From Neotamlana sargassicola (lineage in GTDB: Bacteria; Bacteroidota; Bacteroidia; Flavobacteriales; Flavobacteriaceae), in NCBI RefSeq assembly GCF_020523965.1, contig NZ_JAJAPX010000002.1, forward strand, positions 310,001-374,000: a stretch of DNA of 64,000 nucleotides, read 5' to 3'. Below, one piece after another: positions 1 through 64,000 of the stretch (its first letter is position 1; each line of letters starts with the position of its first letter). The notes below the pieces were generated by a model. That model was not told the origin of the DNA. It did not search any database and saw only the letters and a program-made list of their open reading frames with translations. A program made the translations under genes and the position numbers.

Positions 1-2688
1 CCTGGGCTAAATGTAACAATAAATTCTGGTGCACCTAATGCAGAACCGAGCTTAAATATTCGTGGGTTTACAGGTATTAATGCTTCAGCAGCTCCATTAG
101 TATTGATTGATGGGGTGCCGCAGGACATTAGATTTGTTAACCCTAACGATGTAGAAAGCATATCGGTGTTAAAAGATGCAGCAGCTTCGGCCATTTATGG
201 GTCTCGTGCACCAAATGGGGTAATATTAATTACTACAAAATCTGGTAAAAAAGGTCAAGGCATGCAAGTTAATTTCAGTACAACTTTAATTACAAGTTCT
301 CCTATAGGACTACCAGATCCTCAAGACAGTAATTTGGATGCCATACATAGAAATAATAGAAGATATAATTCGCAACAGGCGCCACTATTTACCGATGAGG
401 CTATAGAACGCATGAGGCAGTATATAGCAGGTGAAATAACCACTACAAATATTATTTTGCCTAACGGAAAATACGGAAGTGTTTACGAATATAATGCCAA
501 TAACAATCATTACGAGACGGGTTTTAGGCAAAACGTATTTAATAGACAAAACAATTTAAGTCTTAGTGGGGGAAGTGAAAAAACCACCTATTTTGCAAGT
601 CTAGGAGCAATAAATAATCAGGGAGTATACAATGGACCCAACGATTGGTTAAAAAGATATTCCTCTTTAATTAAAGTAAACACAGATGTTACAGATTGGC
701 TCAGCATAGGAGCGAGTTCAAAATATGGTAGGCAGATAGTGAATAGACCAAATATTTGGAATCAAGGGCAAAATGATGGTTCTGTGTTTAATTTGTTAGG
801 GTTTATTGGGAGCTTACCGGATTATGACGATAATGGATCTCCTAACGAGTTTTCTATTGTACCTAATTTAAACGGGCTTTCGGGTGGCGTACATAACACT
901 ATAGACGATTTATGGCTAACAGGTCAGTTTACTTTAAAACCTGTTAAGGGGCTTAGCATAAAAGGCGATTATAGCTGGAATGTAAATAATCAGCTTACTA
1001 CAGATACAGAAACTGTTTTTGGAAGCTATGATGCCGATGGAACACCAAAAAATAGTAGACGTAGCCCACCTGTCGATAAAATAGAAAAGACCGCTAGAAA
1101 CCAAACTTATCATAACTTAAATTTAGTTGCTACATATAAACTGAATTTAAAAAATCACGATTTTACTGCATTGGCAGGATATAACGAGGAGTTATTTAAA
1201 AACAATACGCTTTCAGCAGGTAACTCTTTGTTTTATACACAAACCACACAATCTATAAGTACCACCTATGGAGATAGTCCATTTGCCGATGATACTATTT
1301 ATGCATGGGCAACCAGAGGGTACTTTGGACGATTAACCTATAATTATAAAGAAAAATATTTACTCGATTTTAACGCCCGTTACGATGCGTCATCAAAGTA
1401 TTCACCAGAAACTCGTTGGGCATTTTTTCCATCCGTATCAGCAGGGTATAATATAGCGAAAGAAAATTTTTGGCCATTAAAAGATGCGGTAAGTATGTTT
1501 AAGATAAAAGGTTCTTGGGGTAAGTTGGGTAATAATTCTGCTGGAGGTAATTATACGTATTTGCCAACTTTGGGGACTAATAGTCAAACACCAGTACTGC
1601 TAGATGGTGGTAAATTACCATACGTTACTATGCCTGGTATTTTGTCTTCCGATCTTACTTGGACAAAACCCAGAACAATAGGTTTTGGTTTAGAAATAGC
1701 TGCGTTTAATAATAGGTTTACATTAGAATACGATTGGTATCAAAAAACGATTTATGATCAAATTGGTATAGCAGAGCAATATTCGGAAGTGCTAGGAACT
1801 AATCCTCCTAATAGAAACAATGCAGTTTCTGAGACACGTGGTTGGGAATTTAGTACAACATGGAGAGATAGAGCATTTAATATTAAAGAATCTCCACTTA
1901 ACTACAGTATACGCGCAGGAATTTCAGATTATATAGGTTATGTGGTTAAATATGAAGGAAGCGATTCTGGTTTAAGAAACCAATGGACACCAGGACAGGT
2001 GTTTGGTGAGTTGTATGGATGGACAAGCTCAGGCATTGCTCAAAATTCTGAGGCCTTCCAATCGCAAGCACTTTGGAGAAATGGCTGGTTTTACCCAGGA
2101 GATATCCTGTATGCCGACACTAATGGTGATGGCTTGGTAAATGATGGCCAAGGTGGTTATTGGTATGCTCAAGGCGATCGTAAACTTTTAGGGCATAATT
2201 ATGCGCGTTACCGTTATAATATTGCCTTAAATGCTAGCTGGAAAGGTTTTAGTATTTCAGCTTTGTTCGAAGGTGTGGGGAAACACACAAAGTATTCTAG
2301 GCAGAAGTTTTCGTATGGAGACAGAAACTTTTCCTCGGTACAAAACCAAGAGCGTGGTTATTGGAGTTTAAATAATCAAGATGCTTATTATCCGCGTGCT
2401 TACCATACAAATATAAATAATGACTACTTAAGGCTATCTAATGATCAATACGCCCTCAACTTGGCACACCTAAGAATAAAAAATGTTAATTTGAGCTATA
2501 GCTTACCTAGTGAGGTGCTTTCAAGAATTGGACTTCGAAACCTGTCTATTAATGTTAGTGGAGAGAATTTGGGTATGGTTTTTAATAAATCCAGAATAAA
2601 AGAATACGATCCTATTCAAATTGCAAACGATTTCCTAACCTATCCGCCATCGCGTATATTTTCTTTAGGTGTAAACGTAGGAATTTAA
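1..2688 (+). CDS. SusC-like TonB-dependent outer-membrane receptor, 5'-truncated by the window
   Basis: Outer-membrane receptor that imports oligosaccharides together with its SusD partner. The reading frame is open from base 1, so the signal peptide, the carboxypeptidase-regulatory-like domain and the start of the plug lie upstream; 895 residues are visible. The plug end is clear, with LNIRGF, VLIDGVP, SVLKDAAASAIYGSRAPNGV and ITTKSG within about the first 80 visible residues. The rest is a long beta-barrel with typical aromatic strands, ending in a terminal strand (SLGVNVGI) as expected for an outer-membrane barrel. The SusD-like gene starts 18 bases after the stop. A methionine codon at 103 exists, but it falls inside the plug and is not the start. 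The family call is firm; the substrate is not readable. Confidence 0.96.
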   Translation, partial: PGLNVTINSGAPNAEPSLNIRGFTGINASAAPLVLIDGVPQDIRFVNPNDVESISVLKDAAASAIYGSRAPNGVILITTKSGKKGQGMQVNFSTTLITSSPIGLPDPQDSNLDAIHRNNRRYNSQQAPLFTDEAIERMRQYIAGEITTTNIILPNGKYGSVYEYNANNNHYETGFRQNVFNRQNNLSLSGGSEKTTYFASLGAINNQGVYNGPNDWLKRYSSLIKVNTDVTDWLSIGASSKYGRQIVNRPNIWNQGQNDGSVFNLLGFIGSLPDYDDNGSPNEFSIVPNLNGLSGGVHNTIDDLWLTGQFTLKPVKGLSIKGDYSWNVNNQLTTDTETVFGSYDADGTPKNSRRSPPVDKIEKTARNQTYHNLNLVATYKLNLKNHDFTALAGYNEELFKNNTLSAGNSLFYTQTTQSISTTYGDSPFADDTIYAWATRGYFGRLTYNYKEKYLLDFNARYDASSKYSPETRWAFFPSVSAGYNIAKENFWPLKDAVSMFKIKGSWGKLGNNSAGGNYTYLPTLGTNSQTPVLLDGGKLPYVTMPGILSSDLTWTKPRTIGFGLEIAAFNNRFTLEYDWYQKTIYDQIGIAEQYSEVLGTNPPNRNNAVSETRGWEFSTTWRDRAFNIKESPLNYSIRAGISDYIGYVVKYEGSDSGLRNQWTPGQVFGELYGWTSSGIAQNSEAFQSQALWRNGWFYPGDILYADTNGDGLVNDGQGGYWYAQGDRKLLGHNYARYRYNIALNASWKGFSISALFEGVGKHTKYSRQKFSYGDRNFSSVQNQERGYWSLNNQDAYYPRAYHTNINNDYLRLSNDQYALNLAHLRIKNVNLSYSLPSEVLSRIGLRNLSINVSGENLGMVFNKSRIKEYDPIQIANDFLTYPPSRIFSLGVNVGI

Positions 2689-2706
2689 TAATAAAAAGCA
2701 AAAACA

Positions 2707-4563
2707 ATGAAACTAAAAATTTTATATACATTAGTAATTACAGGTTTGTTTTTTTCAATAACGGCCTGCGACGAAGAATTTCTAGACAGATATCCAGAAG
2801 ATTCTATGAGTGATGCTACATTCTTTACAAAACCTAGCGATTTCAAAACATATGTAAATGGGTTGTATAGTAGTGTTTTAGGAGCTAGACATGTTACAAG
2901 CGCTGGCGAAAATGGTACCGATAATTTTTTAATGGAAACAACCGGCGGTAACGAAATGAAGCATTCTGAAAGTGGTGCTGCCGATGAAACAAATAACACC
3001 TGGAATAACAACTACGACAATATTCGTAGAGTTAACTATGTGTTAAATAGTATAGATAAATTGGAAGCCAGAGACGAGGAAGCTGATCAATATATAGGGG
3101 AAGCCTATTTTATTAGAGCATGGCATTATTTTACTTTACTTCAAACTTTTGGTGGTGTACCATATATTGACGAGGTATTAGGGACTGATAGCGAAGCGCT
3201 TTTTAAAACAAGGGACAGCCGTGATTTTATTGCCAGCAAAATTATAGAAGATTTAGATATGGCAATAGAACTTATGAATTGGAAAAATGAAGGTTTTGCT
3301 GTTGCGCCTCGTATAAACAAAGAAAGTGCTTTAGCTTTTAAAACAAGGGTAGCTTTGTACGAAGGTAGCTGGGAGTATTACCACGGAAGAAAAAATACAC
3401 TATTTAAAGTAGAAGGTAATGACGGTCTAGACTTTTTGCGTGAAGTTGTTGATGCCGGAGATTTATTAATTGCCCACCAAGGAGACAATATTGATAAAGG
3501 TAGTGCAGGTTTTGAGTATTGGGACCTCTTCAACCAACAAGATTATAGTAGCCACGAAGGTGTGTTTTTGTACAAACATTTTGATATTCTTTTGGAGGTG
3601 TCTTCCCATCATAACGGAGGTATTGTTTCGTATTCGGGAGGATTAACTAAAGATGCCGTGTATAATTATTTAATGGCAGATGGTAAGCCTGAAGCTGTTT
3701 CTAGTGAAACTTACGATTATACGCAATTGAGTAGCCTTATTGCGTCCAGAGACCCTAGATTGGACCAAACTATTTATTCACCAGCAAGGGGTAATTTTTA
3801 TGATATAATGAGTCAATATTTTGTGCCGGCCGAAAATACTACGAAAGGACCTTATCAAGATTTGACTAATTCCTTTACTGGTAGAGGAGGATACAAAGTA
3901 TGGAAAGGCATGCTTGCCCACCAAGGTAACCGATCTGGAGATCAGCAAGATGAAATAATGATTCGCTACGCAGAAGCATTATTGAATTATGCAGAAGCAA
4001 AAGCTATTTTGGGAACCATTTCACAAACCGATATTGATAAGACAGTTAATGTGATTCGAGACAGAGTAGGTATGGTTGATTTAAATATAGGTGAAGCCAA
4101 TAGTTGGAGTGTTACTTATGATGTTTCGGACGGGTACGATCCTGCAGCTGCTAACATTTTGAATGAAATACGCCGCGAACGTCGTGTTGAATTAATATTG
4201 GAGAATTTTAGAAGAATGGACTTAAGACGTTGGGCTATTTATGAAGATGTTGTAAACGGGAATAAGCCAGTAGGAGCTTATTACCAAGAATTTGAAGATT
4301 TTTGGAATGATGATGCACGTGTACTTGCAGCGGGATATGATCAATCTCAGTTGGCTAGTCTTAGGTTAACCTTAGGAACTAACATTGACATTACCGGTGA
4401 AGATATTAATCCGCTTTGGAGAAATGCAGATTTCACCCCTACGGGAAGAGGTTACTATATCGACCCAGATAGAGATTACTTACAATCTATTCCTAGAAAT
4501 GAAATTAATTTTTATGAAACCGAAGGCGGTGTAATTCTAGAGCAGAACCCAGGCTGGTTCTAG
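2707..4563 (+). CDS. SusD/RagB-like glycan-binding outer-membrane lipoprotein
   Basis: Surface lipoprotein that caps the SusC-like barrel and helps to capture glycan. The 618-residue protein begins with a lipoprotein signal (hydrophobic run, then ITAC, cysteine near residue 21) followed by DEEFLDRYPED, a typical SusD opening. TPR-like segments follow (EAYFIRAWHYFTLLQTFGGVPYI near residues 130-155; RYAEALLNYAEAKA near 420). The conserved end includes EIRRERRVELILENFRRMDLRRW and IPRNEI. Its position directly after the SusC gene with an 18-base gap is the canonical SusCD order. The second SusD in this window (53089-54648) is a different family member with little obvious similarity beyond the fold, so the two receptor pairs probably bind different ligands. 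Confidence 0.96.
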   Translation: MKLKILYTLVITGLFFSITACDEEFLDRYPEDSMSDATFFTKPSDFKTYVNGLYSSVLGARHVTSAGENGTDNFLMETTGGNEMKHSESGAADETNNTWNNNYDNIRRVNYVLNSIDKLEARDEEADQYIGEAYFIRAWHYFTLLQTFGGVPYIDEVLGTDSEALFKTRDSRDFIASKIIEDLDMAIELMNWKNEGFAVAPRINKESALAFKTRVALYEGSWEYYHGRKNTLFKVEGNDGLDFLREVVDAGDLLIAHQGDNIDKGSAGFEYWDLFNQQDYSSHEGVFLYKHFDILLEVSSHHNGGIVSYSGGLTKDAVYNYLMADGKPEAVSSETYDYTQLSSLIASRDPRLDQTIYSPARGNFYDIMSQYFVPAENTTKGPYQDLTNSFTGRGGYKVWKGMLAHQGNRSGDQQDEIMIRYAEALLNYAEAKAILGTISQTDIDKTVNVIRDRVGMVDLNIGEANSWSVTYDVSDGYDPAAANILNEIRRERRVELILENFRRMDLRRWAIYEDVVNGNKPVGAYYQEFEDFWNDDARVLAAGYDQSQLASLRLTLGTNIDITGEDINPLWRNADFTPTGRGYYIDPDRDYLQSIPRNEINFYETEGGVILEQNPGWF

Positions 4564-4592
4564 CCTTTTGTATAACTTAAAATATAAAAAAA

Positions 4593-5048
4593 ATGAAAAA
4601 TATAAAGATTCAATTCGGGATTCTATTAGTTGCTTTGGTGTCACTTTGTTCATGTGAACCACGCATTGAAATGGATATGGAACAATGGGGTGATAATTCT
4701 CTTATTACCAACGTCCAAATAATGAAACTTGAAACACAGGATGGTGTTAAATTGGAAGAATATTATGTTGATGAAACAACTTTAACAGGTACAAGAAGAG
4801 TAGTTGTGTCTTCTGGTGCGGCTGCAGTGGATGAAGAGACACATACGGTTACAGTAAACTTAAGGGCCGGTGAAACTATAACAGGTTTAGCATTTTTAAT
4901 TTATCACTACGGAACCAAGGTAGAACCTCTAAATGGGGCTCCAACAGCAGGTATTATTGGTGATTTATCCACAGGGCCGTATACTTACCGCGTACATTCT
5001 GCAGATGGCAATTTTACAGACTGGACAATAACTGTTAATCAGTTGTAA
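4593..5048 (+). CDS. Small surface-type lipoprotein, possible glycan-binding accessory
   Basis: A 151-residue lipoprotein (signal ending LVSLCSC) that follows the SusD gene by 29 bases. After about 40 residues comes one Ig-like beta domain with the end pattern PYTYRVHSADGNFTDWTITVNQL (positions 4977-5045). That ending resembles the DUF5018 or cadherin-like modules common in PUL lipoproteins, in which a strand closes on a W-x-I-T-V motif. Proteins in this slot are often surface glycan-binding proteins. I see no catalytic motif. Its small size and single domain make a binding or scaffolding role likelier than enzymatic activity. Domain assignment is from recollection of the fold pattern and is tentative. 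Confidence 0.7.
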   Translation: MKNIKIQFGILLVALVSLCSCEPRIEMDMEQWGDNSLITNVQIMKLETQDGVKLEEYYVDETTLTGTRRVVVSSGAAAVDEETHTVTVNLRAGETITGLAFLIYHYGTKVEPLNGAPTAGIIGDLSTGPYTYRVHSADGNFTDWTITVNQL

Positions 5049-5115
5049 TACAGAATTTAATTCTTGAATCATTTATTATAGAGTTTAGTTAGTAATTAGT
5101 TTTAAGGTGGAGATG

Positions 5116-5134
5116 TGTAAGCTGTAAGCTTACA
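5116..5134 (+). terminator. Possible weak intrinsic terminator after the first SusCD operon
   Basis: An 8-bp stem (TGTAAGCT pairing with AGCTTACA) with a 3-base loop is followed by a pyrimidine-rich tract ending in five Ts at 5143-5147. It lies in the 208-base gap between the small lipoprotein gene and the first sulfatase. It could end the SusCD transcript or only attenuate it. I see no convincing TAnnTTTG-type promoter in the rest of the gap. Confidence 0.4.
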
Positions 5135-5256
5135 GTCTCTTCCTTTTTAATGAACCTGATGAAGTTATAATTACAGATATTCATTTTTTGGGCTTATAAT
5201 AGCTTGATAAGTGTTATTTCAATTTTTTTTTAAAAACAGAACTTTAACGATACAAT

Positions 5257-6684
5257 ATGTCGATTAATTTAATTTACAAGAGTTTAAAAATAGCGTCGTG
5301 TCATGCGTTAGTTTTACCAGTTTTGTTTTTGTTTTATGGTTGTTCGCAACCGTCAAAAAATATAGAAAAAACACCAAATTTCATTATCATTTTTACAGAC
5401 GATCAAGGTTATGGCGATTTAGGATGTTTTGGAGGAACCCACCTAAAAACACCGCACATCGATAACATGGCTTTAGAAGGTACAAAGCTAACTAGTTTTT
5501 ATGTAGCAGCGCCATTGTGCACACCGTCTAGAGCGGCATTAATGACAGGAAGCTATCCCAAAAGAATTGGTATGGCTAAACGCGTATTACTTGCGGCAGA
5601 TTCATTAGGGTTAAACCCAAATGAAATTACAATAGCAGAGGTTTTAAAAACTGTGGGTTACAAAACGGGAATGTTTGGTAAATGGCATTTAGGAGATCAG
5701 CCAGAGTTTTTACCAACAAAACAAGGTTTCGATGTTTTTTTTGGTATTCCATATAGTCATGATATACATCCGTTTCATCCAAATAAAAAGAAGTACAATT
5801 TTCCTTCGTTGCCTTTATTAGATGGAGATGTTGTAATTGAAGAGGATCCGGAGGCAGATTATTTAAATAAACGAATCACCGAGAAAGCGATTAGTTTTAT
5901 AGAAGAAAACAAAGACAATCCGTTTTTTGTTTACCTGCCACACACTAGTCCGCACAGACCGTTATTGGCTTCTCCAAAATTTATGAAAGATGCGCCAAAT
6001 GAAATTAAAGAAATTTTAAAAAATGAAGAAGGAGTAGATTATAAAACTAGAGATAAAATTTATCCGCAAACCATAGCTGAAATCGACTGGTCTGTAGGAC
6101 AAATTTTAGAAACCTTAAAAAAGCACGGTCTCGATAAAAATACCTTTGTAATTTTTACATCAGATAATGGGCCAAGTGTTGGTAGTGCTTTTCCTTTAAA
6201 AGGAAGAAAAGGGCAGACATTCGAGGGCGGAATGCGCATGCCAACCGTTGTTTGGTGGCCTGGTGTAATTCCTGCAAAAGCAGCAAATGATGAGGTTGTT
6301 ACAGCTATGGATTTGTTGCCCACATTTGCGAAGCTAAGTGGTGCACAAATTCCTAATGACAGAGTTATAGACGGGAAAGATGTTTTTAAGGTTATTCAAG
6401 GGAAAAGTAAAACCCCACACGAGTACTTTTTTTATCATAGTAAAGGTAATTTGGAAGCAGTTAGGTCTGGTAAATGGAAGCTTCGTATATCAGGAAAGCA
6501 GTCGCCAGCACTTTATAATTTAAACAACGATATTGGAGAAACTACTAATGTTATAAAATCGAATCCAGAAATTGAAAGCAAATTGCGCTTAGCTATTAAT
6601 GATTTTGAGAGTGAAATTAAAAATAATACTAGGCAAGTAGGCTATGTTAAAAATCCACAACCACTAATGTTAAAAACCTACTAG
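5257..6684 (+). CDS. Family S1 sulfatase (lipoprotein), CTPSR type
   Basis: Formylglycine-dependent sulfatase that hydrolyses sulfate esters, here probably on the PUL glycan. The 475-residue protein has a lipoprotein signal (LFYGC, cysteine near residue 29). The metal-binding start FTDDQGYGD, the maturation motif CTPSR with the cysteine at residue 88, GKWHLGD, a PHTSPHRP histidine region, FTSDNG and GRKGQTFEGGMRMP are all present, so it looks catalytically complete. It is closely similar along its length to the sulfatase at 34956-36365, sharing PEFLPTKQGFD and PYSHDI. It opens the long enzyme array after a 208-base gap. Sulfation position and subfamily cannot be given from sequence alone. Confidence 0.95.
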   Translation: MSINLIYKSLKIASCHALVLPVLFLFYGCSQPSKNIEKTPNFIIIFTDDQGYGDLGCFGGTHLKTPHIDNMALEGTKLTSFYVAAPLCTPSRAALMTGSYPKRIGMAKRVLLAADSLGLNPNEITIAEVLKTVGYKTGMFGKWHLGDQPEFLPTKQGFDVFFGIPYSHDIHPFHPNKKKYNFPSLPLLDGDVVIEEDPEADYLNKRITEKAISFIEENKDNPFFVYLPHTSPHRPLLASPKFMKDAPNEIKEILKNEEGVDYKTRDKIYPQTIAEIDWSVGQILETLKKHGLDKNTFVIFTSDNGPSVGSAFPLKGRKGQTFEGGMRMPTVVWWPGVIPAKAANDEVVTAMDLLPTFAKLSGAQIPNDRVIDGKDVFKVIQGKSKTPHEYFFYHSKGNLEAVRSGKWKLRISGKQSPALYNLNNDIGETTNVIKSNPEIESKLRLAINDFESEIKNNTRQVGYVKNPQPLMLKTY

Positions 6685-6770
6685 ACCCTACTGGTTTGAT
6701 ATCTTTGTTTATATTTGTTATAATTACTCTTGACCAACCTAAATTATTTAAATAATAAACTATTTAAAAA

Positions 6771-8666
6771 ATGAATAAAATTTTGTTATCTCTTATGTTT
6801 GTAATGGCTTTAGTTAGTTGCAAACAATCAGACTTATTGGAAATAACTGCGCCAAATGGCAAGCTTAAAATTGTTTTTAATAATGATGATAATCAGTTAA
6901 AATACAACCTTTACGAGGGCAATAAGAATATTATTTTAAATTCTGAAATCTCATTATTTCAAGAAGTAAACGTAGAGGTAACCAACGTTGCGATTAAAGA
7001 AGTTAATGACACTTGGAATCCTGTTTGGGGGCAATTCAGCGAAATAAAAAATCATTATAACGAGCTCGAAGTTTCTTTAAAATATCAAGGCACGCCAGCA
7101 ACCCTTTTTGCGAGGGTTTATAATAAAGGTATCGCTTTTCGATTTAAGACCGAAAACAATTCAACGGCAAATAACCCCGTTTTATTTATGGAATACAACA
7201 TGCCAGAAACAAGCGGCGTGTATTCACCTGCCGGAGAGGGACAACCTTACGGACCAATTGCTATTTCAAAATTAGGAGATCCGAAAGAAAATGGTAAAAA
7301 AAATAAAATAAAAATGCCATTGGTTATCGAGCATCCGTCTAATAAATATCTGTCACTTTTAGAATCCGATTTAATAAGTGCACCTGGGTTCGATGTTATT
7401 AACTTTACTTTAAATAAGGAAACGAATACGCTGGTTTCAAAAAATAATTTTAATGCCGATGGAAGTCAAATTACAACACCTTGGCGAATTATTCTTGTTG
7501 AAGATAAAGTAGGTGATTTACTCACTAACACCATTCCATTAAATGTGGCAGAACCAAATAAACTGGACGATACGTCATGGATTAAACCAGGAAAAACGTT
7601 GTGGGATTGGAGAGTTCATGGTTTTACAGCAAAGGATGGTTTTACCTATGGAATCGATAATGAAAGCTACTTCCGTTTTATCGATTTTGCTGCCAAAAAC
7701 GATATCGAATATTTTTTAATTGATGATGCATGGTATACTAAAGTTGAACCTGGTAAAATGACCATGTCCAACAAATTAGATTTAGAAAAAGTAGCCGATT
7801 ATGCCAAAGAAAAAGGCGTAGAATTAATTCTGTATTACGATCGACGTCAAGGAAATTACGGAGATGAAGCCTTGTTTCCGTATTACCAATCTTTAGGAAT
7901 GAAAGGTATAAAATATGGCTTTATGGGCACCAATGTACCTTTTACTCGAAATGCTATTAAAATGAGTGCTAAAAGCAATTTGCTAATAGATTTTCATGAC
8001 GGACCAGTACCGTTTACAGGAGTTACAAGAACATATCCTAACGCCATTACCAAGGAGTTTTGCCATGCACAACAAGATTCTAGACGTGCGTTTACGCCTA
8101 AAACATTTATTAGAATGGCTTTAATAAATGCGCTTCAAGGCCCTTTAGATATGAACAATGGTATTTTCGATATTTCAAGTGTTAATGCCGGCGAAAGAGA
8201 AAAAGGACCAAAAAAATTAAATTCATTACAAACTACGGTTGTTGCAGAAGCGGCTAGAACATTAATAATTTTTAGCGGACTGGTATGTATTCCAGATGCT
8301 CCCGAAGCCTATACAGAAAAACAAGATTTATTCGAATTTATAAAAGAAATGCCTGTTGGAAAATGGGACGAAACCAAAATATTGCACGCCAAAATGGATG
8401 CGTATATTTCTACGGCAAGACGACAAGGCGACGAATGGTTTATTGGCTCCGTGCATAACAATGGTGGCACGCTCGATATTGCTTTTGATTTTTTAGATGA
8501 TAATAAAAACTATAAAATCACCTATTACGAAGACACCAAAGAAACCAATAGCAAAACAAATCCTGAAGCTTACAAAATTAGGACCGAAACTATAAAAAAA
8601 GGAGCTATAGTTAAAGCAACCATGGTTGCGGGTGGCGGACATTGTATGTGGGTAAGACCGGAATAA
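6771..8666 (+). CDS. GH97-like glycoside hydrolase (lipoprotein) with atypical catalytic pattern
   Basis: Predicted alpha-glycosidase (GH97 includes alpha-glucosidases and alpha-galactosidases). The 631-residue length fits the family. It has a lipoprotein signal (MALVSC), an N-terminal beta-sandwich with APNGKLKIVF, then the barrel: WDWRVHGF, FLIDDAWY near residue 320, GIKYGFMG at 379-386, DFHDG at 407-411, RTYPN and GIFD at 464-467. Known retaining members carry an Asp nucleophile in a VDF-type motif; this protein has Gly383 there, as in the inverting SusB type. However, the position aligned to a SusB base Glu appears to be Asp410. Alignments are from memory, so the mechanism is uncertain. 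It stands between two sulfatases, 86 bases after the first and 18 before the next. Confidence 0.88.
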   Translation: MNKILLSLMFVMALVSCKQSDLLEITAPNGKLKIVFNNDDNQLKYNLYEGNKNIILNSEISLFQEVNVEVTNVAIKEVNDTWNPVWGQFSEIKNHYNELEVSLKYQGTPATLFARVYNKGIAFRFKTENNSTANNPVLFMEYNMPETSGVYSPAGEGQPYGPIAISKLGDPKENGKKNKIKMPLVIEHPSNKYLSLLESDLISAPGFDVINFTLNKETNTLVSKNNFNADGSQITTPWRIILVEDKVGDLLTNTIPLNVAEPNKLDDTSWIKPGKTLWDWRVHGFTAKDGFTYGIDNESYFRFIDFAAKNDIEYFLIDDAWYTKVEPGKMTMSNKLDLEKVADYAKEKGVELILYYDRRQGNYGDEALFPYYQSLGMKGIKYGFMGTNVPFTRNAIKMSAKSNLLIDFHDGPVPFTGVTRTYPNAITKEFCHAQQDSRRAFTPKTFIRMALINALQGPLDMNNGIFDISSVNAGEREKGPKKLNSLQTTVVAEAARTLIIFSGLVCIPDAPEAYTEKQDLFEFIKEMPVGKWDETKILHAKMDAYISTARRQGDEWFIGSVHNNGGTLDIAFDFLDDNKNYKITYYEDTKETNSKTNPEAYKIRTETIKKGAIVKATMVAGGGHCMWVRPE

Positions 8667-8684
8667 AATTTTAGATATTTAAAG

Positions 8685-10286
8685 ATGAAAATTAGTAGTA
8701 GCTTTTTTATAGCCTTGGCAATAGTATTGTTTTCTTGTAAAAACGAAAATGGGCCGCAAATTCAAACAAATAAACCCAATATATTATTTATTGTGGTAGA
8801 CGATTTGGGTTATGCCGATTTAAGCGTAATGGGAAGTAACTATTACGAAACACCAAACATTGATGCTTTGGCAAAAGCAGGAAATATATTTACCAATGGC
8901 TATGCTACTTGTGCAGTGTGTAGTCCGTCGCGTGCTAGTTTGTTAAATGGCCAATTTACAGCAAGACACGGCCTTACCCAGTTTGAAGGTGCGCCTTACG
9001 GTTTAGAATGGAAAAAGAAAAACAGACATACAAAATTGCTGCCACCAAATTACAAACACCATTTAAGTCATAGCGATGTTACTTTGCCAGAAGCATTAAA
9101 GGAACAGGGTTATGCTACTTTTTTTGCTGGAAAATGGCATTTAGGAAGTGAAAAACAACATTCGTTACCTACAGATCATGGTTTCGATATAAATAAAGGT
9201 GGTTACGAAAGAGGCGGACCTTATAGTGGTGGTTATTTTTCACCTTTTAATAATCCGTATTTAGAAGATTATGAAAACGAAAAAGGCATGTCGTTTTCTA
9301 TGAAGCTGGCCAAAGAAACTTCAAAATTTATAGAAAAAAATAAAGATACTACGTTTTTAGCATACTTGTCGTTTTATGCGGTGCATTCGCCTATTCAAAC
9401 TACAAAAGACAAATGGAGTAAGTACAGAAACAAAGCAGAAAAACTGGGCATTGCGGAAAAAGGTTTTGCAATGGAACGCATTTTGCCTGCAAGACAACAT
9501 CAGGATAATCCTGTTTATGCCGGTTTAATTGAACAAGTTGATGATGCTATAGGAACGGTTCTAAAAACCTTAAAAGAAAATAATTTAGATAAAAATACTA
9601 TTGTGGTATTTACGTCGGATAATGGTGGAGTAACTTCTGGCGATGCCTTTGCAACAAATCAATTAATGTTGCGAGGTGGCAAAGGTTACCAGTGGGAAGG
9701 CGGTTTGCGTGTGCCTTATTTTATTTATGTGCCTTGGCTTGAACAAAACGGAGCTCTTATAGAAACACCTGTTTCTGGAGCCGATTTGTACCCAACATTG
9801 TTAGATCTGGCAAATATTCCTTTAAAACCAGAACAACATGCCGATGGTTTGAGTTTAAAACCATTATTAAACGGAAAAGACATAGAAAACAGACCCTTAT
9901 TTTGGCATTATCCACATTATGGAAATCAGGGAGGCGAACCAGTTTCAATAATTAGAAAAGATAACTGGAAATTAATTCATTATTGGGAAGATAATCATGT
10001 GGAATTATATGATTTAAATGCAGATTTAAAGGAAAACAGCGATGTTTCTCTGCAAAATGAAGAAAAAACACAAGCGATGCACCACGAATTAATGGCCTGG
10101 TTAAAATCTATGAATACCCAATATGCAACTCAGGACCCAGAATGGGACGTGCTTGCACGCAAAAAACGTTTAGAAAACCACCGAACTAAATTAATGCCAA
10201 AGCTAGAACGTAAACGAAAAGAAATGTTGAGTAAAGAGTGGCAACCAAATGCCGATTGGTGGGGTAGCGAAATTACAAACAATTAA
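8685..10286 (+). CDS. Family S1 sulfatase (lipoprotein), CSPSR type
   Basis: Sulfatase of 533 residues with a lipoprotein signal (IVLFSC). Motifs in order: VVDDLGYAD, CSPSRASLLNG with the formylglycine cysteine at residue 79, AGKWHLGSE, AVHSPI, FTSDNGG and GGKGYQWEGGLRVP. A C-terminal subdomain with IIRKDNWKLIHYWEDNHVEL closes the fold, and a charged tail of about 50 residues (many K, R, E) follows. It belongs to the same broad subgroup as the sulfatase at 43576-45069, shown by the MGSN-ETPN opening and the IIRK-WKLI ending. The next sulfatase begins 5 bases after its stop, so the two are surely co-transcribed. Confidence 0.95.
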   Translation: MKISSSFFIALAIVLFSCKNENGPQIQTNKPNILFIVVDDLGYADLSVMGSNYYETPNIDALAKAGNIFTNGYATCAVCSPSRASLLNGQFTARHGLTQFEGAPYGLEWKKKNRHTKLLPPNYKHHLSHSDVTLPEALKEQGYATFFAGKWHLGSEKQHSLPTDHGFDINKGGYERGGPYSGGYFSPFNNPYLEDYENEKGMSFSMKLAKETSKFIEKNKDTTFLAYLSFYAVHSPIQTTKDKWSKYRNKAEKLGIAEKGFAMERILPARQHQDNPVYAGLIEQVDDAIGTVLKTLKENNLDKNTIVVFTSDNGGVTSGDAFATNQLMLRGGKGYQWEGGLRVPYFIYVPWLEQNGALIETPVSGADLYPTLLDLANIPLKPEQHADGLSLKPLLNGKDIENRPLFWHYPHYGNQGGEPVSIIRKDNWKLIHYWEDNHVELYDLNADLKENSDVSLQNEEKTQAMHHELMAWLKSMNTQYATQDPEWDVLARKKRLENHRTKLMPKLERKRKEMLSKEWQPNADWWGSEITNN

Positions 10287-10291
10287 TATCT

Positions 10292-11872
10292 ATGAAGTTT
10301 TATAAGATATTTATAGTGCTGTTTTTATTGGTTAGTGTTTTTGCTAAGGCACAATCCAACGAACAACCTAATATTATTTTAATTTATGCTGATGATTTGG
10401 GTAAGGGCTTACTAAGTCATTACGGCCAAAAAATAATTAGCACACCACACATCGATCAATTAGCTCAAGAAGGTATTACCTTCGAAAATGCCTATTCAGG
10501 GATGGTATGTGCAGCTTCAAGAGCATCGTTAATTACAGGTTTAAGAGATTGTCGTCCCGATAATTTTCAAGTTACCCAAGCAGGTATTTATAAAAAAATT
10601 AGTACCGGTGTGTATACCAATAATGATATTCAGAATATGCTGAATACTGTTTTAACACCACCAAGTAGTGAAGCCGTTTTTTTAGGTGAAGTAGCGCAAA
10701 AACAGGGGTATGTAACAGGGCAATTTGGTAAGTTAGAATGGGGTTTTTCCGCTTCACATAGGCAAATGGAAAGACATGGATGGGATGAGTATTACGGATA
10801 TTTAGATCATGTTAGAGCACACGGGTTTTATCCGCCATTTTTGTTTAGAAATGGAGAGGTAGAATATATTCAAGGAAATACCCATACAGATTGCGGTAAA
10901 ACTAAAGAAAACGAAACCCAAGAAAAATATAAAGAACGTTGGAATATGGAAGGTAAAACCGTGTATTCTCAACATTTATTTATGAGTAATGTGTTGCGCT
11001 TTATTAGCGAAAATAAGGCGAAACCCTTCTTTTTATATTTTCCAACACAGTTGCCTCATGGCCCAGTTTCGGTGCCTGCTGTTCATCCAGATTTTGCCAA
11101 TAACCCAGAACTAACAGCCATCGAAAAAGAATATGCTTCCATGGTTAAAATGCTCGATGATAATGTGGGGCAAATCATGGCACATTTAAAAAATTTAAAA
11201 ATTGACGATAATACCTTAGTCATTTTTACTTCAGATAATGGACATGAAATTTATTATACCCAAGAGGGACGAACCTACAAACCTTATAAAAATGTAAATT
11301 CAGGTGTTAAGTTCGATGATTTAGAACATAAGTTTTATAGCAATTTAGGAGGCGATGTGTTTAATGGAAATGGCGGTCGAGCCGGATTAAAACGAAGTAA
11401 CCTACAAGGCGGTATTCAAGCGCCATTAATTGCACGTTGGCCAGCTAAAATTAAAGCAGGTAGAAAAAGCGATTTGCTGGTTGCTAATTACGATTTTCTG
11501 GCCACTTTAGCCGATGTTACTGGTTTTCAAGATGTGTCTGAAACCGACGGTATTTCATTTTATAACGAACTTATTGGTCAGAAAAATAACAAACAGCATG
11601 ATTACTTGGTTTATGCCTCGTTTATTGGCCCTACAATAATTACCAACGACGGTTGGAAATTAAGAACTCATTTACCACAAAACACCCTTGAGTTATACTA
11701 TTTACCAGAAGATTTTAAGGAAGAAAATAATTTGGCCGAAAAATTCCCCAAAAAGGTAAAAGCTCTAAAAAAAGAAATGTTGAAGGCTTGCAATGGCGAT
11801 TTAGAAAATGGTGTATTCACCTTCAAGAAAAACTCAATAAATATCGAAAAAATGGCTCGGAATAAGCCCTAA
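10292..11872 (+). CDS. Divergent family S1 sulfatase, CAASR type with altered active-site motifs
   Basis: Sulfatase-fold protein of 526 residues with a Sec signal ending near VFAKAQ. YADDLG and FTSDNGHE supply the metal-binding acids, and the maturation motif reads CAASR with cysteine at residue 73 (Ala replaces the usual Pro). The GKWHLG motif is replaced by GKLEWG (Glu149 in place of His). The EGGxRxP motif near the substrate pocket reads QGGIQAP (372-378). These changes suggest an unusual substrate or altered chemistry; loss of activity is possible. The gene overlaps nothing, lies 5 bases after the previous sulfatase and 29 before a GH95 gene, so the context still supports a role in glycan desulfation. 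Confidence 0.88.
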   Translation: MKFYKIFIVLFLLVSVFAKAQSNEQPNIILIYADDLGKGLLSHYGQKIISTPHIDQLAQEGITFENAYSGMVCAASRASLITGLRDCRPDNFQVTQAGIYKKISTGVYTNNDIQNMLNTVLTPPSSEAVFLGEVAQKQGYVTGQFGKLEWGFSASHRQMERHGWDEYYGYLDHVRAHGFYPPFLFRNGEVEYIQGNTHTDCGKTKENETQEKYKERWNMEGKTVYSQHLFMSNVLRFISENKAKPFFLYFPTQLPHGPVSVPAVHPDFANNPELTAIEKEYASMVKMLDDNVGQIMAHLKNLKIDDNTLVIFTSDNGHEIYYTQEGRTYKPYKNVNSGVKFDDLEHKFYSNLGGDVFNGNGGRAGLKRSNLQGGIQAPLIARWPAKIKAGRKSDLLVANYDFLATLADVTGFQDVSETDGISFYNELIGQKNNKQHDYLVYASFIGPTIITNDGWKLRTHLPQNTLELYYLPEDFKEENNLAEKFPKKVKALKKEMLKACNGDLENGVFTFKKNSINIEKMARNKP

Positions 11873-11901
11873 TCAAACAATTACTGAATTTAAACTAAAT
11901 A

Positions 11902-14328
11902 ATGACACCACCACTAAAATCCTTAAAATCCTTTCTTAAATATACTAGCTTAATATTAAGTTTTAGTTGCTTTTTCATGTCTTGCAATACGCAACAAGAA
12001 AACAGAACTTCTCATTTAAAATTATGGTATCAACAGCCAGCAAAATCTGGAGCCTTATCGAATGCAGCCATTGTAAAACGAAACGATCTGGAATGGTTAA
12101 AAGCCCTACCTATTGGGAACGGCTCGTTAGGAGCAATGGTTTACGGCGATGTAAATAATGAACGGATTCAGCTAAATGAAGAAACCATGTGGTCTGGTGG
12201 TCCTAGCGACAACGATAATCCCGAAGCGTTTAATGCCTTAAACGATATTAGAAATCTTCTTTTTGATGGTAAATACAAAGAAGCTACGCACTTAACAAAG
12301 GAGACTCAAATTTGTAAAGGTGCAGGTACTGGGCTAGGTAAAGGTGCTAACGTGCCTTTTGGGTGTTTTCAAACCTTAGGCGATTTGTGGCTAGATTTTG
12401 AATCTACTGGTAGTTTTGAAAATTATCATCGTGAATTAGATTTAGATGAAGCCGTAGTTCGAGTAAGTTATTCTCAAAATGGAGTCGAATATCAACGTGA
12501 ATATTTTGTAAGTTATCCCGACCAAGCACTTGTGGTAAAATTATCAGCCAATAAACCACAAAGTATTTCTTTTAAAAGTACTTTAACACGGCCAGAACAT
12601 TATCAAACAAAATCTACAGCAAATGAATTGGTTATGCAAGGAGCGCTTTCTAATGGAAGTGGAGGAAAAGGTCTGGAATATATTACCAGATTATCAGCCA
12701 AAAATAAAAATGGAACGCTCAATTTTAATAATGGATTTCTTGAAGTTAAAAATGCTGACGAAGTGGTGTTGTACCTAACGGCGTCAACAAATTACAAATT
12801 AAGTTACCCAGATTTTAAAGGAAGACTATACGAGGAAATATCAGCGAAAAATCTTAAAGATGTTCAGCAAAAAGCATACGAATCTGTTTTAGTTTCGCAT
12901 GTTAACGACTATCAAAAGTATTATAATAGAGTGCAATTAAAATTGACATCTAGTTTAGATACGATTCCAACCGATTTACGTTTAAAAACATTTAAATCTA
13001 ATAATAAAAAATCAGATTTACATCTGGTTGAATTATTGTATCAATACGGTCGATATTTACTAATATCTTCGTCCAGACCAGGAACTTTACCCGCCAATTT
13101 ACAAGGTATTTGGGCTAACGAATTGCAAACACCTTGGAATGGCGACTACCATACCGATGTTAATGTACAAATGAATTATTGGCCTAGCGAAGTTGCTAAT
13201 TTAGGAGAAATGCATTTGCCGCTTTTTAGTTTAATGGAAATGCTGCAAAAACCAGGAGCCAAAACTGCAAAAGTACATTATAATGCAAACGGTTGGGTGG
13301 TGCACCCTGTAACAAATGTTTGGGGGTTTACAGCGCCAGGTGAAAAGTCCGATTGGGGAATGCATGTAGGCGCAGGAGCGTGGTTAACTACGCATATCAT
13401 GGAGCATTATTATTTTACTTTAAATGAAGATTTTCTTAAAAGTAAATTTCCTGTTTTAAAAGGTGCTACACAATTTTATTTAGATTGGTTAATACCCGAT
13501 CCAAAAACTAAAAAATTAATTTCAGGGCCATCGGTTTCTCCAGAAAACAAATTTATAGCGCCCGATGGTAGCATGAGTAAAATTTGTATGGCGCCTGCAC
13601 ACGACCAACAAGTTATTTGGCAATTGTTTCAAAATTATATTGATGCTTGCAATGCGCTAGGAATTCAAGATGATTTTTTAAACGCTGTAAAACAAGCTCA
13701 ACAACAATTACAAGGCCCTCAAATAGGTGCCGACGGTAGGTTGTTAGAGTGGAACGAAGCCTTCGAAGAAATTGAAAAAGGCCACCGACACATTTCCCAT
13801 TTGTATGCATTACATCCAGGTTTTCAAATCGATTTAAAAGAAACTCCAGAACTAGCCAATGCCGCTAAAAAGTCTTTAGATTATAGAATTGAACATGGCG
13901 GTGGCCATACAGGTTGGAGTTCAGCTTGGTTAATTAATCAGTATGCGCGTTTAGGTGATGGTGATAATTCAGAAAAAAGTTTAAAAACCCTCTTATCCAA
14001 AAGAATTAGTTACAATTTATTTGGTCAACACCCACCGTTTCAAATCGATGCCAATTTTGGGGCTACCGCAGGTATTTCAGAAATGTTATTACAAAGTCAT
14101 ACCGGAGAAATTCGATTACTTCCGGCATTACCAAGCCATTGGAAAAATGGAGAAGTAAAAGGGTTGTGTGCTAAAGGTGGCTTTGTAGTGAATTTAAAAT
14201 GGGAAGCAGGCATGTTGATAGATGCCCAAATATATTCCAAAAAAGGAGGGATGGCCAAAGTAAAATATAAAGATAAAGTTATAAATATAGAAACTGAGGT
14301 GGGTCAAAAAATTCAATTGCCACTTTAG
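11902..14328 (+). CDS. GH95-like alpha-L-fucosidase / alpha-L-galactosidase (lipoprotein)
   Basis: Inverting exo-glycosidase expected to release terminal alpha-L-fucose or alpha-L-galactose. The 808-residue length is typical. It has a lipoprotein signal (FFMSC), an N-terminal beta domain with LPIGNGSLGAMVYGD and LNEETMWSG, and an (alpha/alpha)6 barrel with LPANLQGIWA, DYHTDVNVQMNYW (415-427), VSPEN with Glu548 as the likely general acid, and FQIDANFG with Asp716. The catalytic asparagine pair known in bifidobacterial AfcA seems to be Asp419-x-Asn421 here. A second GH95 copy lies at 19728-22193. Fucose versus galactose preference is not decided by what can be seen. Confidence 0.93.
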   Translation: MTPPLKSLKSFLKYTSLILSFSCFFMSCNTQQENRTSHLKLWYQQPAKSGALSNAAIVKRNDLEWLKALPIGNGSLGAMVYGDVNNERIQLNEETMWSGGPSDNDNPEAFNALNDIRNLLFDGKYKEATHLTKETQICKGAGTGLGKGANVPFGCFQTLGDLWLDFESTGSFENYHRELDLDEAVVRVSYSQNGVEYQREYFVSYPDQALVVKLSANKPQSISFKSTLTRPEHYQTKSTANELVMQGALSNGSGGKGLEYITRLSAKNKNGTLNFNNGFLEVKNADEVVLYLTASTNYKLSYPDFKGRLYEEISAKNLKDVQQKAYESVLVSHVNDYQKYYNRVQLKLTSSLDTIPTDLRLKTFKSNNKKSDLHLVELLYQYGRYLLISSSRPGTLPANLQGIWANELQTPWNGDYHTDVNVQMNYWPSEVANLGEMHLPLFSLMEMLQKPGAKTAKVHYNANGWVVHPVTNVWGFTAPGEKSDWGMHVGAGAWLTTHIMEHYYFTLNEDFLKSKFPVLKGATQFYLDWLIPDPKTKKLISGPSVSPENKFIAPDGSMSKICMAPAHDQQVIWQLFQNYIDACNALGIQDDFLNAVKQAQQQLQGPQIGADGRLLEWNEAFEEIEKGHRHISHLYALHPGFQIDLKETPELANAAKKSLDYRIEHGGGHTGWSSAWLINQYARLGDGDNSEKSLKTLLSKRISYNLFGQHPPFQIDANFGATAGISEMLLQSHTGEIRLLPALPSHWKNGEVKGLCAKGGFVVNLKWEAGMLIDAQIYSKKGGMAKVKYKDKVINIETEVGQKIQLPL

Positions 14329-14351
14329 CCATTATTAAAAATCATTAAAGG

Positions 14352-15743
14352 ATGAAAACATTTCTTGCACTAATAATAGTCTCTTTTACGGTATTGATGA
14401 ATGTGTCGTGTAAAGAAAAAAGTAATGAAAAGGTTGAACCAAGTTTGCCTAATTTTGTCATTATTTTTACTGATGATCAGGGGTATCAGGATGTGGGCTG
14501 TTTTGGAGCGGAAGGATTTAATACGCCTAATCTTGATAAAATGGCCGATGAAGGAATGAAACTCACCAGTTTTTATGCGCAAACGGTTTGCGGCCCATCC
14601 AGAGCTGCTTTAATGACTGCCAGTTATCCCTTAAGAGTTAAAAGAGAAAACGACCCTGCCGTTCCACATCCCGCCATGTCGCTTTCTGAAGTTACCATGG
14701 CGGAAGTATTAAAGGCTCAAGGTTATAAAAGTGGCATTTTTGGAAAGTGGGATTTGGCAGGAAGGATTGAATTTAACCCCAATCTTAATCCAGTAAATCA
14801 GGGATTCGATACTAGCTTGGTTTGGGGACCGGGAGGGCATTCTGACCGTTCCAATCTTTATGATGGAGAGAAAATGATTGGACAAATTGATGATAAGTCG
14901 TCATTGACTAAACTTTATACCGATAAGGCTATAGATTTTATAAAAAAAACAAAAGAACCTTTCTTTCTTTATTTGGCGCATACCATGCCACATACGCCGC
15001 TTTTTGCTTCCAAAAATTTTAAAGGAAAAACAAAAGAGGGGCTTTATGGTGACGTAATTGAAGAAATAGATTTTAATGTTGGCCGTTTAATGGAAGCTCT
15101 TAAAGATCAAGGTATAGATGAAAATACCTATGTAATTTTCACCAGTGATAATGGTCCGTGGTGGATTAAGGGAGACGATGGTGGCCATTGTGCGCCATTA
15201 CGCGGCGCAAAAACGAGTGCTTACGAAGGCGGGCTTCGTGTACCGTGTATTGTTCGCGCACCAGGCAGAGTACCGGCGGGAGTCACTTCAGATTTGGTTA
15301 CTTCCACTATCGATTTGCTTCCTACGCTAGCCAAAATCGCCAATGCAGAACTTCCCGCGGATAGGGTTATTGATGGTGTGGATATTTCCGAAGTGCTTCA
15401 TGGAAATCAAAAGAAATTAGAACGTTCTTTCTTTTTCTATCAGCATGAAACCTTGCGAGCTGTAAGAATGGGCGACTGGAAGCTCTTCATTCCAGGCGAT
15501 AGTTTAAAGGGCAAAATAGTTAAACGCTGGCCGCAACACGTAGCTCCAGAAGACCGTGCGCCGATTCAGGAAATCGTGCTGTACAACTTAAAAGAAGATA
15601 TAGGTGAAACTACCAATGTGGCGGCGCAACATCCTGAAATTGTAAACAAGCTATTGAAGCAAATTGAATTTATAAAAGATGATTTAGGTTACGATGATGT
15701 GATTGGTAAAAACTCAAGAAAATCTGTTTACAAGAAACCATAA
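14352..15743 (+). CDS. Family S1 sulfatase (lipoprotein), CGPSR type with GKWD motif
   Basis: Sulfatase of 463 residues with a lipoprotein signal (LMNVSC). FTDDQGYQD, CGPSRAALM (formylglycine cysteine at residue 80), AHTMPHTPL, FTSDNGPWW and GAKTSAYEGGLRVP are present. The histidine of GKWHLG is replaced: the motif reads GKWDLAG with Asp134. In arylsulfatase A the matching His125 contacts the sulfate and formylglycine, so this is a real active-site change. The sulfatase at 36377-37789 has the same CGPSR and GKWDLAG, so the change is an established feature of this subgroup and not a random mutation. It closes the first tight gene run; a 296-base gap follows. Confidence 0.94.
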   Translation: MKTFLALIIVSFTVLMNVSCKEKSNEKVEPSLPNFVIIFTDDQGYQDVGCFGAEGFNTPNLDKMADEGMKLTSFYAQTVCGPSRAALMTASYPLRVKRENDPAVPHPAMSLSEVTMAEVLKAQGYKSGIFGKWDLAGRIEFNPNLNPVNQGFDTSLVWGPGGHSDRSNLYDGEKMIGQIDDKSSLTKLYTDKAIDFIKKTKEPFFLYLAHTMPHTPLFASKNFKGKTKEGLYGDVIEEIDFNVGRLMEALKDQGIDENTYVIFTSDNGPWWIKGDDGGHCAPLRGAKTSAYEGGLRVPCIVRAPGRVPAGVTSDLVTSTIDLLPTLAKIANAELPADRVIDGVDISEVLHGNQKKLERSFFFYQHETLRAVRMGDWKLFIPGDSLKGKIVKRWPQHVAPEDRAPIQEIVLYNLKEDIGETTNVAAQHPEIVNKLLKQIEFIKDDLGYDDVIGKNSRKSVYKKP

Positions 15744-16039
15744 TGTCACAAAAGTTTAGAAAAAATATGAAGCTTTTAAAGTAAATTTTAACCAAGTTAA
15801 GTTGTGCATTCCTTATGCTTTGGGCTTTTAAAAGTTAATGATATTTATGAAGCTTCAAAAATAATTCATTCTGATTATTGAATAGTAAATGATGATGTAT
15901 ACTAAACTAAAAAAGGATATGAATTATAAGCGGAGTACATTTCAGAATTTATAAAGTAAGCTATGTGCAACTGAGATAAAAGATTATGATAAACAAAAAT
16001 TAAAAATTATAACAAACACATCACAACAAACTCATTAAG
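15744..16039. other. Intergenic gap, no gene recognised
   Basis: At 296 bases this is the longest gap in the enzyme array. It is AT-rich and stops are frequent in the frames I checked. A short repeated element, ATGAAGCTT, occurs at 15766-15774 and again at 15847-15855, perhaps a trace of a decayed gene start. TTATGCTTTGGG near 15810 is one base off the Bacteroidota TAnnTTTG promoter element, which is too weak to call. An internal promoter for the downstream sulfatase is possible but not shown. Confidence 0.4.
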
Positions 16040-17587
16040 ATGAAACAACTGCTATTTTTCTTATTGTCCTTTTCAATAATAACAATGCAAGCTCAAAAGG
16101 CCGATGCAAATCCAAACATCATTTATATTCTAGCCGACGATTTAGGTTATGGCGATGTCAAGTGTTTTAATCCGGAAGGTAAAATTCCAACACCAAATTT
16201 AGACGATATGGCAGCGAATGGCATCAAGTTTACCGATGCGCACACTTCGTCGGCAGTTTGTACACCAACACGTTATGGTATTTTAACGGGGCGTTACAAT
16301 TGGCGTTCAACATTAAAAAAATCGGTACTTGGTGGGTTTTCAAAGTCTTTAATTAAACAAGAACGAACCACAGTTGCCGAAATGTTAAAAACACAAGGTT
16401 ACACAACCGCTTTTATTGGTAAATGGCATTTAGGTTGGGACTGGACTATTCAAGAAGGCGCCGATGAATCCGCTAGAAACAAATGGGACGCTCAACTCGC
16501 TGTAGATTATACCAAGGCCGTGAAAAACGGACCATCAACTCATGGTTTCGATTATTCATTTGGTTTTTGTGGCTCGCTTGATATGGCGCCTTATGTGTAT
16601 GTTGAAAACGACATGCCAACTATGGTGCCAACCAAAACAACTATTAACGTAGACGAAAAAGGCTTTTGGCGAAAAGGCCCAACTTCCGATGATTTCGACC
16701 ATACCAATGTGCTTCAAGATTTAACCAACAAAGCGGTTAGTTATATTAGTAAAGCATCAAAAAAGAAGCAACCTTTCTTCCTATATTTTCCATTACCAGC
16801 GCCACATACGCCAATTTTACCAACAACTGAGTTTCTTGGAAAGAGTAATACCAATATGTACGGTGATTTTGTAATGCAGGTAGACGATGTGGTACGACAA
16901 ATTAGAGAAGCGCTTAAAAAACAAGGCGTTTCAGAAAATACATTATTGGTTTTTACTAGCGATAATGGTTGTTCTCCAAGAGCTAATTTCGATGAACTAA
17001 AAAAAGTGAAGCACAACCCAAGCTCGGAGTTTCGAGGTGCCAAAGCCGATATTTTTGAAGGCGGACATCGCGTGCCTTTTATAGTGGAATGGCCAAAAGA
17101 ATCCTTAAAGAATACCTATTCTGATAACACCATTTGTACTACCGATTTCTTCGCTACCTGTGCCGACATTACTAAGTTTAAATTAAATGATAATGAAGCT
17201 GAAGATAGCTATAGTATGCTACCATTAATTACTGGGACAAGCGATAAAAATATTCGTGAGTATACTGTGCATCACTCCATTAATGGGTCGTTTGCAATTA
17301 GAAAAGATAGTTGGAAGCTCATTGTTTGTCCAGGTTCTGGCGGATGGAGTTACCCAAGACCACAGGATATAAAAAGCGAAGCCCTTGTGTTGCCAGAGAT
17401 GCAATTATATAATTTGAAAGCCGATAGAGGCGAAACTAATAATTTAATTGGTGCCTTTCCAGAAAAAGCAGCTGTGTTAAAAGCAGCACTCAAGAAAATT
17501 ATTTTAGATGGCAGAAGCACTAAAGGTAAAGTTCAAAAAAATGAAGGAATGGATGACTGGAAACAGATAGAACCAATTATTAATTAA
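16040..17587 (+). CDS. Family S1 sulfatase, CTPTR type
   Basis: Sulfatase of 515 residues with a Sec signal ending TMQAQ. LADDLGYGD, CTPTRYGILTGRYNWR (cysteine residue 74; Thr replaces the usual Ser of CxPSR), GKWHLGWD, LPAPHTP, FTSDNG and GAKADIFEGGHRVP are all present, so it should be active if the CTPTR motif is matured. The CTP-T/S-RY core and EGGHRVP are shared with the sulfatase at 39241-40842, which belongs to the same subgroup. It leads the second tight gene run and is followed after 27 bases by a GH36-like gene. Confidence 0.94.
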   Translation: MKQLLFFLLSFSIITMQAQKADANPNIIYILADDLGYGDVKCFNPEGKIPTPNLDDMAANGIKFTDAHTSSAVCTPTRYGILTGRYNWRSTLKKSVLGGFSKSLIKQERTTVAEMLKTQGYTTAFIGKWHLGWDWTIQEGADESARNKWDAQLAVDYTKAVKNGPSTHGFDYSFGFCGSLDMAPYVYVENDMPTMVPTKTTINVDEKGFWRKGPTSDDFDHTNVLQDLTNKAVSYISKASKKKQPFFLYFPLPAPHTPILPTTEFLGKSNTNMYGDFVMQVDDVVRQIREALKKQGVSENTLLVFTSDNGCSPRANFDELKKVKHNPSSEFRGAKADIFEGGHRVPFIVEWPKESLKNTYSDNTICTTDFFATCADITKFKLNDNEAEDSYSMLPLITGTSDKNIREYTVHHSINGSFAIRKDSWKLIVCPGSGGWSYPRPQDIKSEALVLPEMQLYNLKADRGETNNLIGAFPEKAAVLKAALKKIILDGRSTKGKVQKNEGMDDWKQIEPIIN

Positions 17588-17614
17588 GCGCGCTTTAAAC
17601 GAATAAATAATCCA

Positions 17615-19717
17615 ATGAAAAATATAATACTTAGTGTTTTATGCATAACCTGCTTACTGTCTTGTAAGGAGCAAAGCGGTGCAAAAAAGCAAAATTCAAG
17701 TTTTGATGTATTTCCCGAAACGTTAAATCTATCCGCTTTAAACAAAAATGGAGTTATAACGGTTTCTAAACAAGAATTAACACCAGATTCTACAGGAGTT
17801 ATTGCAGAAATACCATTGGATTTTCCAGAATATAATCGTGGTATTTACTACCGCCCATTTTCAAAAAAACTAGCGGCCGGTAATAGAGTAGAACCACTTT
17901 GGTTTAATGATATTGCCGAATTAGATGGTTACAAACACCAAAAACCAAGAATGGATAGCCATATAAATTTAGGTGCGTTTATGATGCTTCAAAAAGCAAA
18001 TGGGGACTATTTAGCGCTTCTGCCTTTAGTGTCAAACCGAATTGGTAATACGTTTTCTATTCACAATAATAAAGCATTTTTAACGGTGGCAACCTATGGT
18101 GCGGCATCCGAAAATGTTGCTGTTCCATTAATAAGTTACGGACAATCAAATAACCCTTACGAAGCAGCTAAAATGGCTTGGGAAGGAGCGATGAAAATCG
18201 ATAATGTAAAAGAAAACATTAATTGGCGCTCTCAAAAAGAGTATCCCGAGGCCTATAATTATTTAGGCTGGTGTTCATGGGAACATTATAAGCATAAAAT
18301 TGATGAAAATAATATGTTGAGTGCTTTGAATGGCTTAAAAGAAAGTGCTATTCCGTTTAGATGGATGTTGATTGATGATGGATATTTAGACCATAAAAAC
18401 GGAGCATTATTATCGTTTGGGGTAGATAAAAAGAAGTTTCCAAACGGCTGGGAACCTATCACCAGTCAAAAGGACGAAAAAATAAAATGGATGGGTATTT
18501 GGCGCAATTTTAACGGCTATTTTGGAGCTGTATCGCCAGAGCATAACATGCCTAGTTTAAGCGAACATTTGGCAGCGCGAAACCCAAGTGGTAAAAGAAC
18601 AATTTTAACACCAAAAATTTCAGAAGCATCGGCCAACGCCTTTTTCCATGAAATGACAAAAAATACCAAAGACAATGGTTTCGATATTATTAAAGTCGAT
18701 TTTCAATCAGATAATTTCAGAAATAACGAAGGAGCTAGTAATGCTATTTTAGGTGTACATCATAACAATATAGCCTTAGAAGAAAATTGTAAAGACAAAG
18801 ATTTAATGTTGCTAAACTGCATTGCACAACAAAATTTTAATGTGTTTAATCACAGGCATAGTGCACTTATCCGCGGAAGCGTAGATTATAAAACTACAAA
18901 AGATAGGTTAGATGTTACTTTTGTTCAAAATTTTGCCAATTCGTTTTGGTTGGGGCATACACATTGGTTAGACCAAGACATGTTTTATGCAAATTTCGAA
19001 GAAACCGCCCAATTAATGGCAGTAGCTAGAGCCATGTCTGGAGGCCCTATTTATCTTTCTGATGTGCCAGAACATATCGACGATGCCGTTTTAAAACCTT
19101 TAACTTACAGAGATGGACGCATTTTAGGCACCTTGGCACCAGCTGTTCCTTTACCGGAAAGTTTAATGCAAGATCCTTATTTCGACGGGAAAGCCTTTCG
19201 AGTAATTGCACCGTTAAAAAACCAAACTGCGGCTATTATGGCAGTCAATTTAAATCAAGATGATAAAGAAGTTTATACGCAAGTTTCTTTAAAAGATTAT
19301 GCTTTTGCTGGAGGAATGATTCAGCCTTACGTGGGCTTATGGCAAACACCAAAAGAAGGAGTTTTGTTGTACGATTATTATAACAAAACCGTACAAGTTT
19401 TAAAAGACGATTATTCATTTACATTGGCATCAAGAAAAGAGCGTTTGCTATTGCTAAACCCTATTAAAAAAGGTTGGGCAGTTATTGGTCGTCCAGATAA
19501 ATATTTGTCTGCTGCTACTTTTAATTTGTTAGAAGTTGAAGAAAATAAAATTAAGATAAAAATGGTTGAAAATGGCGATTTGTTATTGTGGACAAACGGT
19601 AAAACACCACATTCTGAAAACTTTGAATTTACAGCACAGCAAGATGGTTTGTGGTTTGGGAAATTAACAACACCAAAAGCCGATAAAAATTATACCATTA
19701 GCACAAAAGTAGACTAG
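17615..19717 (+). CDS. GH36-like / raffinose-synthase-family alpha-galactosidase candidate (lipoprotein)
   Basis: Predicted exported alpha-galactosidase-type enzyme of 700 residues with a lipoprotein signal (TCLLSC). A beta-rich N-terminal part is followed by the barrel: YLGWCSWEHYKHKI near residues 210-223, FRWMLIDDGYLDH, KWMGIWRNFNGYFG, IIKVDFQSD with Asp362 as the likely nucleophile, and IRGSVDY with Asp424 as the likely acid/base. DVPEHID and a late beta domain close it. The pattern is closer to the raffinose synthase/Sip1 branch of GH36 than to bacterial melibiases. Raffinose synthesis makes no sense for an exported protein in a PUL, so hydrolysis of an alpha-galactoside or related sugar is the better guess. 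Confidence 0.85.
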   Translation: MKNIILSVLCITCLLSCKEQSGAKKQNSSFDVFPETLNLSALNKNGVITVSKQELTPDSTGVIAEIPLDFPEYNRGIYYRPFSKKLAAGNRVEPLWFNDIAELDGYKHQKPRMDSHINLGAFMMLQKANGDYLALLPLVSNRIGNTFSIHNNKAFLTVATYGAASENVAVPLISYGQSNNPYEAAKMAWEGAMKIDNVKENINWRSQKEYPEAYNYLGWCSWEHYKHKIDENNMLSALNGLKESAIPFRWMLIDDGYLDHKNGALLSFGVDKKKFPNGWEPITSQKDEKIKWMGIWRNFNGYFGAVSPEHNMPSLSEHLAARNPSGKRTILTPKISEASANAFFHEMTKNTKDNGFDIIKVDFQSDNFRNNEGASNAILGVHHNNIALEENCKDKDLMLLNCIAQQNFNVFNHRHSALIRGSVDYKTTKDRLDVTFVQNFANSFWLGHTHWLDQDMFYANFEETAQLMAVARAMSGGPIYLSDVPEHIDDAVLKPLTYRDGRILGTLAPAVPLPESLMQDPYFDGKAFRVIAPLKNQTAAIMAVNLNQDDKEVYTQVSLKDYAFAGGMIQPYVGLWQTPKEGVLLYDYYNKTVQVLKDDYSFTLASRKERLLLLNPIKKGWAVIGRPDKYLSAATFNLLEVEENKIKIKMVENGDLLLWTNGKTPHSENFEFTAQQDGLWFGKLTTPKADKNYTISTKVD

Positions 19718-19727
19718 ATAAAACCTA

Positions 19728-22193
19728 ATGAAACATTTAATATCCATAACCATTTTATTGTTTTCTGTAATTCAAGTTCAGGCGCAATTTTTACTAACTT
19801 ACGATGAACCAGCCACTGGTTTTTCTGAAGCGCAGCGCAATGACTACCGAAAACCAGGATACATGCAAGAGGCTTTGCCTCTGGGCAACGGGCGTTTAGG
19901 CGCAATGTTTTCTGGCGGAATTGCCGAAGAGCATATCATGCTTAACGATATTACATTATGGATGAACGCTAAAAGAGGTTTAAATGAAGTTGAACAATCC
20001 GGAACAAGAATAGGCGCTTATAAAAACTTCGATAAAGTTCGTGAAGCCTACCGTACTGAAAAATATGGCACTACCGAAGGAAGTATGGAAGCCATGTCTA
20101 CAAAATATCTAAGTAGCGAGCAACCTTTGGGTAATTATGCGCCATTTACCGATGTATTTATTACAACCAATCATAATCCAAATGAAGTTTCAAATTATAC
20201 ACGCTCGTTAAACGCCTTTACAGGAATTGGCTCTGTAAATTATAGTATTGGGAAAGCTAATTTTAAGCGCGAATATTTTTGTAGCTATCCAAATGATGTG
20301 GTTGTTATGCGCTATAGCGCTCAAAATGCAACTATAAACCTAAGTATCAAAGCAAGCTCATTACATAAAATTACCAGTTTAAAGGCTGATGGTAATCTGT
20401 TAGTTTTAAATGGTGAAGCTGCTATGGAAAACGACCCGATTCAGTTTCAAAAAAGAGTTTATGTTGATGCTGGTAAAGCTAAAATAACAGCCAATAATAA
20501 CGGCGAGTTACAAGTTGAAAACGCCAAAGATGTAAAAATTTATATTTCGGCTTACACCGATTATTTGCCAGATTATCCAAGCTTTAAAGGACGAGATTTT
20601 GAGGCCGATGCCGAAAAAACTTTAGAAAAAGCGTTAAACTTAGGTTACAATGCGCTTAAAAATGCACATGTAAAAGATGTGTCTAGTTTAATGGATAATT
20701 GCGAGTTTAAACTAGAATACAAACCGTTAAACTTAACCACCGACGAGTTAATTAAAAATGGCCCGAGTTTAGAGTTAGAAAATCTATATTTTAATTACGC
20801 GCGTTATTTGCAGTTAAGTTGTTCTAGAAATGCAGCAGTACCATCGAATTTGCAAGGTTTGTGGAACGGACATTTAAAACCTGCATGGAACGCCGATTAC
20901 CATACCGATATTAATTTAGCCATGAATTATTGGATGGTTGAAACCGCCAATTTACCAAGTTCGTTTGCACCTTATGTGTCTTATTTAAAAACCATTGCAG
21001 AGTCTGGTAAACACACCGCCAAAGAATCTTTTGGAATAGAGCAAGGATGGAGTATGGGACTTAACGGAAATGTATTTGGGTTTACAGCGCCTAATGTTCA
21101 TGGTCGCCGAATGCAACAATCGGGTGCTTGGTTGTGCCAAAATTTATTCGAGCATTATGCTTTTAGTAAAGACAAAAAATATTTAGAAGACGTTTATCCA
21201 ATATTAAAAGGAGCCGCCGAGTTTTACATGGAGTTTTTAGCGCCTTGGAAAGATGGTTCTTTAGTAGTATATCCAACTTGGTCTCCAGAAAATGCCTATT
21301 TGGTAAAAGCGTTTGGGAAATTAAATAAGCAAGCATACGGCGCCTCTTTCGAGCAGCAATTGGCACTTAATTTATTTACCGATTGTATTGAGGCTTCAAT
21401 AGTTTTAAATAAAGATGAAGCGTTTCGAGCAAAACTTAAAACCATCATTCCGAAGTTAACACCCCAAAAAATAGGACAGTACGGTCAAATTCAAGAATGG
21501 CCAGAAGATTGGGACAGTCCAACAGATCAACATCGCCATATTTCACATTTAATAGCTCTACATCCCGGACGCGATTTTTCGCCGTTAACTACACCTGAAT
21601 TAACCAATGCGGCTTTGGTAACAATGAAACACAGAGGAGATATTTCAACCGGTTGGAGTACGGCGTGGAAAACTAATTTTTGGGCACGATTGCACAATGG
21701 AGATAAAGCACACCAATTCTATCAATTTTTAACGTCAAAACGCGCATATTCAAATTTGTTCGATTTTCATCCACCGTTTCAAATCGACGGTAATTTTGGT
21801 GGGGTTGCTGGTGTTTGCGAAATGCTATTGCAAAGTCATTTACGAAGCGTTAATAATTCAGCAAAACAAATAGAACAGGCTGCTTTTGTAGGGTATCAAA
21901 ATAAACCAAATTCTAATCATTTTATACCTAAAACACCTCATGATAATATCGCAAATGCACCATACATTTTACATCTATTACCCGCTTTACCTAGTGCTTG
22001 GCCTAACGGAAGTGTAAAAGGTTTAAGAGCACGCGGAGGATTGGAAGTTGATATAACTTGGGAAGACGGAAAATTAACTGAAGCTAAAATAACTGCAAAA
22101 ACCAATACTAGTTTTAGAATTTATTCAGAAGGAAACTTATCTCAAGTTTTTAGTTTGAATAAGGATGAAGTTAAAGTTTGGAAATCTAAATAG
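19728..22193 (+). CDS. GH95-like alpha-L-fucosidase / alpha-L-galactosidase, second copy
   Basis: A second GH95-family protein, 821 residues, with a Sec signal ending VQAQ and thus probably soluble in the periplasm, unlike the lipoprotein copy at 11902. [49 protein letters not shown] (389-402), WSPEN with Glu521 and FQIDGNFGG with Asp687 mark the family. It has Ala398 in place of the Gln in the NxQMNYW stretch of the other copy, a difference close to the active site. The two copies are quite divergent, so different linkages or sulfation states are likely targets. The gene starts 10 bases after the GH36-like stop. Confidence 0.92.
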
Positions 22194-22205
22194 AAAAATA
22201 AATTT

Positions 22206-22838
22206 ATGAAGAAAGCATTTTTATTAATGGGTACACTTTTAATGTTTTGGTCCTGTACTACCAAACCAAAAATTATAGCTTGTGTTGGCGACAGTATTAC
22301 TGCAGGTGCCAGACATAAAAAGCAAAGTGTAACGGCTTATCCTAAAGTTTTAAGTGATTTGTTAGGCGATGATTATTCGGTTGTTAATTTAGGTAGAAGT
22401 GGGGCAACGGCTTTAATTAATGGTAATTTACCGTATTGGAATTGTAAAGAGTTTTCGAATGTATTTGCTGTAAAACCAGATATTATTACTATTAAATTAG
22501 GCACAAACGATTCTAAACCACAAAACTGGAACGCCCGAGACTTTAAAGAAAGTTATCAAAGTTTAATCGATACGTTTCAAACTATGTCATCGTCTCCAAA
22601 AATAGTTTTGTGTTTACCTGTTCCAGTTTACGAGCATAGTAAATTTTCTATTAACGGCGACATTGTAAAACAAGAAGTTATTCCAATTATTAAGGCTTTG
22701 GCAACAGAAAATAACTTATCCGTAATTGATTTATATGAGCCTTTTATTGATAAAGAAAAATTGGTTCCAGATGGTGTTCATCCCGAAGAAGAAGGTGCCG
22801 CTTTAATGGCTAAATTAATTTCAAAAAAACTACAATAA
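22206..22838 (+). CDS. SGNH/GDSL-type esterase lipoprotein
   Basis: A 210-residue lipoprotein (MFWSC) of the SGNH hydrolase superfamily, probably a carbohydrate or acyl esterase that removes acetyl groups from the glycan. Block I is VGDSITAG with Ser30 as nucleophile, block II GRSGAT, block III LGTNDSK with the oxyanion Asn, and block V DGVHP with Asp189 and His192. All catalytic elements are intact. It lies 12 bases after the GH95 gene and 2 bases before the first GH116-like gene, so it is within the operon. Lipase activity is less likely given the context. Confidence 0.88.
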   Translation: MKKAFLLMGTLLMFWSCTTKPKIIACVGDSITAGARHKKQSVTAYPKVLSDLLGDDYSVVNLGRSGATALINGNLPYWNCKEFSNVFAVKPDIITIKLGTNDSKPQNWNARDFKESYQSLIDTFQTMSSSPKIVLCLPVPVYEHSKFSINGDIVKQEVIPIIKALATENNLSVIDLYEPFIDKEKLVPDGVHPEEEGAALMAKLISKKLQ

Positions 22839-22840
22839 TC

Positions 22841-25423
22841 ATGACTAAACTAAACCAACTAAAGATATTATTTTTATTAATTATTGGAACTGTCACTGCC
22901 CAAAGCGAACAATTAAATTGGCCGGTTTTAAAAACGTACGACCAAGAGCATATTCAAAAAATAAAAATGCCAATTGGCGGTATAGGAACGGGCACAATTT
23001 CATTTACAGGTCGCGGTGGTTTTGAGGATTGGGAAATTATGAATCGCCCCGCCAAAGGGTTTAATCCAACTTTAGAAAATCGCGGACCAGTAAAACAAAA
23101 AGGACCTTTTTTTGCAATTTATGTTGAAGACGGACAAGGCAAAAAACAAACAAGATTATTGGAAGGGCCACCAGACGAATCGAATTATGAAGGGGCTTGG
23201 GGCGCCTATTCTAATCAGCATGGGTTACCGCGATTTAGCAACGCGTCTTTTAAAACAGCATATCCTTTTGGCCAAGTATTGTTAAGTGATGAAAGTCTTC
23301 CAGTTGAGGTGGTTGTTGGCGCGTTTAATCCTTTAATTCCAGGAAATATAGACGATAGTAGTATTCCTATGGCTATTGTAAACTATAAGGTGAAAAACAT
23401 TAGCGATAAACCTATATCGATATCTATTTCAGGAAGTATTCAAAATTTTATTGGGTTTGATGGTACACGAGGAAAAGCCATAAAAAATGTGAATAATATT
23501 CGTGAAGAAAAAGGGGTAAAAGGGATTCATTACACAACCGAAGGTGTAGATCCTGAAAGCGAACAATGGGGCACAATGAGTTTTGTGTCGTTAAACAATG
23601 GCGAAACCAGTTACCGAACAGCATGGCAAGAAATGAAAAGTCGTTGGGACAAAAAGCGACTAGATTTTTGGGACGATTTTAGTGCCGATGGTGTTTTAGA
23701 AAAAAGAGAAAATAAATCGGCTAACGCGCCAATGGGTTCTATTGCGGTAAAAAATACCTTAAAACCAGGGGAAGAAAGAAATTTTCAATTTTTAATTAGT
23801 TGGCATTTTCCAAACAGACAAACTTGGGATAAACCAGGATTTCAAAAGCATATAAAAGCCACTGTTGGCAATTATTACACCACAAAATATAACGATTCGT
23901 GGGATGTTATTTTAAAAACATTGCCGCGTTTAAACACTCTAGAAGATAACACGAAAATCTTTGTAAACGCTTTAATTAAAAGTGATTTTCCAAAGGAAAT
24001 TAAAGAATCGGCGTTATTTAATTTGGCGCATTTACGTACACAATTAGCTTTTCGAATAAAAAGTGGTCACGTATTAGGTTGGGAAGGGCTTTTTGATACG
24101 CACGGGTCTTGTTTTGGGTCGTGTACACACGTTTGGAATTACGAGCAAACAACGCCTTTTTTATTTGGTGAATTAGCAAAAACCATGCGCGATGTAGAAT
24201 TTGGTTATGCTACAGACGACCAAGGCTTAATGAGTTTTCGTGTGTATTTGCCTTTAGAAGAGGGCCAGAAATGGGGAAAAGCTGCTGCCGACGGACAAAT
24301 GGGAAGTATTATGAAGTTTTACCGCGATTGGCAACTTTCGGGTGACAATGATTTCCTTAAAAAGCATTGGCCAATGGTTAAAAAATCACTTGAGTTTTGT
24401 TGGATTGATGGTGGATGGGATGCTAATAAAGATGGTGTTATGGAAGGCTCGCAACACAACACCATGGATGTGGAGTATTTTGGACCAAATCCGCAAATGG
24501 GTTTTTGGTATTTGGGAGCGCTTAAAGCTACAGCAGAAATGGCTGATTATTTGGGAGAAAAGCAATTTGCTAAAACCTGTAGGGGGCTTTATAAATCGGG
24601 TTCAAAATGGATGGACGACAATCTATTTAATGGGGAATACTATGAGCAGCATATTCAACCACCAATGTCGGTTAATAATGTAGCCGAAGCACTTATTGGC
24701 GCAACAGGCTCTACTAAAGGTGTCGATTATACGTCGCCAGATTATCAATTAGGAAAAGGTGTTTTGGTCGATCAGTTAGTTGGGCAAGTATTTTCTCATA
24801 TCGTAGGGTTGGGGTATTTAGCAAAAGAGGAGCATATTAAAAAATCGTTGGAATCTATTTTAAAGTATAATTATGTAGAAAATATGGCTTCGCATGCCAA
24901 TTTTCATCGATCGTATGCTCTTGGCGACGAGTCGGCCTTATTAATGGCGGCTTACCCAGGAGAAAGACCAGAAAAACCATTTCCGTATTTCACCGAAGTC
25001 ATGACAGGTTTTGAATATACAGCAGCCGTTGGAATGCTTCAAGAAGGTTTAACAGACGATGGTTTGTTATGTATTAAAAATATCCGAGATCGTTACGACG
25101 GTAAAAAAAGAAGTCCGTTTAACGAAGCCGAAGCTGGCCACCATTACGCCAGAAGCATGATGGCTTGGGCAGGTATTTTAGCAGTTACCGAGTTTCAATA
25201 TTCTGCCATAGATAAATCTATGACGTTTACATCAAAACCAGGAACATATTTCTGGAGCAATGGCTACAGTTATGGAACTTGTGACGTGAAAAATAAAGAA
25301 GCCTTGTTAACTGTACTTTATGGAGAATTGGAACTAGAACGCTTCACTTTAAATGGTGTTGGAACTAAAAAAATAAAAAAAGCACTTATAAAATCAGGAG
25401 AAACATTTCAAATTAAAATATAA
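22841..25423 (+). CDS. GH116-like glycoside hydrolase, copy 1 of 3
   Basis: Retaining beta-glycosidase family (beta-glucosidases, beta-xylosidases and GBA2-type enzymes). It has 860 residues and a Sec signal ending GTVTAQ. The N-terminal beta-sandwich opens with MPIGGIGTGTISFTGRGG and contains EVVVGAFNPLIPGN. The (alpha/alpha)6 domain carries CTHVWNYEQ with Glu435 as candidate nucleophile and NTMDVEYFGPN with Asp543 as candidate acid/base, then RYDGKKRSPFNE and YFWSNGYS near the end. The assignment of catalytic residues follows the GBA2 pattern from memory. It is the first of three paralogues and is much closer to the second (29196) than to the third (31747). Confidence 0.88.
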   Translation: MTKLNQLKILFLLIIGTVTAQSEQLNWPVLKTYDQEHIQKIKMPIGGIGTGTISFTGRGGFEDWEIMNRPAKGFNPTLENRGPVKQKGPFFAIYVEDGQGKKQTRLLEGPPDESNYEGAWGAYSNQHGLPRFSNASFKTAYPFGQVLLSDESLPVEVVVGAFNPLIPGNIDDSSIPMAIVNYKVKNISDKPISISISGSIQNFIGFDGTRGKAIKNVNNIREEKGVKGIHYTTEGVDPESEQWGTMSFVSLNNGETSYRTAWQEMKSRWDKKRLDFWDDFSADGVLEKRENKSANAPMGSIAVKNTLKPGEERNFQFLISWHFPNRQTWDKPGFQKHIKATVGNYYTTKYNDSWDVILKTLPRLNTLEDNTKIFVNALIKSDFPKEIKESALFNLAHLRTQLAFRIKSGHVLGWEGLFDTHGSCFGSCTHVWNYEQTTPFLFGELAKTMRDVEFGYATDDQGLMSFRVYLPLEEGQKWGKAAADGQMGSIMKFYRDWQLSGDNDFLKKHWPMVKKSLEFCWIDGGWDANKDGVMEGSQHNTMDVEYFGPNPQMGFWYLGALKATAEMADYLGEKQFAKTCRGLYKSGSKWMDDNLFNGEYYEQHIQPPMSVNNVAEALIGATGSTKGVDYTSPDYQLGKGVLVDQLVGQVFSHIVGLGYLAKEEHIKKSLESILKYNYVENMASHANFHRSYALGDESALLMAAYPGERPEKPFPYFTEVMTGFEYTAAVGMLQEGLTDDGLLCIKNIRDRYDGKKRSPFNEAEAGHHYARSMMAWAGILAVTEFQYSAIDKSMTFTSKPGTYFWSNGYSYGTCDVKNKEALLTVLYGELELERFTLNGVGTKKIKKALIKSGETFQIKI

Positions 25424-25428
25424 AACCA

Positions 25429-26466
25429 ATGACAACTAAATTTAAAACGAATTTGTATTTACCATTAGCCGGAATAATTTTCATTTTCATGGTGGCTTGT
25501 GGAAATAAAAAAACGAAGACAGAACCATTGTCTCAGGAAATAATTGTAAAAAAGGAACCTGTAAGTTTCACCTATTCTGAGGTTACAGGAATTGGAAAAG
25601 ATTCGGTTTATAACCGAAGAGATCCAAGTGATATTATTAAGGTGAACGATACATATTACGTGTATTACACAAGAATGGACAAGCCTGTAAGATCTGGGTA
25701 TTGGGGCACTATTTGGTATGCTACTTCAACCGATGAAGGGCATACATGGAAAGAACAAGGTATGGCATTAGGTTTAGGCGAAGAAGGCGCTTTTGATAGT
25801 CACTCCGTTTTTACACCAAATATTTTAGCTTATAAAGGAAAATATTACATGTATTACACAGGAGTACAGCCAACTCCAGGAAATCCTAACAAAAAATTTG
25901 AAGGAAACAGCACTACAGACTTTACAGCCATAGGTGTAGCAGTGGCAGATAGTCCTGAGGGCCCTTTTAAAAGACCTAAAAACAATGTGGTAATTGCTCA
26001 TAGTGAGGTATCGTCGGATTTTGATAGTTATCGCGTTGACGATGCAAGTTTATTAGTAAAAGACGAAAAAATATGGTTGTATTATAAAGGACGTTGTATT
26101 GAACATGGAAAAGAAGGGCCAAAACGTACGCAAATGGGAGTGGCTATGGCTAATAACCCAGAAGGACCATTTAAAAAATACGATCATCCTTTAATAGAAA
26201 AAGGGCATGAAGTGTTAATTTGGAATCAAGACGGAGGTGTTGCATCGCTTGCGTCTTTAAGTAAATCCATTCATTGGGCTGAAGATGGTTTAGACTTTAA
26301 TCCGCTTCAAGAAAATTTGGAACATATTCCTATGGCTCCAGGTTTATACAGACCACATTTACAAGATGGAAATACGGCAAGTGAAATACCTGGTTGGGGA
26401 ATTTGTATGCGCCAAAGTAAAGGCGAAGCACATTTGTTTCGATATGAAATTAAGAATTTAGATTAG
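25429..26466 (+). CDS. GH117-like five-bladed propeller glycosidase (lipoprotein)
   Basis: A 345-residue lipoprotein (FMVAC) with a GH43/GH117-type five-bladed beta-propeller. GH117 is known for cleaving terminal 3,6-anhydro-alpha-L-galactose or related sugars. Visible family-like motifs are RRDPSDIIKV with Asp65, TIWYATSTDEG, SVFTPNIL, RVDDAS with Asp204 and Asp205, and GHEVLIW with His260 and Glu261, matching the acidic triad plus His arrangement of GH117. A related gene lies at 45080-46063 with the same motifs. Anhydrosugar, galactose or another terminal residue could be the target; the family is functionally mixed. Confidence 0.78.
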   Translation: MTTKFKTNLYLPLAGIIFIFMVACGNKKTKTEPLSQEIIVKKEPVSFTYSEVTGIGKDSVYNRRDPSDIIKVNDTYYVYYTRMDKPVRSGYWGTIWYATSTDEGHTWKEQGMALGLGEEGAFDSHSVFTPNILAYKGKYYMYYTGVQPTPGNPNKKFEGNSTTDFTAIGVAVADSPEGPFKRPKNNVVIAHSEVSSDFDSYRVDDASLLVKDEKIWLYYKGRCIEHGKEGPKRTQMGVAMANNPEGPFKKYDHPLIEKGHEVLIWNQDGGVASLASLSKSIHWAEDGLDFNPLQENLEHIPMAPGLYRPHLQDGNTASEIPGWGICMRQSKGEAHLFRYEIKNLD

Positions 26467-26480
26467 TAATATTTAAAATC

Positions 26481-27620
26481 ATGCTAAAAATACCTTCATT
26501 GTTACTAGTTATTTTAACAATTATGTTACATGTTAATTGTTCTAATAAAAAAAAAACAGCTACTCATGTAAAAACAACGTCAGTAGAAAACAATAGTATT
26601 CCTTTAACTATTGGAACTTACACGAAAGAATCGAGCGAAGGTATTTATCAAGCAGATTTTAATACTGAAACAGGAGAAATATCGAATTTAAAATTACTGG
26701 TAAAAGTTCAGGAGCCATCATTTTTGGAATTAACCAAAGATAGAGAAAAGCTTTATGCTGTAAGTGAAATAGATGAAGGAAAGCTTAGTGTTTTTAAAAA
26801 GGACAAAGACGGAAGCTATGAGTTAAATCAAGACATTTCAACCGAAGGTTCTACGACTTGTCATGTTACACTTAATAAAGATGAATCACTTGTTTCTGTA
26901 GCAAATTACCGAAAAGGAAGTGTTACAGTTTATAAAAATAGTAGTGATAAACTTGAAATTTTAACATCATTTAAGCACGAAGGTTCTAGTGTACATTTTA
27001 GACAAAAAGTATCACATCCGCACAGTACTTATTTTTCAAAAGACGAAAAATATATTTACGTGCCAGATTTAGGAACAGATGAAATCCTTTCTTACCCTAT
27101 TGTAAAAGGAGTACCCCAAAAAGGTAAAGTAGCCATTAAAATGAATCCTGGTGATGGGCCAAGACATATGGCTTTACATCCAACAAAAAATATGTGGTTT
27201 GTGGTAGGAGAGATAAGCAGTGTTGTTTGGACTTTACTTCCAAAACCAGATGGAACTTTTGAAGTGATTGATCAACAAAAATTATTGCCTAATGGATTGA
27301 AAGGAAGAAGTACAGCTGCTGATATTCATATATCTCCAAATGGAAAATATTTATATACTTCAAATAGAGGACATAAGGATGGTTATCACTGTATTTCAGT
27401 TTTTAAAATTTTAGATTCTGGAAAACTAGAATTGAAAGGGCATGTAAGTACAGGAATTAATCAACCTAGAAATTTTACCCTTTCACCCGATGGTCAATTT
27501 TTATTAGTTGCCAATCAGTACGGAGATAATATTATTGTATTTAAGGTAAAATCCGATGGTATGTTAGAATTAACAGAACACACTGCAAACATAAGTATGC
27601 CAGTTTGCTTAAAGTTTTAA
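26481..27620 (+). CDS. Exported lactonase-like seven-bladed propeller (6-phosphogluconolactonase family, PF10282-type)
   Basis: A 379-residue lipoprotein (MLHVNC) with repeated propeller blades: LTIGTYTKESSEGIY, PSFLELTKDREKLYAVSE, HVTLNKDESLVSVANY, PGDGPRHMALHP, DIHISPNGKYLYTSNRG and QPRNFTLSPDGQFLLVANQ. These fit the lactonase family whose cytoplasmic members hydrolyse 6-phosphogluconolactone. The lipoprotein signal rules out that job here. It may open a sugar lactone in the periplasm or act in a way not yet described. It follows the GH117-like gene by 14 bases and precedes the ThuA-LamG gene by 13, inside the operon. Confidence 0.82.
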   Translation: MLKIPSLLLVILTIMLHVNCSNKKKTATHVKTTSVENNSIPLTIGTYTKESSEGIYQADFNTETGEISNLKLLVKVQEPSFLELTKDREKLYAVSEIDEGKLSVFKKDKDGSYELNQDISTEGSTTCHVTLNKDESLVSVANYRKGSVTVYKNSSDKLEILTSFKHEGSSVHFRQKVSHPHSTYFSKDEKYIYVPDLGTDEILSYPIVKGVPQKGKVAIKMNPGDGPRHMALHPTKNMWFVVGEISSVVWTLLPKPDGTFEVIDQQKLLPNGLKGRSTAADIHISPNGKYLYTSNRGHKDGYHCISVFKILDSGKLELKGHVSTGINQPRNFTLSPDGQFLLVANQYGDNIIVFKVKSDGMLELTEHTANISMPVCLKF

Positions 27621-27633
27621 AAGATATAATTTA

Positions 27634-29199
27634 ATGAAACCTATAAAATTAGTTTGCTTTATACTTTTGTTTTGTGCGCTACAGGTGATGAGTGCACAAC
27701 ATACATTAAAGGTGCTTAATTTTCAGGCAGACAATGGGTTTCAGCATGAGTCTAAAAAAATAGCTTTACAAATGATTGAGGATTTAGGAGAAACTAACCA
27801 TTGGCAGGTTGTTACTTCTATTGATGCGGCATATATCACAGCTAAAAATCTAGCTACTTTCGATGTTGTTGTTTTTAATAACAACTGTGGAAATAAAGGG
27901 CCTATTTTTTCAACAGCACAATATTTAGTTTTACAAAATTATATTAAAAATGGAGGTGGTTTTGTAGGGATTCATTGTGCAGGTGCTATATGGAAAGAAG
28001 AAGTAGCATTTCAAGAATGGTATGAGAAACTAATAGGAACACGATTAGAAAAACATCCTAAAGTACAGCAGGCAAAATTGTTAGTAGAAGATAGTACACA
28101 AATAGCAACAAGTCATTTACCTAAAGAGTGGTTTCTTACAGATGAATGGCACACCTTTTCATATAATCCTAGAAAAAAGGTAAATGTGTTACTGTCTTTA
28201 GATGAAGATTCTTATTCAGGAACTCCAAAAATGCAAGGCGATCATCCTTTTACTTGGTATCAATATTTTGATGGAGGTCGTTCATTTTTTACATCATTAG
28301 GCCATACAATCGATATTTATAAAAACGAAAACTATCAAAAACTAATTAAAGGAGGGATTCTTTGGGCCTCCGGACAAACAGAAAAAGAATTAAAACTACC
28401 AGTACAAAAAGACTTAATGGTAGATTTAAATCCAGATGAAGGTATTACAATTGAAAAAGGAAATAGGATAAGTTCATGGAAAAACAGTATTCAAAATAAT
28501 GCGGTAACTGCTTTTAACAAACAAAACAAGGGAAGAAAAATAGCTAATTCTGGTATGCCAAGATTAAAAATGAACGTTCCTGAATTAAATGGCCATAACA
28601 GTGTAGTATTTCACCGTCAAGAATTAGTAAATAATCAAGAAGACGCTTTTGATCATTTAACCCAAGGTAGTGGGTACACATGGTGTGCAATATTATCTGT
28701 TTATCAACAAGTACCAGGAAAACCAGGTGTCAATTCTTTTTTTGGAAATTTAAGAAATACAAATATTGATAAAAAAGGGAGTTACGAAGGTTTTTGGGCT
28801 GGTTTGAGTGATGAAAATCTAATTTGGATGGGATCCAGGAATACGCTTGCAAAAGGATTATGGAATAAAAATAGTCTGCACCTAATAAGTTCAGAACCTT
28901 TAAAAACAGCTAAATATTATTTGGTTATAGGTAGAATGCAAGCGGGTAAAGAAAATTCAAAAATGGAGTTATTTATAAATTCAATTACCCCTGTAGCTGA
29001 AGGTTTTTTTCCTGTGAATAATAATGGAAATCCATCAAAAATGGTAATAGGTCAAGAGAGAGATGCTACCAATCATCCAGGGCACGAATCTTTTGATGGA
29101 GAAATTGCGAGATTTTTAATTTATGAAAGACCACTGTCGAATAATGAATTACAAAATACAATAGAATATTTAATGAAAACTTACAATATTAAAAAATGA
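27634..29199 (+). CDS. Exported ThuA-domain protein fused to a LamG-like domain
   Basis: A 521-residue protein with a Sec signal ending MSAQH. Residues about 22-250 match the ThuA (trehalose-utilization) class I glutamine-amidotransferase-like fold: VLNFQADNGFQHES, FDVVVFNNNCG, YIKNGGGFVGIHCAG, DEWHTF, HPFTWYQYFDGGRSFFTSLGH. A linker and a concanavalin/LamG-like jelly roll follow (about 260-521) with SGYTWCAIL, VIGRMQ, KMELFINS and FDGEIARFLIYERPLSNNEL. ThuA proteins recur in glycan loci but their chemistry is poorly known; LamG would provide sugar binding. Its stop overlaps the next start by ATGA (29196-29199), so translation is coupled. Confidence 0.84.
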   Translation: MKPIKLVCFILLFCALQVMSAQHTLKVLNFQADNGFQHESKKIALQMIEDLGETNHWQVVTSIDAAYITAKNLATFDVVVFNNNCGNKGPIFSTAQYLVLQNYIKNGGGFVGIHCAGAIWKEEVAFQEWYEKLIGTRLEKHPKVQQAKLLVEDSTQIATSHLPKEWFLTDEWHTFSYNPRKKVNVLLSLDEDSYSGTPKMQGDHPFTWYQYFDGGRSFFTSLGHTIDIYKNENYQKLIKGGILWASGQTEKELKLPVQKDLMVDLNPDEGITIEKGNRISSWKNSIQNNAVTAFNKQNKGRKIANSGMPRLKMNVPELNGHNSVVFHRQELVNNQEDAFDHLTQGSGYTWCAILSVYQQVPGKPGVNSFFGNLRNTNIDKKGSYEGFWAGLSDENLIWMGSRNTLAKGLWNKNSLHLISSEPLKTAKYYLVIGRMQAGKENSKMELFINSITPVAEGFFPVNNNGNPSKMVIGQERDATNHPGHESFDGEIARFLIYERPLSNNELQNTIEYLMKTYNIKK

Positions 29200-31745
29200 G
29201 AAATTTGAAACATATACATCAATTCATCATTGCAGTTTTGGTATTTACGTATGTCAACGCTCAAGAAAATCAATGGCCGGTATTAAAGCATTACGATCAG
29301 GCACATACAGATAGAATTGCTATGCCAGTTGGAGGTATTGGTACAGGAACGGTTTCATTAACAGGACGAGGCGCTCTGGAAGATTGGGAAATTATGAGTC
29401 GTCCGGCTAAAGGATTCAACCCAAAATATGCGGGAGTAGCTGTAATTAATAGAGCTCCTTTTTTCTCAATTTATTATAAAGAAGCAGAAAAAGAAGCAAA
29501 AGCTTTGCTTTTAGAAGGTCCTGTACCTGCTAAATATGATGAAGGTTTTTATGGGTCTAAGGCACCTAATCACGGATTGCCTCGCTTTTCTGAAGCTACT
29601 TTTCAAACAGCTTATCCCTTTGGACAAGTGTTGTTAAAAGATAAAGAAGTACCTCTACAAGTAACTGTTGGAGCATTTAATCCCTTAATTCCAGGAAATG
29701 TAGACGATAGTAGTTTACCTATGGCTGTTTTAAGTTATAAAGTAAAAAATACTAGCAGTAAACCTATTACCATTTCTTTAGCAGGTAACATTCCAAATTT
29801 TATTGGATTTGATGGTACTAATGGAAAAGCTTATCAAAATATAAATACGTATAAGTCCGAAAATGGCATTAAAGGAATTCACTACACAGCTGGTAAAGAT
29901 GTGGATAAAGAAAGTATGCAGTATGGAAGTTTTAGTTTAACTACCAATAGCACTGGCGAAATATCGTATAGAACTGCATGGCAACCAGGAGAATGGGGAA
30001 ACAGTACGCTGGAGTTTTGGGATGATTATACAGATGATGGATTGCTAGAGGAAAGAACCTCTGCTCAAAAAAACAACATGGGTACTTTGGCGGTGAAAAC
30101 AACCTTGGCTCCAAATCAAGAAAAGGACATTCGTTTTTACATTACTTGGCATTTTCCAAATAGAGCGGCATGGAGAAATAATAAAGAAAATGTAGGGAAT
30201 TTTTATGCAACACAATTTAAAGATTCTTGGGAAGTAGCACAAAAACACGTGGCTAGAATTCCTGAGCTAGAGCAAAAAACGAAAACGTTTGTTAAGGCAT
30301 TTATCAGTAGCGATACTCCTGAAATTATAAAAGAAGCAGCCTTGTTTAACTTGGCACATTTTAGAACGCAGTTGGCATTTAAAACCAAATCGGGATATTA
30401 TTTAGGATGGGAAGGAATAAAAGACAATGAAGGTAGTGGTGACGGTACCTGTACGCATGTTTGGAATTACGAACAAACCATTCCTTTTTTGTTTGGTGAT
30501 GTGGCTAAAAATATGCGAGAGGTAGAATTTCAATATGCTACCAACGAACAAGGATTGATGTCTTACCGTATTCATTTACCATTAAAAACCAAAGGAACCA
30601 ATTTTGGATTGGCAGCTGCCGATGGGCAAATGGGAAGCATTATGAAGTATTACCGAGAATGGCAACTTTCTGGTGATGATGAATTTTTGAAAAAGAATTG
30701 GAGCAATGTTAAAAAAGCAATGGAGTTTTGTTGGATTCCTAAGGGTTGGGATCCTGATAAAGATGGCGTGATGGAAGGAAGTCAGCACAATACCATGGAC
30801 GTAGAATATTACGGGCCTAATCCGCAAATGGGATTGTGGTATTTAGGAGCCTTGCGTGCTACCCAAGAAATGGCTAGTTATTTAGGAGATAGAAAATTTG
30901 CTAAAACATGTAAATCACTTTACAACAATGGTTCGGCGTGGATAGATGAAAATTTATTTAATGGAGAATATTATGTGCAAGAAATTGTACCACCTATGCA
31001 TATAGATAGCATTGCTAAAGGATTGATTCGTGTAAAGAGACGTTTGGTGGCAGATGATCCTCAATATCAATTAGGTGAAGGAGTTTTGGTAGATCAATTG
31101 GTAGGCCAAGTGATGGCTCATATTTTAGATTTAGGATATTTGGTAGATAAAGAAAATATCAAAAAAACCAACGAATCTATTTTAAAATACAATTATAGAG
31201 ACAACTTAATGAAGCACCCTAATTTTATGCGTTCGTATGCCTATGGTAACGAATCTGCATTATTAATGGCCGCTTATCCTAATAAAAGACCCAAACAACC
31301 CTTTCCTTATTTTACCGAGGTAATGACGGGGTTTGAGCATACAGCAGCTGTAGCTATGATTTACGAAGGTCAAGAAGCAGATGGATTAAAAACCATTCAA
31401 GATATCAGAAATCGTTACGACGGTAAAAAAAGAAACCCATTTAACGAAGCGGAGTTTGGTCATCATTATGCACGTAGTATGATGGCTTGGGCAGGGGTGT
31501 TGGCAACTTCTGGTTTCCATTATTCTGGAGTAGAAAAATCAATGAGATTTACAGCTAAACCAGGAAAATATTTTTGGAGTAACGGTTATAGCTGGGGAAC
31601 ATGTGAGGTAGAAAATAACAAAGCAACACTAACTGTTTTGCACGGACAATTAAAATTGAAAACTTTTGAGTTAGAAGGAGTAGGTGAAAAGAAATTTAGA
31701 GAGAAAACTATTCAAAAAAATGAAAGTGTAACCATAAAAATATAA
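29196..31745 (+). CDS. GH116-like glycoside hydrolase, copy 2 of 3
   Basis: An 849-residue paralogue of the GH116-like gene at 22841, with a Sec signal ending TYVNAQ. It shares MPVGGIGTGTVSLTGRG, EDWEIMSRPAKGFNP, VGAFNPLIPGN, CTHVWNYEQ with Glu426, NTMDVEYYGPNPQMG with Asp535 and PFPYFTEVMTGFEHTAAV. By eye it matches copy 1 over most of its length. The start is fixed by the ATGA overlap with the ThuA-LamG gene. Together with copies 1 and 3 it suggests successive duplication to cover several linkages or decorations. Confidence 0.88.
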   Translation: MRNLKHIHQFIIAVLVFTYVNAQENQWPVLKHYDQAHTDRIAMPVGGIGTGTVSLTGRGALEDWEIMSRPAKGFNPKYAGVAVINRAPFFSIYYKEAEKEAKALLLEGPVPAKYDEGFYGSKAPNHGLPRFSEATFQTAYPFGQVLLKDKEVPLQVTVGAFNPLIPGNVDDSSLPMAVLSYKVKNTSSKPITISLAGNIPNFIGFDGTNGKAYQNINTYKSENGIKGIHYTAGKDVDKESMQYGSFSLTTNSTGEISYRTAWQPGEWGNSTLEFWDDYTDDGLLEERTSAQKNNMGTLAVKTTLAPNQEKDIRFYITWHFPNRAAWRNNKENVGNFYATQFKDSWEVAQKHVARIPELEQKTKTFVKAFISSDTPEIIKEAALFNLAHFRTQLAFKTKSGYYLGWEGIKDNEGSGDGTCTHVWNYEQTIPFLFGDVAKNMREVEFQYATNEQGLMSYRIHLPLKTKGTNFGLAAADGQMGSIMKYYREWQLSGDDEFLKKNWSNVKKAMEFCWIPKGWDPDKDGVMEGSQHNTMDVEYYGPNPQMGLWYLGALRATQEMASYLGDRKFAKTCKSLYNNGSAWIDENLFNGEYYVQEIVPPMHIDSIAKGLIRVKRRLVADDPQYQLGEGVLVDQLVGQVMAHILDLGYLVDKENIKKTNESILKYNYRDNLMKHPNFMRSYAYGNESALLMAAYPNKRPKQPFPYFTEVMTGFEHTAAVAMIYEGQEADGLKTIQDIRNRYDGKKRNPFNEAEFGHHYARSMMAWAGVLATSGFHYSGVEKSMRFTAKPGKYFWSNGYSWGTCEVENNKATLTVLHGQLKLKTFELEGVGEKKFREKTIQKNESVTIKI

Positions 31746-31746
31746 C

Positions 31747-34293
31747 ATGAAAAATAATATTTACATAGCCTTAGTTTTTTTGTGTACAATTTTTGTCGTT
31801 AATGGTCAAGAGCAAGAAAATAAATGGCCTGTTTTAAAAACCTATAAAGGAGAATATTTAACCAAAGTAGCCATGCCTTTAGGAGGTATTGGAACAGGAA
31901 CGGTTTCTTTGGGAGGTAGAGGAGATTTACGTGATTGGGAAATAGCTAACCAAGGGGCTTTGGGATGGAAACCAGTATTTAATTCTGGAAGAGGAGGTAT
32001 TAATATCGCTCCTTTTTTTGCCATTCGAACTAAAGCAACTCAAGGAGATACACAAATTAGATTGCTCGAAGGCCCTCTTTCTACAAATAATTTAGATGGA
32101 GATTGGGGAAGTAACGAGTTGAATAGTGGTTTTCCTCGTTTTGGTAATTGTGAGTTTCAGGCAGCGTATCCATTGGCAAAAGTTCAGTTGAGCGATGAAA
32201 ATAGTCCTGTAAAGGTTACTTTAAAAGCTTTTAACCCAATGGTTCCTGGAGATACTAAAACAAGTAGCATGCCCACGGCTATTTTAAAATATGTTGTTAA
32301 AAACAAAACAAATGAAGCCATTGAAACCACAGTATTAGGTGCTATTCCAAATTTTATTGGTACAGATGGATGGGGAGGAACTTCAAAAGGAAATAAAAAC
32401 ACTTTTAAAAAAGAACAGAATTTCACCGGTATTTTTATGGAGAACAAAAAGGTAGACACTCTAAATGGAAAATGGGGAACCATGGCTCTTACAACACCCG
32501 AAACAAAAGGAGTAAGCTACCGTACGCAATGGAGTCCACGTTTAGGATGGAATGGGTCGTTAATTGATTTTTGGGATGACATAAATGATAATGGAGAACT
32601 AGAAGAACGAAAAGGTGAGTACCCAGGAAACAAACCAGCTACACTAGCCATAAAAGCTAAAATACCTGCTAATAGTACAAAAGAGTTTGTATTTGTGTTA
32701 ACATGGAATTTTCCGTACCGATTGGCTTGGGAGGCTCAATTTAATTATGGTGAACATCCGCCAATTAAGAATCATTATGCTACTGTATATAATAATGCTT
32801 GGGATGTTGCTAAAGAAGTTATTCCAAATCTTCCTGTTTTAGAAAAAAGAACGGTAAAGTTTGTGAATGCTTTTGTAGATACTGATGTGCCAGAGGTGAT
32901 TAAAGAAGCAGCACTATTTAATGTTGCCAATTTACGTTCTCAAACTGTTTTTAGAGACGAAGATGGTTACACATTTGGTTGGGAAGGTACTGGAAGCGTA
33001 AAAGGAATTGCCATCAACCCTAAAGGAGCAGCAGCAGGATGGGGATTTGGATCTTGTACACATGTTTGGAATTACGAGGTTACCACACCTTTCTTATTTG
33101 GAGATGTAGCCATGAGTATGCGAGAAGTTGAGTTTAAATATGCTACCGATCTTCAAACGGGAAATATGGCACACAGAGTTAGAGTCCCTATAAAAACAGA
33201 AGAACATAGCAGAAGAAAAGATGCAGCCGATGGGCAACTAGGGTGCTTAATGAAAATGTATAGAGAATGGCAATTATCTGGAGACGATAAAAAATTAAAA
33301 GAATTGTATCCATATATAAAGGCTGCTATGGAATTTGCTTGGAAAGATAGTGGTTGGGATAAAGATGCCAATGGTGTGTTAGAAGGAAAACATCATAATA
33401 CCATGGATGTAAACTATATTGGCCCTAACCCACAGATGCAAACTTGGTATTTGGGTGCATTGCGTGCCACAGAAGAAATGGCTCTTAAAATGAATGATAA
33501 AGCATTTGCAAAAAAATGTAGAGCCATATTTAAAAGTGGTAGTGATTGGACAGATAAAAACTTGTTTAACAGTGAGTATTACATACAAAAAGTGCCTAAG
33601 CCAACAGATTATCAAATTGGAGAAGGAATTCTTGTCGATCAGTTGGTAGGTCAATACATGGCACATATTTGTGATTTAGGGTATTTGTTAGATAAAAATA
33701 ATATGAAGACCACCCTAAAAACCATCAAAAAATATAATTGGAAAGAAGATTTTAATAACCATTTAAGTACGTTTAGAAGTTATGCTGTAGGAAACGAAAA
33801 AGGATTGATTATGGGATATTACCCAAAAGGTAAAAGAGAAGCTCGTCCTTTTCCTTATTACAGTGAAGTAATGACAGGTTTTGAATATAGTACTGGTGCG
33901 CATATGTTATACGAAGGCATGGAAAAAGATGGGTTAGAAGTGTTTACTGCTGTTAGAAATCGTTACGATGGTAAAAAAAGAAATCCATTTAACGAAGGCG
34001 AATTTGGGCATCGTTATGCCCGTGCTATGGCTTCTTATAGTGGTTTGTTAGCCTATACTGGCTTCCATTTTTCTGCTGTAGAAAAATCAATGGAATTTAC
34101 GTCCAAGTCAGGAAAATATTTCTGGAGTAATGGTTATAGCTGGGGAACATGCCAGGTAAAAAATAATGAAGCAATTGTAACCGTGCTTTCAGGAAAAATA
34201 GAATTAAAAAGTTTTACGCTAAACGGTATAGGAACCAAAAAACTAAAAGGAAAAGTAATTGATGAAAATGAAAGTTATACCATAAAACTATAA
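31747..34293 (+). CDS. GH116-like glycoside hydrolase, copy 3 of 3 (divergent)
   Basis: An 848-residue GH116-like protein with a Sec signal ending VVNGQ, one base after copy 2. MPLGGIGTGTVSLGGRGDLRDWE opens it, and CTHVWNYEVTTP (Glu444) and NTMDVNYIGPNPQMQ (Asp554) mark the candidate catalytic pair. It departs from copies 1 and 2 near the active site: Glu-Gln becomes Glu-Val after the candidate nucleophile, DVEYFGP becomes DVNYIGP, and the stretch before CTHVWNYE holds an extra GIAINPKGAAAGWGFG segment near residue 420. These changes point to a different substrate than the other two copies. Adjacent order suggests it shares their transcript. Confidence 0.87.
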   Translation: MKNNIYIALVFLCTIFVVNGQEQENKWPVLKTYKGEYLTKVAMPLGGIGTGTVSLGGRGDLRDWEIANQGALGWKPVFNSGRGGINIAPFFAIRTKATQGDTQIRLLEGPLSTNNLDGDWGSNELNSGFPRFGNCEFQAAYPLAKVQLSDENSPVKVTLKAFNPMVPGDTKTSSMPTAILKYVVKNKTNEAIETTVLGAIPNFIGTDGWGGTSKGNKNTFKKEQNFTGIFMENKKVDTLNGKWGTMALTTPETKGVSYRTQWSPRLGWNGSLIDFWDDINDNGELEERKGEYPGNKPATLAIKAKIPANSTKEFVFVLTWNFPYRLAWEAQFNYGEHPPIKNHYATVYNNAWDVAKEVIPNLPVLEKRTVKFVNAFVDTDVPEVIKEAALFNVANLRSQTVFRDEDGYTFGWEGTGSVKGIAINPKGAAAGWGFGSCTHVWNYEVTTPFLFGDVAMSMREVEFKYATDLQTGNMAHRVRVPIKTEEHSRRKDAADGQLGCLMKMYREWQLSGDDKKLKELYPYIKAAMEFAWKDSGWDKDANGVLEGKHHNTMDVNYIGPNPQMQTWYLGALRATEEMALKMNDKAFAKKCRAIFKSGSDWTDKNLFNSEYYIQKVPKPTDYQIGEGILVDQLVGQYMAHICDLGYLLDKNNMKTTLKTIKKYNWKEDFNNHLSTFRSYAVGNEKGLIMGYYPKGKREARPFPYYSEVMTGFEYSTGAHMLYEGMEKDGLEVFTAVRNRYDGKKRNPFNEGEFGHRYARAMASYSGLLAYTGFHFSAVEKSMEFTSKSGKYFWSNGYSWGTCQVKNNEAIVTVLSGKIELKSFTLNGIGTKKLKGKVIDENESYTIKL

Positions 34294-34298
34294 AGAAT

Positions 34299-34955
34299 AT
34301 GAAAAAAATAACCAAAATATTAATGCTGTCAATTTTTGTAATTACAGCGATAGCTTTCAGTAAAAAGAAACAAAAAGTATTAATTATAGGAGATTCTATA
34401 TCTATAGGCTACACAACTTTTGTAAAAGAAAATTTAAAAGAAGTTGCTGAGGTTGTACACAATCCAGGAAATGCACAACATACGGGTAAAGGTTTAAAGA
34501 ATATTGAAAATTGGATTGGTGATGAACAGTGGGACATCATCCATTTTAATTGGGGATTGTGGGATTTATGTTATAGGCATCCAGATTCTAAAGTTCAAGG
34601 AAAAAGAGATAAAGCCAATGGAACTATTACTTTTTCTATAGAAGATTACGAACGTAATTTAAGAGCTATTGTTAAAAAAATAAAACAAAAATCTAATGCT
34701 AAATTAATTTTTGTAACCATCTCTTATGTGCCTACAGAAGAAGCAGGAAGATATGTAGAAGATGCTATTAAATACAATAAAGTTGCACGTAAAGTAATGC
34801 AGGAAAACGATATTGAAATTAATGATATCTATAAAGTTTCTAAAAAAATACATCAAAAACACGGAAAAGGAAACGATGATGTGCATTACACCAAAAAAGG
34901 GTACCAAGAATTAGGGAAACACATTTCTAATTTTCTAGAAAAAAAATTAAGGTAG
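34299..34955 (+). CDS. SGNH-type hydrolase with atypical block III
   Basis: A 218-residue exported protein (signal ending about AIAFSK) with SGNH features: IIGDSISIG with Ser33, and DDVHYTKKGY with Asp194 and His196. Block III, usually GxND, is replaced by HFNWGLWDLCYR, where the Asn of FNWG may take the oxyanion role. This places it in a clade distinct from the SGNH esterase at 22206. A carbohydrate esterase role is likely from context. Its TAG stop is directly followed by the ATG of the next sulfatase, with no gap. Confidence 0.83.
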   Translation: MKKITKILMLSIFVITAIAFSKKKQKVLIIGDSISIGYTTFVKENLKEVAEVVHNPGNAQHTGKGLKNIENWIGDEQWDIIHFNWGLWDLCYRHPDSKVQGKRDKANGTITFSIEDYERNLRAIVKKIKQKSNAKLIFVTISYVPTEEAGRYVEDAIKYNKVARKVMQENDIEINDIYKVSKKIHQKHGKGNDDVHYTKKGYQELGKHISNFLEKKLR

Positions 34956-36365
34956 ATGAAACTAAACTTAAAATATTTACTGATAACAGTACTGTTAAGT
35001 ACCTATGGTTTTGGTCAAAATACTAAAAATACCAAACCCAATTTGGTCATCATATTTACAGACGATCAAGGATATGGAGACTTACGTTGTTTTGGTGGAC
35101 AACATGTTTATACGCCTAACATCGATCAAATGGCAAATGAGGGAGCAAAATTAACTAGTTTTTATATGGCATCTCCACTATGTACTCCATCCAGAGCTGC
35201 ATTAATGACGGGGTCTTATCCTAGAAGAGTAAGTATGGAGCCACCTTCTAGTTTAACCGTAGATTTGCCTAATGTACCTAAAGGGAAAAAATTTCCTGTT
35301 TGTTTAGCTGCCGATGGAAATGGATTAAACCCTGATGAAGTTACGCTTGCAGAAATCGCAAAATCTGTTGGGTATAGTACCGGAATGTTTGGAAAATGGC
35401 ACTTAGGAGATCAACCTGAATTTTTACCTACTAAACAAGGTTTTGATGAGTTTTTTGGTTTGCCTTACAGTCATGATATTTCACCAAAACATCCAAGACA
35501 ACAATTTTTTAAATTTCCATCACTTCCTGTTTTAGAAGGTGAAAAAGTAATAGAATTAGATCCTAACAAGGATAATTTAACCAAAAGAGTTACACAAAGA
35601 GCTGTTCAATTTATTAAAGAACACAAAGATGAAAATTTCTTTTTATACGTGCCACACCCAATTCCGCATGGACCTCTAGCGGCTTCAAAAGAAATTAAAA
35701 AAGAGTATGCAAATCTGTTAAAAAGTGGCGTGAAAGCAGATGATAATATTTACTCAACGGCCATTTATGAAATTGATTGGTCGGTAGGACAAATATTACA
35801 AACTTTAAAAGAACAAGGTATTGACGATAATACCATTGTGCTATTTACCAGTGATAACGGTGCTGCCAACAGAAAAGGTTCTACAAAACCTTTAAGAGGT
35901 CATAAAGGACAAACTTTAGAAGGAGGAATGCGTGTACCTACGGTAATTCGTTGGCCAGCAAAAATTAAAGCCGGAATTGAAATTGATGAACTATTAACAA
36001 GCATGGATGTACTGCCTACTTTTGCAAAATTAATAGGAGCAAAATTGTCTAAAAACACCATTGATGGAAAAGACATCATGCCAGTGCTTACAACAAATGC
36101 AAAAACACCCCATGAATATTTCTTTTATTCTCATTGGGGAACTTTAGAAGCAGTAAGATGGGGCGATTGGAAACTAAGAATTGTAAAGGATGAAGCAGCA
36201 CTTTATAACTTAAAAACGGACATTGCCGAAAAGAACAATGTCATACATCAGTATCCTAAAATAGTTGCACAATTAAAAAAAGAGATGCAAAAATTTGAAA
36301 AAGAAATGGAAAAAAATGCACGTCCTGTTGGGCATGTAGAAAATCCTAAACCATTAACAAAATAA
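34956..36365 (+). CDS. Family S1 sulfatase, CTPSR type, paralogue of the sulfatase at 5257
   Basis: Sulfatase of 469 residues with a Sec signal ending TYGFGQ; the start directly abuts the previous stop. FTDDQGYGD, CTPSRAALMTG (cysteine residue 76), GKWHLGDQ, PHPIPHGPL, FTSDNGA and HKGQTLEGGMRVP are all present. It resembles the gene at 5257-6684 closely, but an insertion of about 20 residues follows the maturation motif (within residues 87-110, containing VDLPNVPKGKKFPVCLAAD), and the signal type differs (Sec rather than lipoprotein). The insertion sits near the expected mouth of the active site and may change substrate range. Confidence 0.95.
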   Translation: MKLNLKYLLITVLLSTYGFGQNTKNTKPNLVIIFTDDQGYGDLRCFGGQHVYTPNIDQMANEGAKLTSFYMASPLCTPSRAALMTGSYPRRVSMEPPSSLTVDLPNVPKGKKFPVCLAADGNGLNPDEVTLAEIAKSVGYSTGMFGKWHLGDQPEFLPTKQGFDEFFGLPYSHDISPKHPRQQFFKFPSLPVLEGEKVIELDPNKDNLTKRVTQRAVQFIKEHKDENFFLYVPHPIPHGPLAASKEIKKEYANLLKSGVKADDNIYSTAIYEIDWSVGQILQTLKEQGIDDNTIVLFTSDNGAANRKGSTKPLRGHKGQTLEGGMRVPTVIRWPAKIKAGIEIDELLTSMDVLPTFAKLIGAKLSKNTIDGKDIMPVLTTNAKTPHEYFFYSHWGTLEAVRWGDWKLRIVKDEAALYNLKTDIAEKNNVIHQYPKIVAQLKKEMQKFEKEMEKNARPVGHVENPKPLTK

Positions 36366-36376
36366 TATATTTAAAA

Positions 36377-37789
36377 ATGATAAAAAAGCTAGTTTTATAT
36401 AGTGTACTAATCTTGTCTCTTGGCTCATGTACGGCTCAAAAAGAAAGCAGCAAACCTAATTTTATCATCATCTTTACAGACGACCAAGGGTATCAAGATT
36501 TGGGTTGTTTTGGTTCTCCAAACATTAAAACACCTAACATAGATAAAATGGCATCAGAGGGAATGAAGTTTACTAATTTTTATGCTCAAACCGTTTGTGG
36601 ACCATCAAGAGCGGCATTAATGACGGGTTCGTATCCTATGCGAAATGCACGTAATGATAATGGCGATAATCCGCATCCTAAATTAGCATTGAGCGAAGTT
36701 ACCATTGCTGAGGTGTTAAAACCCTTGGGTTACAAAACAGCTATGATTGGAAAATGGGATTTGGCAGGACATAACCCAGAAAAATTTAATCCAGATTTAT
36801 TACCCATGCATCAGGGTTTCGATGAATCTTTCTTAACTCCAGGAAGTAACGATGCAAGAGTACATTTAATCAGAAATAATAAGTTGGTAGAAAAGAATGC
36901 AGACATGTCTACATTAACAAAAAGATATACCAACGAGGCTATTAGTTTTATCGACAAAAATAAAAAACAACCTTTTTTTCTATATCTAGCGCACACCATG
37001 CCACATACCAAATTAGCTGTTTCAGATGAATTCAAAGGAACATCAGAAGGTGGTTTGTACGGTGATGTTATTGAAGAAATAGATTACAATGTTGGGAGAA
37101 TTTTAAATCATTTAAAACAAACAGGGTTAGATGAAAATACCTATGTAATTTATACAAGTGATAATGGGCCTTGGTGGATTAAAAAAGAGCACGGAGGACA
37201 TGCAGAACCTTTACGAGGAGCAAAAACATCGGCTTGGGAAGGCGGATTTAGAGTTCCTGCCATTGTTCGTGCACCGGGAAAAGTACCAGCTGGAAAAACA
37301 TCAGAAAATATAGTAGCTACTATAGATTTGTTACCCACCATTGCAAAAATTGCTGGAGCCACGCTTCCAAAAGATAGAGTGATTGATGGGGTAGATGTTT
37401 CAGAAATTATTCATGCGATATCAACCGAATTGGATAGACCATTTTTTTACTACCAACATCATATTTTACGTGCTGTTAGAAAAGGGAAATGGAAGTTGCA
37501 TTTACCGCATCAACCTAAAACTAATTCTATTGTTCATAGAAAATGGCCAATTCATAGTGCTCCAAAAGATAGAGAATTGTTTACCAAACCTATGCTATAC
37601 AATTTAGAAACAGATATTGCAGAAACTACCAATGTTGCAGAAGAAAATCCAGAAGTGGTTAAAGAATTACTACAACTGCTAGATTGGGCAAAACAAGATA
37701 TTGGAGATATAAATAAACGTGGAACAAATGCGAGACCCGTTGGAAATGAACCTTATCACACACCAAATAATTTGATACCTCTTAACTAA
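36377..37789 (+). CDS. Family S1 sulfatase (lipoprotein), CGPSR type with GKWD motif
   Basis: Sulfatase of 470 residues with a lipoprotein signal (SLGSC). FTDDQGYQD, CGPSRAALMTG (cysteine residue 74), AHTMPHTKL, YTSDNGPWW and GAKTSAWEGGFRVP are present. As in the sulfatase at 14352, the GKWH histidine is replaced, here by Asp128 in GKWDLAG. The C-terminal part (LRAVRKGKWKLHLP, DRELFTKPMLYNLETD) also tracks that paralogue. It lies 11 bases after one sulfatase and 12 before the next, in a run of four sulfatase genes. Confidence 0.94.
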   Translation: MIKKLVLYSVLILSLGSCTAQKESSKPNFIIIFTDDQGYQDLGCFGSPNIKTPNIDKMASEGMKFTNFYAQTVCGPSRAALMTGSYPMRNARNDNGDNPHPKLALSEVTIAEVLKPLGYKTAMIGKWDLAGHNPEKFNPDLLPMHQGFDESFLTPGSNDARVHLIRNNKLVEKNADMSTLTKRYTNEAISFIDKNKKQPFFLYLAHTMPHTKLAVSDEFKGTSEGGLYGDVIEEIDYNVGRILNHLKQTGLDENTYVIYTSDNGPWWIKKEHGGHAEPLRGAKTSAWEGGFRVPAIVRAPGKVPAGKTSENIVATIDLLPTIAKIAGATLPKDRVIDGVDVSEIIHAISTELDRPFFYYQHHILRAVRKGKWKLHLPHQPKTNSIVHRKWPIHSAPKDRELFTKPMLYNLETDIAETTNVAEENPEVVKELLQLLDWAKQDIGDINKRGTNARPVGNEPYHTPNNLIPLN

Positions 37790-37801
37790 AAACTAATAAT
37801 T

Positions 37802-39223
37802 ATGAATTTTAAAAAATTAAGCATCCTATTACTGTGTTTATCCGGTGTAATATTTAAAGCTTCTTCACAAGAAAAACCCAACATCATCATTCTATTTGCT
37901 GATGATTTAGGGTATGGAGATTTAGGCTGTTACGGAGCACAAGATGTACAAACTCCTAATATTGATGAGTTGGCCAAAGAAGGGTTGAGATTTACCGATT
38001 TTCAGGTAGCATCCTCAGTTTGTAGTCCGTCAAGAGCAGCATTACTTACAGGTCGTTATCCTATGCGAAACGGATTTCCTGTGGCTCAAGGAAAAATAGA
38101 AAAACACAAAGATTATGGTTTGCATCCTGATGAAGTTACCATTGCCGATGTGCTTTTAAAAGAAAAGTATGCAACATTAGCTATAGGAAAGTGGCATTTA
38201 GGATTTAATGAAGGACACCAGCCTACAGACCACGGATTTCAGCAGCACTATGGTTTGCAATCCAATTGGCATACAAGTCATCCAGATTTAGACGATTTGT
38301 ACCACAACGGAAAAGTAATAAAGGAAAACGTTGCTTTTGAAACTTTAATTGGAGATTATACCAATAAAGCCATCGAATATATCGAAGAAAATAAAGAGAA
38401 TCCATTCTTTATATATCTAGCTTATCATTCGGTGCATTCACCTATCAAACCTAGCAAGGAATTTATTGGAACATCTAAAGGAAGTTTATACGGAGATTAC
38501 GTTCAGGAGTTAGATTATCATGTTGGTAGATTAACTCAAGCACTTACAGATAAAAAGTTAGATGAAAATACCATTGTAATTTTCTTGTCAGATAACGGGC
38601 CAGCTATTTGCCATTTTGGAGGTTCGGCAGGAGCATTAAACGGAGGGAAATACACCACTATGGAAGGAGGTTTCCGTATTCCAGCCATCATCAAATGGAA
38701 AGGGAAATTTGCAACTGGAGTAAACGATACGTTTTTATCATCTATGGATGTATTACCAACATTGACTTCTATAGTTGGAGCAGAACTACCAAAAGATAGA
38801 GTTATTGATGGAAAAAATATCACTTCAATTTTAAAAACAGGAAAAGGCGAAACACCACATAAGTATGTGTATTACTATAACGGTATCAACTTGCAAGCTA
38901 TTAGAAAAGGAAAATGGAAATTGCATTTGCCAAGAACTTCAGAAGATCAACCTGTTTGGTCTAAAAACAAAAACGAAAAGCCGTTTAACGGAACTAACTT
39001 AAAGAATATTGGTTGTAAAGGATTAATCGCATTAAAACGTCCGTTATTGTTTAATTTGGATTTGGATATGGGCGAACTCACAGACATTTCTAAAAAACAT
39101 CCAGAGGTTGTAAAAGAGTTGCTAAACGAAGCAGAAAGAGTAAGAAAAGAATTAGGAGATATTGATGTGATAGGAACAGACCAACGTGTGCCTCCGTTTG
39201 AAAATATTCAAGAGAAATACTAA
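37802..39223 (+). CDS. Family S1 sulfatase, CSPSR type
   Basis: Sulfatase of 473 residues with a Sec signal ending KASSQ. FADDLGYGD, CSPSRAALLTGRYPMRNG (cysteine residue 74), GKWHLGFN, AYHSVHSPI, LSDNGPA and GGKYTTMEGGFRIP are visible. The metal-binding motif reads FLSDNG instead of FTSDNG, a conservative change. It has no close paralogue among the other ten sulfatases here. Third of four consecutive sulfatase genes with gaps of 11 to 17 bases, so the four are surely co-transcribed. Confidence 0.94.
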   Translation: MNFKKLSILLLCLSGVIFKASSQEKPNIIILFADDLGYGDLGCYGAQDVQTPNIDELAKEGLRFTDFQVASSVCSPSRAALLTGRYPMRNGFPVAQGKIEKHKDYGLHPDEVTIADVLLKEKYATLAIGKWHLGFNEGHQPTDHGFQQHYGLQSNWHTSHPDLDDLYHNGKVIKENVAFETLIGDYTNKAIEYIEENKENPFFIYLAYHSVHSPIKPSKEFIGTSKGSLYGDYVQELDYHVGRLTQALTDKKLDENTIVIFLSDNGPAICHFGGSAGALNGGKYTTMEGGFRIPAIIKWKGKFATGVNDTFLSSMDVLPTLTSIVGAELPKDRVIDGKNITSILKTGKGETPHKYVYYYNGINLQAIRKGKWKLHLPRTSEDQPVWSKNKNEKPFNGTNLKNIGCKGLIALKRPLLFNLDLDMGELTDISKKHPEVVKELLNEAERVRKELGDIDVIGTDQRVPPFENIQEKY

Positions 39224-39240
39224 ACACTAAAATAAGAATT

Positions 39241-40842
39241 ATGAATTTTCATATTAACAAATTAAAACTGAGTTTTTTAGGAGGTTTATTTTTTTTGATT
39301 TTAGGTTGTGCAGAAACCAAATCAAAATCAAAGACAAAAGAAAATACATTGCCAAACGTTGTTTACATTTTGGTAGATGATTTAGGTTATGGCGATTTAG
39401 GGTGTTACGGCGCAACCAAAGTAAAAACACCTAATATTGATAAACTTGCCAACCAAGGAAAAATGTTTACAGATGCACACTCAGCTTCTGCGGTATGTAC
39501 ACCTTCGCGTTATGCTTTGTTAACAGGGCAATACCCAATTAGAGGGAATAATGGCAAAGGCATCTGGGGACCAGCTTCTGTACCGTCGGAATTATTAATT
39601 GATACAGAGCAAATTACCATTGCCGATGTATTTAAAACTAGTGGATACAGTACTGCTGCTTTAGGAAAATGGCATTTAGGGTTTAAAACAGGTGAAAATG
39701 ACTGGCAAGAACCTTTAAGTCCAGGGCCAAATAATTTAGGTTTCGATTATTATTATGGAGTGCCATTGGTTAATAGCGCGCCACCTTATGTTTACGTTGA
39801 AAATACCCGTGTGGTTGGCGGAGATGAAAAAGACCCGTTAGTTTTTATAGGAAGAGGTAAAGAAGGTGTCACGCCTATAACGCCAATTCCGCCTGAAGCA
39901 TCACAGAGAACACCTAATATGTTTAAAGGTGCGGTTGAGGCACATAAACTGTACAACGATTATACTGTAGGCGAAGTGTTGGCTGATAAAGCTGTAAATT
40001 GGATTACGGAAAAAACTACAGGGGAACATAAAAATCCGTTCTTTTTATATTTTGCAACAACGCATATTCATCATCCATTTACTCCAGGAACGAATTTTCA
40101 AGGCAAAAGCGATGCAGAATTGTATGGCGATTTTATTCAAGAACTAGATTGGATGGTTGGTCAAGTCACTTCAACACTAGAGAAACAAGGCGTTGCAGAT
40201 AATACGCTAGTAATTCTAACAAGCGATAATGGCGCTATGCTAAATTTAGGCGGTCGTAATGCAGTACGTGCCGGACATAAAATTAATGGCGATTTGTTAG
40301 GCTTTAAATTTGGTGTATGGGAAGGCGGGCACCGTGTGCCATTTATAGCAAAATGGCCAGGGAAAATTAAACCAGGAACCGTATCTAATCAATTAATTTG
40401 TAATGTAGATATGTTGGCAACATTTATGGCGGTTACAGGGCAAAATCCGAACAGTTTAGAAAATTCAGATAGTGAAAATGTATTGGAAGCATTTATAGGA
40501 GCTCCAAAAGAAAATATTAGAAACCAATTATTGTTGGCTCCTAAAAGTAAAAAACACCTGTCTTTACGAAAAGGAAAATGGATGTACATTCCTGCTAAAG
40601 GAAGTGGCGGTTTTGGTGGGTCAAAACCACATCAGCATGCTTGGGGTGGAGCAGCAGCGGTAAATTTTGTAGGCGGAAAAAACAGCGACATGGAAAACGG
40701 AAAACTAAAAGAAGATGCGCAAGTGGCACAATTGTATAATTTGGAAAACGATAAATATCAAACCACCAATGTGTACAATCAATTTCCTGAAGTGGTTAAA
40801 GAAATGGAAAGCATTTTAGATACTTACAGACCTAAAAACTAA
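39241..40842 (+). CDS. Family S1 sulfatase (lipoprotein), CTPSR-Y type
   Basis: Sulfatase of 533 residues with a lipoprotein signal (LILGC). LVDDLGYGD, CTPSRYALLTGQYPIRG (cysteine residue 86), GKWHLGFK, ATTHIHHPF, LTSDNGA and FGVWEGGHRVP are present. The RYxLLTG core and EGGHRVP ally it with the CTPTR sulfatase at 16040. A Gly-rich loop (GSGGFGGSKPHQHAWGG, near residues 452-468) in the C-terminal subdomain is unusual and contains two histidines. It closes the four-sulfatase run, 9 bases before the next gene. Confidence 0.94.
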   Translation: MNFHINKLKLSFLGGLFFLILGCAETKSKSKTKENTLPNVVYILVDDLGYGDLGCYGATKVKTPNIDKLANQGKMFTDAHSASAVCTPSRYALLTGQYPIRGNNGKGIWGPASVPSELLIDTEQITIADVFKTSGYSTAALGKWHLGFKTGENDWQEPLSPGPNNLGFDYYYGVPLVNSAPPYVYVENTRVVGGDEKDPLVFIGRGKEGVTPITPIPPEASQRTPNMFKGAVEAHKLYNDYTVGEVLADKAVNWITEKTTGEHKNPFFLYFATTHIHHPFTPGTNFQGKSDAELYGDFIQELDWMVGQVTSTLEKQGVADNTLVILTSDNGAMLNLGGRNAVRAGHKINGDLLGFKFGVWEGGHRVPFIAKWPGKIKPGTVSNQLICNVDMLATFMAVTGQNPNSLENSDSENVLEAFIGAPKENIRNQLLLAPKSKKHLSLRKGKWMYIPAKGSGGFGGSKPHQHAWGGAAAVNFVGGKNSDMENGKLKEDAQVAQLYNLENDKYQTTNVYNQFPEVVKEMESILDTYRPKN

Positions 40843-40851
40843 TATATAGAT

Positions 40852-42135
40852 ATGAAAAAAACGGTTCAAAATATTGGAATTTTAATGCTTTTGTTGGGAT
40901 TAATATTTTCTTGTAATCAAAAAAAGAAATCAGAAAAAGAAAACCATGCTGCAGATACAGCTCCACACCAAAACCAAAAAATTGAAGGTGCTACTTATGG
41001 TGACGATGTAAGTTTTATGAAAAATTATATAGAACTTATCGAGTTAACAGATGCTAATAATCAATCTAAAGTTGCCGTTTCGGCGGCATTGCAAGGTCGC
41101 GTTATGACGAGTTCTGCCGATGGAAAATCTGGTAGAAGTTACGGTTGGATTAATAGTGAGTTGTTTGAATCTAAAGAAATCCAAGAACACATAAACGTTT
41201 ACGGAGGAGAAGAGCGTTTTTGGTTAGGGCCAGAAGGCGGACAATACTCTATCTTTTTTAAAAAAGGAGCTGAGTTTACTTTAGATGATTGGTACACGCC
41301 AAAATTAATAGATTTAGAACCTTTTGATGTGAAAAATGTATCGGCGACTTCGGCTACGTTTACCAAAAAAGCATCTTTAAAAAATTATTCAGGGTTCCAG
41401 TTCGATATGGAAATTGAAAGAGAAGTGTCTATCCTTTCTAAAGATGATATTCAAAAGCAATTAAACCTTTCAGAATTATCTAATAATTTAAAAACGGTTG
41501 CATATCAAACTAAAAATACCCTTACCAATATCGGTACAAAAGATTGGAAAAAAGACAGCGGTTTATTGTCTATTTGGTTGTTAGGTATGTTTAATCACTC
41601 GCCAAATACCACTATTGTAATTCCTTATGTTCAAGGAGATGACGCTAAATTAGGGAAGGTAGTAAACGACACGTATTTTGGAAAAGTACCAGCAGAAAGA
41701 TTGGTGGTAAAAGAAAATGCCATTTTCTTTAAAGGCGATGGAGAATACAGAAGTAAAATAGGTTTAACACCAATGCGAGCAAAGGATATTGCAGGGTCTT
41801 ACGATTCAGCCAACGGAATTTTAACCATCGTAAAATACAACAAGCCTAAAAATGTTACAGATTACGTAAACTCGATGTGGGAAATTCAAGAAGAACCTTT
41901 TAAAGGTGATGTTATTAATGCGTATAACGATGGCGCACCAGAACCTGGAGCTAAGCCATTAGGGCCTTTTTACGAGTTAGAAACATCGTCTCCTGCACTG
42001 GCTTTAAAGTCGGGTGAAAGTGGAACACATATTCAAACTACGTTTCACATAGAAGGAGATGAAATAATATTAAATCCTATAATTCAAGAGCTTTTTGGAG
42101 TGACTATTAACGATATAAAAACGGCATTTAATTAA
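40852..42135 (+). CDS. Conserved exported lipoprotein of unknown function (DUF6786-like, tentative)
   Basis: A 427-residue lipoprotein (LIFSC) that I cannot assign to a characterised enzyme. Its sequence, including VAVSAALQGRVMTSSADG, YGGEERFWLGPEGGQYSIFF and HINVYG, recalls the DUF6786 family and loosely the supersandwich fold of aldose-epimerase-like or lyase C-terminal domains (inference). Three conserved-looking stretches have catalytic-type residues (ERFWLGPEGG near residues 123-132, WLLGMFNHSPNT near 243-254, YELETSSPALAL near 374-385). It is in the operon, 9 bases after a sulfatase and 10 before a beta-helix gene, so a glycan-related role is likely. Confidence 0.72.
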   Translation: MKKTVQNIGILMLLLGLIFSCNQKKKSEKENHAADTAPHQNQKIEGATYGDDVSFMKNYIELIELTDANNQSKVAVSAALQGRVMTSSADGKSGRSYGWINSELFESKEIQEHINVYGGEERFWLGPEGGQYSIFFKKGAEFTLDDWYTPKLIDLEPFDVKNVSATSATFTKKASLKNYSGFQFDMEIEREVSILSKDDIQKQLNLSELSNNLKTVAYQTKNTLTNIGTKDWKKDSGLLSIWLLGMFNHSPNTTIVIPYVQGDDAKLGKVVNDTYFGKVPAERLVVKENAIFFKGDGEYRSKIGLTPMRAKDIAGSYDSANGILTIVKYNKPKNVTDYVNSMWEIQEEPFKGDVINAYNDGAPEPGAKPLGPFYELETSSPALALKSGESGTHIQTTFHIEGDEIILNPIIQELFGVTINDIKTAFN

Positions 42136-42145
42136 ATATTCGGGT

Positions 42146-43549
42146 ATGAATTCTTTAAAATTCAAATTAATTACAATTGTCTTTATATTCAGCTTAATTT
42201 TTTCTGAAAGTGCTTTTGCGCAGTTTGAAAATAAAACAACTATTATAGGTTTGGTTACAGACGAAAATAATAATCCCATAGATGGTGCATTTATTGAAGC
42301 TAATGGAGAAGGCACAAAAACTAAGTCTAACGGAAAGTTTTTGCTAAAGTTACACACAATAAATTCTGAAAAAACAATTTTTAGTGTTTCAAAACTCGGG
42401 TTTAAAGAACAAAAAGTAAAAGTAAATACAGCAAAATTAGCTAATGGTTTAATAATTCAATTGTTTCCCGATGGGAATAAACTGGCTAAATACCAAATAG
42501 AAAAAGTCAGTATAGAACCCGAAGTACTTTCAGTAATGAAAGAAAAATGGGGCGATAATTTTATACATGCTCAATATCCTAAGCAATTTTTAAATCACAT
42601 CATTACGCTAAAACCTGGAGAAAATGTTCAAGCCGCTATCGACAAAGCTAATGAAAGTGGTGGCGGAATTGTGTACTTAACCGAAGGAATCCATACTACA
42701 GATAATTTAAAAATTAAAAGTAAAGTAACGCTTTGTGGAGCAGGAAGAAGTAAAACCATTTTAAAACACACGGGTAAAGATCATTTTATGGATCAGGCAG
42801 TACAAAAACTTACCGATGTTGTGTTTAAAGACATCACTTTACAAGGCGGAGAAAACACAAAAAGCGGGTTGAATTTACGCGGGCAAAACGATGATAGACA
42901 CGAACGTTTTATGTGGCAAAATGTAAATATTACGGGTATCAATTCCCACGGAATTGGTATTAGCCGTGTGAACCATATAATTATGGACAATAGCCATTTT
43001 CAACACAATGGACTTAAAGGGAGTTTGCACCACAATGTATATTTTTTATTTGTAAGTTATGTCTTGCAGTCCGATTGTGATATGTCTAATCCTGCAGAAG
43101 GTAAATCAAATAAATACACTTCAACTTCCCATTTACTTACCCAACGTTGTGTGATGAAAAATGGAAAAGGAAATGGAATTCAAGCCGATAACGACCAAGG
43201 CGGTTATTTGTTTTTTCATAAACATCATTTGTCAGGATTTAAAAGAGTAGCCATGTGGTTCCCTTGCGAAGAATATTATAACAAGTTTCATTATACCGAA
43301 GACCCTAAATGGGTGCCTCAAAACGTGATTTTAAATCGTTGCGAAGTTATCAATAATGGTTATGGAGCCATGTGGAGAATTGTAAGGGGAAAGTCCAACG
43401 TCATCAATAGTTATTTTGATAATGAAAAAATTGATATGGGACTTTTAAAATGTAATGTAAAAATGGATAAAAATAGTGTGTTTAAAAAAGGCCATGCCTT
43501 TTATGAAGATGTAGAAGAGTGGCCAAAAGATTTAAAATTACTAGGGTAG
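42146..43549 (+). CDS. Right-handed beta-helix protein with N-terminal carboxypeptidase-regulatory-like domain
   Basis: A 467-residue exported protein (signal ending ESAFAQ). Residues about 30-115 form a CarboxypepD_reg-like module (TIIGLVTDENNNPIDGAFIEANGEG type, cut here to its core GLVTDENNNPIDGA), more often seen at the front of SusC proteins. From about residue 155 a beta-helix begins: NVQAAIDKANESGGGIVYL, GAGRSKTIL, VFKDITLQGG, VNITGINSHGIGISRVNHI, QHNG, GNGIQADNDQGG. Such helices carry polysaccharide lyase or hydrolase sites. I see no lyase signature, so the activity is open; it is one of the few candidates for backbone cleavage here. Confidence 0.78.
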   Translation: MNSLKFKLITIVFIFSLIFSESAFAQFENKTTIIGLVTDENNNPIDGAFIEANGEGTKTKSNGKFLLKLHTINSEKTIFSVSKLGFKEQKVKVNTAKLANGLIIQLFPDGNKLAKYQIEKVSIEPEVLSVMKEKWGDNFIHAQYPKQFLNHIITLKPGENVQAAIDKANESGGGIVYLTEGIHTTDNLKIKSKVTLCGAGRSKTILKHTGKDHFMDQAVQKLTDVVFKDITLQGGENTKSGLNLRGQNDDRHERFMWQNVNITGINSHGIGISRVNHIIMDNSHFQHNGLKGSLHHNVYFLFVSYVLQSDCDMSNPAEGKSNKYTSTSHLLTQRCVMKNGKGNGIQADNDQGGYLFFHKHHLSGFKRVAMWFPCEEYYNKFHYTEDPKWVPQNVILNRCEVINNGYGAMWRIVRGKSNVINSYFDNEKIDMGLLKCNVKMDKNSVFKKGHAFYEDVEEWPKDLKLLG

Positions 43550-43575
43550 TTGAACATACTTTAGAAAAAATAAAT

Positions 43576-45069
43576 ATGAAGATGAAAAATGGACTAGTTG
43601 TTATTTTAAGTGTTTGGTTTCTATCGGCTTGTGCCCAAGAAAAAAAGCCAAACATCATTTTTATTATGGCCGATGATTTGGGTTGGCAAGATGTGGGTTT
43701 TATGGGTAGTAATTGGTTTGAAACGCCAAATTTAGATGCTTTAGCCAACGAAAGCATGGTGTTTACAGATGCTTATATGTACCCAACATGCTCGCCTTCA
43801 AGAGCGGCTTTGTTAACAGGAAAACAGTCTTTTAGAACAGGTGTTTACACTGTTCCTGTATTAGAAAAAGATGATAATCAGCATCATATATTTTCACGTT
43901 GGACAGTTGGTTTGGAACACACCATGTACGCGCAACCGTTAAAAGAAGCTGGTTATAAATCCATTCACTTGGGTAAATGGCATCTAGTAGGACCTAATCC
44001 TAAGGAAGAAATAGATTATCCATTCGAAAAACCGTTGAGACAACCTAATAATGGAAATTTAGATTGGTTGCAAGAGCATCAATCAGCAGAAATTCAACAG
44101 TATTATCCAACAGGAAAAGGCTTCGATGAAAATGTTGGAGGTACATGGTGGGGCGATCCTGCTCGTGGATACAAAAAAGGCTATAAAGCGGAGAGTGGTG
44201 GCTACAAAGCTCCTTTTAAAAATCCGTTTATAGAAGATAAAAAAGATGATGAATGGTTAACAGATAGGTTAACAGATGAAACAATCAATTTTATCAAAAG
44301 AAATAAAAACAGACCATTTTTTGTAAACCTGCATTACTACGCACCGCATAGACCAACAGTTCCTAGAAGCAAGGAACAATACCAAAAATTTTTAAACAAA
44401 ACTCCAGACTCTGTTACCGGACAAGGTGAAAAAGGATTAGAAGAAATAGCGGGTTATGCCACTATGATTGCTTCCATTGATGAAAACGTAAAACGCATTT
44501 TCGATTATTTAGATGAACAAGGTTTACGAGAAAACACCATTGTTATTTTTACATCAGACAACGGATTTAACGGTTTGCAGAGTAATACAAATAGCTTAAG
44601 AGGAAATAAAGGTACTGTTTACGAAGGAGGAATTCGCGTACCCGCATTTGTAAACTGGAAAGGCAAAGTAAAGGCCGGAATTTCAGAAACGCCTATTTGT
44701 GGAATGGATTATTTTCCAACGTTTTTAGACTTGGCTAATGTTAAAAATTATGAAGGCATTTTAGATGGAGAAAGTATTGTGCCTTTGTTAGAAGAAAAAC
44801 GTTTCGCAGAGCGTTCCCTGTTTTGGCATCTGGCGAGCAACACCTACAAAAATCAACCATGTTCCATTATTAGAAAAGGTCATTGGAAACTCATTCAGTT
44901 TTTAAACGATGGAAAAGTGGAGTTGTATAATTTGAAAGATGATTTAAAAGAAACTGAAAACTTAGTTTCGGTAGAAAAGGAAGTTTCAGAAGCATTGTTA
45001 TTAGAGTTAACATCTTGGAGAAAAGAAAACAAAGTGCCATTGCCTCCGGCTTCAGTATTAAAATTTTAA
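43576..45069 (+). CDS. Family S1 sulfatase (lipoprotein), CSPSR type
   Basis: Sulfatase of 497 residues. The open frame begins at 43519, but that start lies inside the previous gene; the ATG at 43576 opens a clean lipoprotein signal (MKMKNGLVVIL to SACAQ) and is chosen. MADDLGWQD, CSPSRAALLTG (cysteine residue 72), LGKWHLVGP, YAPHRP, FTSDNGF and GNKGTVYEGGIRVP are present. An insertion of about 60 residues after the GKWH motif carries Trp, Gly and Lys (NVGGTWWGDPARGYKKGY), a possible glycan-binding lip. Its nearest relative here is the sulfatase at 8685. It sits between the beta-helix gene and a GH117-like gene. Confidence 0.94.
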   Translation: MKMKNGLVVILSVWFLSACAQEKKPNIIFIMADDLGWQDVGFMGSNWFETPNLDALANESMVFTDAYMYPTCSPSRAALLTGKQSFRTGVYTVPVLEKDDNQHHIFSRWTVGLEHTMYAQPLKEAGYKSIHLGKWHLVGPNPKEEIDYPFEKPLRQPNNGNLDWLQEHQSAEIQQYYPTGKGFDENVGGTWWGDPARGYKKGYKAESGGYKAPFKNPFIEDKKDDEWLTDRLTDETINFIKRNKNRPFFVNLHYYAPHRPTVPRSKEQYQKFLNKTPDSVTGQGEKGLEEIAGYATMIASIDENVKRIFDYLDEQGLRENTIVIFTSDNGFNGLQSNTNSLRGNKGTVYEGGIRVPAFVNWKGKVKAGISETPICGMDYFPTFLDLANVKNYEGILDGESIVPLLEEKRFAERSLFWHLASNTYKNQPCSIIRKGHWKLIQFLNDGKVELYNLKDDLKETENLVSVEKEVSEALLLELTSWRKENKVPLPPASVLKF

Positions 45070-45079
45070 GCAAAAAATA

Positions 45080-46063
45080 ATGAAAAAAAGTGTTTTAATA
45101 GTAATCCTGTTGTCTTTAGGAGTGTTTAAGGTTTATTCGCAATCTAAAATAAAATCGAATACAGTTAACTATACAACAATTAACGGACTAGAACGTGACT
45201 CCAACGGCTATATCCGTCGGGATAATAGCGATATTATTAAAGTAGATGGTTTGTATTATGTGTGGTACTCTAAAATGAGACAATTTGTACCCAATTTGCC
45301 AGTAGCTTCAACTATATGGTACGCTACATCTCCAGATGGGTTTACTTGGACAGAAAAAGGGGAGTGTATTGCAACTGGTAAAAAAGGAAGTTGGGATGAT
45401 GATTTTGTTTTTACTCCAGGTATTCTTGTGGCTAATGATAAATACTACCTTTTCTATACTGCTATAAGTACAGTTAAATCGGAAAATGGACTTACAAGCC
45501 AAGATACAGCAATTGGTGCTGCGGTTTCCGATTCGCCAAATGGACCTTGGGAAAAACTCCCCTCGAATCCAATTCTTTTGCCTAGTGAAGACCGAAATGA
45601 TTTTGATAGCCATCGTATTGATGACTCATGTTTAATTGTTCGAGATGGAAAATTTTGGTTGTATTACAAAGGACGTCAGTGGGGTAAAGCACCAACAGAA
45701 ACTAAAATGGGAGTGGCTATAGCAGAAAACCCTGAAGGACCTTATATAAAACACAAAGAAAATCCACTTGTAGAGGGAAGCCACGAAGTTTTGGTTTGGC
45801 CTCAAGGAACAGGTGTTGGAACCATGGTAGGGATGAAGTTAAAGGGCAAAAAATCAATTCCATTTTACCAAATGTATGCCAAGGATGGTATTCATTTCAA
45901 AAAAACATATCAGATAGATAATGATAATGCACCATGGGCTCCTGGAGCGTATCGTCCAGAAGCTTTTACAGATAGTGATAAAGGACAGATAATAAAATGG
46001 GGCTTACATATTGGAGGAGCTAGACCTAATTTGTTTTTGGAAAGATTTGATATTACAAATTAA
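45080..46063 (+). CDS. GH117-like five-bladed propeller glycosidase, second copy
   Basis: A 327-residue exported protein (Sec signal ending KVYSQ) similar to the GH117-like protein at 25429. Shared motifs: RRDNSDIIKVDG with Asp48, STIWYATSPDG, FVFTPGIL, HRIDDSC with Asp181 and Asp182, and SHEVLVWPQGTGVG with His235 and Glu236. The last motif is especially close to GH117 members. It is a soluble form of the lipoprotein copy, which suggests the two act in different places or on different terminal residues. It follows the sulfatase by 10 bases and precedes the large beta-helix gene by 37. Confidence 0.78.
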   Translation: MKKSVLIVILLSLGVFKVYSQSKIKSNTVNYTTINGLERDSNGYIRRDNSDIIKVDGLYYVWYSKMRQFVPNLPVASTIWYATSPDGFTWTEKGECIATGKKGSWDDDFVFTPGILVANDKYYLFYTAISTVKSENGLTSQDTAIGAAVSDSPNGPWEKLPSNPILLPSEDRNDFDSHRIDDSCLIVRDGKFWLYYKGRQWGKAPTETKMGVAIAENPEGPYIKHKENPLVEGSHEVLVWPQGTGVGTMVGMKLKGKKSIPFYQMYAKDGIHFKKTYQIDNDNAPWAPGAYRPEAFTDSDKGQIIKWGLHIGGARPNLFLERFDITN

Positions 46064-46100
46064 ATGCTTATTTGAACTAATTTAAGAAAAGATTGATTTT

Positions 46101-48941
46101 ATGAAAAGTAATACTTTTAAATTGAGGTTTTTAGCAAAAAAAGTACAACTGGTCGCACTATGTTTTTTTATAAGTCAGTTGGCATTTTCAAAAGAAATAT
46201 ATGTTTCTGTAGTAGGAAACGATTCTAACGAAGGTTCAATAAATCAACCTTTTGCGTCTATAAATCGTGCTGTTTCCGAAGCTAAAAAAGTAATAGGAAA
46301 AGAAGCTGTTACCATTTGGATGAATGAGGGAACGTACCATATTTCTGAAACATTGCTGTTAGATGCATCTTTTTCTGGAACGGCTCAATATCCTTTTACA
46401 ATTTCAGCAGTACCAGGAGCAAAAGTAACCATAAAGGGTTCTAAAGTGTTGGATGGTTTACTGTGGAAGGAATTTAAAGATGGGGTTTACGTTGCACAAG
46501 TACCAAAAGGTCTTGAGTTCGATCAAATTTTTGTAAACAACCAACGTCAAGTTCGCGCACGTTTTCCTAACTATGATTATCAAAATCCATTGAGAGGAGG
46601 GAATGGATATCTAAAGGTTACAGGAGGAACCGATAGGCGATTTGATGAATGGTTTAGCTACAACCCCAATACGTTTACACAAAAAGAATGGAGCCAACCA
46701 GAAACCGGAATTGTGCATGCCTTTCAGAGCCATAATTGGGGTAATATGCAGTATCGTGTAAAATCAATAGACAGAAAAAATAATAAAGTGTTTTTAGGTG
46801 AAGGTGGTTGGCAGTTGCAACGTAAATTTGGAATTGGAGGAACAGGTGAAAAGGCATCTTGGTTTTATATTGAAAATATTTTTGAGGAGTTAGATGTTCC
46901 TGGTGAATGGTTTTTAGATACAGAGCATAATTTGCTGTATTACTATCCTGCCGCAGGTGTAAATCTTCAAGAATCGATAATTGAAGTTCCTTTATTAAAA
47001 GACTTAATTCAATTAAAAGGAACATCTCAAAATCCTGTAAAACACATCACAATAAAAGGCATAAACTTCACGCATTCCACACTAACATTCATGGAAGATT
47101 ATGAACCAGTAGCACGAGGAGATTGGGCGATTCATAGAGGAGGCGCTGTTTTTATGGAAGGTGCCGAAAATTGTAATATTGAAGATTGCAACTTTGAATA
47201 TTTAGGAGGAAACGGCGTATTTATGTGCAGTTATAACCGAAATAATGTGGTTAGAAATTGTCGTTTTGTGCATACTGGTGAGAGTGCCGTTTGTTTTGTA
47301 GGGTCGCCATCGGCAGTTCGTTTCTATCAAACATGGGACGACTGGGAAATTAAGGGTAAAGATTGGGACGATATGCGAAAAAACATGGATTTAAAACCTG
47401 GACCTAAATCTCCAGATTATCCTAAAAACTGTGTGGTAGAAAATAGCATCATGCACGATTTTGGCGATTTCGGTAAACAGGTAGCCGGTGTTTACATTTC
47501 TATGAGTCATAAAATTAGGGTGTCTCATAACACCATTTATAATTGTCCGCGTGCAGGAATTTGTATAAACGATGGGACTTGGGGCGGTCATATTATTGAA
47601 AACTGTGATATCTGGGAAACCGTTCGTGAAACAGGGGAACATGGTCCATTCAATTCGTGGGGTAGAGAAAGACAATGGCGATTTGGAAGCGGTAGTGACG
47701 AGCATTTTCTGAGAGAATACACAAAACTAGATGCCATAGATGTTACAATTCTTAGAAATAATAGAATTGCCAATTTCCGTAAATCTGTAAGTGCAGGAAA
47801 TTGGACGATTGATTTAGATGATGGTTCTTCTAATTATGAAATTTATAACAACCTAAATTTAGGATCAACCATAAAACTTCGTGATGGCATGTACCGAAAG
47901 GTTTACAATAACATAACTGTAAGTGCAGTACCGTTGGGCTGGCATGTATGGCCAAAAAAGTCGTTTGATGAGGTGCATCATAATATTTTTGTTATTTCTG
48001 GAGCTGTTCCAGGTAAAACAAAACCAACAGAACAGTTTATTCGCGCTATAAGGTTACCTAGCGATGTCTCATGGAGTAATAATTACGATTATAATTTATA
48101 CTGGAATGTGAACGAACCAAACAACCCTAAAATTGCCGAAAATAAATCTATGGCTGAGTGGCAGGCTCAAGGGTACGATCAAAATGCTGTAGTGGCCAAA
48201 CCTTTGTTTAAAAATCCAGAAAAAGGAGATTACAGCGTGCAAGAGAATTCTCCTGCTTTAAAACTAGGCTTTAAAAATTTTCCTATGAATGAATTCGGAC
48301 ATCAAATGACTCGAATTGTTCCTTACGGAGGAAAATTTTCTAATAATGTTGAAGTTGAGCTTAAGGCAGATAAACGTATGGAAAGCGGCGGAAGCCTTCA
48401 TTTTACAGTAGATGGTTCTGAACCGACAATACATTCACCTGTTTATGAAGCACCTTTCATATTAAAAAAATCTACTGTTTTAAAAGCCAAAACATTTGAT
48501 GCAGATGGCAATCCTATAGGTTTTACTCAAAAAGCAATATTTAGGAAAGTAGACCAAGTTGAACACCCAAGCTGGTTTCAAACACTGCTTGATGGTAAGT
48601 ACAATCAAAGAGTTACTGCAGTTGAAAAAAAGGCCGCTGTTGAAGAAATTTACGGAGCCATAATGGTTGATATTGCAGACGACCCAGATTTAATTGATGC
48701 TTCGGGAGGCTATAACTACGGATGCTTCATAAAAGCTATCGATCCACAAAAAGGATTAGCACTAATACAATCTGGATTATCAAAAGAATGGGTAATACAA
48801 GCAGTAAATGATGAAAAAGTTGAAAATATTTCAGATTTAAAAAAACTATTGAACAAATACCGAGGAAAACAAATTCATATAACGGCAGTTAGAAATTATT
48901 TAACCAAACAATTTACTATAACAACCACTAAAAACGAATAA
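46101..48941 (+). CDS. Large exported beta-helix protein with CHB_HEX_C-like and PDZ-like tail domains (GH141-like, tentative)
   Basis: A 946-residue protein with an N-terminal signal of about 31 residues (ending SQLAFS). Residues about 32-745 form a right-handed beta-helix; YVSVVGNDSNEGS, GTYHISETL, VTIKGSKVLDG, VPKGLEFDQIFVNNQRQVRARFPNYD and HDFGDFGKQVAGVYI recall GH141-like proteins, some of which are alpha-L-fucosidases. A chitobiase-C-like domain (about 749-817, HFTVDGSEPTIHSPVYEAPF) and a PDZ-like domain (about 868-946, GLSKEWVIQAVNDEKVENI) follow. The tail domains are unusual for a glycosidase and could mediate protein contacts. Family call tentative; exported glycan-acting enzyme likely. 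Confidence 0.8.
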   Translation: MKSNTFKLRFLAKKVQLVALCFFISQLAFSKEIYVSVVGNDSNEGSINQPFASINRAVSEAKKVIGKEAVTIWMNEGTYHISETLLLDASFSGTAQYPFTISAVPGAKVTIKGSKVLDGLLWKEFKDGVYVAQVPKGLEFDQIFVNNQRQVRARFPNYDYQNPLRGGNGYLKVTGGTDRRFDEWFSYNPNTFTQKEWSQPETGIVHAFQSHNWGNMQYRVKSIDRKNNKVFLGEGGWQLQRKFGIGGTGEKASWFYIENIFEELDVPGEWFLDTEHNLLYYYPAAGVNLQESIIEVPLLKDLIQLKGTSQNPVKHITIKGINFTHSTLTFMEDYEPVARGDWAIHRGGAVFMEGAENCNIEDCNFEYLGGNGVFMCSYNRNNVVRNCRFVHTGESAVCFVGSPSAVRFYQTWDDWEIKGKDWDDMRKNMDLKPGPKSPDYPKNCVVENSIMHDFGDFGKQVAGVYISMSHKIRVSHNTIYNCPRAGICINDGTWGGHIIENCDIWETVRETGEHGPFNSWGRERQWRFGSGSDEHFLREYTKLDAIDVTILRNNRIANFRKSVSAGNWTIDLDDGSSNYEIYNNLNLGSTIKLRDGMYRKVYNNITVSAVPLGWHVWPKKSFDEVHHNIFVISGAVPGKTKPTEQFIRAIRLPSDVSWSNNYDYNLYWNVNEPNNPKIAENKSMAEWQAQGYDQNAVVAKPLFKNPEKGDYSVQENSPALKLGFKNFPMNEFGHQMTRIVPYGGKFSNNVEVELKADKRMESGGSLHFTVDGSEPTIHSPVYEAPFILKKSTVLKAKTFDADGNPIGFTQKAIFRKVDQVEHPSWFQTLLDGKYNQRVTAVEKKAAVEEIYGAIMVDIADDPDLIDASGGYNYGCFIKAIDPQKGLALIQSGLSKEWVIQAVNDEKVENISDLKKLLNKYRGKQIHITAVRNYLTKQFTITTTKNE

Positions 48942-48942
48942 G

Positions 48943-50514
48943 ATGAATATTAAAATAACAAAAGCATTAGCTATTGCTCTTTTTGCAAGTATAATTTCTT
49001 GTAAAGACAATAAACAGGAGTCAGTTTCTGCAAATTGGATAATAGATTCTCAACAAGACTGGCAAAATAGTACAGATCAACTTAGTAATGTTGAAATTAA
49101 AAATGGCAAATTAGAGCCAACATCTAAAACTGCAAGCTTTAAAACCATCTTTAAAAAGTTTCGTAAAAAACAAGCTGTACAGGCGGTTACGTTTTCGCAA
49201 TCAAACGAATGGCTCAATTGGCAGCCAATACAAAATATTGGGCCTTCTAATTTAGCCGATGCGCCTGTAACATTGCAGTTGGGCGCTGGAAATTATTGGA
49301 TGTTTGGCAGGTATACTAAACCTAAAAAGCAAGATGGTTTCCAGGCAAAGGATACCGTTTTACAGGGTTTTAATACGAATTTAAAAACAACACCGTTTAA
49401 AAATCAGTTTGATGCTCCTGGAGGATTAAAACTGAGTTTAGGAGGTTATCATGCGTGGCAAAGTACCGATATGGTAAATTGGGTACATCACGGGCCAGTT
49501 TCAGAAGAATTTTCAAAATGGGTTACTACTGCAGAATATGTAGACGGGAAACTGTATTTGTATTACGATTTTCCAAACGACCAAGATCCACATCTTTATA
49601 TAGACGATAATTTAACCGATGGCGTACCTGGAAAAAATATGGGTATGGTGTTTAACGATGTTACTCATGGGTCTGATTGTGCCGTAATTCGCGATTTAGA
49701 TGGCAATTTTCATTTAATAGTTGAAGATTGGTCGCCTATTAACGCATCTACTCATGCCTGGGATTCTCCTTTAGCAGTTCATGCGGTAAGTAAAACAGGC
49801 ACCGGCGATTTTAAAGTTTTAAACCCACCGGTTGATGAGCGAACAAACCCTACAGGAAAAACGGCCGAGTATGTCCATCCGCATTGGCATAAAGAAGCTC
49901 CAGATAGGTTTCCTGCAAAAGTAGCCAATGAAGATGTGCCACAGCACCGCGTAAAAAAAGGACAAAAAAGGGCTTACGGTAAATATGAAATTCATTCGCC
50001 AGAGCAAAATGCTTATGGAGATTGGGCTTCAATATCAATTGGTGGTCAATATTACTTATTTGCAGATTTCGATCCAGCAAACGGGCATGGCAGAAAAGAT
50101 ATGAGTGTAGCTTGGTTTACGTCTAGCGATATTAATAAACCGTTTGAATTTTGTGGAAACATTGGTCAGGGGCATCCAGATCCAGATATTATGTTTGCCG
50201 AAGGAAAATTTTATTTGATAACACAAATGAATACAGATTATGTGAGTGATGGACCTTGGGTTGAAACTGTAGAGGCAAGAATAGGTATAGATACCAATAA
50301 TAATGGTGAAGTTGATACTTGGAGCGAATGGCAACCGGTTAAAGAACAGTACAATTATATTGAAGATTTTGCGAAACAGGTAGAGCGTATTCCGGCGTCT
50401 TTAAATGTGTCCGATTTACCTGAAGGTTACGGGTTTCAGTTGGAAGTTAAAATCTCTAATGCTTCGAAAAATATGTCAAAACCAGTGTTAGATAAGTTGG
50501 AGGTTTTATTTTAG
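48943..50514 (+). CDS. GH43-like five-bladed propeller lipoprotein, substrate unknown
   Basis: A 523-residue lipoprotein (SIISC) with a beta-propeller catalytic-type core. Visible propeller signatures: NYWMFGRYTKPKK, GGYHAWQSTDMVNWVHHGP, DGKLYLYYDFPND, SDCAVIRDLDGNFHLIVEDW, GQYYLFADFDP, GHPDPDIMFAEGKFYLITQMN. The ordered Asp and Glu residues (D in HGSDCAV, E in VEDW, D in HPDPDIM) fit clans GH-F/GH-J and relatives, but I do not recognise a specific family. Mid-protein there is a long polar insertion (residues about 300-355). A C-terminal sheet ends the protein. It closes the 45-kb array and starts 1 base after the beta-helix stop. Confidence 0.75.
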   Translation: MNIKITKALAIALFASIISCKDNKQESVSANWIIDSQQDWQNSTDQLSNVEIKNGKLEPTSKTASFKTIFKKFRKKQAVQAVTFSQSNEWLNWQPIQNIGPSNLADAPVTLQLGAGNYWMFGRYTKPKKQDGFQAKDTVLQGFNTNLKTTPFKNQFDAPGGLKLSLGGYHAWQSTDMVNWVHHGPVSEEFSKWVTTAEYVDGKLYLYYDFPNDQDPHLYIDDNLTDGVPGKNMGMVFNDVTHGSDCAVIRDLDGNFHLIVEDWSPINASTHAWDSPLAVHAVSKTGTGDFKVLNPPVDERTNPTGKTAEYVHPHWHKEAPDRFPAKVANEDVPQHRVKKGQKRAYGKYEIHSPEQNAYGDWASISIGGQYYLFADFDPANGHGRKDMSVAWFTSSDINKPFEFCGNIGQGHPDPDIMFAEGKFYLITQMNTDYVSDGPWVETVEARIGIDTNNNGEVDTWSEWQPVKEQYNYIEDFAKQVERIPASLNVSDLPEGYGFQLEVKISNASKNMSKPVLDKLEVLF

Positions 50515-50537
50515 ATATGCTTGATAAAAATGAATAA

Positions 50538-50572
50538 AAAAATATCGAGGTTTTATGAGCCTCGATATTTTT
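50538..50572. terminator. Bidirectional intrinsic terminator between convergent operons
   Basis: A 13-bp perfect stem (AAAAATATCGAGG pairing with CCTCGATATTTTT) with a 9-base loop TTTTATGAG, flanked by A-runs on the left and T-runs on the right. It lies between the stop of the GH43-like gene at 50514 and the stop of the minus-strand gene at 50595, so it can stop both transcripts. Confidence 0.85.
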
Positions 50573-50594
50573 AATTTCTGCTTGTTCTTAGAGT

Positions 50595-51569
50595 TTATTC
50601 GTAAATTTTATTTTTCAGAATAACACCATTATTGTTTAAAGAACCGTCGGTTAACGATATGGTTCTCCAGCTATCATACAAAACAAGTCCGTTAACACCT
50701 GCACTAATAGCGGCATCGATACGAGTAGCTCGATCTGAAAAAGCAGCGTTGTTATTTACTTCAGAGTCCCATACAGGTAAATCTCCTGCGGCTTCAATAA
50801 AACCTGGCCAGCTGTCGTGGTTAAAACCTAAATTATGTGTTGTAGCAACGGTAATATATTGTTTTATATCGGTTTGCGTAAGCATTAAGGTTCCAGCAGG
50901 AACACCCCAAGTGCAAGGGCCTATTAACTCCGCACCGTTAACGTTATTGTGTAAGGCACTGTAAATTTCGTTTATTTGAGCAGTGCTCCAACCTACGCCA
51001 GGTCTTCCATCTTCGTTAAAAGGTGTAATCCAATCTACTTCATATTGGGTGGCGAATTCTTTAATTCTATTTATTACAATTTGTGTTGCTTCATCGTTAC
51101 CCAAAACCGATGGACCTGCAGCGCCTTGGTTATTAGGGTCTACAACAGTGCCATGTAATACTTTGTTAGCAATTCGTTGAGCGCCTTCCCACAGGGCAGG
51201 ATTAGCCATTATTTTAAATCCTTCGGCTTTTGCTCTAGTATAGAAATAATCGAACATTTCTTCGTTTGGGTTTTCACCTTCAGGGAAAATAGTAATTCTT
51301 ATACCTTGTACGCCTAACGCTTTAAAACCAGTTAATAAGTTCTCAACTTGAAGTGTTGTTGATAAAGAATTAAGTATTTGAGCTTGTTTTATATCACCTA
51401 GCACAATTTGTAGGTTTCCTGCGAAATCTCCGTTATCAATTTCTTCCACTTCTTCTTGAGGAAATAAAGGAATTAATTCGTCGGTATCTACACCGCCACA
51501 AGATAGGGTGAAGGAAATAAAAGTTATTAAAAATATTTTTGCCATATTATATTTAGTTGATAGTTTCAT
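50595..51569 (-). CDS. Unassigned exported lipoprotein, putative clan GH-A glycosidase
   Basis: A 324-residue lipoprotein (FTLSC). The body reads as a TIM barrel: VQGIRITIFPEGENPNEEMFDY, KAEGFKIMANPALW, EVDWITPFNEDG with Glu186, and LPVWDSEVNNN with Glu270, numbered from 51569. An NE near one strand end and an E on a later strand is the clan GH-A acid/base plus nucleophile pattern. An internal ATG at 51545 would give a shorter signal; no ribosome site decides between them. I do not recognise a family. It is the last gene of the minus-strand operon, after a sulfatase, and is a good candidate for the missing endo-acting enzyme. Confidence 0.72.
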   Translation of the reverse strand: MKLSTKYNMAKIFLITFISFTLSCGGVDTDELIPLFPQEEVEEIDNGDFAGNLQIVLGDIKQAQILNSLSTTLQVENLLTGFKALGVQGIRITIFPEGENPNEEMFDYFYTRAKAEGFKIMANPALWEGAQRIANKVLHGTVVDPNNQGAAGPSVLGNDEATQIVINRIKEFATQYEVDWITPFNEDGRPGVGWSTAQINEIYSALHNNVNGAELIGPCTWGVPAGTLMLTQTDIKQYITVATTHNLGFNHDSWPGFIEAAGDLPVWDSEVNNNAAFSDRATRIDAAISAGVNGLVLYDSWRTISLTDGSLNNNGVILKNKIYE

Positions 51570-51583
51570 TTTGATAATATTTT

Positions 51584-53068
51584 TTATTTAACATTTAGAA
51601 ATGCCGTTTGATTAAAAGTGAAAACATCGGAGTTTGTTCGGGCTTCCTTTAAAATTTGTTCCATTTCTTTTACAATTTCAGGGTGCTGAGCCGCTATGTT
51701 GTGTTTTTCTCCAATGTCTGTTGAAAGGTCGTAAAGTTGAATTTTCGACTCTCCTTTTTTAAGTACATTGTATTTTACAGCTTTCCAGTTGCCTTTTCTA
51801 ACGGCTTGCCTACCACCTCTTTCATGAAATTCCCAATACAAATAGTCGTGATTTTTTTGTGAATTTGTATCGCCTATAAGTGTAGGTAAAAATGAAATTC
51901 CATCGATATTATCTGGAGTATTCGTTTCTGCAATATCTGATAACGTTGGGAATACGTCCCAAAAAGCGGATATGTGGTTTGTTTTAGTTCCTGGTTGTAT
52001 TTTACCCGGCCAAGAAGCAATCATTGGAACACGAATGCCGCCTTCATATAAATCTCGTTTAAATCCTCTTAATTCGCCATTACTGTTAAAGTATTCTGGA
52101 TCGGCACCACCTTCTTTATGTGGCCCATTGTCGCTGGTGAAAATAATTATAGTGTTGTCTTCTAAACCAAGTTCTTTTATCTTGTTCACAATTTCACCTA
52201 CTTGGTTATCAAGTATTTCTACCATTGCAGCGAAAGCAGCGTGAGGTTCTTTTTGAGATTCATATGCGCCCTGTCTATACTTTGGGCCATCATCGGTCCC
52301 GATATAAGGTGTTTCAGGATTGTATTTTCCGCTATGTGCTTTTAAAATGTTTTCTGGTGCGGCCAATTCTGCATGAGGAATAACCGAAGCAACATAGGCA
52401 AAAAATGATGTGTCTTTATTTTTTTCTATAAACTCTATTGTTTTTTCATGGATAAGTTTAGGCGCATAAGTGCCTTTTAAATGTCCTTTGTTTTTTTGTA
52501 AAACTATCGAATCGTTATTATGCCATAAATGGTGGGGGTAGTAGTGATGGCCTAGTCTTTGGCAGTTATACCCAAAAAAGGTATCGAAACCTTGGAGAGT
52601 TGGATCACCTTCAGATTTTGGAAAACCGAGTCCCCATTTACCAAATGCTCCAGTTTTGTAACCAACTTCTTTTAATTGTTCTGCAATGGTAAACGTTTGG
52701 TCTGGTATTGGGTGTTGGCCTTCGGGTTTTATTTCTTTATTTCCTCTAATGGCAGTATGGCCAGTATGCATACCTGTCATTAATGCCGATCTGGATGGGG
52801 CGCAAACCGTGCTGCCAGAATAGTGTTGGGTAAATAACATACCGTTTTGAGCAAGCTTATCTATGTTCGGTGTGTTAAATTTAGTTTGCCCATAAACACC
52901 TACGTCACCGTAACCTAAATCGTCTGCTAAAATGTAAATAATATTAGGTTTTTTTTCTGTTTTACTGTTTGGCGTAACGGGATTAACGTTTTTATTAGAT
53001 GAATTACAGCAATAAAGAAGCAGTGTAATTAATAAAAATAATATGTTTTTAAATTGATACATACGCAT
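51584..53068 (-). CDS. Family S1 sulfatase (lipoprotein), CAPSR type with GKWG motif
   Basis: Sulfatase of 494 residues with a lipoprotein signal (LLLYC). LADDLGYGD, CAPSRSALMTGMHTGHTAIRGN (cysteine residue 89; motif given in part), FTSDNGPH and FKRDLYEGGIRVP are present. The GKWH histidine is missing: the motif is GKWGLGFP with Gly146. This Gly variant is, as I recall, common in the HTGHT-type arylsulfatase subgroup, so the enzyme is probably active with a different sulfate contact. It follows the SusD gene by 20 bases and is the only sulfatase encoded on the minus strand in this window. Confidence 0.94.
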   Translation of the reverse strand: MRMYQFKNILFLLITLLLYCCNSSNKNVNPVTPNSKTEKKPNIIYILADDLGYGDVGVYGQTKFNTPNIDKLAQNGMLFTQHYSGSTVCAPSRSALMTGMHTGHTAIRGNKEIKPEGQHPIPDQTFTIAEQLKEVGYKTGAFGKWGLGFPKSEGDPTLQGFDTFFGYNCQRLGHHYYPHHLWHNNDSIVLQKNKGHLKGTYAPKLIHEKTIEFIEKNKDTSFFAYVASVIPHAELAAPENILKAHSGKYNPETPYIGTDDGPKYRQGAYESQKEPHAAFAAMVEILDNQVGEIVNKIKELGLEDNTIIIFTSDNGPHKEGGADPEYFNSNGELRGFKRDLYEGGIRVPMIASWPGKIQPGTKTNHISAFWDVFPTLSDIAETNTPDNIDGISFLPTLIGDTNSQKNHDYLYWEFHERGGRQAVRKGNWKAVKYNVLKKGESKIQLYDLSTDIGEKHNIAAQHPEIVKEMEQILKEARTNSDVFTFNQTAFLNVK

Positions 53069-53088
53069 GTTAAAAAATGTATTTAAAA

Positions 53089-54648
53089 TTATCTATAGCC
53101 GTTATTGGTAGGGTCTGTATTTAATAAATTAGGGTTTAGTAAAAGCTCTTGTTGAGGTATTGGAAGTAAAACGTGTTTTTCTTGAATGTTCGCTCCCGGG
53201 TTGTTCCAAGCTCTGTGCTCAACAGTTCTAACAACATCTAAAAGAATTCCCCAGCGAATTAAATCCATTTTTCTATGTCCCTCGGCCGCAAGTTCAAATT
53301 TTCTTTCGTCGTACATAGCTTCTCTAAATTCTTGTTGCGATAATCCAGACCAAGGTTTGTTTGGCTCGAAAGCACGTTCTCTTACTTTGTTAACATATGC
53401 ATAAGCACCATTTGGCCCGTTTAATTCGTTTTCGGCTTCTGCCGCCATTAAATAGATGTCTGCTAACCTAAAAACGATATAGTTTTCGCTGTGGTTTTCT
53501 CTAGGAGACGTATTGTTTAAATTCCAGTTTTTGCGGTAATATGGGAACGATAATTGAAAACCTAGATATTCTGTTACAATGGTTGCATCATATCTTAAAT
53601 CGTCTGGATCCCAATTTGCTTGGTCTGCAATTTCAGGTAAAGGTATGGCCCAACCATAACCTGTCATATCTTGATCGATTTCTCCAAGTGCGTTAAATAA
53701 TAATTCCCAATTAGCTAACCCATCAGGATTATTAGTTGTTGGAACGCTATTTCTATCGGCGGGTTCATCTCTTAACCTTGGGTTATAATCGTCTGTTCTG
53801 TTTGTGTCTAAATCGCCAATAACAGGATCTGTAGTAAAATCTACAACAAAAATATGTTCTGCGTTATATTGATTGGTTATGTCTGTTTGGTCGAAAACAT
53901 CGGCAAAATTGTCGAGCAAAGTATGTGGTGAATAGTTTATTATTTCGTTACATGCATCTAAAGCAGGTTGCCATTCTTCATCAAACAAATAGAGTTTTGC
54001 TTGCAAAGCTTTTGCAGCCCATTTAGTGGCTCGACCAAGTTCGTCATCGCTATATGTTGATGGTAAAAGGTTATAGGCTTCTTCTAAATCTACTTTAATA
54101 TCTGTTCTAATCGTTTCTTTCGCAACGCGTTCTAAAACTGCCAGTTCGCTTAATGGTAGTAGCTCTCTAAAATAAGGTACATCGCCCCATAAATTTGTTA
54201 AATGGTAATAGGCTAAGGCGCGCATAAATAGAGCTTCTCCCATCACTTGTTCTCTAATATCTTCGGTTAAACTTTCATTGTTATCAACTCTATCAATAAT
54301 ATCGCAAGCATTTCTAATTAATTCATAAAGGCTACCCCAAACACCATTTCCATCGGATACGCCCTCGTTAATTAAGTAGTTGTGAATGTTAGCATTAACG
54401 TTTCTACTTGGTCCTACAACATCGGTACCGCTAACTAAATAATCATCGAGTCCTCTGGTTCTGTAAAGGTTTCCTCGGTGCAATATTCTATATAGGCCGT
54501 TCGAGGCTAAAATGGCTTCACTGTCGTTGTTGTAAAAGTTGCCAGTAGTTAGTAGCCCTCTTGGTTCTTCTTCTAAAAACGAATCGCAGGCAGTTAACAA
54601 AAGCACTGCAAAAACTAATATGTTTTTTATAATTATAGACTTTTTCAT
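53089..54648 (-). CDS. SusD/RagB-like glycan-binding lipoprotein, second pair
   Basis: The SusD partner of the minus-strand receptor. The frame is open from 54669, which would overlap the SusC gene by 11 bases, but the ATG at 54648 opens a clean lipoprotein signal (MKKSIIIKNIL to LLTAC) and is chosen, leaving 519 residues. DSFLEEEPRGLLTTGNFY, ALFMRALAYYHLTNLWGDVPYF, KWAAKALQAKLYLF, RLADIYLMAAEAENELNGPN, ERKFELAAEGHRKMDLIRWG and LLPIPQQELLLNPNL are canonical SusD segments, ending at NNGYR as such proteins often do. It is clearly not a recent copy of the first SusD. Confidence 0.96.
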   Translation of the reverse strand: MKKSIIIKNILVFAVLLLTACDSFLEEEPRGLLTTGNFYNNDSEAILASNGLYRILHRGNLYRTRGLDDYLVSGTDVVGPSRNVNANIHNYLINEGVSDGNGVWGSLYELIRNACDIIDRVDNNESLTEDIREQVMGEALFMRALAYYHLTNLWGDVPYFRELLPLSELAVLERVAKETIRTDIKVDLEEAYNLLPSTYSDDELGRATKWAAKALQAKLYLFDEEWQPALDACNEIINYSPHTLLDNFADVFDQTDITNQYNAEHIFVVDFTTDPVIGDLDTNRTDDYNPRLRDEPADRNSVPTTNNPDGLANWELLFNALGEIDQDMTGYGWAIPLPEIADQANWDPDDLRYDATIVTEYLGFQLSFPYYRKNWNLNNTSPRENHSENYIVFRLADIYLMAAEAENELNGPNGAYAYVNKVRERAFEPNKPWSGLSQQEFREAMYDERKFELAAEGHRKMDLIRWGILLDVVRTVEHRAWNNPGANIQEKHVLLPIPQQELLLNPNLLNTDPTNNGYR

Positions 54649-54658
54649 TTGTAAATTT

Positions 54659-57600
54659 TTAAAATTCAACTTTTAATCCTGCCAAAATACTTCTTGAGTA
54701 CGGGAATTGACCCGATGCAAATCCTTGAGAAACAGAACCGAAACCAGATCCTGCAGAAAAATTATTTACTTCGGGATCTCCTAGGCTAAACTTGGAAAAT
54801 AATGCAAGGTTGTTACCGGTAACATATATATTCATAGATTTAAATACATTTTTAAGGCTTGTTTGTTTTACCGGTATATCGTACGATAATGAAATAGACT
54901 TAAGTCTTAAAAACGAGCCGTCTTCAACGTTTACGGTACTGTTTGGATTAAAAACAGATGTGGATGTTCCAGCTCTTGGTACATCGGAAACTTCGTTTAC
55001 CCCTTGAATCCATCGGTTTAAAACTCTGGTGTCTAGGTTTTCTTCACCTCTTCCGTAAAAGGATGTTTGAGTTCTTACATTAAATACTTCGTTACCGTAT
55101 GAACCTTGGAAAAAGACATCTAATGCAAGGCTTTTGTATGTAAAAGTATTTCTTAAACCGCCAAAAAAATCGGCTTCGGGGCTTCCTATAATGCTATAAT
55201 CTAAATTGTTTATTGTACCGTCTCCATTTAGGTCTGTATATCTTGGACCGCCTAAAAAAGAGCGCCCAATTCTATTGTCATCTATAATTTCCTGTGCGTC
55301 TTGGTATGTTCCTAAGTATTCGGCACCAATAAAAGCGGGGAATGGTTGTCCTACAATTAATGCAGCCGAAGAACCGCCTTGGTTTCCAGTAGATTGTAGT
55401 GTGATAAAATCTTCACCTCCAAGTTCTAAAACTTTACTTCTGTTAGCCGATAAGGTTAGTGAAGTACTCCATTGAAAATTTGGTGTATTTATGTTAACAG
55501 AATTTAGCAAAAATTCTACACCTTGATTTTGAACACTACCTACATTTCTTAGTTGGCTGCCTCCAGCTGTGTTTGGTACGTCTTGAGATAAAAGTAAGTC
55601 TTTAGTTACTTTTTTGTAATAACCTGCCTCGAAATTAATTCTGTTTTTTAGGAAGCCAACTTCTAAACCAAGATCTAATTGCTCTGTAGTTTCCCATTTT
55701 AAACCAGAAGAAGCTGGAGCTCCTAAAATTACAGCAGAACTTAAGTTTTCGTTAAACGTAGTAAAGGTGGGCGAAAACCTGTCGAACGAGTTGTAGGCAG
55801 AAACACCTTGTTCCCCAACAATACCAAAACTACCTCTTATTTTTAGGTTGTTAATTAAGCTTTGGTTTTGCATGAATTTTTCTTCATCAATGTTCCAAGC
55901 AACACCTGCCGATGGGAAAAATGCGTATTTATTTCCATCTTCGAAAACAGAAGAGCCATCGTAACGTCCTACTAAAGTTAAAACGTATTTTTTATCGAAT
56001 GAGTAGGTTAAACGACCTAAAAAAGATGCTAAAGTTCTTTGTGAATATCCAGAACTTACTAAGTATGTTTCTGGGTCCGAACCAATTTCTAAACCATTAA
56101 ATTCTAATACATCAAATGGAAAACCTTCGGCACTAGCCGATGAAGATTCGCTAGTATCCTTTTGCCAAGTAAAACCGCCTAATAAATTAAAGTTATGTTT
56201 GCCAAATTCTTGTTTAAAATTTAAGGTGTTTTCTTGAAGAATACTTTTACTGTTAGTTATTTGTACTCTACCATAACCGCCCTCATTATTGTTTAATAAA
56301 CGTTCTGGAAGGGCACCAGGTAAATATTGGTTGTTTTTGTAAAAATTTAAACTTGCTCCAACGCTAGATTTAAATGTTAAACCTTTTAAAACTTCGTATT
56401 CTATATAAGTGTTAGCTATTATGTTTGTAACCAAGTCGTGATCTACTCGTAATTGTATATCTGCTTCTGGGTTACGTTGCAAGGTTCCACTTATTGGGTT
56501 TGTTCCTGTAAAGTTGCCATCATCATCATAAACTGTTCTTACCGGTAAAACATTTTGTACTATTTGAGCGTAGTTTACTTTATTATTCTCTTTGCGTTGT
56601 CCGGTAATATTTAATCTAAATCCTGTTTTAAATTTATCCGAAATGTCATAATCAAGATTGCTTCTAAAAACAACTCTTTCTAACCCAGATCCTTTAATAA
56701 TACCTTCTTGATTAAAATAATTAATTGAAGAATAGTAATTTACATTTTCGGCATTACCAGAAACCGATAAATCTACGTTTTGTTTAATTCCAACTTGTGA
56801 AACTAAGTCAATCCAATCTGTGGTTTCTACAGCGTCTGGGTCGCTATATAAAAGCGGCAGAGTTTCGTCTGTAAGGCCAACAGAAACTGGAATTCCATTT
56901 ACATCAACCGTGGGCCCAGGCGTAAATTGAGATCCTTCGTTAACGTATCTTATGTAGTCGGAACCACCAAGAATGTCAATTTTATTCGTAAGTTCTTCAA
57001 CGCTAGTGTAAACGTTTAGGGATATGGTTGGTTTTCCAGGTTTTAATCCTTTACCATTTTTTGTACTTATAATTACAACCCCAGAAGCACCTCTTGTTCC
57101 ATAAATTGCTAATGCTGTTGCATCTTTTAATATTTCAATAGATTCAATATCATTAACATTTATATTATTTAGGTTAAATCCGGTGCCCACAATAAATCCG
57201 TCTATTACAAATAGCGGGTTGTTATTACCGTTAATAGAGCTATTTCCTCTAATTCTTATTGTTGCACCAGAACCTGGAGCACCGTTGTTTGATGTAACTT
57301 CAACTCCGGCAGCACGACCTTGAAGCGCTTGGTCTACTCGTGCAACAGGTTGGTTTTGTAGCGCATCGCCATCAATAGATGCTACAGCCGAAACCAGTTC
57401 CTTTTTACTACTAGTACCATAACCAATTACAACAACTTCGTCTAAAGCTTGGGCATCTTCTTGCATAATAATGCTTAAATTGGTCTTGTTGCCAATAACT
57501 ATGGTTTGTGTAATGTAGCCTACATACGAAAACTGTAACTCGGTTGTGGTAGATGTTTTAATAGAGAAGTTTCCATCGAAATCGGATGTTGTTCCAGCAG

Positions 57601-57745
57601 AGGCACCTTTAATAACTATGTTAACCCCTGGTAGCGGAACATTATTTGCATCGGTAATGACTCCATATATTACTTTCTGTTCTTGGGCTTGAGTAATCCC
57701 AATTATGCCAGAAAACAACATAATAATTATAAATTTAAAATTCAT
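54659..57745 (-). CDS. SusC-like TonB-dependent outer-membrane receptor, second pair
   Basis: Complete receptor of 1028 residues. A Sec signal (to about residue 20, GITQAQ) precedes a carboxypeptidase-regulatory-like domain (about 25-105, VIYGVITDANNVPLPGVNI). LDEVVVIGYG is the usual SusC motif before the plug, and the plug (about 115-230) has ALQGRAAGVEV, IRIRGNSSI, PLFVIDG and ILKDATALAIYGTRGASGV. The remaining residues form the barrel. It heads the minus-strand operon, its start faces the divergent control region, and its stop lies 10 bases before the chosen SusD start. As with the first pair, the transported glycan cannot be named. Confidence 0.97.
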   Translation of the reverse strand: MNFKFIIIMLFSGIIGITQAQEQKVIYGVITDANNVPLPGVNIVIKGASAGTTSDFDGNFSIKTSTTTELQFSYVGYITQTIVIGNKTNLSIIMQEDAQALDEVVVIGYGTSSKKELVSAVASIDGDALQNQPVARVDQALQGRAAGVEVTSNNGAPGSGATIRIRGNSSINGNNNPLFVIDGFIVGTGFNLNNINVNDIESIEILKDATALAIYGTRGASGVVIISTKNGKGLKPGKPTISLNVYTSVEELTNKIDILGGSDYIRYVNEGSQFTPGPTVDVNGIPVSVGLTDETLPLLYSDPDAVETTDWIDLVSQVGIKQNVDLSVSGNAENVNYYSSINYFNQEGIIKGSGLERVVFRSNLDYDISDKFKTGFRLNITGQRKENNKVNYAQIVQNVLPVRTVYDDDGNFTGTNPISGTLQRNPEADIQLRVDHDLVTNIIANTYIEYEVLKGLTFKSSVGASLNFYKNNQYLPGALPERLLNNNEGGYGRVQITNSKSILQENTLNFKQEFGKHNFNLLGGFTWQKDTSESSSASAEGFPFDVLEFNGLEIGSDPETYLVSSGYSQRTLASFLGRLTYSFDKKYVLTLVGRYDGSSVFEDGNKYAFFPSAGVAWNIDEEKFMQNQSLINNLKIRGSFGIVGEQGVSAYNSFDRFSPTFTTFNENLSSAVILGAPASSGLKWETTEQLDLGLEVGFLKNRINFEAGYYKKVTKDLLLSQDVPNTAGGSQLRNVGSVQNQGVEFLLNSVNINTPNFQWSTSLTLSANRSKVLELGGEDFITLQSTGNQGGSSAALIVGQPFPAFIGAEYLGTYQDAQEIIDDNRIGRSFLGGPRYTDLNGDGTINNLDYSIIGSPEADFFGGLRNTFTYKSLALDVFFQGSYGNEVFNVRTQTSFYGRGEENLDTRVLNRWIQGVNEVSDVPRAGTSTSVFNPNSTVNVEDGSFLRLKSISLSYDIPVKQTSLKNVFKSMNIYVTGNNLALFSKFSLGDPEVNNFSAGSGFGSVSQGFASGQFPYSRSILAGLKVEF

Positions 57746-57827
57746 AAAATCAGTTTATTTAGTTAGTAATAAAATTTAGGTAAATGTAGTAACAAGCGTT
57801 TTATTAAATATCTTAATTAAAGTATAC

Positions 57828-57840
57828 AAATGTTGCAAAA
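57828..57840 (-). promoter_or_regulatory. Candidate operator, minus-facing copy
   Basis: TTTTGCAACATTT read on the minus strand, 82 bases ahead of the SusC start. It is identical to the plus-facing copy at 58003-58015. A candidate binding site for the hybrid regulator encoded at 59901, by position and symmetry only. Confidence 0.55.
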
Positions 57841-58002
57841 CACCTAATTTTTGGCATTTTACATTCAATGTACTTTTATCTAGTATGTTTGTTTTTGGGG
57901 GTTAATATAGGTAGATGGTTTTAATGAGGCTCTATGTTTTTTAGCTGTTAACATTGTTTTGCAGCTGTATTTCTTTTTAATAAATAAAATGATGAAAATG
58001 CC

Positions 58003-58015
58003 TTTTGCAACATTT
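58003..58015 (+). promoter_or_regulatory. Candidate operator, plus-facing copy
   Basis: TTTTGCAACATTT on the plus strand, 101 bases ahead of the start of the LamG lipoprotein gene. Identical over 13 bases to the copy that faces the SusC gene; the following TTAC/TATAC stretches are also similar. Confidence 0.55.
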
Positions 58016-58116
58016 TTACACCTTATTAGAAACACGATAAACACCTCGTTAATGTTCTTTTTTTAGAAATTGGCATTCATTAAAAAGACTAACTAAAAGA
58101 TTTAAACTAAATTATT

Positions 58117-59784
58117 ATGACAATTAAAAAACTATGTAGTTACGCGTTTATAGTATTAATGGTTGTATGCTCTTGTAGTGATGATGTTAATGTTATAGAC
58201 TACACTGAGTTTGATTCGGTTTTAGCAGAGGCAAAAAATGCAGCCGATGTATCAAAGGAAGGAGAATCAAACGGAGATATAACTATTGGCGCAACGGTTA
58301 TTTTGGAAGCTGTAATTGCTCAGTACGAAACTTACAGAGAAACTGCTATAAACCAAGGTACTTTAGATATTGCAACCAATAAAATAAGCGCCGCTTTAGA
58401 TACTTATTTAAATAGTATAGTTATTATTGATGGTTCTAGCCTAGAGTCTACAATAACGAGTGCGCAAACGTTACATGATAATGCAGTAGAAGGTATTTAT
58501 CCCGGAGAGTACGAGGTTGGCTCAAAAGCTACTTTACAAGCGGTTATAGATGCTGCCTTAGTAGTTTCTAATAATACAGAATCGACACAAGCTGAAATCA
58601 ACACAGCGCTTGCCAATTTATTAGTAGCTATAAATGCTTTTGAAGATGCCGAAAACCCACCTTTAGATTTTACGAATTTAGAAGCTGAAATAACCGGAGC
58701 ACAAACCTTACATGATGCTGCCATTGAAGGTACTGCAATTGGAGAGTATGCGGTAGGTTCGAAAGCAACTTTGCAAACAGCAATTGATGCTGCACAAAGT
58801 GTAGTCGATACTACAGAGCTTTTGTCGCAAGCCGATGTTGATGCTGCTTTACAGACTTTACAATCGGCAGTAGAAGATTTTAACTTAGCAAGAGTTGGTG
58901 GCCCAGATAGAGATATAACCCAACTTACGGCAACCATTGCAAACGCACAAGCAATACATGATGCAGCCGTGGAAGGTACAGAACTAGGAACTTATCAAAT
59001 TGGTTCTAAGGCTATATTGCAATCGGCTATAGATGATGCTCAAGCTGTTGCAGACGATATTTCAACCGGACAAACAGTTGTAGACGATGCCGAACAAACT
59101 TTACAAGACGCAATTGCTGCTTTCGAGGAAGCGTTGCAAGGTGTTTATGTTGTTAGTTTAGGAGGTGCAGATTATATTGAAACACCAACATTTCAAGGAA
59201 TAGCGGGTGCTGCCGAACGTACTATGGAAGCTTGGATTAAAACCGATCAATCTACAGCAACTACAACCTTAATTCTTTCATGGGGAATTAATGCCAATAG
59301 AGAAAAATGGGACATGAGAATAAACTCTGGTTCGTTAAGAATTGAATATAGCGGTGGTGGCGTAAATGGAACTGCTACTATAAACGATGGTCAATGGCAT
59401 CATGTGGCCGTTGTTATGTCTGCTAGTTTAGATATAGAATTGTACGTAGATGGTGCTTTAGATGGTTCTGGTGCCGCAACTGGAATTATTTCATCAACAG
59501 CAAACAATTTTAATATAGGAAGAAGCACAGGACAGCCAGATCGCCATTTCTCTGGTTTAATTAGCGATGTGCGTATTTGGAGCGTTGCCCGTACAGCTTC
59601 TCAAATTGCAGATAATAAAGATGTACGTTTAACAGGTAGCGAAACTGGTTTAACGGGTTATTGGAAGTTAAATGATGGTAGTGGCACGTCGGCTGCAGAT
59701 TCTGGACCGGCTAATCATACCGGTAATTTTGTAGGAAATCCTATTTGGGAAAAAATAACTTCTGGTTTGCCTTTTTCTAATTAA
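58117..59784 (+). CDS. Repeat-plus-LamG surface lipoprotein, probable glycan-binding protein
   Basis: A 555-residue lipoprotein (signal ending VVCSC). Residues about 111-187, 188-269 and 270-344 are three clear helical repeats of about 75-82 residues with the core TLHDAAIEGT, GEYAVGSKATLQTAID and a final ALQTLQSAV, resembling FIVAR-type modules; a weaker first copy covers about 30-105. The C-terminal part (about 345-550) is a LamG/concanavalin-like domain: TMEAWIKTDQS, QWHHVAVVMS, ELYVDGALDGSG, FSGLISDVRIWSVAR, GYWKLNDGSG. No catalytic motif is seen. The stalk-plus-lectin design and the shared control region with the second SusCD operon suggest a surface glycan-binding protein. Confidence 0.85.
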   Translation: MTIKKLCSYAFIVLMVVCSCSDDVNVIDYTEFDSVLAEAKNAADVSKEGESNGDITIGATVILEAVIAQYETYRETAINQGTLDIATNKISAALDTYLNSIVIIDGSSLESTITSAQTLHDNAVEGIYPGEYEVGSKATLQAVIDAALVVSNNTESTQAEINTALANLLVAINAFEDAENPPLDFTNLEAEITGAQTLHDAAIEGTAIGEYAVGSKATLQTAIDAAQSVVDTTELLSQADVDAALQTLQSAVEDFNLARVGGPDRDITQLTATIANAQAIHDAAVEGTELGTYQIGSKAILQSAIDDAQAVADDISTGQTVVDDAEQTLQDAIAAFEEALQGVYVVSLGGADYIETPTFQGIAGAAERTMEAWIKTDQSTATTTLILSWGINANREKWDMRINSGSLRIEYSGGGVNGTATINDGQWHHVAVVMSASLDIELYVDGALDGSGAATGIISSTANNFNIGRSTGQPDRHFSGLISDVRIWSVARTASQIADNKDVRLTGSETGLTGYWKLNDGSGTSAADSGPANHTGNFVGNPIWEKITSGLPFSN

Positions 59785-59807
59785 TACGAGATTAAAAACA
59801 TAAAATT

Positions 59808-59849
59808 AAACCTAAAATAGAATATTAACGCATATTCTATTTTAGGTTT
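59808..59849 (+). terminator. Strong intrinsic terminator after the LamG lipoprotein gene
   Basis: A perfect 18-bp stem (59808-59825 pairs with 59832-59849) with a 6-base loop TAACGC, ending in a run of six Ts (59847-59852). It lies 24 bases after the stop and about 50 bases before the regulator gene, so it separates the lipoprotein transcript from that of the regulator. Confidence 0.9.
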
Positions 59850-59900
59850 TTTATATTTAGTCTTGAAACCAACCACTAAAGAGACCTGTATTAATTTATT

Positions 59901-62900
59901 ATGAAACGCTACTTACTGCTTTTTTCTATACTTATTTTATTTTTTAAAGGATTTTCACAAACTGCCGCATCCTCATTTTTAGAGCTTAAAATTGATGGCG
60001 TGAGTTTTAACAAAAAAACCAATGTTATTTTTGAAGATGATTTAGGTTTTTTATGGTTAGGCACCAATAATGGTCTTTTTCGATATGATGGCCATAGTTT
60101 AAACGAAAATGTATTTAATGTTTTTGATGAAAATTCTATTCCCAATAATAATATTAACTCGATAATAGAGGATGATTTTGGTAATTTATGGTTGGGCAGC
60201 GAAAGTTACTTAATAGCTTATAATAGAAAGCAAAATATTTTTAAAGGGTTCTATAAGGATAAAAGTTCTAAAATACTTGGGAAATCGGCCAACGGAACCA
60301 TTTGGGCTTTTGTTCAAAAGGTAGGCTTAATTAAAATAAAATCAAATAATAAAGTTGAAGCCGTAACGCTAGACTCGAATATTAATTACAAAAAAAATAA
60401 TGCTCAAAACCAAATTGCAGGCGCTACCATATATAGTTATTTGCAGGATGATTTTGGTAGAAATTGGTTTACATCATCAAAAGGAGTTTTTATTTTAGAT
60501 GAATCTGAAACTATAATAAACTCCAATCTCAATGATAAATTATTAACCTTTAAAAAAGGTAAAAACAATACCATACTTGCATCAACCGAAAACGAGATTA
60601 AAGTTTTAAAGTATTTTAAAAACTCTACCGATTTAAAAATTTTAGAAACCTATAATTCAGGTCATTTTTTTAAGGACGAAAATATTACATGTAATATAAA
60701 TTCATGTTCTACCGAAAATAAGGGAGATGTTATTTGGTTAGGTACAAATATTGGATTGTTAAAAGGAGAAAGCGGAATTAATGGGTATCAATTTTCATTA
60801 TTTAAAACCTATTTGCAAAAAAAGGAAAATTTAAGCAATCAAATTAATACATCGTTAATAGATAGGTATAATAATCTGTGGGTAGGCACCCAAAAAGGGG
60901 TTAATAAACTTATAGGGAAAGCCAATATTTTTCAAGAGATATCAATAAATACAGATTTAGCCAACGTTTTTGCGACTTCTATTTTACCAGAAAATAAAAA
61001 TCAAATACTTGTAGGGTTTAGAAACAAAGGTTTATATCGGTATAATTTTAAAAATAAGACCACTAAAAATTTGTTTAATGCTACAGGAGAGGTGTCTTTT
61101 TTAAAAATAGATTCAATAAATAAAATGTTGTTTTTAGCTGTAGGTAATAAATTATTGAAAGCCGAAAATTACAGTCCAAAAAACTCCAGAATTACTCTGG
61201 ATACCATAAAAAAATATAGTAACCCAATTAAGGATGTAGTAATTGTAAACGAAAACAGTATTTGGGTTGGTATGTGGAGCAAAGGAATTGATATTGTTGT
61301 TAACAGAGAAAAAACTTTATTCGAAAAAAAAGTTATTTCAACCTTAGCCAATAACAATGTGTTTGTAATGCATTTAGATAAAAAGCAAAATATTTGGATA
61401 GGAACCAGAGGCGAAGGTCTTTTTAAAGTGAATATTAAAAACCAAACGCTTAAACATTTTACCCCGAGTTTAAAAAACGGTTTATCTTCAAATGCAATTT
61501 TATGTATTAAAGAAACAAAAGATGGAAATATATGCATTGGAACCCGTGGCGGTGGATTAAATATTTATAGCGAAACCAAAACAGATCAAATAAAAATATT
61601 TAATAAAAATAATGGGTTATTATCGGGTACTATTTGCAGTATAGAAGAAGACAAAAAAGGAAATTTATGGTTAAGTACCTTAGCTGGAGTTTCTCACCTA
61701 GATTTGTCCACTCAAAAAATAAAAAACTTCGCAGCCGATGAAGGTGTAAACCATCGCCAGTTTACGTTTAACGTGCAAAATTCGTTTCAAGATCACTTAT
61801 TTTTTGGGTGTTTGGGAGGCTTTTACATTGTAAATACAAATAACTTTAAAGAAACTAGCTTATTAGCTAATACGGTAATTACCGATTTTTCAATATTTGG
61901 GAATGCTGTTAACGATAGCTTAATTCAAAAAAACAATGCCATCATTAAGCATAAGTTACGAAATAACGAAGTTATAGAGTTACCGTACAACCAAAACAAC
62001 TTAGTTATTAAATTTTCGTCTTTAGATTTTACTTCGCCCAGTAAAAACAAATTTGCCTATAAACTAGAGGGTGTAAACGATTTTTGGCTAAATACCGATG
62101 CAACAAACAGAAATGCTAATTATAATAATTTGCCTCCTGGAACTTATACGTTTATGGTTAAAAGTACAAATAGCGATGGTGTTTGGAATGATAAGCCAGC
62201 GCAATTAGCATTTGCCATAACACCGCCAATTTGGAAAAGTAATACCGCCTTTTTGTTATATGCAATTTTAGGTGTTTTTAGTATTTGGTTGGCGTGGTAT
62301 TTAATTAAAAATTGGTATAGATTAAAGAAAACTTTAGTGGCAGAGACCGTAAGTAGAGAAAAGGATAAAGAGCTTCATAAAATGAAAATGACTTTTTTTA
62401 CTGATGTTTCTCATGAGTTAAGAACACCTTTAGCATTAATTCAAGGCACTATAGAAAAAGTGGTTAAAGAAAAAAAGTTTGAGCTCAATCCAATGTCGTC
62501 ACAACGTATTTATAATAATACACTCAGGATGCAACGACTTATAAATCAAATGTTGGATATTAGAAAATTTGATGAAGGAAAATTAAAGCTAAATATTTCA
62601 AAAAACGATATTTTAACAGATATAAAAATTATAAAAAATGCCTTTAACGATTTTGCTAAAATTTATGAAATAAAATATGAGCTTAATACAAGTTTAACAG
62701 AAGCAAATGGTTGGTACGATGTCGATATTTTAGAAAAAATACTGTTCAATCTTTTATCTAATGCATTTAAATATACTAAGGAAAAAGGAGAAATAACATT
62801 AAATGTAGAGTTGATAAAAGATTTGAATTCAAAAAAAGAATTCGCGAAACTTCAAAAAGGAAAATATATTAAATGTTTAGTAAGAGATAACGGTGTAGGA

Positions 62901-64000
62901 ATACCAGAAAAAGATTTAGATCGTATTTTCGATAGGTATTACCAAGCCACAAAAACCTATACAAATCAAATTCCCGGAACAGGTATTGGTATGGAGCTTG
63001 TTCAAAAATTAGTGGAGAGACATCATGGTTTTATATCGGTAGCGAGCGTAGAAAATGTTTTTACAGAATTTGTGTTTTATTTACCGTTAGATAAAAATAA
63101 ATATCAAAAAAGTGAACTTTTAGAAAAAGGCATGCCTTTAAAGAAAAACTTTATAAAAAATTCTGAATACCAGGTAATTGAAGAGGTGTCTTCAGAATTT
63201 GATGCAAAATCAAACGCTAAAAACACCCATAAACCTAAAATATTAATTGTTGAAGATAATCCAGATTTAAGGCAAATGCTAAAGGATGAGTTGAGTAATT
63301 CATATAATATAATTGAAGCCGAAAATGGTCAAGAAGGGTACAATATGGTTTTAAAAGAAAAACCGCAATTAGTAATAAGCGATGTTTTAATGCCAATAGA
63401 AGATGGAATAAGTATGTTAAAACGACTAAAAAATAATGTTGAGGTTAACAATATTCCAGTATTTATGCTTACCGCCAAAACAGCAAACGAAACAAAAATA
63501 GAATGTGTAAGTCTTGGAGCAGAAGATTATATAGAAAAACCGTTTAGCTTAGAGTTTGTAAAATGGAAAGTTAAAAATGCCTTGGTAACCAGAAAAATTC
63601 TGAAAGAAAAATTTAGTAAAGTCATTACGGCAAAACCTTCAGAAATCGAAATAGAATCGAGCGACGAAAAATTTGTTAAAAAACTAATTAAAATTATTGA
63701 AGATAATATAGACGACAATTTACTTAGTGTAGAGTTTTTAGCTTCGGAGGCAGGTATGAGTCGCGCCAATTTGTACCGAAAATTACAAGTTATTGTTAAC
63801 GATACGCCTGTTAATTTTATTAAAAAAATAAAGTTAAAACGAGCGGCTCAATTACTTGAACATGGAGATTTGTATATTTCGGAAATAGCTTACATGACAG
63901 GATTTAATAACCAAAAATACTTTAGCAAATGTTTTAGTAAAGAGTATAACATGAACCCAACACAGTATGTAAAAAAATATGCTAGCTCCAAATCTTCAAA
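59901..64000 (+). CDS. Hybrid two-component system sensor/regulator (HTCS), 3' end cut by the window
   Basis: One-piece sensor kinase and transcription factor that typically senses PUL-derived oligosaccharides in the periplasm. A Sec signal (to about residue 20, KGFSQ) precedes a two-component-regulator propeller (about 25-660) with repeated GNLWLG-type motifs (WLGTNNGL, WLGSES, WVGTQKG, WIGTRGEG). A Y_Y_Y-like domain (about 700-775), one membrane helix (about 784-804), a HisKA domain with SHELRTP (His838), an ATPase domain (NLLSNAFKYT near 950; GTGIGMELV near 1027), a receiver with Asp1161 and an AraC-type helix-turn-helix (about 1267-1360) follow. 1366 codons are visible with no stop, so only a few residues should be missing. 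It is the likely regulator of the adjacent units. Confidence 0.96.
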   Translation, partial: MKRYLLLFSILILFFKGFSQTAASSFLELKIDGVSFNKKTNVIFEDDLGFLWLGTNNGLFRYDGHSLNENVFNVFDENSIPNNNINSIIEDDFGNLWLGSESYLIAYNRKQNIFKGFYKDKSSKILGKSANGTIWAFVQKVGLIKIKSNNKVEAVTLDSNINYKKNNAQNQIAGATIYSYLQDDFGRNWFTSSKGVFILDESETIINSNLNDKLLTFKKGKNNTILASTENEIKVLKYFKNSTDLKILETYNSGHFFKDENITCNINSCSTENKGDVIWLGTNIGLLKGESGINGYQFSLFKTYLQKKENLSNQINTSLIDRYNNLWVGTQKGVNKLIGKANIFQEISINTDLANVFATSILPENKNQILVGFRNKGLYRYNFKNKTTKNLFNATGEVSFLKIDSINKMLFLAVGNKLLKAENYSPKNSRITLDTIKKYSNPIKDVVIVNENSIWVGMWSKGIDIVVNREKTLFEKKVISTLANNNVFVMHLDKKQNIWIGTRGEGLFKVNIKNQTLKHFTPSLKNGLSSNAILCIKETKDGNICIGTRGGGLNIYSETKTDQIKIFNKNNGLLSGTICSIEEDKKGNLWLSTLAGVSHLDLSTQKIKNFAADEGVNHRQFTFNVQNSFQDHLFFGCLGGFYIVNTNNFKETSLLANTVITDFSIFGNAVNDSLIQKNNAIIKHKLRNNEVIELPYNQNNLVIKFSSLDFTSPSKNKFAYKLEGVNDFWLNTDATNRNANYNNLPPGTYTFMVKSTNSDGVWNDKPAQLAFAITPPIWKSNTAFLLYAILGVFSIWLAWYLIKNWYRLKKTLVAETVSREKDKELHKMKMTFFTDVSHELRTPLALIQGTIEKVVKEKKFELNPMSSQRIYNNTLRMQRLINQMLDIRKFDEGKLKLNISKNDILTDIKIIKNAFNDFAKIYEIKYELNTSLTEANGWYDVDILEKILFNLLSNAFKYTKEKGEITLNVELIKDLNSKKEFAKLQKGKYIKCLVRDNGVGIPEKDLDRIFDRYYQATKTYTNQIPGTGIGMELVQKLVERHHGFISVASVENVFTEFVFYLPLDKNKYQKSELLEKGMPLKKNFIKNSEYQVIEEVSSEFDAKSNAKNTHKPKILIVEDNPDLRQMLKDELSNSYNIIEAENGQEGYNMVLKEKPQLVISDVLMPIEDGISMLKRLKNNVEVNNIPVFMLTAKTANETKIECVSLGAEDYIEKPFSLEFVKWKVKNALVTRKILKEKFSKVITAKPSEIEIESSDEKFVKKLIKIIEDNIDDNLLSVEFLASEAGMSRANLYRKLQVIVNDTPVNFIKKIKLKRAAQLLEHGDLYISEIAYMTGFNNQKYFSKCFSKEYNMNPTQYVKKYASSKSS

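Follow-up and report, generated by a model that had tools for sequence, protein, structure and literature searches.

The 371 bp that separate a SusC-type receptor gene from a divergently transcribed LamG lipoprotein-type gene, in the stretch of 64,000 nucleotides analysed here (the window), carry two identical 13-bp elements, one facing each gene, and the question that they raise is what they belong to and which protein might read them. Marine-type flavobacteria possess many PULs, and the targets of their HTCS regulators are guessed from gene neighbourhood. Our analysis indicates that each of the two 13-mers is very probably the upstream half of a tandem-repeat operator of the HTCS encoded at 59901. 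The direct support for this assignment consists of the sequence itself, its conservation, its co-occurrence with the HTCS, successful prediction in held-out genomes and a fixed spacing to the -7 box.

Both copies of TTTTGCAACATTT stand exactly where an earlier note on this DNA had placed them, at 57828-57840 on the minus strand and 58003-58015 on the plus strand, 82 and 101 bp upstream of the respective ATGs (57745, minus; 58117, plus), and the HTCS gene is, as that note also had it, 1.8 kb away, counting from the LamG start to its own start at 59901. The two copies form the sole non-overlapping 13-bp inverted pair within the 371 bp. The claim that such a pair is unlikely by chance is borne out: among 5000 dinucleotide shuffles of the region, 116 contained some 13-bp inverted pair and 10 contained one with three or more G/C, counts that make chance an improbable source without being decisive alone. 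Taken by itself, moreover, the 13-mer is not enriched, neither in the 64-kb window (13 matches with up to two mismatches, 12.7 expected) nor in the 3.6-Mb genome, where the one-mismatch scan that had been proposed as a check returned 58 matches against 75 for a reversed control, thereby ruling it out as a genome-wide signal; the third exact genomic copy lies within an ORF. The shorter ACTAACTAAA is indeed present in both leaders, as claimed, yet a scan of the window that allowed one mismatch counted 14 occurrences where 11.2 were expected, so that it adds little and was discarded as part of the control unit.

The distinctive unit is a tandem operator of about 30 bp, of which the 13-mer is the upstream half, and it is distinctive only as a whole (Table 1). 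When 11 SusC-facing and 11 rightward sites were aligned on the anchor TGCAACA, both sets displayed a common core composed of TGCAACAT, a C at +15 (10/11 and 11/11 sites, respectively) and a second box in direct repeat, at +21 on the SusC side and +22 on the HTCS/LamG side, with little information in the columns beyond both boxes and the -7 box. The letters of the second box differ between the two sets. In rightward sites positions +22-28 form a GMAACA-like box, and positions +26-28 read ACA in 10 of 11, or in 14 of the 15 HTCS/LamG-facing sites once the four held-out genomes described below are counted (4/4), and four loci (L025, L044, L047, L052) display a perfect 22-bp GCAACA direct repeat; SusC-facing sites carry a TGAGAY-like box at about +21, and that of the window, TTAAGATA, is a weak repeat of TGCAACA only.

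Table 1. Operators, promoter box and genes of the locus (window coordinates)
Feature	Position	Strand	Evidence or remark
Left operator facing the SusC gene	57808..57839	-	Profile R1, E 1.1e-4 in own genome; PWM 20.4 and 26.2 (leave-window-out); anchored 11-locus alignment
Left operator boxes	TGCAACA 57831-57837; second box TTAAGATA 57809-57816	-	
-7 promoter box TACATTTA (TAnnTTTR)	57781..57788	-	At +49 relative to the first T of TGCAACA
Right operator facing LamG	58004..58035	+	R1, E 2.2e-5 in own genome; leave-window-out PWM 35.8, top of 64 kb
Right operator boxes	TGCAACA 58006-58012; second box AGAAACA 58028-58034	+	22-bp direct repeat
SusC-type TonB-dependent receptor gene, leftward target	54659..57745	-	Pfam
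SusD-type gene with uncertain start codon, probably in the SusC operon	53089..54669	-	Pfam
Sulfatase gene, likely same operon as SusC	51584..53068	-	Pfam; tblastn
Gene for a 324-aa protein lacking Pfam matches, probably closing the leftward operon	50595..51569	-	
LamG lipoprotein-type gene (FIVAR, Laminin_G_3), rightward target	58117..59784	+	Pfam
Terminator-like hairpin between LamG and HTCS genes, 18-bp stem, T-rich tail	59808..59849	+	Scan; fold
HTCS gene, presumed binder	59901..64000, ends 64019 (19 bases past the window)	+	Pfam

The specificity of the whole operator is high. Profile R1, built from 22 sites, ranks the two sites of the window first in the entire 3.6-Mb genome (E 2.2e-5 and 1.1e-4), with the next match at 0.21; since both sites form part of the R1 training set, PWMs trained without the window are the fairer test. 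Over the 64 kb, the right-type PWM places the pair on top (35.8 and 20.4, followed by 8.7, against 10.8 in one shuffle), as does the left-type PWM (26.2 and 25.5, next 13.3, shuffle 14.8), and upstream of the other plus-strand genes between 1 and 50 kb of the window no site approached the scores of the pair. Among 17 inter-gene gaps tested, six contained a site unmatched by 500 shuffles, two a site matched by 2 and 6 shuffles, while in nine at least 20 of 500 shuffles scored as well; these last are conserved gaps that lack a site and weigh against the assignment. Likely false R1 matches in other genomes are G002 C67 and G348, both inside ORFs, and the match G011 C24, for which no explanation emerged; the three other genomes of the genus of the window yielded a single R1 match, inside an ORF.

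A further result concerns the distribution of the operator across the family, in which LamG and HTCS were searched in 397 genomes and SusC in 396, with 17 SusC matches at E<=1e-280 and 15 HTCS matches at E<=1e-290, the own genome included. Besides the window, 17 loci were compared (16 SusC relatives plus the L024 locus set); an HTCS orthologue of 50-70% identity adjoins SusC in 10 of them and is absent in seven. In all 10 HTCS-bearing loci two GCAACA-based elements face outward, the left one being degenerate in L024 (TGTTGTT) and in L049 (TGTTGCG). In the seven loci without the orthologue, TGCAACA is missing from the 550 bp scanned and the best PWM scores range from -1.7 to 8.5. R1 matches at E<=0.05 likewise occur in 14/14 other genomes with an HTCS orthologue, 10 of which are training genomes and four are not, and in none of the seven with a SusC relative and no such HTCS, a comparison to be read with the caveat that in five of these seven SusC is also more distant; L045 is a poor control as well, because the gene upstream of its SusC gene runs in the same direction. 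In the three HTCS-less relatives examined (L046, L053, L054), FecR and ECF sigma genes adjoin SusC, so that replacement of the regulator becomes visible: SusC relatives devoid of the HTCS are devoid of the site, with another regulatory pair alongside in those three. As to the conservation that the earlier note had proposed to look for, what persists before the orthologous genes of genomes with the HTCS orthologue is the operator; the identity of the two 13-mers is a trait of this genome that its relatives do not share.

Four genomes (G002, G323, G383, G121), which contain an HTCS orthologue and no SusC match at E<=1e-280, were held out. In each, the gap upstream of the HTCS gene holds a PWM site (24.8, 17.7, 28.3 and 26.7) that none of 300 shuffles equalled, although these HTCS-adjacent sites fall short of the R1 cut-off of E 0.05 and are detected by PWM only. 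At that cut-off R1 returned eight matches elsewhere in these genomes: three precede GH2 beta-galactosidase genes (by 132, 149 and 132 bp), three precede SusC-type genes only 26-34% identical to that of the window (by 124, 126 and about 126 bp), one precedes the gene of a secreted LRR protein and one is inside an ORF. For some of these targets the distance to the HTCS gene amounts to 67-87 kb. These results support the view that the operator tracks the HTCS orthologue across genomes, and not SusC. The definition of the operator is thus precise enough for remote targets to be named (GH2 genes and second SusCD pairs, up to about 87 kb away), and the regulon of one HTCS becomes readable from sequence. 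The proposal that the pair is the operator of the nearby HTCS is thereby strengthened in its assignment of the regulator and revised in its unit, which is the tandem operator of about 30 bp.

That the sites belong instead to another regulator, for instance a global factor of the Crp-like or some other kind, or an HTCS paralogue, is improbable, yet deserves consideration. AACAT resembles one half of the Bacteroides Crp-like palindrome described in PMC3878776, and in another PUL with its own HTCS (L097:6365-6520) R1 weakly matches a site with CAACATTTGTATACC before the SusC gene (E 0.35), so that a paralogous HTCS may recognise a related site. A global factor should nonetheless have many sites, whereas R1 finds two in 3.6 Mb; the layout is that of a direct repeat and not of a palindrome such as TATGTTnTAnAACATA, and sites are present in 14/14 genomes with the HTCS orthologue and in 0/7 without it. 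Within the same L097 interval two outward-facing elements, TTTTGCTACATTT and TTTTTCAACATTT, loosely resemble the pair of the window, with 84 bp between them.

The geometry of the promoter bears on a second alternative, namely that the 13-mers are nothing but basal promoter sequence in which the TTTG within TTTTGCAAC acts as the -33 box. In all 11 SusC-facing loci a TAnnTTTR box lies at +48/49, with all six positions kept in nine of them, and among 13 further sites outside the profile set a perfect (6/6) box at +49 is found in seven; it accompanies seven of the eight sites with a TGA-type second box and none of the five with other types. With T numbered -12, following PMC6847099, a -7 box 48/49 bp downstream puts the second operator box at about -39 to -33, and susC transcription would begin at about 57776 with a leader of about 31 nt. 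TTTG is, admittedly, the flavobacterial -33 element according to the same source, and the 13-mer does contain it; on the SusC side, however, some 51 bp separate it from the -7 box where roughly 20 would be expected, relatives keep GCAACA but not the TTTG before the box, and basal promoters would turn up genome-wide, all of which renders this explanation very improbable. That the inverted repeat is a functionless product of chance has a negligible probability, for although the 13-mer is not enriched and 116 of 5000 shuffles contained some such pair, the sites are conserved in 15 loci, appear and disappear with the HTCS and predicted new sites. On the HTCS/LamG side no -7 box at a constant distance emerges: none of 15 sites has a 6/6 -7 box at +48/49, and the best of the offsets searched, +59/60, gave at least 5/6 positions in 7 of 19 sites against a mean of 4.0 and a maximum of 7 in 1000 shuffles. 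A scan of 57000-60200 for promoters of the E. coli type found nine where 12.2 were expected, an uninformative count.

The neighbourhood of the right operator speaks to the further claim of the earlier note, that the pair couples the SusCD operon to LamG. Where an HTCS orthologue is present, its own gene is the one on the right of the pair in 12 of 15 loci, and only in the window, L023 and L024 does LamG stand between the operators and that gene, in all three followed by a terminator-like hairpin. These three loci fall on one side of a branch of the HTCS tree (support 86/79), the root of which is unsure because the outgroup paralogue sits on a very long branch (8.8). The spacing of the outward pair is 37-41 bp in 12/15 loci as computed by script (L087, in which the right copy is degenerate, measures 38 by hand), against 175 bp in the window, 60 and 184 bp in L023, and a 39-bp pair with a third copy in L024. 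It therefore appears from these arrangements that the HTCS gene was the rightward target first and that LamG was inserted in this clade. In L025 LamG lies downstream of the HTCS gene with a site of its own (PWM 19.3, 0/500 shuffles), so that LamG plausibly belongs to the regulon in either layout, in line with the earlier note. In L086-L089 it is a sulfatase orthologue, identified by tblastn, that faces the HTCS gene.

The presumed binder is a full HTCS with an AraC-type DNA-binding domain (Reg_prop, Y_Y_Y, HisKA, HATPase_c, Response_reg and AraC-type HTH by Pfam). Its 15 orthologues share HTH1 SRA(N/S)LYRK and HTH2 TGF(N/S)NQ(K/R)YF, with recognition helices nearly invariant in 15/15 and different in the paralogues of the own genome, and all 15 retain the HisKA SHELRTP motif and the receiver Asp. 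The S/CHIP His of the receiver alpha3-beta4 loop is missing in 13/15 orthologues, L024 and L052 being those that keep it, and three HTCS paralogues of the own genome carry SHIP. PMC11253607 links this His to inhibition of DNA binding; by analogy, its loss may allow the present HTCS to bind DNA without phosphorylation.

From these elements we infer HTCS binding, activation and the direction of autoregulation. Upon glycan sensing, the dimeric HTCS would place two AraC-type DNA-binding domains on the operator, where they would contact TGCAACAT(N)ACC and the second box two helical turns downstream. The SusC-side promoter has a good -7 box but no TTTG -33 box, the second operator box covering about -39 to -33 instead, and it is this missing element that leads us to propose that the HTCS replaces the corresponding contact of RNA polymerase, thus activating the susCD-sulfatase genes from the left operator. 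The right operator belongs to a second type, marked by a GAAACA second box at +22 and by the lack of a -7 box at a constant distance. In most relatives an operator of this type stands directly before the HTCS gene, where it would serve autoregulation; with LamG interposed in this clade, it may now mainly drive LamG, and read-through from LamG into the HTCS gene is conceivable. A bolder and rather doubtful extension is a two-letter code, in which a TGAGAA/TGATAA box 48/49 bp before the -7 box would turn on enzyme and transporter genes, whereas a GMAACA box devoid of that spacing would subject the gene of the regulator (here LamG) to a different, perhaps repressive, control, with an HTCS that is maybe DNA-bound without phosphorylation as the switch.

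It is well supported by the sequence comparisons that these sites are of the same kind as the direct-repeat HTCS operators of Bacteroides, in another bacterial family. Ravcheev et al. (2013; PMC3878776) predicted the latter, also by phylogenetic footprinting, as two-box direct repeats at an average distance of 21 bp (here 21/22), situated upstream of susCD and of enzyme genes that neighbour the HTCS gene; the likeness is one of spacing and layout. What differs here is the occurrence in Flavobacteriaceae, the back-to-back arrangement towards susC on one side and the HTCS gene on the other, the two subtypes of second box and the fixed -7 spacing. BT4124 and BT4663, equally HTCSs with an AraC-type domain, bind susCD promoters of B. 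thetaiotaomicron in EMSA according to PMC11253607, an action shown there and predicted here; relative to that paper, the S/CHIP His is kept in just 2/15 of the present orthologues. The flavobacterial sigma-A promoter, defined in PMC6847099 and PMC9723704 as -33 TTTG and -7 TAnnTTTG, is matched by the TAnnTTTR box downstream of SusC-facing operators and departed from in that the second operator box occupies the -33 position. The openly accessible literature searched showed no operator for a flavobacterial HTCS; new here are the letters of the operator, its back-to-back arrangement, the two types of second box and the distance to the -7 box.

Some minor observations concern the surroundings of the locus. 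From 1 to 50514 the window carries a long plus-strand run rich in sulfatases, together with GH97, GH116, GH43-like and raffinose-synthase-type genes, which is without the operator and must be controlled otherwise. Upstream of a secreted LamG gene, L059:3473 is a weak candidate site (PWM 5.9, reached by 20/500 shuffles). A candidate operator at 64049 in window numbering (L059:49), in the HTCS-GH2 gap just past the window, scores 14.5 by PWM with 0/500 shuffles reaching it, and stays a candidate because it is absent from R1 matches up to E 10. In G011 (C24), an intergenic R1 match at L105:5651-5674 (E 0.031) lies near a FecR gene.
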